Source of the DNA: Alphaproteobacteria bacterium
Lineage (GTDB): Bacteria > Pseudomonadota > Alphaproteobacteria > Sphingomonadales > JAKSBY01
Direction of reading: 5' to 3'
NCBI GenBank assembly: GCA_021774625.1
Contig: JAJFIV010000003.1
Coordinates: 1-33,381 of the forward strand
Length of the DNA: 33,381 bases
Position numbers and translations under genes: made by a program
Shown: positions 1 through 33,381 of the stretch, piece after piece
Numbering within the stretch: the stretch's first letter is position 1
Layout: each line of letters begins with the position of its first letter
Notes under the pieces: generated by a model
Seen by the model: only the letters and a program-made list of their open reading frames with translations
What the model was told of the DNA's origin: nothing
Databases searched by the model: none

Positions 1-88
1 AGGTCAGATTGGGTATCCTAACATTGCCGCGCTGCACGGGAAGGTAAGGATGAAGCAGATCATACTGCTCTCGCGTGATGCTTTTCAT
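1..88 (-). CDS. IS5-family transposase, N-terminal fragment (partial at the window edge)
   Basis: Reading the minus strand from the ATG at 88 gives a 29-residue start, MKSITREQYDLLHPYLPVQR followed by GNVRIPNLT. The pattern of an early EQY, a central LPxQRGNV and then xNL is typical of the N-terminal region of IS5-family (IS427 group) transposases, which are often made as OrfA/OrfB by frameshifting. The DDE catalytic part lies beyond the edge. Nothing here shows whether the enzyme is intact. Confidence 0.75.
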   Translation of the reverse strand, partial: MKSITREQYDLLHPYLPVQRGNVRIPNLT

Positions 89-137
89 GCCCGAAATATA
101 GCACCATAAAATATCAATGAATAGTGTTAACACGCCC
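1..137 (-). mobile_element. IS5-family insertion sequence, 5' end only (continues off the left edge)
   Basis: The right part of an insertion sequence whose transposase reads leftward out of the window. The transposase start codon is at 88. Upstream of it, an AT-rich leader ends at about 137 in a terminal-repeat-like sequence which on the minus strand reads GGGCGTGTTAACACTATTC. The element boundary falls at a TA dinucleotide (138-139), in agreement with the TA/YTAR target preference known for the IS427 group of IS5. The far end lies outside the window, so completeness cannot be judged. Confidence 0.7.
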
Positions 138-311
138 TAGAGTCTTTTCTGATTAGGTTGACCCATTTGACCGGGATGATTTTGCTCTGTGGCAAGGCGC
201 CTTTCGCCGGTCGATGCGGCGCATCGACCAAGGAAGGCAACGCGGGCCACCTAACAAAAGCACCCGGCCTCCAGTCATCAAATTGTGTCAACCTGACCAG
301 AAAAGACTCTA
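138..311. mobile_element. 174-bp miniature inverted-repeat element (MITE) with TA flanks
   Basis: A non-coding element bounded by inverted repeats of about 25 bp: 138-162 begins TAGAGTCTTTTCTG, and 287-311 is its reverse complement with two mismatches. Both ends abut TA, as expected for an element duplicating a TA target (IS630/Tc1-like or IS5-like). The interior holds a perfect hairpin at 209-229 with 9-bp arms GGTCGATGC/GCATCGACC and a 3-nt loop. No transposase lies inside. The right end is 6 bp from the stop codon of the next gene. An exact 25-bp copy of the left end occurs at 20127-20151. The mobilising family is inferred, not shown. Confidence 0.75.
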
Positions 312-317
312 ACTTTA

Positions 318-545
318 TTAACTGACAAGCCTGTTCAAAACAAAAACGCGAATGGCGCTGGAAAGATTACCCGAGCGCGTCTCGTCGATTTCCGTGATAA
401 GCCCGGCCAGAGATTTTCCATCGCGCCCGGCAATTTTTTTCAACTCCGCCCAAAACGCCTCTTCCAGCGAAACACTGGTCGCATGCCCCGCAATTTTAAG
501 GGAGCGTTTTTTGATTTGTGAAGCGCTTGTCGGACCGATTGGCAT
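318..545 (-). CDS. Small ribbon-helix-helix domain protein
   Basis: A 75-residue protein with the pattern of alphaproteobacterial ribbon-helix-helix proteins (RHH_4 type). A basic beta-strand region, KKRSLKIAGHATSVSLEEAF, is followed by two helices (FWAELKKIA, then KSLAGLITEID) and a conserved-looking SSAIRVFVL tail. Such proteins are probable DNA-binding regulators, but no target is known for this one. The ATG at 545 shares one base with the fumC stop codon (TGATG), so it is translationally coupled to fumC; a TTG one codon upstream is an alternative start. The miniature element begins just beyond its stop codon. Confidence 0.75.
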   Translation of the reverse strand: MPIGPTSASQIKKRSLKIAGHATSVSLEEAFWAELKKIAGRDGKSLAGLITEIDETRSGNLSSAIRVFVLNRLVS

Positions 546-1939
546 CAATCCTTCGGCCCGAGCATGTTTTCCGGGCGGACGACCTCATGGAAGCGGTCTT
601 CGGTCACATATTCCAGCTCCAGGGCGGATTCCAGCAAGGTGAGGCCTTTCTTGTGGGCGTTTTTGGCGACTTCAGTCGCTTTGTCATAGCCAATTTCGGG
701 CGCAAGGGCGGTGACCAGCATCAGGCTCTGGTTCATCAGGTCCGAAATGCGCGCCCGGTCCGGCTCGATCCCGGCGACGCAGCGGTCGGTAAAGGAACGG
801 GCGCCATCGGCCAGCAGTTTGACCGACTGCAGCACATTGTAAATCATCACCGGCTTGAAGACATTCAGCTCCAGATGGCCGTTGGAGCCGGCGATTGTGA
901 CCGTGACATGATTGCCCATCACCTGGGCGCAGACCATGGTCAGGGCTTCGCACTGGGTCGGGTTGACCTTGCCCGGCATGATGGATGAGCCGGGCTCATT
1001 TTCCGGCAGCTTCAGTTCTCCCAGCCCGCAGCGCGGGCCGGAACCCAGCAGCCGGATGTCATTGGCGATCTTCATCAGACTGGCGGCGATGGTGTTAAGC
1101 GCGCCGGAGGCCTCCACCATGGCGTCATGGGCGGCGAGCGCCTCGAACTTGTTTTCAGCGGTCACGAAGGGCAGGCCGGTGATGGCGGCGATTTCTTCCG
1201 CCACTTTTTCTGCAAAGCCGCGTTTTGCATTCAAGCCCGTGCCCACCGCCGTTCCGCCCTGCGCCAGTTCCAGCAGCGCCGGCAGCGCCTGTTCCGCCCG
1301 CCGGATACTGTTTTTCACCTGCGCCGCATAACCGGAAAATTCCTGACCCAATGTCAGCGGGGTGGCGTCCTGCAAATGGGTGCGGCCGATTTTGATGATG
1401 TCCTTCCAGTCCCGCGCATGCTGATCAAGCGCCGCATAGAGATGTTCCAGCGCCGGCAGCAGGCTTTTTGAAAACTCCTCCGCCGCGGCGATATGCATGG
1501 CGGTCGGGAAGGTATCGTTGGAGGACTGGCTGCGGTTGACATGATCGTTGGGATGAACCGGGTCTTTCGATCCCAGTTCACCGCCCAAAATCTCGATGGC
1601 GCGGTTAGCGATCACTTCATTGGCATTCATGTTGGACTGGGTGCCGGACCCGGTCTGCCAGACCACCAGCGGGAAATGATCGTCCAGTCTGCCCTGAATG
1701 ACATCCTCGGCAGCCTCGGCAATAGCGTTGCCGATCCTGTTTTCCAGATTATCCAGCGCCATGTTGGCCCGCGCCGCCGCCTGTTTGATAATGCCCAATG
1801 CGCGGATCACCGGCTTCGGCTGGGTTTCTCCGCCAATGGGGAAATTAATGAGGGAGCGCTGGGTCTGGGCGCCCCAATAGCGGTCTGCGGGCACGTCAAG
1901 CGGGCCAAAACTATCCCGTTCCGTCCGGATTTCGGCCAT
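545..1939 (-). CDS. fumC: Class II fumarate hydratase
   Basis: A 464-residue, iron-independent homotetrameric fumarase catalysing reversible hydration of fumarate to malate in the TCA cycle, in the cytoplasm. Family signatures are all present: [32 protein letters not shown], the active-site segment [12 protein letters not shown], and the mobile catalytic SS loop [16 protein letters not shown]. Length matches the family. The start ATG at 1939 is preceded by a clear AAGGAG ribosome-binding site. The gene is followed with one-base overlap by the small RHH gene and preceded by sspB on the same strand with a 35-bp gap, so the three may be co-transcribed. Confidence 0.97.
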
Positions 1940-1974
1940 GGATATCTCCTTACTTTCCTGTAGTGAAAACGTAC

Positions 1975-2469
1975 TCAGCTTTTTTTGCGGAAGGCGTCAA
2001 GGGCAACGACTTTGTCATCGTCAGACACGGTGTCACCTGGGTGTGAAGGGGCTGTCGGCTTATCGGGTTGTGGCGGCTTGATATCCTGTGCGCTCTCTTC
2101 CTGATTGGCGGCTTCCTGATCCTGGAACTGCAGGGCGAACTGCACCGACGGATCGACAAAGCCGAGAATGGCGGCAAAGGGTATGACCAGATGTTCCGGT
2201 TTCTGATTGAAGCTGAGGACAATTTCAAACCGGTCTTCATGGACCACAAGGCCCGAAAACCGGTGCTGGATCACGATCGTCATATCGTCGGGATAGCGTT
2301 CACGCATCCGTTTCGGGATAACAACCCCCGCCTCGGCGGTGCGGAAAGCAATATAGAAATGATGCTCGCCGGGGAGGCCGTGTGCCGCCACATCCTTTAA
2401 TACATCGCGCACCACGCCGCGCAACGCGTTCTGCATCAGATCATCATAGGGAATGCGCTTGTCGGCCAT
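1975..2469 (-). CDS. sspB: SspB-type ClpXP adaptor
   Basis: A 164-residue homologue of the alpha-type stringent starvation protein B, which tethers ssrA-tagged proteins to ClpXP for degradation. The N-terminal substrate-binding fold is visible through about residue 115 ([17 protein letters not shown], then [27 protein letters not shown], and [18 protein letters not shown]). A Pro/Gln/Asp-rich linker follows, as in SspB proteins whose C-terminal tail docks on ClpX. The terminal segment [10 protein letters not shown] would be the ClpX-binding tail. It lies upstream of fumC on the same strand. Confidence 0.9.
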
Positions 2470-2678
2470 GATCGCTTGTACCGTTTTTCACCCGGCGGGC
2501 TGAATGTTTTTCCTTTCGGAGGTTATAACGCGATTGGCAGACGTCCGCCAGTCAAATATTGGTCATAAAATGAGGGTTGTTTTCAGAGTTCCGCGTGTTT
2601 CCCGCCCTTCGATAAACCCTCGCTCCGCCCTGCCGCTAAAAGCCGCCATTGCCGACTTTTAACAACCTGACCACCTCA

Positions 2679-3683
2679 CTAGCGCCCACAATTTTCATAT
2701 TCCTGAAGCCAGTTAACGGAAGCCTTCAGCGCCTTCTGAACAGGGGTGAGTTTCAGTCCCAATTCCCGTCTGGCCCTGCCGCCATCTATAGGCCAGGCGC
2801 GTTTTGCGAAACGAACGCCGGCAAGGGGCGCTGCAGGGGCCTTTCCGGTAATTTTATCCGATATGAGTTCTGAAATATGTCCGGCGGCGGCTGCAAACCG
2901 GTAGGGAACCTTGCGGCGCGGCATGGGTGTGCTGCTTATTTCTTCCAGCATCGTCAGTATCTGCTCGAGACGCAGATCGTCACCAGCGACGATGAAACGG
3001 TCACCCGGCCTGGCATTCTCTGCAGCCAGATAATGCGCCATCGCAACGTCTTCGACAGCGATCAGATTAAGCTGGCAATCAAGATAGGCCGGTATTTTCC
3101 CGGTGATGAAATCCCGGATCATGCGCGTGGGCGCGGTCATCTGCCAGTCCCCGGCGCCGACCGGGACGGTAGGGTAGGTGGTGATGACAGGCAGCCCCTC
3201 GCCGGCAGCTTTACGGGTAATGAACTCGGCCCTGAGCTTGGACCGGTCATAGGCCCCGGCCATCTCGTCAAGCTTTGGCAGTGGCAGCATTTCGTTAAGG
3301 GGAGAAGGGTCCACACTGTTCCAGCCGCGAAGAATGACTTCAGTAGAGGTGACAACGATTTTCCGTATTTTCTGCCCGGCGGCTTCCGCCAGCACCCGCC
3401 TGGTTCCTTCTGCATTCACTCGTTCGAAAATGGTTTTATCGGGCGCCCATAAATGTGCATTGGCAGCCATGTGATAGAGCGTGCCGGCGCGGTTCAGGGC
3501 TTTTGACAAAACCTCCCGGTCAAGGATCGAGCCCTGGATGAATTCCACCCCGTCCGGCAGATTTCCGTGCGGCGGCCGGATATCCAGAATGCGCACCGAT
3601 TGTCCGTTTTTTATCAGCAGGGCCGTCAGGTGGCTGCCGATAAAACCTGAACCGCCGGTGATGACAGCAGGTTCCGCACTCAT
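2679..3683 (-). CDS. hpnA: HpnA-type hopanoid-associated NAD-dependent epimerase
   Basis: A 334-residue extended short-chain dehydrogenase/reductase. The NAD-binding motif TGGSGFIG is at residues 9-16 and the catalytic YxxxK (YDRSK) near 145. Segments HMAANAHLWAPD, VNAEGTRRVL, PTVPVGAGDW and GKIPAYLDCQLNLIAVEDVA closely follow the HpnA group of hopanoid-associated sugar epimerases. The substrate of HpnA is not established; a role in processing a sugar-like head group is family-level knowledge. The start ATG overlaps the stop of the upstream lactonase gene by 4 bp (ATGA), so it is the last gene of the hpnM-sulfotransferase-lactonase-hpnA transcription unit. A general nucleotide-sugar epimerase is the alternative. 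Confidence 0.8.
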   Translation of the reverse strand: MSAEPAVITGGSGFIGSHLTALLIKNGQSVRILDIRPPHGNLPDGVEFIQGSILDREVLSKALNRAGTLYHMAANAHLWAPDKTIFERVNAEGTRRVLAEAAGQKIRKIVVTSTEVILRGWNSVDPSPLNEMLPLPKLDEMAGAYDRSKLRAEFITRKAAGEGLPVITTYPTVPVGAGDWQMTAPTRMIRDFITGKIPAYLDCQLNLIAVEDVAMAHYLAAENARPGDRFIVAGDDLRLEQILTMLEEISSTPMPRRKVPYRFAAAAGHISELISDKITGKAPAAPLAGVRFAKRAWPIDGGRARRELGLKLTPVQKALKASVNWLQEYENCGR

Positions 3684-4753
3684 TGGGATATGCGGCAGAC
3701 GGCGATATGGTCATCCTGCACCGACCCGATCAGCATCAGATTCTCATATTGCACGGCAACGGTCGCCGCCGACAGAAATCCACCCTGATCCTCAAAAACA
3801 GTGGTGCGCGAGGAGGGCTGCCCGGGGTTCAGTTTCAAAATCAGGGACGGGCTGGTTTCCGCGTAACCTGACCGGTAAAGCGCCAGACGAAATAGCCCGG
3901 GAATGGCGCCGATCAGCAGATTGCCATCCCTGTCCCAAGACAGATTATCCGGGGAGGCCGTGAGCCGGATGGTATTGCCAAGCGGCATCGGGGCGGATGG
4001 CGATTGCAGGAAACCCGCCGTATTATAAACCAGAACAGCCTGCTGCCGGGTTGCGGCGACATAAAGTTTATCATTATGGTATGAAATACCATTGGAGAAG
4101 CCGATCCTGTCAGCCGCCCGAAAAATTTGCTTGCCATTGAAATAAACCACATAAGAGTCATTCAGACCCAGCACATCCTCGGCAAACCGGTCAATGCCGT
4201 TGCATGACCCATGGTCGTTGGTGGCGAAAAACCGCACTTCATCGATTGCCGCGACATCGTTGGGACTGCATAAAAGATCATCCTGTACGGTGCGGCGGTG
4301 GTGCAGGGCCGAGCCGGTAATGTCGAAACTGTCAATATGCGGTTTAAGCTCGATCCCTTCCACACCTTCCCGGTAGACACGATTGACGGCGAACAGTGTC
4401 GTTGCCTTGCCGTCCTTGACGAGAAGATCAATTCCGTGGGGGCGAAACTGGGCGTTTTGTTTGTAGGCGGCCGTCAGGTCGTTTACGACAACCGTGTTCG
4501 GAGTAACATTCTGAAAAACACGCAGGTCCAGTGTATAGATCCCTCCCTGGACAGCCGGTAACCGGTCCTCGGCCAATATTTTCTCGACCCCTGGCCGGTC
4601 ATATGCGGAAATATAGGCCAGCCCGGCATTGTGATCGACCACGATGTCCTCGGCACCGACAATGATCCCGGCGTCGTGACTGCTGATCAGGGTGAGGGCG
4701 GTGCAGCTGTTTGCCCCTGCCAGAAACCCGGCGCTTAGAATGGAAAGCATCAT
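3680..4753 (-). CDS. Paraoxonase-like calcium-dependent lactonase/arylesterase
   Basis: A 357-residue predicted six-bladed beta-propeller of the paraoxonase/SMP-30 type, with an N-terminal hydrophobic export signal (residues 1-20). All six calcium ligands known in human PON1 have counterparts: GAEDI (E35, D36), SPND (N165), FSNG (N221) and SPDN (D269, N270). The HGID motif (H106) matches the PON1 catalytic-histidine region. The family hydrolyses lactones and aryl esters. The substrate here is unknown; a lactone-bearing lipid is an inference from its place between a sulfotransferase and an HpnA-type epimerase, with 4-bp overlaps on both sides. It is probably periplasmic. No lipobox is convincing, as the cysteine is preceded by ANS. 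Confidence 0.8.
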   Translation of the reverse strand: MMLSILSAGFLAGANSCTALTLISSHDAGIIVGAEDIVVDHNAGLAYISAYDRPGVEKILAEDRLPAVQGGIYTLDLRVFQNVTPNTVVVNDLTAAYKQNAQFRPHGIDLLVKDGKATTLFAVNRVYREGVEGIELKPHIDSFDITGSALHHRRTVQDDLLCSPNDVAAIDEVRFFATNDHGSCNGIDRFAEDVLGLNDSYVVYFNGKQIFRAADRIGFSNGISYHNDKLYVAATRQQAVLVYNTAGFLQSPSAPMPLGNTIRLTASPDNLSWDRDGNLLIGAIPGLFRLALYRSGYAETSPSLILKLNPGQPSSRTTVFEDQGGFLSAATVAVQYENLMLIGSVQDDHIAVCRISQ

Positions 4754-5868
4754 GGCGCCGCATACCCCCAGCGGTCGATATAAGGTCCCCAGTGCTTTTG
4801 CACTTTTTCCACAATATCTTCCGGAAAATGATAGGTGTTTTTCTTATAGCCGGTAATGGATTTCAGATAGGCCTCGAAACCCGGCCTTGCCGCCTCAAAC
4901 CCGTCAAGCTCCAGTTGCTCGTAGAGAGCGGAAATCTGATCCAGCGGTGCTTTCTGAAAGTCATCAAAACGCATTTCAATGAACTGGTTGTCCGCCAGCC
5001 CCTGACTATCGCCGGTAATGGCATCCATCATTCGGGTATAAGTCTCAAAAATAATCCGGTCGACATCCACATGCCCATAATCCTGTAAGGCAAATTCCCG
5101 AAACAGCGCCGAATAGAAATTCCGCATGGACGTGAAGACTTTATAGGGATTGCGGTGAATATGGATGAATTTAGCGTCCGGCCACATTTCCCTGAGAAGA
5201 GCGAGCCGCGCAGTATAGACCGGATTCTTGATCAGGAGCGTTTGACCCTGAAAGGCGATGCTGAGTTTATCATAATAATAACGAAGAATGGTTTTCCATT
5301 CTTCGCGTTGCTTCGGACTGATACCGTCAAGGAAGACCCCCGCTTTGAAATTGCGTTCGAAATGTTTAGGAAAATAAAGCCCGTGATAATAGGAAAGCGG
5401 CGTCATATTGGCGAGGCCGATTTCATCTTCCTGCGGCGATGTCGGCTCGACTGGTACATTGTCGATATAGCGGCCGGAAGGCAGGGCTCTGGCGAGCAAG
5501 GGTTCCAGGGCCTTTCCCATCAAGAGGAAATCCCATGGCAGGGCGGTGGCAAAGGGCGAGACATAACCAAAACCGGGATCCCGGCTCATAACATTATAAA
5601 GATGGGTGGTGCCGCTGCGCCAATGACCCAGAATAAACACGGGCGGCTTGCTGAGGCCGTATTCCCTACGCTTTTTTGCTACATAAGCGCGTTCCGCCAG
5701 GGAAAATGGCGTACGGGCGACTGAAGCCAGACTGGCGAGAAGGGCGTGCGGTATTTTCGATCCCCTGACGAACCCGTTGCTAGAAAGAACCGTCATCAGC
5801 GTCGAAAAATTAGCCCCCGCCAGGGGGTGACTTAGCCGCGGGCTTTTGGATTTTTTTATCTCTGCCAT
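4750..5868 (-). CDS. PAPS-dependent sulfotransferase family protein
   Basis: A 372-residue sulfotransferase (Sulfotransfer_3-like). The 5'-phosphosulfate-binding loop is PPVFILGHWRSGTTHL at residues 75-90. The 3'-phosphate-binding region is KFIHIHRNPYKVFTSMRNFY near the middle of the second half. The family transfers sulfate from PAPS to an alcohol or amine and releases PAP. It lies 33 bp after hpnM and overlaps the lactonase gene by 4 bp, so it appears to belong to the hopanoid operon. No hopanoid sulfotransferase is known to me, so a hopanoid or other lipid acceptor is inference. The PAP by-product could be cleared by the cysQ product encoded at 29425. A protein or other polar-lipid acceptor cannot be excluded. 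Confidence 0.85.
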   Translation of the reverse strand: MAEIKKSKSPRLSHPLAGANFSTLMTVLSSNGFVRGSKIPHALLASLASVARTPFSLAERAYVAKKRREYGLSKPPVFILGHWRSGTTHLYNVMSRDPGFGYVSPFATALPWDFLLMGKALEPLLARALPSGRYIDNVPVEPTSPQEDEIGLANMTPLSYYHGLYFPKHFERNFKAGVFLDGISPKQREEWKTILRYYYDKLSIAFQGQTLLIKNPVYTARLALLREMWPDAKFIHIHRNPYKVFTSMRNFYSALFREFALQDYGHVDVDRIIFETYTRMMDAITGDSQGLADNQFIEMRFDDFQKAPLDQISALYEQLELDGFEAARPGFEAYLKSITGYKKNTYHFPEDIVEKVQKHWGPYIDRWGYAAP

Positions 5869-5901
5869 ATCGCCAATGCCGTTACTCTCTGGCGACGGGG
5901 T

Positions 5902-6546
5902 TTACCCGCTTTCATCGCTTTCTTCAAGATTGGCGATTTTTTCTTTGAGACTTTTCAGCAGACCGGGAACGCCTTTATCGCGCAAAACAGGTGCAAATTC
6001 TGACCGCCGGGTGGCAAGTTCGGAAAACTTGCCTTCGGGAATAATATCAAAAATCGCCCAGCTTTCGCCATGGGGCCGCAGCAGATAATCAAGCTCGACA
6101 AAATCCCCGCCCTTTTTCACCAGCCGGGTCTGGACCATTTTTATATCGCGGCGGACATCCTTTTCACCCAGGGTTTCAAAGGACTGACCGGAATAGCCGT
6201 TAAAGCGCGCGGCATAATTGGCGATGGTGAAATTGCGGAAGGTTTCCGTCAGTGCGGCCTGTTCCTCCGCAGACATGTCTTTCCAGAAGGCCCCGGAAGT
6301 GATTTTTGACATGAAAGCGGCATCGAATTCCCGTTCGATAACGGGGCCCAGAATGTTGTGGCGGTCCTGATAACCCATGCGGTCTGATTTTTGCATGACG
6401 TCAAGCAAAATCCGATGAAAATCTTCAACAACGCTAATCGGTGTTGACTGTTCGGCATGCGTGGGTTCAATTACCGCAACCATTATACCAAGAACAAACG
6501 CGGCTCCCATGGCAGAAAACCTTTTAGAAAAAAATCGTTTCAGCAT
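5902..6546 (-). CDS. hpnM: Hopanoid-associated MlaC/Ttg2D-type periplasmic lipid-binding protein
   Basis: A 214-residue protein with an N-terminal signal peptide (about residues 1-31, ending THAEQ) and an MlaC-type fold. The pattern runs from FHRILLDVM through FDAAFMSKITSGAFWKDMSAEE, FRNFTIANYAARFNGYSGQSF and VKKGGDFVELDYLLRP to WAIFDIIPEGKFSELATRRSEF. MlaC relatives shuttle lipids through the periplasm; HpnM is the version found beside hpnN in hopanoid clusters. It diverges from hpnN across a 63-bp gap. An AAGGAG sits upstream of the ATG with a long spacing. It heads the minus-strand unit that continues with the sulfotransferase, lactonase and epimerase. Confidence 0.88.
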   Translation of the reverse strand: MLKRFFSKRFSAMGAAFVLGIMVAVIEPTHAEQSTPISVVEDFHRILLDVMQKSDRMGYQDRHNILGPVIEREFDAAFMSKITSGAFWKDMSAEEQAALTETFRNFTIANYAARFNGYSGQSFETLGEKDVRRDIKMVQTRLVKKGGDFVELDYLLRPHGESWAIFDIIPEGKFSELATRRSEFAPVLRDKGVPGLLKSLKEKIANLEESDESG

Positions 6547-6609
6547 CGCTTTTTACGTGCTCCTTGCTATATTTCCGGACTTTCATAAACCGTTTCGGCT
6601 GAATGTCAC
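6547..6609. promoter_or_regulatory. Divergent hpnM/hpnN promoter region
   Basis: A 63-bp gap between divergently transcribed hpnM and hpnN must hold at least one promoter, and probably both start regions, unless promoters lie inside the coding sequences. I see no clear -35/-10 pair. The ribosome-binding site of hpnM (AAGGAG on the minus strand) lies in this gap; hpnN has no obvious one. Confidence 0.4.
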
Positions 6610-9246
6610 ATGAATAAGGGTATAACCCAGTCTCTGCATAATAGTCTTGTCCAAATTGTGGATTTTTCAAGGCGCTTTGCCCCCGTGGTGGTGATTTCTG
6701 CCGTCCTGCTGACCGGTCTTGCCGCCTATTATACGGTGACGAATTTCGCCATCAATACCGATACCAATGACATGATCGACCCGTCACTGCCCTTCCGGCA
6801 GACCTATCGGGAATTTGATCGCACCTTTCCACAATTTTCCGACACTTTTATCGCCGTCATTGATGGCGAGACGCCGGAACAGGCCGAGCGGGCAGTGGCC
6901 GAGATGCTGAGAAGCCTTGCGGAGCGGCCTGATCTGTTCCGCAACATTTATGCACCGGGACATGGGACGTTTTTCGACCGGAACGGTCTTTTATATCTTT
7001 CTGTTGAGGACGTGAATACGGTTTCCAATCAGCTTGCGGATTCCCAGGCGGTTTTGGCGGCTCTTGCGGAAGACCCCAGCATTCGCGGGCTTTTTGATGT
7101 GCTGGGGCTTGGTATCGATGATGCCGTTGAGGATCATGATGCGCCGGATGGCCTGGTGGATGTGCTGAACAGGCTTGTCCCCATCGTCGAGGCGGCATCC
7201 ATCGGTGAGACAAAAGCACTGTCCTGGCAGGAGCTGTTCGCCGGCGGCGAGACGGATATCGGTGATAAGCGGCGATTCATCACCATCCAGCCGGTTCAGG
7301 ATTTTACCAAGCTGAAGCCGGCCAAAGATGCGCTGGTTGGCGCCCGGGCCATTGCCGGGGAAGTGCGGACGCAGCTGGGTGACGGTCTTGTCATTCGTTT
7401 CACCGGTAAGATCGCCCTCAGTACGGAAGAGCTGGAAAGCGTCACCCAGGGGATCGAAATTTCCGGGGCGCTATCCTTTATATTGGTTGCGGTGTTGCTG
7501 GCTTGCGGACTGAAATCGGCCCGGCTCGTTTTTGCCGCTCTTATCACACTTTTTTTCGGGCTGATCTGGACCGCGGCATTCGCCATCCTTGCCATCGGCT
7601 ATTTCAATCTGATCTCCGTCGCGTTTGCGGTGCTTTTCATCGGCCTCGGCATCGATTTTGCGATCCATTTCGCCCTGCGTTATCAGGAGGAATGCCGCAA
7701 GGGCGCGGATCATGCCGAAGCGTTAAAGGCAACAGCCCGTGGCGTCGGGACGGCACTGTCGCTGGCGGCACCGACGACGGCGATTGCGTTTTATGCCTTT
7801 ATGCCGACGGCCTATGAAGGACTGGCGCAACTTGGCCTGATTTCCGGGACGGGGATTTTTATCTCGTATCTGACATCCATAACATTACTGCCGGCGCTGT
7901 TAACTCTGCTGCCCTTGAGGAACGCCCGTGGCCCGAAATGGAATATTCAGGCCCATCATGCCGGGTTTGTCGAACGGCATGGTCGTCCCATTCTCTGGCT
8001 CACCATCGGCGCGGCCCTGCTGTCCATCGCCTTCGCCCATAAATTACGCTTCGATTTCGACCCGACAAAACTGAAAGATCCGTCGACGGAATCGGTTCAG
8101 GTATTCGAGGAATTGCTGCGCGATCCGGACACCTCGCCTTACACGGTGCAGATAGCGGCGGACGACATAACGCAGGCCGCCATCATTGCCGAGCGGCTGA
8201 AAGCCCTGCCGGAAGTCGATAAAATCGTGACGCTGGCCAGTTTCGTGCCGAAGGATCAGGATGAAAAGCTTGAGATCATCGACAACACCGCGTTCTTTAT
8301 GACAAGCGTGCTGTTGGAGCGGCCCCAGGTTCCACCACCGGACCTGGCGGAAAATCAGCAGGCCTTGCGGGAATTCCGCACGCGGTTACAGGCGCTCGCT
8401 GCGGTGGATGGTTTGATTAAAGCCGCTGCGGCGGCATCAGCGCTGGATAAAGCACTGCAGCGGTTCGATGAAAGTGCCGATGCCATGGCTTATGACCGTC
8501 TCACGGAGGCTCTGTTCCGTTATTTCCCGGCCGCCATTGGACGGATCAGAAATGCGCTGAATGCCGCCGGCGTGACCCTGTCCGATCTTCCAGACAGTCT
8601 CAATGACCGCTATCTCGCTGCCAACGGCAAAGTCCGGGTCGAGGTTTTCCCCGCCAAAGACCTGAATGACCAGGCGGCATTAAAGGAGTTTGTGCTGGCG
8701 GTTCAGGCCTCCTATCCTTTTGCCACCGGCAACCCGGTGCAGATGGTCAATGCGGGTATAATCGTCACGGATTCCATGATCCAGGCGACCTCGCTGGCCG
8801 GCATCCTGATTATTCTGCTGCTGTTCTTTATTTTCCGCCGCATCAAAGACATGGCTATGGTGCTGCTGCCGGTTCTTCTGGCCGGCATATTCACCGCGGC
8901 GGCGACGGTCTGGCTTAATATTCCTTTTAATTTTGCCAATATCATTGTCCTGCCACTGCTGATCGGCCTTGGGGTGGATAGTGGGATTCATCTGGTGATG
9001 CGGGCGCGGGAAAATATGGCGGGGGCCGAGGTTCTGGAATCCAGCACCCCGCGCGCGGTGTTGTTGAGTTCCCTGACCACGGTTGGCTCCTTCGGCAGTC
9101 TGGCTCTTTCCAGCCATCGCGGAACGGCCAGTATGGGGGAATTATTGACCGTTTCCGTCGTCCTCCTTCTGATATGCGTGCTAATTGTCTTGCCGGGGCT
9201 TTTATCGCGCCTATATGTAGCGGACGACAGGCGAACGGGAAAATGA
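6610..9246 (+). CDS. hpnN: Hopanoid transporter of the RND/MMPL superfamily
   Basis: An 878-residue RND-type membrane protein. It has an N-terminal transmembrane helix (about 24-45) and a first periplasmic domain. A five-to-six-helix bundle follows around residues 270-440, with the MMPL signature FIGLGIDFAIHFALRYQEE. After a second periplasmic domain comes a second bundle from about 715 to the end, with LIGLGVDSGIHLVMRAREN. HpnN is required for moving hopanoids to the outer membrane in Rhodopseudomonas (established for the family). The divergent hpnM neighbour and following ispH and hpnH support this assignment over a generic MMPL lipid exporter. Length is typical. Confidence 0.92.
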   Translation: MNKGITQSLHNSLVQIVDFSRRFAPVVVISAVLLTGLAAYYTVTNFAINTDTNDMIDPSLPFRQTYREFDRTFPQFSDTFIAVIDGETPEQAERAVAEMLRSLAERPDLFRNIYAPGHGTFFDRNGLLYLSVEDVNTVSNQLADSQAVLAALAEDPSIRGLFDVLGLGIDDAVEDHDAPDGLVDVLNRLVPIVEAASIGETKALSWQELFAGGETDIGDKRRFITIQPVQDFTKLKPAKDALVGARAIAGEVRTQLGDGLVIRFTGKIALSTEELESVTQGIEISGALSFILVAVLLACGLKSARLVFAALITLFFGLIWTAAFAILAIGYFNLISVAFAVLFIGLGIDFAIHFALRYQEECRKGADHAEALKATARGVGTALSLAAPTTAIAFYAFMPTAYEGLAQLGLISGTGIFISYLTSITLLPALLTLLPLRNARGPKWNIQAHHAGFVERHGRPILWLTIGAALLSIAFAHKLRFDFDPTKLKDPSTESVQVFEELLRDPDTSPYTVQIAADDITQAAIIAERLKALPEVDKIVTLASFVPKDQDEKLEIIDNTAFFMTSVLLERPQVPPPDLAENQQALREFRTRLQALAAVDGLIKAAAAASALDKALQRFDESADAMAYDRLTEALFRYFPAAIGRIRNALNAAGVTLSDLPDSLNDRYLAANGKVRVEVFPAKDLNDQAALKEFVLAVQASYPFATGNPVQMVNAGIIVTDSMIQATSLAGILIILLLFFIFRRIKDMAMVLLPVLLAGIFTAAATVWLNIPFNFANIIVLPLLIGLGVDSGIHLVMRARENMAGAEVLESSTPRAVLLSSLTTVGSFGSLALSSHRGTASMGELLTVSVVLLLICVLIVLPGLLSRLYVADDRRTGK

Positions 9247-9336
9247 ACTGAATCTTCTTTTTCACGACGCTGTGTCTTGTGATTGCGGGCTATGCTATGC
9301 TATGGCCCGGGTTCGTATTCAGGTAAGGACCATGGA

Positions 9337-10278
9337 ATGAAAGTCATCCTCGCCCAGCCCCGCGGTTTTTGCGCCGGTGTGGAACGCGCCATTGAGATCG
9401 TCGAAAAGGCGTTGATCAAATACGGACCACCGGTCTATGTGCGGCACGAAATTGTACATAATAGGACCGTTGTGCAGGATTTGCGGCAAAAAGGCGCGAT
9501 TTTTGTCGAGGAAATTGATGAAATTCCGGAAGGGGCCGTAACCATTTTCTCCGCCCATGGCGTGGCGCGCAAAGTGGAAAAAGGCGCCGGGGATCAGGGT
9601 CTGACGGTGATTGATGCCACCTGTCCCCTCGTTGCCAAGGTCCACAAGGAAGGCCAGCGCTATTCGGGCGGCGGCAAGGATGTGGTTCTGATCGGCCATG
9701 AAGGCCATCCGGAAGTGGAAGGCACGCTGGGCCGCATAGACGGGCCGGTCCATCTGATTTCCGACCCAAAAGACGTCGCGAAACTTGAGGTTAAGGACCC
9801 GGACCGGGTCGCCTATGTGACACAAACAACCTTGAGCGTGGATGATACCCGGGCCGTGATTGAGGCCCTGAAGCAACGCTTCCCGAATATTTCCGGTCCC
9901 GATGTCAACGATATCTGTTACGCGACCCAGAACCGGCAGCACGCGGTGCGCGAAATGGCGCGGCAGGTGGATGTGCTGCTGGTCATTGGCGCAAGCAACA
10001 GTTCAAATTCCAACCGGCTGCGGGAAATTGGCGCAGAACTGAATGTGCCGAGCTATCTGATTGATGATGCCCGTTCTCTTGACCCGGCATGGCTGGCCGG
10101 TAAAGAAGTGATTGGCGTCACAGCCGGCGCTTCGGCTCCGGAAGCGCTGGTTGAAGAGTTGGTTGACCGTCTGAAGGAACTGGGGGCGACGGAAGTTTCC
10201 ATGCTGGACGGACTGGTTGAGAATGTCCGGTTTAAACTGCCAGTTGAAGTCCGTGGCGAGGTCGCTGCTGGCGCCTGA
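9337..10278 (+). CDS. ispH: 4-hydroxy-3-methylbut-2-enyl diphosphate reductase
   Basis: The last enzyme of the MEP pathway, reducing HMBPP to IPP and DMAPP with a [4Fe-4S] cluster. From the ATG at 9337 the cluster cysteines fall at C12 (GFCAGV), C96 (DATCPLV) and C194 ([11 protein letters not shown]). The substrate-binding H41 (HEIVHN), H74 (SAHGVA), H124 and E126 ([11 protein letters not shown]) and the NSSNSNRL motif are present. The start at 9337 is preferred over an in-frame ATG at 9283 because an AAGGA site lies 7 bp upstream and the protein then begins [14 protein letters not shown], like the family. Placement between hpnN and hpnH ties isoprenoid supply to hopanoid synthesis. Three tandem CTATG units lie upstream at 9290-9304. 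Confidence 0.96.
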
Positions 10279-10314
10279 ATTTATTAATTTATCAAAAGAA
10301 AGTGGAGCAATCGC

Positions 10315-11460
10315 GTGGCTGTCCCTCTGATTCAACAAATCCGTGTCGGTGCCTATGTCCTGAAGCAGCGCCTGATGGGAAATGACAAATACCCCCTGGT
10401 GCTGATGCTGGAGCCGTTGTTCCGCTGCAATCTCGCCTGTCCCGGCTGCGGCAAGATCGACTATCCCGATCCCATCCTCAACCGGCGTTTAAGCCTGGAA
10501 GATTGCCTGGCGGCGGTCGACGAGTGCGGCGCGCCCATGGTTGCCATCCCCGGTGGGGAGCCTTTACTGCACAAGGAAATCAGCGAAATCGTCAAGGCCA
10601 TTATCGCCCGGAAGAAATTCGTTTCGCTCTGCACCAATGCGCTTCTGCTGGAGAAAAAACTGCATCTGTTCGAACCGTCGGACTATCTGTTCTTTTCCGT
10701 CCATCTTGATGGCCTGAAGGAAGAGCATGACAAGGCCGTCGATCAGGAAGGCGTTTTTGATCGCGCCATCAAAGCCATTAAAACGGCGCAGGATAAGGGC
10801 TTCCGGGTCAATGCCAATGCCACTATTTTTGATGGGACGTCAGCAGAAAAAGTGGCGGAATTCCTGGACTACACCCGCGACCTCGGTATTCCGGTCACCA
10901 TTTCACCAGGCTATGCCTATGAACGCGCGCCGGATCAGGAACATTTTCTCAGCCGGAAAAAGACCAAGCATCTGTTCCGGGATATTTTCCGCCTGGGCAA
11001 GGACCGCGGCTGGGCGCTCAATCATTCCACTCTTTATCTTGATTTTCTGGCCGGTAATCAGACCTATAAATGCGCGCCCTGGGGTATGCCGACCCGCAAT
11101 ATCTTCGGCTGGCAGAAGCCCTGCTATCTACTCAGCGAGGGCTATGTCTCCAGCTATAAAGAGCTGATGGAGACCACCGATTGGGATGCTTACGGCACCG
11201 GTAATTACGAAAAATGCGCTAACTGCATGGCGCATTGCGGTTATGAGCCGACGGCGGTTGCCGATACCGCGAAGCATCCCCTGAAGGCGTTAAAGGTCTT
11301 CCGCAGGGGGGTCGATACGGAAGGGCCGCTGGCAGCGGAAATTCCGCTCGAAAATCAGCGGCCGGCGGAGTATGTCTTTGAAAAAATCGTCCAGGAAAAG
11401 GCGGCGGAAGTCGGCGCAGAACCCAAATCACGCAAAGTGAAGACGAGCAGCGCGGCGTAG
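10315..11460 (+). CDS. hpnH: Adenosylhopane-forming radical SAM enzyme HpnH
   Basis: A 381-residue radical SAM protein that joins the 5'-deoxyadenosyl group to the hopanoid skeleton, the first step of side-chain extension. The cluster motif CxxxCxxC is at C38, C42 and C45 (FRCNLACPGCGK). The GGEPLLH motif follows at about residues 79-85. A cysteine-rich C-terminal segment (YKCAPWGMPTRN, YEKCANCMAHCGYEPTA) is typical of HpnH. The start is a GTG at 10315 with a GTGGAG site upstream, 36 bp after ispH, so ispH and hpnH are probably one transcript. The last 33 bp overlap the 3' end of hpnG on the opposite strand. Confidence 0.96.
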   Translation: MAVPLIQQIRVGAYVLKQRLMGNDKYPLVLMLEPLFRCNLACPGCGKIDYPDPILNRRLSLEDCLAAVDECGAPMVAIPGGEPLLHKEISEIVKAIIARKKFVSLCTNALLLEKKLHLFEPSDYLFFSVHLDGLKEEHDKAVDQEGVFDRAIKAIKTAQDKGFRVNANATIFDGTSAEKVAEFLDYTRDLGIPVTISPGYAYERAPDQEHFLSRKKTKHLFRDIFRLGKDRGWALNHSTLYLDFLAGNQTYKCAPWGMPTRNIFGWQKPCYLLSEGYVSSYKELMETTDWDAYGTGNYEKCANCMAHCGYEPTAVADTAKHPLKALKVFRRGVDTEGPLAAEIPLENQRPAEYVFEKIVQEKAAEVGAEPKSRKVKTSSAA

Positions 11461-12069
11461 GCTTTCCTTCGCCCGTTCCGTATCCTGACCGAGCCGGATA
11501 AGCGCGGGCAAATCCTGCGGCCGTTTCACAAGTTCCAGCAATACGGCGCCGATTTTAAGCGATCCATCAGCGCCCATACCCGCCATGGCGGCCTTCGGGA
11601 TGGCCCGGTCCGCCGGGTCGGCAACGGCGCGGATGGCGGCAAAGGGAATGCCGCGGGCCCCCGCCGCCCTGGCCGCCCCGTAACTTTCCATGTCAACGGC
11701 AATGGCGCCGGTTTTCTGGTGAAGACGGGCTTTCTCTTCGGGTGTGGTGACGGCGTAGTGCGATGACAGGATTGGTCCCGTAACGCTGTTCCTGTCCGCC
11801 AGCCGGATATCGCAGGGCAGGGGGGGCATGCCTAGTCTTATTGCACTGTCCGCAATGATCAGATCGCCGGGGGCAAGACCGGGTTTTAATGCGCCGGCAA
11901 GCCCAAAACTGATAACGATATCCGTGCCCTGATCAATCAGCGAAAGGGCGCCCTGTTCCGCTCGCGCGAGGCAGCCCCCCGCACAAAAAGTGGCAACAGA
12001 CTTGCCGCCTGTCGCCTGCCTCAGGATATCGGCTTCAAAATTCAGCCCGGTGATAAAGCCTAGCTGCAT
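11428..12069 (-). CDS. hpnG: Hopanoid-associated nucleoside phosphorylase HpnG
   Basis: A 213-residue enzyme of the PNP/UDP phosphorylase family that removes adenine from adenosylhopane, leading to ribosylhopane and then bacteriohopanetetrol. Seen in the sequence: MQLGFITGLNFEADIL at the start, SFGLAGALKPGLAPGDLIIAD (base/phosphate site) and the ribose-binding AVDMESYGAARAAGARGIPF, whose ME is the family signature. The ATG at 12069 shares one base with the shc stop codon; a GTG one codon upstream is equally possible. The tail overlaps hpnH convergently, and the two products act in consecutive steps. Confidence 0.9.
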   Translation of the reverse strand: MQLGFITGLNFEADILRQATGGKSVATFCAGGCLARAEQGALSLIDQGTDIVISFGLAGALKPGLAPGDLIIADSAIRLGMPPLPCDIRLADRNSVTGPILSSHYAVTTPEEKARLHQKTGAIAVDMESYGAARAAGARGIPFAAIRAVADPADRAIPKAAMAGMGADGSLKIGAVLLELVKRPQDLPALIRLGQDTERAKESLRRAARLHFA

Positions 12070-14033
12070 CACATGCCAAACGCAATCTCGCGCGAATTGC
12101 TCTGTTTCAGATTGCGGTAGCGGGACAGAGCCCAGATTGGAAAATAGGACGCATAGCCATGATAATGAAGATAGAAAACCCTCGGAAAGCCGACGGCAGT
12201 GAACTCGGGTTCTTCCCAGCGGGCGCCATTACGCCTGGCTTTGAGAAGGTAATCCACACCGCGTTTGACCGCCCCCTGTTCCACTTCGCCGGCCGCCATC
12301 AGCGCCAACAAAGCCCAGGCGGTCTGTGACGGGGTGCTTTCCTTGCATTCGGCCCGGCGGTCGTTCCAATAGCTGGCGCCATCCTCGCCCCAGCCGCCGT
12401 CTTCCCTCTGGCGCGAGAGCAGCCATTCAACGGCGCGTTTCACTGCGGGATGGGATTGATCGAAACCGATGGTGTTAAAGGCACAGAGAACCGACCAGGT
12501 GCCATAAATGTAATTGGTGCCCCAGCGTCCGAACCAGCTGCCGTCCTCCTCCTGCTCATCCAGCAGGAAATCGGCGGCGCGGCGGATCACAGGATCATCC
12601 CTGTCATGGCCGATTTGCGCCAGAAAACTCACGCAGCGGGCGGTGACATCGGATGTCGGCGGGTCGAGCAGAGCGCCATGATCAGCAAAGGGGATATTGT
12701 TGAGGTAATGGTCAGTGTTGTCCACATCGAACGCGCCCCAGCCGCCATTCCTGCTTTGCATGCCGATGATCCATTCTGCGGCGCGGGCAATGGAGTCTTT
12801 ATATTTTTCGCCATCAGCGCGGTCCAGCATCATGCCGACCACGGCCGTATCATCCAGGTCGGGATAATAATCATTCCAGTCCTGAAAGGCCCAGCCGCCG
12901 GGGCGCAGATTGGGCCGTTTCCAGGCCCAGTCGCCTTTGACATCAAGGATTTGCCGCTCCAAAAGCCAGCCGCAGGCCTTTTCGAGGGCCGCATCATTGC
13001 CTTTTTCCCCGGCTTCCAGCAGGGCGTGGGCGCCCAGCGCCGTATCCCAGACAGGCGAAATGCAGGGCTGGCAGTAGGGTCCGTCCTTGCCGCCGGCGGT
13101 CAACAGTTTTTGGATCGATTTTTTTGCAATCAGCAGGTCGGGGTGATCCTTGGCATAGCCAAGGGTCTCGAATGCCATCACCGCGTTGGCCATGGCCGGG
13201 AAAATAGCCCCCAGGCCATCCTCTCCGTTCAGCCGTTCAGTGGTAAAGGCAAGGGCCTTGTCGATGGCTTTTTTACGCGCCCCCTTGGGGAAGAAGGGAT
13301 CGATTTTGCGGAGAATCTTATCGAGCAGCAAAAAGGCGTCGCCCCATCTGGAGCCGGCCGGGTTGGTCAGATAGTCCTTCACGTCATGGGGCGGTGTGAC
13401 AAACAGTTCCGAGATCATTACGCCGGTCGGGTTTTTCGCCTTGGGCTTCAGGGTCGCCAGGATCAGCAGCGGGGCAATAACCACCCGCGACCAGTAGGAA
13501 AAACGCTCCATATTCACCGGGAACCATTTAGGCATCAGCATCAGTTCCACCGGCATGACGGGGGCCGCCCGCCACGGCACCTGTTCAAACAATGCAAGAC
13601 CGTAACGGGTGAAAACATTGGACCGTTCCGCGCCGCCCCTGGCTAAAATGGCCTCTCGCGCACGTTTCATGTGCGGCGCATCCGGGTCATCGCCGGTCAA
13701 TTTCAGGGCAAAATAGGCTTTGACGCTGGAACTGAGATCGAGGTCACCGCCGTAATAAAGCGGCCAGCCGCCATGCTCCGCCTGCAAATTCCGGATATAG
13801 CGGGCAAGTCCGGCCTCCCGTTCCGGTTCAAGTTCACCGAGAAAATGATTGAGAAAAATATATTCCGACGGAATGGTGGTGTCGGCCTCCAGTTCAAAAA
13901 CCCAGCGGCCATCTTCATGCTGCAGCGCTTTGAACGCCTGTCTGGCATCATCAATCACGTCATCGATAATGCGAAGCAGGCTGGCATCCAGCGCTTCCAC
14001 CTTATTGTCTGCTGTATCGACTTTTTTATCCAT
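12069..14033 (-). CDS. shc: Squalene-hopene cyclase
   Basis: A 654-residue monotopic membrane cyclase converting squalene to hopene/hopanol. The catalytic acid motif DXDD is intact as DLDD at residues 392-395 in YYPDLDDTAVVGM. Several QW repeats are visible (QAEHGGWPLYYGG, QSRNGGWGAFD, QEEDGSWFGRWG, QREDGGWGED). The MPKWFP and CQPCISPVWDTALG segments match bacterial cyclases. Length is typical. It follows hpnE after 18 bp and is coupled to hpnG by an overlapping start. The symbol hpnF is also used. Confidence 0.97.
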   Translation of the reverse strand: MDKKVDTADNKVEALDASLLRIIDDVIDDARQAFKALQHEDGRWVFELEADTTIPSEYIFLNHFLGELEPEREAGLARYIRNLQAEHGGWPLYYGGDLDLSSSVKAYFALKLTGDDPDAPHMKRAREAILARGGAERSNVFTRYGLALFEQVPWRAAPVMPVELMLMPKWFPVNMERFSYWSRVVIAPLLILATLKPKAKNPTGVMISELFVTPPHDVKDYLTNPAGSRWGDAFLLLDKILRKIDPFFPKGARKKAIDKALAFTTERLNGEDGLGAIFPAMANAVMAFETLGYAKDHPDLLIAKKSIQKLLTAGGKDGPYCQPCISPVWDTALGAHALLEAGEKGNDAALEKACGWLLERQILDVKGDWAWKRPNLRPGGWAFQDWNDYYPDLDDTAVVGMMLDRADGEKYKDSIARAAEWIIGMQSRNGGWGAFDVDNTDHYLNNIPFADHGALLDPPTSDVTARCVSFLAQIGHDRDDPVIRRAADFLLDEQEEDGSWFGRWGTNYIYGTWSVLCAFNTIGFDQSHPAVKRAVEWLLSRQREDGGWGEDGASYWNDRRAECKESTPSQTAWALLALMAAGEVEQGAVKRGVDYLLKARRNGARWEEPEFTAVGFPRVFYLHYHGYASYFPIWALSRYRNLKQSNSREIAFGM

Positions 14034-14051
14034 AACCCAATTTGATACCCG

Positions 14052-15314
14052 TTAACCGGCCAACGCCCTAACAGTAATTTCCGCGGCCCGGAAGCCGGAA
14101 CGGATTGCTCCTTCAATGGTTGCGGGCAGACCGGTATCCGTCCAGTCGCCTGCAAGCACGATATTATCATACATCGTTTTGGGGCCGGGCCGCCGTCTCA
14201 ATTCATCCGGTGTTTGGGCAAAGGTCGCCCGCTTTTCCTTCACAATCCGCACCAAGGGCAACGGGGTCTTTTCCAGCCCTATGGCCAGCGAGACGTCCTG
14301 CCACAGCCGTTCTGCAATATCATCGGCGGACCATTGCGCCATATCCTTTGCGGCGGAAACGGTCACCGATACGATCCGGTCCCTGAAAAACAGCCAATGG
14401 GCCGGACTGCCGATCAATCCCAAAAGCGGCGCATCCGGCCTTTTTGGCGGCGGCTGATCAAGTAAAAAATGTGCATTGACAATAGGATAGCTGCCTACAG
14501 GTGTTGGGGTGCCGGGCAGGAGGTCCGCTGTGATCCCGGGCGGGGTGGCGATGATGAGCTGATCTCCCGGCTGGAGTTCCATCTTTTCATCACCAAACCA
14601 CAAAGAGAAGGCGCTCACCCCGGCGAATTCCAGACCGGTCAGACGGTGATTGAAACGGATGCCGCCGCCTTTTGCTTTCAGAAAAGCAATTCCGGGCGTC
14701 ACAAGGCTCTCTGAAAGCCCGGCTTTTGCAATCATTGGCCGGCAGGCGCTGGCGCCCTTGGCGAAAGTTTCCTGCAATACGGGGATCATCAGAGCGGCTG
14801 CTGCCTCGTCCATAGGGGCATTGATGGCGGCCAGGGTCATCGGTTTCCAAAACCGTTCATGCAGGGCCCCGCCTTCAGGAAAGCAGTCGGCCATCGTGGC
14901 GTTTTTACCCGCGAAATAAAGCCTGAGCGCCCGGAAATAATCCCAGGGCGCTGTTCCCGGCACCCGGCGTTTTTGCAAAAATATCCAGGACGGAAAGCGG
15001 CCCTTCGAGATATCCACCACCCAGCTTTCGCCGCTATGGACATCAAGAAAAGGAAATCGCGCGCCCTCCGCCGTAATGAAACTGTTCCGGCTTCCAACCA
15101 GGTCGATATAATCCATAGCGCATTCATTACCACTGAGTAACAAGTGATTGCCGTTATCGATGGGAATGCCGAGTTTTGTGTCAAAATAAGACCGGCAGCG
15201 GCCGCCGGCATGAGCGGCGGCTTCATGGAGGGTAACCGGATGTCCCGCTTCGGCCAGCTTTACACCCGCAGCGAGGCCCGCCAGTCCTGCGCCGATAATA
15301 TGCACCGCGGGCAT
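14052..15314 (-). CDS. hpnE: Hydroxysqualene dehydroxylase HpnE
   Basis: A 420-residue flavoprotein of the amine-oxidase/phytoene-desaturase fold that reduces hydroxysqualene to squalene (family knowledge). The FAD-binding Rossmann motif IIGAGLAGLAAGVKLAEAGH starts at residue 5, followed by LHEAAAHAGGRCRSY, which carries the conserved GGR. The C-terminal FAD motif NIVLAGDWTDTGLPATIEGA is present. It lies 4 bp after hpnD and 18 bp before shc on the same strand, so the squalene-forming and cyclising steps are co-expressed. Confidence 0.92.
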   Translation of the reverse strand: MPAVHIIGAGLAGLAAGVKLAEAGHPVTLHEAAAHAGGRCRSYFDTKLGIPIDNGNHLLLSGNECAMDYIDLVGSRNSFITAEGARFPFLDVHSGESWVVDISKGRFPSWIFLQKRRVPGTAPWDYFRALRLYFAGKNATMADCFPEGGALHERFWKPMTLAAINAPMDEAAAALMIPVLQETFAKGASACRPMIAKAGLSESLVTPGIAFLKAKGGGIRFNHRLTGLEFAGVSAFSLWFGDEKMELQPGDQLIIATPPGITADLLPGTPTPVGSYPIVNAHFLLDQPPPKRPDAPLLGLIGSPAHWLFFRDRIVSVTVSAAKDMAQWSADDIAERLWQDVSLAIGLEKTPLPLVRIVKEKRATFAQTPDELRRRPGPKTMYDNIVLAGDWTDTGLPATIEGAIRSGFRAAEITVRALAG

Positions 15315-15318
15315 AAGG

Positions 15319-16209
15319 TTAGAAAACCCCGTAGCGGAGCGCTATGAAAAGTTTTTCCGCCTTACTGACGCCGGGTTGCCGTCCGTTGCCGGCTGCGAGA
15401 TATGCCCAATCAGCGGCCACCAGCCGGTCGAGGGTTTTACGGTAGACCATCATCATAATGACGGCGGGCCGGAGATTGGCGCCCTTGGAACAATCCTGCA
15501 TGGCCTGTTCTGCGGCCTGAAAAGCCTCTTCCGCCATGGTTGCCACTTCACGGCAGACCCTGGGCAGGTTGGGATGACGCAGCGTGGCGGCCGCATCCAC
15601 GCCGGTTACGCCATGTTTATCCAGCAGCTCTTTCGGCAGATACAGCCTGCCGCGCTCCGCATCCTCTTCCAGATCGCGCAGGATATTGGTAAGTTGCAGG
15701 GCAAGGCCGAGCGTGTCGGCAAGCCTTTGCCCCGGTTCGTCATTTTCGCCGAAAATCCGCACACAAAGCAGGCCCACGGCGCTAGCCACACGAGCGCAGT
15801 AAAGCTTCAGCTCAGCGAGGCTGGGGCCATAGATGGGTGCATCCGCATCCATTTCCATACCGTCGATGATGGTGAGGAAGGCCTCCCGTTCCAGGCCATA
15901 GGCGGCGACATTGTCTTCCAATGCCCGCGCCGTCAGTCCCGCCGCTTCGCCGGGCCCGTAAAGCGCTGCGATATCCCGCCGCCAGGCATCAAGGGCCGCG
16001 CGTTTGTCCTCAAGGGAAAGTTCGCCGTCGGCGATATCGTCCACTTCCCGGCAAAAGGCATAGACGGAAAAAATCGCATCGCGCCGCGCCTTGGGCAGAA
16101 ACCGCATGGCCCAGAAAAACGACGTCCCGGCTTTAGTGACGACATCATACACATGCCGATGGGCTTCGGCATGATCTGTCGAATTCTCTTTAATCTGGTG
16201 CTGAGCCAT
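15319..16209 (-). CDS. hpnD: Presqualene diphosphate synthase HpnD
   Basis: A 296-residue trans-isoprenyl diphosphate synthase of the squalene/phytoene synthase family. The first Asp-rich motif is DDIAD at residues 57-61 (VYAFCREVDDIADGE); the second lies in LTNILRDLEEDAERGRLYLP. The N-terminal SFFWAMRFLPKARRDAIF matches HpnD rather than HpnC. HpnD condenses two farnesyl diphosphates to presqualene diphosphate. The partner HpnC, which makes hydroxysqualene, usually sits immediately upstream, but here dxs takes that place with a 32-bp gap. A bifunctional activity cannot be excluded. Confidence 0.9.
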   Translation of the reverse strand: MAQHQIKENSTDHAEAHRHVYDVVTKAGTSFFWAMRFLPKARRDAIFSVYAFCREVDDIADGELSLEDKRAALDAWRRDIAALYGPGEAAGLTARALEDNVAAYGLEREAFLTIIDGMEMDADAPIYGPSLAELKLYCARVASAVGLLCVRIFGENDEPGQRLADTLGLALQLTNILRDLEEDAERGRLYLPKELLDKHGVTGVDAAATLRHPNLPRVCREVATMAEEAFQAAEQAMQDCSKGANLRPAVIMMMVYRKTLDRLVAADWAYLAAGNGRQPGVSKAEKLFIALRYGVF

Positions 16210-16241
16210 CTCAGGTCCGGCTTAATTAAAAGGGTGGGTTG

Positions 16242-18155
16242 CTAAGCTCGGATTTCTTTGACCGCCTGCCCTTTGCCCAGCGCTTGCAGCGCGGTTTTGA
16301 CAATATTGGCGGCCTGCAGACCGGCATCTTCATACTGCCATTTGGGATCGCCATGGGCAATAAAGCGGTCCGGCAGGAACATGGGACGGACCTTCAGCCC
16401 CTTGTCCAGCATGCCGTTCTGCGCCAGATGATTGAGCACGAAGGAGCCAAAGCCGCCGATAGAGCCTTCCTCGATGATGATAAAGACTTCATGATTTTCT
16501 GCAAGACGCTTGATGAGATCCGTATCCAGCGGTTTGGCGAAGCGGGCGTCGGCCACAGTGGTGGAAAGGCCTAGCGCGGCCAGTTGATCGGCAGCGGCAA
16601 GGCTTTCCTGCAGCCGTCCGCCAAAGGACAGAATGGCAACCTTGGTGCCTTCGCGCATAATGCGGCCCTTACCGATTTCCAGCGGTGTGCCTTCGTTAGG
16701 CATAGTCACACCAACGGCTGAACCGCGCGGATAGCGGAGGCCGGACGGACCATCGTCAATGGCGGCGGCGGTTGCCACCATATGGCGGAGATCAGCTTCA
16801 TCGGCCGCCGCCATCAGCACAAAGCCGGGCAGACAGCCGAGATAAGCGGTATCAAAACTTCCGGCATGGGTTGCACCATCAGCGCCAACCAGCCCGGCCC
16901 GGTCCATGGCAAAACGCACCGGCAGCTTCTGGATCGCCACATCATGCACAATCTGGTCATAGGCCCGCTGCAGGAAAGTGGAATAGATGGTGGCGAACGG
17001 CTTCATGCCGTCTGCGGCCATGCCGGCGGCGAAGGTTACGGCATGCTGCTCCGCAATGCCGACATCGAAAGTCCGGTCCGGAAAGCGCTTGCCGAAAATA
17101 TCGAGACCGGTGCCGGAGGGCATGGCGGCGGTGATGGCGACAATGCTTTCGTCTTTTTCCGCCTCAATACACAGGGATTCCGCATAAACCTTGGTATAGC
17201 TCGGGATATTGGAATTGGATTTCTGCTGGGTGCCGGTGACCACATCGAATTTGGGCACCGCATGGTATTTTTCTTCCGAGGGGGTCGGGAAGGGATGGCC
17301 ATGGCCTTTTTCCGTGACCACATGCAGCAGGATCGGGCCGGCGTTCGCATCCCGGAGATTTTCCAGAATAGGCACCAGATGGTCCATATTATGGCCGTCC
17401 ACCGGGCCCACATAGTAAAAGCCCATTTCCTCAAACAGCGTCCCGCCGGTCAGCATGCCGCGGGCATATTCCTCGGCGCGCCGGGCGGCTGTTCCCAGCC
17501 GTTTCGGGAAATGCTTCGCCATATTCTTGCCGAATTCCCGCAGGGACAGAAATTGCTTCGATGACATCAGGCGGGACAGATAATTGGAAAGCGCGCCTAC
17601 CGCCGGGGCAATGGACATGCCGTTATCATTCAGAATAACGATCAGGCGGCTGTTCATCGCCCCCGCATTATTCATGGCCTCATAGGCCATGCCGCCGGAC
17701 ATGGCACCATCGCCGATAACGGCAATCACGTTATTGTCCTCGCCCTTCTGATCGCGGGCAACCGCCAGACCAAGGCTTGCCGAAATGGAGGTCGAGGAAT
17801 GCGCGGCGCCGAACGGATCATAATCGCTTTCCGTCCGCTTGGTGAAGCCATAAAGGCCGCCCTGCTGGCGGATGGTGCGGATCTTGTCCCGCCGGCCGGT
17901 AAGAATTTTGTGCGGATAGGCCTGATGCCCCACATCCCAGACAATTTTGTCTTTCGGCGTGTTAAACACATAATGCAGCGCCACGGTCAGTTCGACCACG
18001 CCAAGACCGGCGCCGAGATGCCCGCCAATGGTGGAAACAGCGTCCACGGTCTCCGATCGCAACTCATCAGCAAGCTGCTGCAACTGGTCAGGTTTTAGCG
18101 TCCGCAATTTGTCAGGAGTTGGCGCCTGGTCCAAGAGTGGAGTAGATACGGCCAT
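16242..18155 (-). CDS. dxs: 1-deoxy-D-xylulose-5-phosphate synthase
   Basis: A 637-residue thiamine-diphosphate enzyme starting the MEP isoprenoid pathway by condensing pyruvate with glyceraldehyde 3-phosphate. Signatures: [15 protein letters not shown], the ThDP motif [18 protein letters not shown], the catalytic-glutamate region [16 protein letters not shown], and [15 protein letters not shown]. Full length. It is the first gene of the minus-strand run dxs-hpnD-hpnE-shc-hpnG, so precursor supply is coupled to hopanoid synthesis. The start ATG has a moderate AAGGCGAAG upstream. Confidence 0.97.
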
Positions 18156-18282
18156 ACTGCTTCGCCTTTCTGTATTTTAGCAAGCTTACTTAACGATTTT
18201 TTTGGCATTTTCCAGGGTTTATTCCCGGATCATCTGCTATAAATTGCCACACAGTCATACAGTGACTGGCTCATGTAATTCG

Positions 18283-18309
18283 ATAATATGGCATAATGTA
18301 GCTCGTCAA
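18283..18309 (-). promoter_or_regulatory. dxs: Candidate sigma-70-type promoter for dxs
   Basis: On the minus strand TTGACG (18304-18309) is followed after 15 bp by TATTAT (18283-18288), about 130 bp upstream of the dxs start. The boxes are good but the spacing is short compared with the usual 16-18 bp, so this is only a candidate. Confidence 0.3.
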
Positions 18310-18395
18310 CAGTAACTTGTGAACGATTTATTAAAGCAATTTCTTCCCCTTGTAGTAACTATCGGCAGAAGTGTTGCGCATTTATCTCTAAAACC

Positions 18396-18418
18396 CGAGC
18401 CCTGCCAGGCTCGTTTTT
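18396..18418 (+). terminator. Rho-independent terminator with no gene in front of it
   Basis: A 6-bp perfect stem, CGAGCC/GGCTCG, with a 6-nt loop is followed directly by TTTTT on the plus strand. The flanks CTAAAAC and TTTTTAG extend the symmetry. No plus-strand protein gene precedes it, so it would end either a small RNA transcribed from about 18200-18390 or antisense transcription. It could also be weakly bidirectional. Confidence 0.6.
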
Positions 18419-18706
18419 AGGCGACAGAGAGCCCCATAGTTGACAGCTGGTGCGGCTGTCATAAGCGGTCAGAAATATTCCACTGCTGTTTTTCTTTGGC
18501 CTTGGCCTGTTCAAGGAAGGAAAATGCCGGCGGTCACAAGTGCGTGAAATCCGGTCAGACCGCCCCTGCCGGAGCGTCTATCGGATATAATTTCGTGTGA
18601 AAAGTGTTTTTGCTTTATATCTGCCATGCCGCATGCATGATGGGCGATACGGTATTGTTGCAGAGGGTCGGGGACCTGTCCCTGGATGGTGATTGGGGAG
18701 CATACG

Positions 18707-20059
18707 ATGAAAACCACCCGCATTTATATCAGCCTCTTGGCGCAGTTTGTCAGCCTGTTCACCCTGTCAGCCGCCATTGCAGCGGATCTTGTGATCGAAA
18801 ATGTGACGCTGATTGACGGCACCGGACGGCCTCCCATAACGGGTGCCACGGTCGAGATTGACGGAGACCGTATCAGCCGCATCACACGCGGCCCGGCCCA
18901 ACCCGCCAGCGATGCCCGGCGCATTGACGGGACGGGGAAATTCCTAATCCCCGGAATGATTGACGTTCACCTTCATTTGCGGGGGGGCGCCCGTGTAACC
19001 CCGGAAGGATTGCGTGATCCGGATACGGATGTCGAAGCGGGCAGGGCGGCGCTGCATGGTTATCTCTATAGCGGCGTTACCTCGATTTATGACGCGGGCA
19101 ATAACCCGGATCATATATTTAATCTCCGCGCCATGGAGCGCGTGGGGACACTCATTGCGCCCCGTATCTTCGCCACCGGCGGTATCGTTACTTATCCGGG
19201 CAGTCATGGAAGCTTTGAAGGTTCAACGCTGGTTGATGACTGGCCGGAAGCGATTCCCCTGCTTGAGGATCATATCGCCCGTGGGCCCGATATGATGAAA
19301 CTGACGCTGGAAGAGCGTGGCTGGGGCGCCCGGCCCATGATCCCCATGCTGCCCCTGGATCTGATGCAGCATATTATTGAATACGCCAATGACCACGGCA
19401 TTCGCACGACCGTCCATACATCGAGCGAATTGCGCGCCCGGCAGGCTATTTTCGCCGGGATCGATACGCTTTCGCATCCGATCATTCAAGGGCCGATCAC
19501 CGATGATTTCGCGCGGCTGATGTCGGTGAAAAAAATCCCGATGGCGACCACCCTGACCATTGGTGAAAATTACAGCCGTCTTGTCGAGCACCCGGAATAT
19601 CTTGACCAGCCGCTTTACCGCGCGGTGCTTGAAAAGGCCTATATTGACGAGCAGAAAACCAGGATACGGGATGAATATGCCGGGCGTGACTGGACCTGGT
19701 GGATGAAAATCATGACGCCAATCGCCCAGGAAAATCTGCGTAAAATTCACGCTGAGGGCGGCATTCTTGCCATTGGCACGGATCAGACCATTGGTCCGGC
19801 AGTGCACCGCGAACTGGAACTGATTGTTGCCGCCGGCATTCCGGCGCTTGACGCGATCCGTATCGCCACGCTGAATGGAGCTGTTTTCCTTGGCAGGGAG
19901 CGCGATCTTGGTTCGATCGAGGAAGGGAAACTCGCCGACATGGTTCTTCTGGACGGCGACCCGACCACCGATATCAATCATGCCAAGCAAATCAACCTGG
20001 TCATAAAGGGCGGGATCATTATAGACCGTGACAGGCTGGACCTACCGGTTAACCGGTAG
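18707..20059 (+). CDS. Exported amidohydrolase-family metal-dependent hydrolase
   Basis: A 450-residue amidohydrolase (imidazolonepropionase/prolidase-like TIM-barrel group). A signal peptide precedes the mature domain (MKTTRIYISLLAQF to SAAIAA), so it is probably periplasmic. Metal-site features: HxH in IDVHLHLRG, a lysine in DMMKLTLEE in the position of the carboxylated lysine, HTSSELRARQ, the second histidine in DTLSHPIIQ, and the catalytic Asp in AIGTDQTIG. The C-terminal LGSIEEGKLADMVLLDGDP is typical. The ATG at 18707 is chosen over an upstream in-frame start at 18686 because a GGGGAG site lies 6 bp before it and the signal peptide begins there. Substrate unknown. The last codons lie in a perfect 20-bp palindrome. 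Confidence 0.85.
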   Translation: MKTTRIYISLLAQFVSLFTLSAAIAADLVIENVTLIDGTGRPPITGATVEIDGDRISRITRGPAQPASDARRIDGTGKFLIPGMIDVHLHLRGGARVTPEGLRDPDTDVEAGRAALHGYLYSGVTSIYDAGNNPDHIFNLRAMERVGTLIAPRIFATGGIVTYPGSHGSFEGSTLVDDWPEAIPLLEDHIARGPDMMKLTLEERGWGARPMIPMLPLDLMQHIIEYANDHGIRTTVHTSSELRARQAIFAGIDTLSHPIIQGPITDDFARLMSVKKIPMATTLTIGENYSRLVEHPEYLDQPLYRAVLEKAYIDEQKTRIRDEYAGRDWTWWMKIMTPIAQENLRKIHAEGGILAIGTDQTIGPAVHRELELIVAAGIPALDAIRIATLNGAVFLGRERDLGSIEEGKLADMVLLDGDPTTDINHAKQINLVIKGGIIIDRDRLDLPVNR

Positions 20060-20060
20060 G
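20041..20060. repeat. Perfect 20-bp palindrome across the amidohydrolase stop codon
   Basis: CCTACCGGTT is followed immediately by its reverse complement AACCGGTAGG, with no spacer. It encodes the last residues (LPVNR) and includes the TAG stop. No T-run follows, so it is not a standard terminator. A looser inverted repeat, GCCAGCAA/TTGCTGGC, follows at 20075-20082 and 20109-20116. Confidence 0.7.
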
Positions 20061-20126
20061 AACCCCGTCAGCCGGCCAGCAAGTATGACGCAGCGCATTG
20101 TTCCGGTATTGCTGGCTTGTACCGCT

Positions 20127-20151
20127 GTCAACCTAATCAGAAAAGACTCTA
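20127..20151. repeat. Orphan copy of the miniature-element terminal repeat
   Basis: These 25 bp are identical to the reverse complement of the left end of the element at 138-162 (GTCAACCTAATCAG and onward to GACTCTA). Only one end is present: no partner repeat is found between here and the amidohydrolase gene. It sits exactly at the point where the IS3-type transposase reading frame loses similarity, at a TA dinucleotide. It is therefore probably the scar of an insertion followed by deletion. Confidence 0.75.
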
Positions 20152-20306
20152 ATCCAACTACTCAGGGTTTGTGGTACGCACCCGATCTTGGTGGAAATTG
20201 ATGTAATCGCCGCCCGGCGGGACGGATACTCGGCCCCATTCTCCAATACCATCCGCACGGCTCGCGCCCGCAGCTCAAGTGAAAATCTGTTTCTTGTATT
20301 GCCCAT
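20133..20306 (-). pseudogene. IS3-family transposase OrfA, N-terminal remnant
   Basis: From the ATG at 20306 the minus strand gives [20 protein letters not shown] and then [32 protein letters not shown]. This is the helix-turn-helix region of IS3-family OrfA proteins, whose usual pattern is [12 protein letters not shown]...AI-SIA-KIGC-PETLR-WV. After SSWI the frame runs into the 25-bp repeat (RVFSD) and stops at 20133. At 57 codons it cannot encode a functional transposase subunit. Confidence 0.8.
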
Positions 20307-20359
20307 AATGGCTCCTTTTACTAAAGATCAGGAGCCTCCGGTAAACCCGGGGCGGTTCA
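20152..20359 (-). mobile_element. Truncated IS3-family insertion sequence (left end)
   Basis: On the minus strand the remnant begins at 20359 with TGAACCGCCCCGGGTTTACC, a typical IS3-family terminal sequence. It has an AAAGGAG ribosome-binding site and then the OrfA start at 20306. The rest of the element is missing after about 150 bp of coding sequence, where the 25-bp miniature-element end begins. No OrfB or right end is present in the window. Confidence 0.75.
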
Positions 20360-20369
20360 CAAGCATATT

Positions 20370-20395
20370 CCACGCGTGAGTGTGGCGTGGTTTTT
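20370..20395 (+). terminator. Probable rho-independent terminator
   Basis: The stem CCACGC (20370-20375)/GCGTGG (20385-20390) with a 9-nt loop is followed by TTTTTAATAAT on the plus strand. It lies between the IS3 remnant and the 3' end of the toxin gene. It may have ended amidohydrolase transcription before the insertions separated them. Confidence 0.55.
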
Positions 20396-20482
20396 AATAA
20401 TCCCAAATTAGCAACTGTATTATACGCACAGATGAATTATCCATTTCCACCAATCCCCGAAGCCGTCAATATTGCATAAAAA

Positions 20483-20794
20483 TCAAAGCCAGCCGTCCTT
20501 GTCCATACGGGCATGTAAGACACGAATTATATCTACGCCACCATCAATGGGTTTATAAAAAACAAGGTAGCGCGGAAATCCTTTGATTGGCATATAACGC
20601 ATTCCCATAAGCTCTGATTTATTGGTGTGATAAATTGCTCCCATATAAGGCATGTCGCCCAGCATCTGATAGGTTTCTTCAGCTAAGTTGTATAATCGTA
20701 ACCCCGCTTCAAGATTATCTCTCGCTATATTATGGGCATGACCATCAAGATCGGCTTCCGCCTGGGGACGGATTTGATAGCGTATTCTTTTCAC
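20483..20794 (-). CDS. RelE/ParE-family toxin
   Basis: A 103-residue protein with the ParE-type pattern: RYQIRPQAEADLDGHAHNIA at the start (helical hairpin), a central GMRYMPIKGFPRYLVFYKPI strand region, and the closing IIRVLHARMD typical of ParE toxins. ParE proteins inhibit DNA gyrase and RelE proteins cleave mRNA at the ribosome; sequence inspection alone does not tell which applies, but the RHH-type partner favours ParE. Its start overlaps the antitoxin stop by 4 bp, as usual for such pairs. Confidence 0.88.
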   Translation of the reverse strand: MKRIRYQIRPQAEADLDGHAHNIARDNLEAGLRLYNLAEETYQMLGDMPYMGAIYHTNKSELMGMRYMPIKGFPRYLVFYKPIDGGVDIIRVLHARMDKDGWL

Positions 20795-21036
20795 GTGGTT
20801 GATTGTCTTGTTAGAGCAGCCTTTTTGTCAGACCAGTAGGTTTCGCCTGGCTTGATTGATGGACCACTCTCAAGTCCCTCTGCAAGCAAATGGTCCAATT
20901 GTTCACCGCGTCGGTGGTTACGCACCAGGGTTGCAACAAAATCACTTGCACTTGAATACCCGCCAGACTCAATGGCATTGTCTATCCAGTGCCTTAATTC
21001 CGGGGCAAGAGAAACGGTAAGTCGTTCGGTAGCCAT
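20791..21036 (-). CDS. ParD-type antitoxin
   Basis: An 81-residue ribbon-helix-helix antitoxin. ERLTVSLAPELRHWIDNAIE forms the DNA-binding strand and first helix, and GGYSSASDFVATLVRNHRRG the second, which is the classic ParD signature; the C-terminal part would wrap the toxin. The ATG at 21036 is chosen because GGGAG lies 8 bp upstream; an in-frame TTG at 21051 lacks such a site. A 27-bp palindrome 25 bp upstream is the likely operator for autoregulation. Confidence 0.88.
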   Translation of the reverse strand: MATERLTVSLAPELRHWIDNAIESGGYSSASDFVATLVRNHRRGEQLDHLLAEGLESGPSIKPGETYWSDKKAALTRQSTT

Positions 21037-21060
21037 AAGATAATCTCCCAATCATTCATT

Positions 21061-21087
21061 AGCATAATAATTCATAATAATTATGCT
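21061..21087. promoter_or_regulatory. Palindromic operator of the toxin-antitoxin pair
   Basis: A 27-bp near-perfect palindrome. AGCATAAT (21061-21068) pairs with ATTATGCT (21080-21087), and the inner bases continue to pair except at 69/79 and 73/75. It sits directly upstream of the ParD-type antitoxin, where the RHH protein and toxin complex would bind to repress their own transcription. The site is seen directly; its role is inferred. Confidence 0.6.
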
Positions 21088-21300
21088 ATCAAGTTGAAAT
21101 TCAAGAAACCCAGATACCTTTCTTGTGGTCAATATATCCATGATATGCAGTCGACGTTTCTCATGATACTGGAGACGGCTATTGTCGCGGGTATGTTCCA
21201 GAAGGGTGCGCCATGGCACGAGGAGGAGCTCTTTTGATTCTTTCTGAGGGCGGCTGCCACTGGCAAGCCCAACAGGATTCAATGAGACTGAATTGTAATA

Positions 21301-21389
21301 TGGTGCCCGCTCCCGGACTCGAACCGGGACGGTCCTTTCGAACCTCAGGATTTTAAGTCCTGTGCGTCTACCAATTTCGCCAAGCGGGC
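21301..21389 (-). tRNA. tRNA-Leu (anticodon UAA)
   Basis: An 89-nt class II tRNA read on the minus strand. The acceptor stem GCCCGCT pairs with AGCGGGC, followed by the encoded ACCA end. The D arm contains AAATTGGTAGACGC. The anticodon arm CAGGA-CTTAAAA-TCCTG places TAA in the loop centre. A long variable arm (GGTTC-GAAA-GGACC) and a T arm CCCGG-TTCGAGT-CCGGG complete it. The flanking 200 bp towards the toxin-antitoxin pair hold no gene I can recognise. Confidence 0.95.
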
Positions 21390-21729
21390 GGCACCCTATT
21401 GGATATGGCTGCGCATATAGACATAATGACGGCGGGAAGAAAAGGGGGAATCGGGGCTGTCCGCATGACAGGCTTCGGGCTGCAAAAAACGGTCCTGCGC
21501 CTGATGGAACATTTCCCGGCGCGCGGCTTTCTTTGAAAACAGAAAAAAAAGGTATGAATTGTAACTTTTTTAACAATTTATCCCGTTCGTTACGTTTTGT
21601 TAACCAAACCTCTTGAATATTAACCTTAGTTAATGCGATGTGACCGGCTGTGGTTAATGAAGGATGTCATTTCGCGTCTGAGTGATGAGTTCTTCTAATA
21701 ACTTTGGCGAATGATTAGGGAAGAAAATT
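21390..21729. other. 340-bp region between tRNA-Leu and ctrA
   Basis: No gene is seen. It contains the promoters of tRNA-Leu (minus) and ctrA (plus). The half next to ctrA is AT-rich with a cluster of TTAA motifs. Confidence 0.5.
21570..21657 (+). promoter_or_regulatory. ctrA: Cluster of TTAA half-sites upstream of ctrA (candidate CtrA autoregulation)
   Basis: TTAA occurs at 21570, 21600, 21620, 21630 and 21654. Three of these are followed by C (TTAAC), as in CtrA half-sites. The pair 21620-21633 reads TTAACCTTAGTTAA, with 6 bp between half-sites rather than the consensus 7. CtrA autoregulates in several alphaproteobacteria (established knowledge); binding here is inference. Confidence 0.4.
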
Positions 21730-22443
21730 ATGCGTGTTTTGCTGATCGAGGACGATACATCCACTTCAAAGAGCATAGAACTGATGCTCACCTCGGACGG
21801 ATTTAATGTTTATTCAACGGATCTTGGCGAGGAAGGCCTCGATCTCGGAAAATTGTATGATTACGACATTATCCTTCTGGACCTGAACCTGCCCGATATG
21901 CACGGTTATGACGTATTAAAGAAATTGCGGCTTTCCAAGGTCAATACGCCCATTCTGATCCTGTCCGGCATGAGCGAAATGGACAATAAGGTCAAAGGGC
22001 TTGGTTTCGGGGCCGATGACTATGTGACCAAGCCGTTTCACAAGGAAGAACTGATTGCCCGCATTCACGCCATTGTCCGGCGCTCCAAGGGGCATTCGCA
22101 GTCGATTATTAAAACCGGCAAGCTGGCGGTTAATCTGGACACCAAAACCGTTGAGGTGTCCGGCCAGCGGGTCCATCTGACCGGCAAGGAATATGCCATG
22201 CTGGAGCTGCTTTCGCTGCGCAAAGGGACAACCCTGACCAAGGAAATGTTCCTTAATCACCTTTATGGCGGAATGGACGAGCCGGAACTGAAGATTATCG
22301 TCGTATTCATCTGCAAGCTGCGCAAAAAACTGGCGGCGGCAACCAGCGGCGATAATTATATCGAAACCGTTTGGGGCAGGGGCTATGTGCTCCGCGATCC
22401 TGAAGATATGCCGGAAAACCAGCCCAGCGTCGCCGTCGGGTAA
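21730..22443 (+). CDS. ctrA: Cell-cycle/flagellar response regulator CtrA
   Basis: A 237-residue OmpR-type regulator. The receiver domain has the acidic pocket E7-D8-D9, phospho-acceptor D51 ([11 protein letters not shown]) and K in KPFHKEE. A winged helix follows from about residue 128, with [20 protein letters not shown], a CtrA hallmark. In many alphaproteobacteria it is phosphorylated via CckA and ChpT and controls motility, division and in some species replication. Residue 191 is V ([15 protein letters not shown]) where CtrA proteins known to me have D ([13 protein letters not shown]). The gene faces the che run, with a bidirectional terminator between. Confidence 0.97.
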
Positions 22444-22472
22444 AATACCGGCCCAAAACACTCCATACCAAA

Positions 22473-22500
22473 AAACCGGTCCCGATTTCGGGGCCGGTTT
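22473..22500. terminator. Bidirectional terminator between ctrA and cheR
   Basis: A strong hairpin with arms AAACCGGTCCC and GGGGCCGGTTT around a short GATTTC loop. An A-run before it and a T-run at its end let it serve both converging transcripts, ctrA (+) and cheR (-). Confidence 0.8.
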
Positions 22501-22521
22501 CGATTTGGAAAAGACTCCGGT

Positions 22522-23370
22522 TTATGCGATGGCCGCCGCCGGCTGAGCCAGTGCCGGTGAATCGGCAGGGATATACATGCCACGCTGACCCCGGACCGGT
22601 TTAAAGACGTCGGTAATGCCCAGGACGGTCTCGGCCGCACCTAGAAACAATGTCCCGTCGGCCGGTATCTGGGCCCGCATGCGGTCCAGGATCTGGGTCT
22701 TTGTGGGCTGGTCGAAATAGATCAGCACGTTGCGGCAATAAATCACGTCAAATTTGCCAAGGGCGTCGAAGGGATCCAGAAGGTTGAATTCCTTATAAGT
22801 AACCATCTGGCGAATCTGATCGGTCAATTGCCACATTTCGCCGGTCTGTTCGAAATATTTCATCAGCAACTGAATGGGCAAACCCCGTTGAACCTCGAAC
22901 TGGGAATAAACACCCTGTTTTGCCTTATCGAGGACTTTGGGGGAGAGGTCGGTGCCAACAATTTCGAACCGCCATCCCGGCAATGTTGCCTGCTGCTCTT
23001 TAAGAATCATGGCGAGCGAATAGGGTTCCTGGCCGGTGGAACAGGCGGCGCACCAGATGCGGATATGTTTTCTGTCTTTCCGGCATTCCCGCAGGCCGGG
23101 CAGCACATGGTTCCGAAAAAGGTCAAACGGGGTGTTATCGCGAAAAAAGAAGGATTCATTGGTTGTCATTGCTTCCGTAACGTCCCGCATCAACGTTTCA
23201 TCCCGTGTGTTGCGGATTTCAGCGATCAGCTCGTCAAGCCCTTCCAGTCCCCGTTTGCGGGCAAGCGGGGTTAACCGGCTTTCCAGCAGGTACCCTTTTT
23301 CAGGGCTTAGCTGCAGGCCGGAACGGCGTTTCAGAAGATCGCTCAGTAACTGGAAATCTTCAGGCTTCAT
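22522..23370 (-). CDS. cheR: Chemoreceptor methyltransferase CheR
   Basis: A 282-residue S-adenosylmethionine-dependent methyltransferase that methylates glutamates on chemoreceptors. Seen: the all-alpha N-terminal domain (MKPEDFQLLSDLLKRRSGLQ), TTNESFFFRD, the SAM site IRIWCAACSTGQEPYSLAM, and FDVIYCRNVLIYFD. The ATG at 23370 is chosen over a far upstream start at 23475 because AGGAG lies 7 bp before it and the longer version only adds cysteine-rich antisense-like sequence inside cheB. It overlaps the cheB stop by 4 bp. Confidence 0.95.
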   Translation of the reverse strand: MKPEDFQLLSDLLKRRSGLQLSPEKGYLLESRLTPLARKRGLEGLDELIAEIRNTRDETLMRDVTEAMTTNESFFFRDNTPFDLFRNHVLPGLRECRKDRKHIRIWCAACSTGQEPYSLAMILKEQQATLPGWRFEIVGTDLSPKVLDKAKQGVYSQFEVQRGLPIQLLMKYFEQTGEMWQLTDQIRQMVTYKEFNLLDPFDALGKFDVIYCRNVLIYFDQPTKTQILDRMRAQIPADGTLFLGAAETVLGITDVFKPVRGQRGMYIPADSPALAQPAAAIA

Positions 23371-24533
23371 AACCGGGCTCCTGTTATGAGTTTTTTTGCA
23401 GCCGCGCCCATTTTGTCCAAAGGCAGCACAGAGCTGCACAGGCCGGCTGTAGCAACAGCACCAGGCATACCCCATACCACGCTGGATTTTTCATCTTGGG
23501 CAATCAAAGTACCGCCGGCCTCGATAATGGTTTTGCTCCCGGCAAGGCCGTCATGCCCCATTCCCGTCAGAATCACGCAGAGAGCCTTATCTTCAAAATT
23601 TTTGGAGACCGAGCGAAACATCGGATCGACGGAGGGACGGCAGAAATTTTCCTGCGGACCCTGGTCGAGTTTCAGCTTCAGCGAGCCGCCATCCCGGACG
23701 ACTGTCATATGGTAGCCCCCGGGGGCAACATACATCCTGCCGGCGGTCAGGACCTCTCCGTCTTTTGCTTCAGCGCATTCCCGGCCGGTCGCGCGGGCAA
23801 GGTGCTCCGCCAGGATTGCCGTGAAGGTTGCCGGCATATGCTGCGTGATCACCACCGGCAGATCGAGAACATCCTTTATATCGCTCAGAAAACTCACAAG
23901 CGCCTGCGGTCCGCCTGTGGATGACCCGATTGCAAGAATTTCCGGCTTCCTGGAGGAGGCTTTGCGTAACTGTATGGCCGAAGTTTTGCCGCTGACAACG
24001 GTTGGCGTGCCGATTGTTTGCGCCGCGGAAGGTTGGCGTAATTCACCTTCCGGAAGACCTTCGCCGCGTTCATTCCGCCTGGTCGCCGCCAGCGCTTTGA
24101 CTTTGCTGATCAGGTCCCGGCGAAAGTCGGTATTATTTCCCGTATCACGGTTTGTCTCCGGCTTGGGCACATAATCTGCCGCACCCTGCGAAAGGGCCTT
24201 CAGGCTTATTTCCGCATTTCGCCGCGTCAGAGTTGAGGCCACCAGAATTTGAATATCAGGAACTTCCGCGATCATTTTCGGTAATGCGGTCAGCCCATCC
24301 ATAACCGGCATTTCTATGTCGAGAATGACCACCTCGGCGCCGGAACTTTTCAGGTTACGGAGAGCCATCAGACCGTTGCCGGATGTGTTGACTACCGTAA
24401 TTTCCGGATCCTCCTGAAGCCAGCGGGCAATAAAGCCGCGAATGACTGCAGAATCATCCACTACCATGACGCGGTATTTGCCGCCGGTTGAAATTTTAAC
24501 GCCGGCCGGTGACTTTGTCAGGGTTGTTGTCAC
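23367..24533 (-). CDS. cheB: Protein-glutamate methylesterase CheB
   Basis: A 388-residue receptor methylesterase/deamidase with an N-terminal receiver (phospho-acceptor D72 in VVILDIEMPVMDG) and a C-terminal catalytic domain. The triad is visible as S205 (AIGSSTGGPQAL), H232 (VVITQHMPATF) and the Asp of LTGMGHDGLAG. It starts with GTG at 24533, immediately after the cheY stop codon, and overlaps cheR at its end. It opposes CheR in chemosensory adaptation. Confidence 0.96.
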   Translation of the reverse strand: MTTTLTKSPAGVKISTGGKYRVMVVDDSAVIRGFIARWLQEDPEITVVNTSGNGLMALRNLKSSGAEVVILDIEMPVMDGLTALPKMIAEVPDIQILVASTLTRRNAEISLKALSQGAADYVPKPETNRDTGNNTDFRRDLISKVKALAATRRNERGEGLPEGELRQPSAAQTIGTPTVVSGKTSAIQLRKASSRKPEILAIGSSTGGPQALVSFLSDIKDVLDLPVVITQHMPATFTAILAEHLARATGRECAEAKDGEVLTAGRMYVAPGGYHMTVVRDGGSLKLKLDQGPQENFCRPSVDPMFRSVSKNFEDKALCVILTGMGHDGLAGSKTIIEAGGTLIAQDEKSSVVWGMPGAVATAGLCSSVLPLDKMGAAAKKLITGARL

Positions 24534-24899
24534 TTACATTAATCCTACTTGGGAAAATTTTGCTTCGATGATTTCCCGGTCAAACGGTTTCATGATATAT
24601 TCGTTTGCACCGGCTTCCATGGCTGTCCGGATATGAGCCATATCATTTTCCGTTGTGCAGAAAACGACGACGGGCTGTTTTATTTCCGCCCGTTCCCGCA
24701 GGCTCCGTAAAAAATCGATGCCATTCATGACCGGCATATTCCAGTCCAGCAAGATGACGTCGGGCGCCTCCTGAAGACATTGTTCCAGCGCATCCTGACC
24801 ATCGACGGCTTCCATAATCTGGAAGTTCATTTCCTCCAGAATCCGCCGGGCGACCTTTCGGATAACTTTCGAATCATCAACTACAAGACAGCATTTCAT
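24534..24899 (-). CDS. cheY: Single-domain response regulator CheY
   Basis: A 121-residue stand-alone receiver. The acidic pair D8-D9, phospho-acceptor D52 (VILLDWNMPVMNG), the switch threonine in VVFCTTEND and the lysine in YIMKPFDRE are all in place. Its position between cheW and cheB marks it as the output regulator of the CheA kinase encoded upstream. Whether it acts on the flagellar motor or as a phosphate sink cannot be read from the sequence. Confidence 0.93.
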   Translation of the reverse strand: MKCCLVVDDSKVIRKVARRILEEMNFQIMEAVDGQDALEQCLQEAPDVILLDWNMPVMNGIDFLRSLRERAEIKQPVVVFCTTENDMAHIRTAMEAGANEYIMKPFDREIIEAKFSQVGLM

Positions 24900-24938
24900 A
24901 GGGCCCTCCGTGTGTTCCCAAATCTTTTTTCGCTGCGG

Positions 24939-25421
24939 TTACGCGGCAACATGCGCATCGAAATCCAGCAATTTGTCGACGGCCAGCACTACCAGCAGTT
25001 CACCATCGAGCCTGTATATACCGGCGGAAACTTCCCGCCATCTTTGATCCAGCGTCACCGGATTCTTTTCAAATGCGCCGTCTTCCAAAGACAATACCTC
25101 TCCGACACTATCAATCAGCAGGCTGTATGGTTCACCTTTGTGTTCGACAACCACGCTCATGGATTTTGCGCCATTTTCGCGCGGTGGAAAATCCAGCCTT
25201 TCCCTGAGATCGATTGCCGTTACAATCCGGCCTCTGAGATTGAGAACGCCGGCGACCGATTTTGGCGCGAGCGGTATTCTGGTGATATTCTGCGCATTCA
25301 GCACATCGTGAACAGCAAGGACGGGAATACCCAATGTCTGGCCGGCGAGCTTGATGGTCACAAAATCCTTGCTGCCCGTATTAACGGCTTCCAGTCCCGA
25401 TTCTTTTCGCGCTTTACTCAT
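24939..25421 (-). CDS. cheW: Chemotaxis coupling protein CheW
   Basis: A 160-residue adaptor linking receptors to CheA. The CheW fold is visible: DFVTIKLAGQTLGIPVLAVHDV, ITRIPLAPKSVAGVLNLRGRIVTAIDLRERL (with the conserved NLRG), then SVVVEHKGEPYSLLIDSVGEVLSL. Its start overlaps the cheA stop by 4 bp, so translation is coupled and stoichiometry with CheA is likely controlled. Confidence 0.94.
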   Translation of the reverse strand: MSKARKESGLEAVNTGSKDFVTIKLAGQTLGIPVLAVHDVLNAQNITRIPLAPKSVAGVLNLRGRIVTAIDLRERLDFPPRENGAKSMSVVVEHKGEPYSLLIDSVGEVLSLEDGAFEKNPVTLDQRWREVSAGIYRLDGELLVVLAVDKLLDFDAHVAA

Positions 25422-28400
25422 GCCGCATCTCCATGGATTTTCAGTTGCTGCGCCAGGCTGATCAAGAGCGCGTCCCGATCAAGCTTTACAACATAATCGT
25501 TAAAACCGACTTCACGTCCGCGCGTGAAATGCTGGTCGCCGGCAAAGCTGGAGAGGGCAACCAGGGGTTTGTCCCGCCAGCGTCCGTCCTCACGGACATT
25601 CTGGGCAAATTCGAAACCATCCATCTCAGGCATGTCGATATCGCTGATAATAAGGTCGAAGTCAGCGCCCTGGTCACGGAGTTTCAGCGCTTCCGCCGCT
25701 GTATTCACCGTTGTCACCTTATAGCCGGCGACAGAAAGCAGCGGTTTCAGCATGTTGCGGAAAAAAGAGGAATCATCAACCAGAAGAACGCTCGTATTCT
25801 CAACCGGTTTTATATTTGTTTGGGCCTTTTGCGAGTTCATCCAGTCGCTATAGGCAAGCTTCAGATAATAGGCGACATCGATGATTTCCGTGGCCTTGCC
25901 ATTAATAATGGCAGATCCGACCATGCCCTGATTGTCGGACGAAAGTTCGATTTCAAGCTGATCTTCGACAATGTCGAGGATTTCATCCACCGCGAGACCC
26001 ATGGAGCGGTCATTATCGCTGAAGACCAGAACCGGCTGCCGGCCTTCGGTCCTGAAGCCATTTGATTGATTGACCAGAACCAGCGGCATGAGGGCTCCGC
26101 GATACTGCACCATCGGCTGGCCATCGGATGTTTCAATCTTATCCACTTCGATATCTTCCAGGCGGGCAACCAGGGAAAGCGGAACGGCCTTCTGGTTTTC
26201 TGTGCCGGCGAGGAAAACCATCAGGGTTTCTTTGTCCTGCACCGAGGCTGCAACAGCTTTTGTCTGCCGCTCATCGGCCGCGTCTTCCGTTACATTCGTG
26301 CTCGTCTTCACGGCAATTCCATTGGGATCAAGGATCATAATGACACTGCCGTCCCCCAGGATCGTGTTGCCGGAATAGACGCTGATTTCCTTCAAAATCG
26401 GGGCAACCGGCTTAACCACGATTTCCTCGGTGTCAAAGACCTGATCGACAACAATTCCGAAGGTGGAAGCGCCTACCTGGGTTACGACAATGAATGCATC
26501 ATCCGTTTTTTCTTCCTCAACGCCGTCACTCAGGCCGAGAATTTTATTCATATAAACCAGAGGCAGCAAACGGTTACGCAGCCGAAGGACCGGCGTATCC
26601 TTGATCCGCTCGACCTTATGCTCGCTGTTGGCGGAAGCGCGCACCAGTTCCAGTACACTGATCTGCGGAATGGCAAAGCGCTCGCCGGTGGCTTCGACGA
26701 TCAGAGCGGAGACAATGGCGAGCGTCAGCGGAATTTTGATCTGGAAGGTTGTTCCTTTCCCTTCCTTTGAATTCATGTCGATAGTGCCGCCAATTTTTTC
26801 GATATTGGAACGGACGACGTCCATACCGACCCCGCGCCCCGACACGCTGGTCACTTTTTCCGCGGTGGAGAAACCTGCATGGAAGATGAGTTTATGAATT
26901 TGGCCATCGGACATTTCCTCCAGCTCCGCATCGCCGAAAAGCCCCCTTTCCTTTGCTTTTGCGCGCAGTTTTTTGGTGCTGAGCCCGCGGCCGTCATCGG
27001 AAATCCCGATAATGATATGCCCCCCCTCATGGAAAGCGTTCAGGCGGACCGTACCTGTTTCCGGCTTGCCGGCGGCCAACCGTTCCGCAGGCGTCTCAAG
27101 CCCGTGATCGGCCGAATTGCGCACCATGTGGGTCAGCGGGTCCTTGATCAGTTCCAGCACCTGACGATCCAGCTCGGTTTCGGCGCCGCGCATATCCAGT
27201 TCGATCTTCTTGTCGAGTTCGACGGAAAGATCGCGAATGATACGCGGCAGTTTGGCCCAGGCGTTGCCGATCGGCTGCATCCGGGTCTTCATCACTCCTT
27301 CCTGCAATTCTGTGGTGCATTGGCTCAGGCGTTGAAGAGGAACAGTGAATTCGCTGTCATCCATCTGCCGGACCATCTGCAGCAGCTGATTGCGCGTCAG
27401 CACCAGTTCGCTGACCATATTCATTAAATCTTCAAGCAGGTCGACGCTGACCCGAATGGATTGTGAGGACCGGCTGGGTTCAGTTCCTGCCTGGGCCTTT
27501 TGCTCGGCTTCCAGTTGGGACTGTTCCGCCTTGCTGTTTTCCAGCTTCTGTGACTGTTCAATCATCGGAGCGCGGGCAATTTCAAAACCCATCAGCACAT
27601 CGTCGCTAATCTCGGCTTCGATATCCATTTCATTAAGCACGGCCTTCAACTGGCCGGTTAAGAGATCAAACTGTTCATCGCCGAAACCGGGCGCGCTGAT
27701 CATCGAGGCGGCGATTGTGGCGGCATCTTCCGCGTCTCCCTCCAAAGCGGTTGTCAGAAGGCCGACAAATCGCGCCTTGCGGACATTCTCATCATCAGAT
27801 GCAAAAAATTCGGATAGTTTCTCATCCTTATCCAGATGGTTGGCGACAAGATGACCGACAACAGTGGTGGCATCTTCGCCGCCGAATTTATCGAACAAAT
27901 CATTTTGGACATTGCCGGTTGTCCCGTCCGCATTCTCACCCTCATCCGCATCAGGTCCGGCGGTCGCCTGAAAAACAGCTTCCAATTCCTCCAGGCTCAC
28001 TTCACCGGGTTTCAGTTCGCGGGCCGGGGCGGGAACTGCTTCCTCAACGGTTTCGGTTTTTTCTTGTGCTTTGCCGGTGGTCTTCGCTTCGCTGATATTT
28101 TTTTGCGTCACGGCTTTTTCACCGGCGGCAATGGCGTCAAGGCGGGAAATGAGTTCGCTGTCGTCGCCGGCGGGTTCTTCTTCGGTCGCTTCCAGACCGT
28201 GAAGAATTTCCTTGATGCGGTCAAGACTTTCCAGAACCACGGTGATGGCGTCACCGGTCACTTCCAGTTCACCGTCGCGGAATTTACCGAGTACATTTTC
28301 AGACGAATGCGCCACTTTTTCGAGACGGGGAAGACCGAGAAAGCCGCATGTCCCCTTGATGGTGTGGACCAGCCGGAAAATATTATCGAGAACGGCTTTG

Positions 28401-28495
28401 TTGTTGGGATCTTGCTCTAGCTTTACGACTTCTACGTCTACGACATCGATACTTTCGGCGGTTTCGGTGAGAAACTCATTCAACAGATCATCCAT
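25418..28495 (-). CDS. cheA: Hybrid chemotaxis histidine kinase CheA with internal globin-like segment and C-terminal receiver
   Basis: A 1025-residue kinase, much longer than the usual 650-750. Order: Hpt domain with phospho-histidine H44 (RLVHTIKGTCGF); an acidic linker; a segment at 200-312 that resembles a truncated globin; dimerisation domain (347-415); ATPase domain (about 430-590, N460 in HMVRNSADHGLE, DDGRGL); a CheW-like regulatory domain (592-735); a second CheW-like domain (757-885); and a receiver (901-1020, D952 in LIISDIDMPEMDG). The receiver may act as a phosphate sink or as an internal relay. It lies between chpT and cheW. On the plus strand the upstream gap has two GGGTTAA repeats at 28570 and 28591 that could be CtrA half-sites. 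Confidence 0.93.
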   Translation of the reverse strand: MDDLLNEFLTETAESIDVVDVEVVKLEQDPNNKAVLDNIFRLVHTIKGTCGFLGLPRLEKVAHSSENVLGKFRDGELEVTGDAITVVLESLDRIKEILHGLEATEEEPAGDDSELISRLDAIAAGEKAVTQKNISEAKTTGKAQEKTETVEEAVPAPARELKPGEVSLEELEAVFQATAGPDADEGENADGTTGNVQNDLFDKFGGEDATTVVGHLVANHLDKDEKLSEFFASDDENVRKARFVGLLTTALEGDAEDAATIAASMISAPGFGDEQFDLLTGQLKAVLNEMDIEAEISDDVLMGFEIARAPMIEQSQKLENSKAEQSQLEAEQKAQAGTEPSRSSQSIRVSVDLLEDLMNMVSELVLTRNQLLQMVRQMDDSEFTVPLQRLSQCTTELQEGVMKTRMQPIGNAWAKLPRIIRDLSVELDKKIELDMRGAETELDRQVLELIKDPLTHMVRNSADHGLETPAERLAAGKPETGTVRLNAFHEGGHIIIGISDDGRGLSTKKLRAKAKERGLFGDAELEEMSDGQIHKLIFHAGFSTAEKVTSVSGRGVGMDVVRSNIEKIGGTIDMNSKEGKGTTFQIKIPLTLAIVSALIVEATGERFAIPQISVLELVRASANSEHKVERIKDTPVLRLRNRLLPLVYMNKILGLSDGVEEEKTDDAFIVVTQVGASTFGIVVDQVFDTEEIVVKPVAPILKEISVYSGNTILGDGSVIMILDPNGIAVKTSTNVTEDAADERQTKAVAASVQDKETLMVFLAGTENQKAVPLSLVARLEDIEVDKIETSDGQPMVQYRGALMPLVLVNQSNGFRTEGRQPVLVFSDNDRSMGLAVDEILDIVEDQLEIELSSDNQGMVGSAIINGKATEIIDVAYYLKLAYSDWMNSQKAQTNIKPVENTSVLLVDDSSFFRNMLKPLLSVAGYKVTTVNTAAEALKLRDQGADFDLIISDIDMPEMDGFEFAQNVREDGRWRDKPLVALSSFAGDQHFTRGREVGFNDYVVKLDRDALLISLAQQLKIHGDAA

Positions 28496-28657
28496 GGTGG
28501 CGCCCTTGCCTTGGTTAATGCGCTTCCGACCCCGTCCCCCATAAAGACTGAAGCATTGCTTTGGGATTGGGTTAACACCATGTCCGAAAAGGGTTAAGAA
28601 GCTGTAAAATGAACAGCCAAGATTATTAAAAGCAAATCAGACGCCAGGATTTCGGAT

Positions 28658-29293
28658 TTATATGGTTGGCAAAGAGGCCGTGATGGTTATTCCCGTATCA
28701 TTGATGCGGGGAACATCGATTTTCCCGGAGAGGGTTTGGCTGATCGAGTATGCAATATAAGCGGGGATTATTTTGGGCTCTAAATCGGACGGGTTGAGTT
28801 CGCCGGCCAATGCGCTTTGCATTTTATCGCTGACAATAAAGCGCTTGCCATCGGCTTTTATCACAAGAGATATTTCCGCGGCGCTTTTTTGAATGGTGAT
28901 GGCGAGCGTGCCGCCGCGCACCAGTCCCTCGCCCACAACAAGGGCAAGATTGAGAAGGGTTTTGACGATATCTTTCGGCGCTTCAGCCAGGTCAGATGTC
29001 CATTCAATGGCGGTCCGGCCCCGGCCAAGAAACGCCCGCACCGTGCGTTCCGCTTCGCGTAAATCAAGGGTCGCGCCAAAGCCGCCGCCGGCGCCGAAAG
29101 CCAGCCGGAAAAACTGCAACTTCGCCGTGGCTATTTCCGCGCTGTCTTCCAGCATGGCCAGGGTCTGGGCCCGCATGTCCGGGTCGTTTTCCTCGGCCAG
29201 AATTTCTATGCCGTTACTGATGGCCCCCACCGGGCTCACCAGATCGTGGCAAAGGCGTGAACAGACAAGCGCCGCTAATTCCAGCTGATCCAT
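28658..29293 (-). CDS. chpT: Histidine phosphotransferase ChpT
   Basis: A 211-residue ChpT-type phosphotransferase. It has an N-terminal dimeric helical hairpin with the phospho-histidine H16 in SRLCHDLVSPVGAISNGIEI and a degenerate ATPase-like C-terminal domain (KTLLNLALVVGEGLVRGG onward), without ATP-binding boxes. In Caulobacter ChpT passes phosphate from CckA to CtrA and CpdR. Its place at the head of a chemotaxis operon that faces ctrA puts the relay protein and its target within 8 kb. The cheA start follows after 162 bp. Confidence 0.9.
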   Translation of the reverse strand: MDQLELAALVCSRLCHDLVSPVGAISNGIEILAEENDPDMRAQTLAMLEDSAEIATAKLQFFRLAFGAGGGFGATLDLREAERTVRAFLGRGRTAIEWTSDLAEAPKDIVKTLLNLALVVGEGLVRGGTLAITIQKSAAEISLVIKADGKRFIVSDKMQSALAGELNPSDLEPKIIPAYIAYSISQTLSGKIDVPRINDTGITITASLPTI

Positions 29294-29424
29294 CGGCTCC
29301 AGTTTCCTTACATTATTTTTATCCCTGCGCTTTCTTACTGACGTTCCATTTGCAAGACAAGTTTACCTTTGCATTATTTTTCAACGCCGGTATCAAGGGC
29401 GGTGAATTTCAAACAGGAAATGCA

Positions 29425-30228
29425 ATGCCTGATCCGAGCGACCGCCGGAAGCTGATTGACCCTTTGATGATCCTGGCCAGAGAAGCCGGCGCGGCCATCA
29501 TGGAAATTTATGCGTCAGACTTTTCCGTTTATACAAAGGATGATGCCTCGCCGGTGACGGCTGCCGACCGCAAGGGCGAGGCGATGATACTGGCGGGCCT
29601 GGCCAAACTTGCCCCCGGTATTCCGGTGGTGGCGGAAGAATCGGCATCGGCGGGACATATTCCGGATATTCATCGCGGCTGTTTCTGGCTGGTTGACCCG
29701 CTGGACGGCACCAGGGAATTTATCCGCAAAGGCACGGATTTTACCGTGAATATCGCGCTGGTCGACCGGAGGGAGCCGGTGCTCGGTATCGTGTTTGCGC
29801 CGGCGCTTGGTAAAATGTATGCGGGCAGCCGGGCCGGGGGCGCCTTTCTGGAAACCGCCGAAGGACGTCGGGTCTTGCGCGTTGCGGATATTGCCGGTGG
29901 TCGGCTGCGCATCGTCGCCTCAAAATCCCATCGCAATCCGGCGACAGACGCTTACCTTGCCCGCTATCCCGGCGCCGATCTGGTCAGTATCGGCAGTTCG
30001 CTGAAATTCTGCCTGGTGGCGGAAGCGGCGGCGGATCTTTATCCCCGGCTCGGCCCCACCATGGAATGGGATACGGCGGCGGGCCATGCGGTTCTGGCCG
30101 CAGCGGGCGGCGAGGTCTTTGATGCGGCCGGCCAGCCTTTCCGTTATCAGAAAACGGATTTCAGAAACGGATTCTTCGTCGCCCGCGGCGGCAAAGGCGT
30201 GCCCGTCTGTCCAATTTCAGAAAATTAA
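29425..30228 (+). CDS. cysQ: 3'(2'),5'-bisphosphate nucleotidase CysQ
   Basis: A 267-residue magnesium-dependent, lithium-sensitive-type phosphatase of the inositol monophosphatase fold that hydrolyses PAP to AMP. Metal-site motifs: E71-E72 (VAEESA), D91-P-L-D94-G-T (LVDPLDGTREFI) and WDTAAGHAVLAAAGG. The ATG at 29425 is preferred over an in-frame ATG at 29257, because the longer form would overlap chpT and lacks similarity to the family. PAP arises from PAPS reductase and from sulfotransferases such as the one at 4750, so a metabolic link is possible. The 3' end overlaps the exporter gene by 12 bp. Confidence 0.93.
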   Translation: MPDPSDRRKLIDPLMILAREAGAAIMEIYASDFSVYTKDDASPVTAADRKGEAMILAGLAKLAPGIPVVAEESASAGHIPDIHRGCFWLVDPLDGTREFIRKGTDFTVNIALVDRREPVLGIVFAPALGKMYAGSRAGGAFLETAEGRRVLRVADIAGGRLRIVASKSHRNPATDAYLARYPGADLVSIGSSLKFCLVAEAAADLYPRLGPTMEWDTAAGHAVLAAAGGEVFDAAGQPFRYQKTDFRNGFFVARGGKGVPVCPISEN

Positions 30229-30858
30229 GCTGCCGAAAGCGGCAGCGGAAAAACCCGCCATTACAATTGCGGTCCCGTGATCGATCAATCTGAGGGTCGC
30301 GTCGCTGATGCGGTCGCGAAAATGACTCGCCGAGCCGCACAGAATAAGCCACCAGATAACGGATCCGGCAAACACGCCGCCGATCATAAAGAATCCGTTG
30401 GTCAACAATGTCGCATTCGCGATCCCCATATTGCTAAATCCGCCGGCGGCGAAAATGCCGGCAAAGCCGAGAATGGTGATGGGGTTGGTAATGGTGAGCA
30501 GAAAGGTGGCGAGGGCTGATCGCAAAGGCGCTCCGTTTCCGGCCTTGACGGTGGCCGCCTCGTCGTCGAGATGCGGGTCGGCGCGCCAAATATAAACCGC
30601 GAACACCGCCATGATCACACCGCCCGCGGCCCGGAGCCACCAGCCCTGCTGTAAAAACGCCGTCTCAAGGACCGACAGGCCGAACGCTGCAATCGCGCTG
30701 AAAATGGCGTCGCCGATGGCGGCCCCGAGCCCCGTAATGAGGCCCGCGGCTATGCCCAGTTTCAAAGTCCGCTGCAGGCAGATGATATTGACGGGCCCAA
30801 TCGGCGCTGCAACCGCGACGCCAATGATAATCCCCCACAGTATGTATAAAGGCTCCAT
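30217..30858 (-). CDS. LysE/RhtB-family exporter
   Basis: A 213-residue membrane protein with about six hydrophobic segments. The N-terminal signature GIIIGVAVAAPIGPVNIICLQRTL and a long stretch with GAAIGDAIFSAIAAFGL, followed by LTITNPITILGFAGIFAAGG, are characteristic of LysE/RhtB amino-acid exporters. Substrate unknown. Convergent with cysQ with a short overlap; divergent from usg. Confidence 0.88.
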   Translation of the reverse strand: MEPLYILWGIIIGVAVAAPIGPVNIICLQRTLKLGIAAGLITGLGAAIGDAIFSAIAAFGLSVLETAFLQQGWWLRAAGGVIMAVFAVYIWRADPHLDDEAATVKAGNGAPLRSALATFLLTITNPITILGFAGIFAAGGFSNMGIANATLLTNGFFMIGGVFAGSVIWWLILCGSASHFRDRISDATLRLIDHGTAIVMAGFSAAAFGSLIF

Positions 30859-30963
30859 CCCGATCCTGATATCCGATTAGGAAATCTTAAACCAGTCGCT
30901 TTTACACTTTTTACCGGAGGGCGTCATGCGGAGCTTCAGTTTAACCTGCGAAAGGAGGGCACC

Positions 30964-31227
30964 ATGGGCCGAACGGAATTGTGGATCAATGGCTATCGGC
31001 TGACAACGGCCGAGATTATCTATCGGCTGCCCGATCATCTGGACCTGCTGCAAAGCTATATCTGGCAAGACTATGACCTTGCCCCGCGCTTCCCCGAACT
31101 GAACAAATTTCTCGCCTTCTGGGAACGGAAAATCGAGGGCCCCCTGCATTCCGTCCGCGTCGCCTCTACGGAACTGATAACGCCGAAGGATTTTAGCCAC
31201 GCGAAACTGAGCCTCGCCTTGCATTAA
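30964..31227 (+). CDS. usg: Usg-family protein
   Basis: An 87-residue protein matching the alphaproteobacterial Usg family: GYRLTTAEIIYRLPDHLDLL, QSYIWQDYDLAPRFPELNKF and LAFWERKIEGPLHSVRVAS. The family was named for a gene upstream of trp genes and has no established function. The start is well supported by AAGGAGG 6 bp before the ATG. No trp gene is nearby here. Confidence 0.85.
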   Translation: MGRTELWINGYRLTTAEIIYRLPDHLDLLQSYIWQDYDLAPRFPELNKFLAFWERKIEGPLHSVRVASTELITPKDFSHAKLSLALH

Positions 31228-31259
31228 ATTTTCAACCGGCGGATTGCGACGTTCGTATT

Positions 31260-31295
31260 TTTATACTATTATAGAATATCCTATGATAGTATAAA
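31260..31295. repeat. AT-rich hairpin between usg and the zinc-ribbon gene
   Basis: Arms TTTATACTAT (31260-31269) and ATAGTATAAA (31286-31295) pair perfectly. Inner bases extend the stem by about five further pairs, one of them a G-T, around an AATATC-type loop. It lies between two converging genes and may be a bidirectional terminator, though no T-run follows; an operator is the alternative. Confidence 0.5.
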
Positions 31296-31367
31296 TGGAT
31301 TATTTTACCCGGTGGGGCCTGATCCTGATGGAGCGGACCGGCCGGGCGGCCTTCCGGGCAAAGCTGT

Positions 31368-31568
31368 CTATTTTGTCTGGGGACGCTGGAGGCGCTGCCG
31401 GTGCGGGGTGCCGTTGCGCCAGGAGGTGGATTTCTTGCAGTCGGGGCAGATTCGCTCGCCGGCCCATCCGCTGAGAAACGGGCTTTCGCAGCGCAGGCAA
31501 AGGCGGGTCTTGGAGGAACTCTTTACGGCAGTGCCCTCAGACGCCAAAGGCTCAAGGGAATTGGACAT
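31368..31568 (-). CDS. Small zinc-ribbon protein
   Basis: A 66-residue protein with two CxxC pairs, C24/C27 and C41/C44 (RLCLRCESPFLSGWAGERIC, then PDCKKS), as in zinc ribbons; the rest is basic and low in complexity. Start ATG at 31568 is chosen for the AAGGAA upstream; an in-frame start at 31613 is possible. It follows the cold-shock gene after 62 bp on the same strand and may share its transcript. Function unknown; nucleic-acid binding is plausible but not shown. Confidence 0.7.
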   Translation of the reverse strand: MSNSLEPLASEGTAVKSSSKTRLCLRCESPFLSGWAGERICPDCKKSTSWRNGTPHRQRLQRPQTK

Positions 31569-31630
31569 TGAATTTCCTTGTGGACGGGCCGGCGCATCAG
31601 CACCGGCCCGCACACGGACAAGCTGTCTGC

Positions 31631-31840
31631 TTATTCGATAACGGAGAGATTTTCAGCAGAGGATTTGCCATTCTGCCCGGACTGAAGTTCGTAGGACAGT
31701 TTCTGCCCTTCGTTCAGACCGGTCAGACCGGCGCGTTCCACCGCAGAAATATGGACAAAGGCGTCCTTCGAGCCATCTTCGGGTTCGATAAAGCCAAAGC
31801 CCTTGGCGGGGTTGAACCATTTTACGGTACCTGTAGCCAT
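31631..31840 (-). CDS. cspA: Cold-shock domain protein
   Basis: A 69-residue single cold-shock domain. RNP1 [10 protein letters not shown] and RNP2 DAFVHISAV are present, with [19 protein letters not shown] at the start. Such proteins bind single-stranded RNA/DNA and act as RNA chaperones. The ATG at 31840 has AAGGAA upstream; an in-frame GTG/ATG-type start further up is less likely because it adds five residues absent from the family. The 230-bp upstream gap leaves room for the long leader typical of cold-shock genes. Confidence 0.94.
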
Positions 31841-32073
31841 AGTGATTTCCTTCAATAAGAAAGTTATAATGTGCGCCGCACTTCATGTGCTGGCGCGGTT
31901 GGTTTAACGTTCACATTGTCGGGAGATAACTAAGCTAATCGGCGTACCGGTAAAGAAAGGTAGCAACAAACAAATGTAGGACGTATGACGCCTATGTAGA
32001 CTTTATTGGGAAAAAGTCAATGGGCAGCATTGATCCAGCCCTCCCTATTTACCGCCTATCGCGGCCTAAACCT

Positions 32074-32547
32074 TCAGCGCAGCGCTCCGGCGAATTTGAT
32101 CAGGTCAGCAATCGCGGCCTTGAGGCGGGGGTTGCGGATGCCGTCAATGGCGAAGGCGAGTCTGAGCGCGGCGGCGGACGGGTAGGGGTTGCGGTCCCTG
32201 TCGGCGATGACGCGAAAGGGATCGGCCCCTGTTCGGCTTTCCCCCTCACCCTCCCGCTTATCCGCCGCTCCCTCCCTCTCCCCTTGGGGGAGAGGGTTGG
32301 GGTGAGGGGGCCTTTCCTCCACCCCCTCATAAAATGCACTGATCCCAACGCCCAGCACTGTCGCCAGACGCCACAGCATCCCGGCGGAAATGCGGTTACG
32401 GCCCAACTCATATTTCTGCACCTGCTGATAACTGACTCCGGCCTTTCCCCCCAATTCCCCCTGCGTCCAGCCCCGGTACAGCCGGAACGCGCGGAGCCGC
32501 TGCCCCACATAGCCGTCAATCCCCCGCCAGTCCGCCCGCTTTCCCAT
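32074..32547 (-). CDS. XRE-family regulator with an in-frame dispersed repeat
   Basis: A 157-residue protein with an N-terminal helix-turn-helix (about residues 14-72: VGQRLRAFRLYRGWTQGELG, VSYQQVQKYELGRNRISAG). Between the DNA-binding domain and the C-terminal helices (from about 128: AFAIDGIRNPRLKAAIADLI) lies PHPNPLPQGEREG. This peptide is the translation of a palindromic dispersed DNA repeat (32274-32296 and flanks), so the linker appears to have been expanded by an inserted repeat without breaking the frame. Target genes unknown. Confidence 0.75.
   Translation of the reverse strand: MGKRADWRGIDGYVGQRLRAFRLYRGWTQGELGGKAGVSYQQVQKYELGRNRISAGMLWRLATVLGVGISAFYEGVEERPPHPNPLPQGEREGAADKREGEGESRTGADPFRVIADRDRNPYPSAAALRLAFAIDGIRNPRLKAAIADLIKFAGALR
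32274..32296. repeat. REP-like palindrome inside the XRE gene
   Basis: CCCTCTCCCC (32274-32283) and GGGGAGAGGG (32287-32296) are perfect arms around TTG. The flanking GTTGGGGTGAGGGGG completes a repeat type commonly seen dispersed in proteobacterial genomes, whose translation gives PLPQGEREG-like peptides. It is unusual in lying within a reading frame. Confidence 0.75.
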
Positions 32548-32583
32548 CGCCTCTCCTGGTCCTTAAACTGTCCTTCCCGCCAG

Positions 32584-32644
32584 ATGCCCGTCTTCACGGG
32601 CATGACGGCCGGGGTTTATCCGTTCGCCCTGAGCCTGTCGAAAG
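32584..32644. repeat. Two further dispersed-repeat units
   Basis: A perfect hairpin ATGCCCGT/ACGGGCAT with a CTTC loop lies at 32584-32603. It is followed at 32621-32644 by CGTTCGCCCTGAGCCTGTCG and AAAG. Both resemble repeat units found scattered in intergenic regions of many proteobacteria. They lie just upstream of the XRE gene at 32074 and within 800 bp of a REP-associated transposase end. Confidence 0.6.
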
Positions 32645-32767
32645 ACGGGCCCCAACCGCCACCCCGCTGACTGTAGCAAACAAAATTCCCCATGCAACTT
32701 AAAAAAAGGCGATTTTCGCATTTTATAAAATCACAACAATAAGAGGCCCCAATCTTATGGGGGTCCT

Positions 32768-33010
32768 ATGACCGCTTCCGTTTACACAGAACGCTATATA
32801 AAATTCCGGAAATTGCTGGTTGCTTACCGCAAGAAAGCTGGTCTCACGCAAAAAGAGCTTGGCAAACTGATTGGCAAGCATCAGTCGGATGTATCAAAAT
32901 ATGAGCGTGGAGTGAGGCGGTTAGATGTTGTGGAAATGATTGCTATTGCAGAGGCGCTCGATGTTGATCCACATGGAATCATCACCAAAATTCATGATGT
33001 TAAATCTTAA
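32768..33010 (+). CDS. Small XRE-family helix-turn-helix regulator
   Basis: An 80-residue protein made almost wholly of one helix-turn-helix domain: YIKFRKLLVAYRKKAGLTQK, ELGKLIGKHQSDVSKYERGV and RRLDVVEMIAIAEALDVDP. Such one-domain regulators often accompany mobile elements or phage-like genes. Its surroundings (repeats, decayed gene, RAYT) are less conserved-looking and AT-richer than the core genes. No target can be named. Confidence 0.8.
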   Translation: MTASVYTERYIKFRKLLVAYRKKAGLTQKELGKLIGKHQSDVSKYERGVRRLDVVEMIAIAEALDVDPHGIITKIHDVKS

Positions 33011-33035
33011 TTCTCAATATTTTAAGCGATGCAGT

Positions 33036-33215
33036 TTAGTTGTTTGTTTCTTTTAGAGGGCCATCCCCAATAACGGCTGCTATTCGTTTTGTTAATGCGT
33101 CCCTTAAATCCTCGGGCGTTTCCCAGTCGATATGATTGAATTGCCTCGTGTCGAAATGAGCTTTTTTGAGCTGATCCCTTTGACATGTAAAAAAAACCGG
33201 AATTACGGTACCAGT
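33036..33215 (-). pseudogene. C-terminal remnant of an unidentified gene
   Basis: A reading frame without start codon on the minus strand reads TVIPVFFTCQRDQLKKAHFD, then TRQFNHIDWETPEDLRDALT and KRIAAVIGDGP, ending at 33036. It looks like the ordered C-terminal end of a real protein: alternating hydrophobic strand, amphipathic helices and ordinary codon use. It is cut off upstream by a stop at 33216-33218, next to the RAYT gene end. I do not recognise the family. The overlapping 68-codon frame beginning MHLVNW is in another frame and less protein-like. Confidence 0.5.
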
Positions 33216-33228
33216 TTACTAAATGCAC

Positions 33229-33381
33229 TTATTTATCACTGCGCGGCTTTGGTCCGCGTTTTTGGGGGGCGAGCGTTTGGCCGGTTTGTGTTTCCAGTCT
33301 TTTGATCCACTCCGCACTGCCAATCGGGCGGCCCGTTGTTTCCGATTGGCGAAGCGATTGCCAGGCCTTTGCCTCAGCAAA
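33229..33381 (-). CDS. REP-associated tyrosine transposase (RAYT), C-terminal end (partial)
   Basis: The last 50 residues of a gene entering from the right edge. WQSLRQSETTGRPIGSAEWI is followed by KRLETQTGQTLAPQKRGPKP and RSDK, then TAA at 33229. The pattern LR-xE-TGRPxGS...RLE--TG--L-P-KRGPKP is typical of the C-terminal tail of RAYT/Y1-transposase proteins (IS200/IS605-like). The HUH and catalytic tyrosine motifs lie outside the window. RAYTs are proposed to mobilise REP palindromes, several of which occur just to the left. Confidence 0.75.
   Translation of the reverse strand, partial: FAEAKAWQSLRQSETTGRPIGSAEWIKRLETQTGQTLAPQKRGPKPRSDK

Follow-up and report, generated by a model that had tools for sequence, protein, structure and literature searches.

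The cheA gene and its surroundings

The window, by which is meant the whole stretch of 33,381 nucleotides that was analyzed, contains a chemotaxis operon in which a ChpT-like gene lies upstream of cheA, and cheW, cheY, cheB, and cheR lie downstream. The genes, and the parts of CheA needed here, are as follows:

28658..29293, minus strand: ChpT-like histidine phosphotransferase, directly upstream of cheA and on the same strand (Pfam PF10090)
25418..28495, minus strand: cheA, 1025 aa, with the layout Hpt / linker / heme-free truncated hemoglobin (trHb) / linker / P3 / P4 / two CheW-like / receiver (ORF and Pfam domains; absence of heme inferred)
28211..28489, minus strand: Hpt (P1) domain, with His44 present in VHTIKG (Pfam PF01627, E=1.2e-15; sequence)
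27548..27901, minus strand: group-I trHb domain without the canonical heme ligands, CheA aa 199-316 (PDB sequence matches, profile searches, hhalign, AlphaFold, Foldseek, VIA-align)
27284..27466, minus strand: P3 dimerization domain (Pfam PF02895)
24939..25421, minus strand: cheW (Pfam)
24534..24899, minus strand: cheY-like receiver (Pfam)
23367..24533, minus strand: cheB (Pfam)
22522..23475, minus strand: cheR (Pfam)

That the protein is a CheA is supported by the presence of all the expected elements: an Hpt domain with its His, the P3, P4, and P5 domains, and the che operon itself (Pfam, the VHTIKG motif, and gene neighborhood). By Pfam, Hpt spans residues 3-95, H-kinase_dim 344-404, and HATPase 452-591; after these come two CheW-like stretches, and a receiver (903-1010) lies at the C-terminus. 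The interval between Hpt and the dimerization domain is about 250 residues, and it is within this interval that the segment considered here, residues 199-316, is found. The genome from which the window comes has seven MCP loci; a second CheA was searched for in this genome and none was found.

Two side observations concern the neighborhood. It is possible that the ChpT-like gene adjoining cheA ties the chemotaxis operon to the cell-cycle phosphorelay. In addition, the minus strand carries a tRNA-Leu (taa) at 21301-21389; the 174-aa ORF that encloses it (21052-21576) has no Pfam match and is therefore probably not a gene.

Identification of a truncated hemoglobin within CheA

Computational evidence from sequence and from structure prediction shows that residues 199-316 of CheA form a group-I trHb domain between Hpt and P3. 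When the segment alone was compared with all PDB chain sequences, the 17 best matches were all group-I trHbs, headed by Chlamydomonas THB1 (4xdi, E=1.6e-4), and a 22-member family profile searched against PDB sequences found trHbs at E=1.2e-11. A canonical trHb profile was also built from ten trHbs, none of them taken from a CheA. Searched against the whole genome of the window, this profile found a free-standing trHb (E=5e-48) and then the CheA segment (E=1e-11), with no third match better than 0.035. Profile-profile comparison of the CheA segment with trHb (hhalign) gave a probability of 99.3% and E=2.4e-20 over 124 columns. Matches obtained with the A4 profile, which contains the window sequence, have been excluded from the independent evidence for homology.

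The Pfam family Bac_globin (PF01152) scores 17.4 bits on the window copy, below its cut-off of 21; CheAs from the same order exceed the cut-off at the corresponding place, with 24.2 bits in one (L063) and 29.5 bits in another (L101). A search of PHROGs gave no match. The Pfam P2 families PF09078 and PF07194 gave no match up to E=10, either with the full CheA or with the segment, and a known P2 domain as the identity of the segment was rejected on this ground. Nor does the segment qualify as a globin-coupled sensor, a class defined by a heme-bearing 3/3 globin at the N-terminus and an attached output domain, since it is internal and related to the 2/2 globins of group I.

The predicted structure agrees with the sequence comparisons. 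An AlphaFold model of the segment, made from 22 alignment rows, is all helical, with a pLDDT of 89 and a pTM of 0.79. In Foldseek its best matches are all trHb I (TM 0.72 to 1dly), and VIA-align gives a Z of 13.6 with an rmsd of 2.5-2.9 over 114 residues to 1dlw and 1dly, so that by all three programs the predicted model has the 2-on-2 globin fold. It should be noted that a Z of 13.6 only just exceeds the level below which VIA-align advises caution for helical bundles; a long run of trHbs heads its list. A second AlphaFold model, covering residues 152-412, returns an ordered globin with flanks on both sides whose pLDDT is under 50. The N-terminal domain of RsbR does not appear among the leading matches of the structure comparison, an absence that does not exclude a relation.

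Loss of the heme-ligand positions

Three residues of the domain bear on the binding of heme:

27704..27706, minus strand: Met264, in the column that holds the proximal His (F8) in heme-binding trHbs (alignment with His-bearing relatives)
27845..27847, minus strand: Ala217, aligned with the distal Tyr (B10) (alignment)
27854..27856, minus strand: His214 in helix B, invariant in 35/35 close homologues and the sole conserved His of the domain (column counts)

Alternative placements of the gap put Ala at F8 but never His, and the F region of the window copy, which contains no His at all, is three residues shorter than in His-bearing relatives. Other Kordiimonas-type sequences of the same form have Leu, Ile, Met, Gly, Cys, or Phe at F8 and Ala, Ser, Gly, or Cys at B10. 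A second form, found in a family of the same order (f8), is without the deletion; Phe occupies its F8 position and His its B10 position. Elsewhere in the window's genome a separate canonical trHb, with LYGR and REAH, is retained.

Because both the F8 His and the B10 Tyr are absent and the F region is shortened, canonical heme binding by the window CheA is very unlikely. Its loss is an inference from sequence, albeit a strong one, since no heme measurement is available. It is likewise inferred that the CheA globin had a heme-binding trHb as its ancestor and has ceased to bind heme; the ancestry is supported by CheAs of seven other families, in which the same insertion still has both ligand residues.

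An earlier note, made from sequence alone, had described a truncated-globin-like segment in CheA at 27560-27898, located between the Hpt and kinase domains. The globin assignment has held by profiles, hhalign, AlphaFold, Foldseek, and VIA-align and can now be narrowed to group-I trHb; the span has held to within a few codons of 27548-27901 on the minus strand, and the location has held by the Pfam domain layout. That note regarded a predicted non-globin fold as grounds for refutation; the prediction returned a globin fold, and the claim is not refuted. It had also stated that the proximal His and distal Tyr were missing and that heme binding was apparently lost. The absence of the ligands is upheld by alignment, and the loss of heme remains inferred.

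Distribution among Alphaproteobacteria

Searches within the same order found a match in 60/100 genomes, with one family (f6) having none. Many of these matches lie in frames of ~1000-1100 aa; others lie in short frames resembling free-standing trHbs. Named carriers of the CheA form are Kordiimonas, Pseudokordiimonas, Iodidimonas, and Kordiimonadales MAGs, and the trHb domain is a regular component of CheA in bacteria of the Kordiimonas/Iodidimonas type. Class-wide searches found the same insertion in CheA from another eleven families (f44, f66, f88, f94, f98, f102, f109, f111, f120, f130, f145). One class-wide sample contained CheA in 57/115 genomes, and in nine of these 57 a globin occupied the P2 position.

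The state of the ligands varies among these families. Both the F8 His and the B10 Tyr are kept in copies from seven of them (f66, f88, f98, f102, f109, f120, f130), the CheAs concerned being L066, L067, L068, L069, L078, L082, L088, and L094-L096; where intact copies were examined, Bac_globin lies far over its cut-off (e.g., E=3e-17, 7e-19, and 4e-16). Other forms in which the His is lost have Phe at F8 (f94, f111) or a deletion of the F region (f44), and in f130 a diverged copy without His (L086) occurs alongside intact sisters.

CheA orthologues without the globin, e.g., those of Azospirillum and Rhodovastum, mostly have a linker of ~80-160 residues (~120) at that place. Pfam detected no P2 domain in the eight such CheAs that were scanned, and on these grounds the idea that the globin replaced an earlier P2 domain was set aside. 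Many of the surveyed genomes are draft or metagenome assemblies, and one that supplied two CheAs (G324) is listed at 10% contamination.

These surveys bear on the remaining claims of the earlier note. A search of CheAs from related species, which it had suggested, finds the domain to be common in Kordiimonas-type CheAs and present in the eleven further families. Its statement that no globin was known at this position of CheA needs correction, because many alphaproteobacterial CheAs carry one and Pfam recognizes Bac_globin there. The choice between its two proposed roles, repurposed P2 domain and signal-input module, has not been decided; the domain does sit at the P2 position, and the match to a P2 family failed.

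Other truncated-hemoglobin fusions

Several other fusions were met in the course of these searches. In the globin-bearing CheAs L067:854-4453 (aa 707-831) and L077:2-2620 on the minus strand (aa 655-781), the CheW-like P5 domain contains a second inserted trHb with an intact F8 His, so that these kinases carry two globins. A 955-aa MCP (L076:1965-4829, genome G383) has an N-terminal trHb with an intact His, followed by PAS and MCPsignal domains, and a relative truncated by the end of its contig (L081:1983-3032, G291) has trHb and PAS. An MCP of this type is a truncated-hemoglobin counterpart of HemAT. An alphaproteobacterial MAG encodes a 495-aa protein (L060:4876-6360) with a CheW domain and then a C-terminal trHb with an intact His, and a similar globin is found at the end of a 389-aa frame (L061). 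Outside the class of the window, a sigma-54 activator (L168:357-2162, G859) carries a C-terminal trHb (Bac_globin 482-597). A C-terminal trHb is also the sole Pfam match in long ORFs of 901 aa (L165:2285-4987, minus strand, G694) and 420 aa (L166:2109-3368, minus strand, G838). Finally, many genomes of family f198 of the phylum have two or three adjacent trHb genes, e.g., G626:C14:147389-148639.

Evolutionary history and selection

In a tree of the CheA core, the Kordiimonas-type CheAs form one clade (100/96), all of whose members have the globin and none the His. Across the long class of CheA, the tree requires nine changes in the presence of the globin and six in the state of the His; many of its deep branches are weak. 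The ancestral state of trHbs is to bind heme, and the changes of His state are consequently most simply explained as repeated losses. It is thus likely that the heme ligands have been lost several times. In a tree of the globins themselves, the Kordiimonas-type domains again form one clade (100/98), and the globins at the P2 position as a whole are not united; therefore, several separate insertions are possible. A test for a single clade of all P2-position globins gave p=0.036, a value that carries little weight for so short a domain with some long branches.

In an alignment of 35 close homologues, the columns of Hpt, P3, and P4 have average identities of 0.91, 0.88, and 0.84, respectively; those of the globin average 0.51, and those of the linker that follows it 0.26. 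Nine globin positions are invariant (L199, G204, G205, D207, V211, H214, F230, G244, and F275), and seven others stand at 0.94 (K239, G269, F270, D297, M301, E304, and R307). These values indicate that the domain is maintained, yet evolves faster than the kinase.

A conserved peptide in the linker

The linker preceding the globin contains a further feature:

27953..28018, minus strand: conserved linker peptide LKPGEVSLEELEAVFQATAGPD, predicted to form a short helix and occurring in globin-free CheAs too (alignments, model)

Within it the peptide LKPGEVSLEELEAVF (SLEELEAVF) is present in 44/44 Kordiimonas-type CheAs. Outside this group, it is found in 0/19 CheAs with the globin versus 14/28 without. 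The motif was defined after the sequences had been inspected, and a mutual exclusion of globin and peptide outside the Kordiimonas type is not significant on the tree, which offers only two well-supported independent pairs. The conserved linker peptide PGEVSLEELEAVF lies at 27953-28018 of the window and occurs also in the CheA linkers of L106, L107, L108, L122, L127, and others.

SLEELEAVF looks rather like the short peptides through which FliM and CheZ bind CheY. If it does dock CheY, which is hypothetical, then other lineages could conceivably use either globin or peptide, and the globin of the Kordiimonas type might be free for another role.

Proposed function of the domain and competing explanations

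Taken together, these results have led to a hypothesis that we favor by a modest margin over its competitors, namely that the domain, whose function is inferred, occupies the P2 position as a tethered module for protein interaction that works without heme and arose from a heme-binding ancestor. In this model, an ancestral heme-binding trHb would have been inserted between Hpt and P3 of CheA and would then have lost its heme ligands while retaining its fold. The globin would now be a bead on a string, flexibly tethered by its disordered flanks, and would bind a partner, which may be CheY, CheB, ChpT, or an unidentified input protein. Binding of the partner may place or modulate the kinase, by analogy with the heme-free globin of RsbR in the stressosome. 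This reading is preferred because the globin is predicted to be ordered between two stretches of pLDDT under 50, like the P2 domain of other CheAs. It is also supported by a location at the P2 position without any P2-family match, either here or in globin-free orthologues. Against it, SLEELEAVF may itself serve for docking, which could make docking by the globin superfluous, and the globin evolves faster (0.51) than Hpt, P3, and P4 (0.84-0.91). Furthermore, the globin is dispensable for CheA as such, because globin-free orthologues are common. No partner, ligand, or phenotype has been shown, and for the protein-interaction role in particular the odds are judged slightly worse than even.

The main rival, and a serious one, is that the vacated heme pocket binds another small molecule, such as a fatty acid or a hydrophobic compound, and signals to the kinase. 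The fold and core positions have been preserved although the heme ligands are gone, and the ancestral type, which persists in other families, has the look of a kinase-borne domain for sensing gas. The existence in Bacillus of globin sensors that lack heme and bind fatty acid also counts for this rival. However, the disordered linkers on both sides leave no rigid route to P3. It could instead be argued that heme is still bound, through His214 of helix B as an unusual ligand, and that an O2 or NO sensor is retained, since this is the only His conserved in 35/35 close homologues. This is very unlikely, given that the F8 His has become Met, Leu, Ile, Gly, Cys, or Phe, that small residues replace the B10 Tyr, and that the F region is three residues shorter; to our knowledge, there is no trHb in which a single helix-B His is the sole heme ligand.

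A decaying remnant, or a neutral spacer that merely sets the reach of Hpt, would account for an evolution faster than that of the kinase core and for the plain ~120-residue linker of globin-free orthologues. Yet nine positions are invariant in 35 sequences, and even the diverged window copy is confidently predicted as a globin fold, which makes this explanation unlikely. Finally, an ordinary helical domain might mimic a globin by chance, as the failure of the lone window copy to reach the Bac_globin cut-off could suggest. Profile and profile-profile comparison, position-matched intermediates above that cut-off, and structure prediction rule this out, as far as computation alone can exclude it.

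A bolder version of the preferred reading can be entertained, although we would not wager on it: alphaproteobacterial CheAs carry their own hemoglobin-type gas sensor, which in the Kordiimonas type and several other lineages has independently become heme-free and now serves as an input or docking module. If this were true, oxygen or NO would enter chemotaxis at the kinase rather than at the receptor, and one orthologous protein would offer a series of natural variants running from heme sensors to globins without heme.

Comparison with known systems

With the group-I trHbs (PF01152; Chlamydomonas THB1 4xdi/6cii, C. eugametos 1dly, Paramecium 1dlw, and M. tuberculosis HbN 1idr), the CheA domain has in common the sequence family, the 2-on-2 fold, the LxxxxGG start, the FF in the CD region, and the G and H helices. 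It differs from them in lacking the proximal His and the B10 Tyr, in its shortened F region, and in being embedded in a kinase rather than free-standing. With the P2 domain of CheA, which binds CheY/CheB in E. coli and Thermotoga, it shares the place between Hpt and P3 and the flexible flanking linkers. Known P2 domains are ordered domains of alpha/beta fold between flexible linkers, and the CheA globin has no P2 match in Pfam.

A parallel from the literature is the N-terminal non-heme globin of RsbR. It too is a heme-free globin serving as the regulatory input of a signaling complex, and in Listeria it is bound by the membrane protein Prli42, which in this way activates the stressosome (PMC6614362). 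The output complex of RsbR is a different one, however, and no link of sequence or fold to the CheA globin has been established.

The globin-coupled sensors, such as HemAT, also join a globin to a chemotaxis signaling protein, but there the globin is of the 3/3 type and forms the N-terminal part of a receptor or regulator (PMC1457004, PMC13401364), whereas here a 2/2 globin without heme ligands stands in the middle of CheA. A globin census of 2006 recognized as chimeric globins only flavohemoglobins and 3/3 globin-coupled sensors (PMC1457004), and the relevant sections of a 2026 review of aerotaxis place globins in receptors (PMC13401364). No paper describing a CheA-trHb fusion was found in the open-access literature searched; an earlier mention could nevertheless exist in the survey of multidomain trHbs that PMC7082302 cites (Hade et al. 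2017, doi 10.1002/iub.1630). The architecture is already implicit in domain databases, given that Bac_globin in Pfam matches many alphaproteobacterial CheAs. So far, the globins of chemotaxis have come from receptors (HemAT) and from the 3/3 sensor lineage, and 2/2 trHbs have mostly been described as free-standing. With a trHb inside the central chemotaxis kinase, the 2/2 lineage would acquire a signaling role, and a possible gas sensor would lie downstream of the receptors.

A further comparison is with the CheAs whose trHb is intact (L066, L068, L069, L088, L094, L095, and others). The orthologous core, the insertion point, and the fold are the same as in the window CheA; these proteins differ in having kept the F8 His and B10 Tyr and in lacking the SLEELEAVF peptide. 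Since natural variants with and without the heme ligands thus occur in one orthologous protein, the role of heme in this kinase is directly testable.
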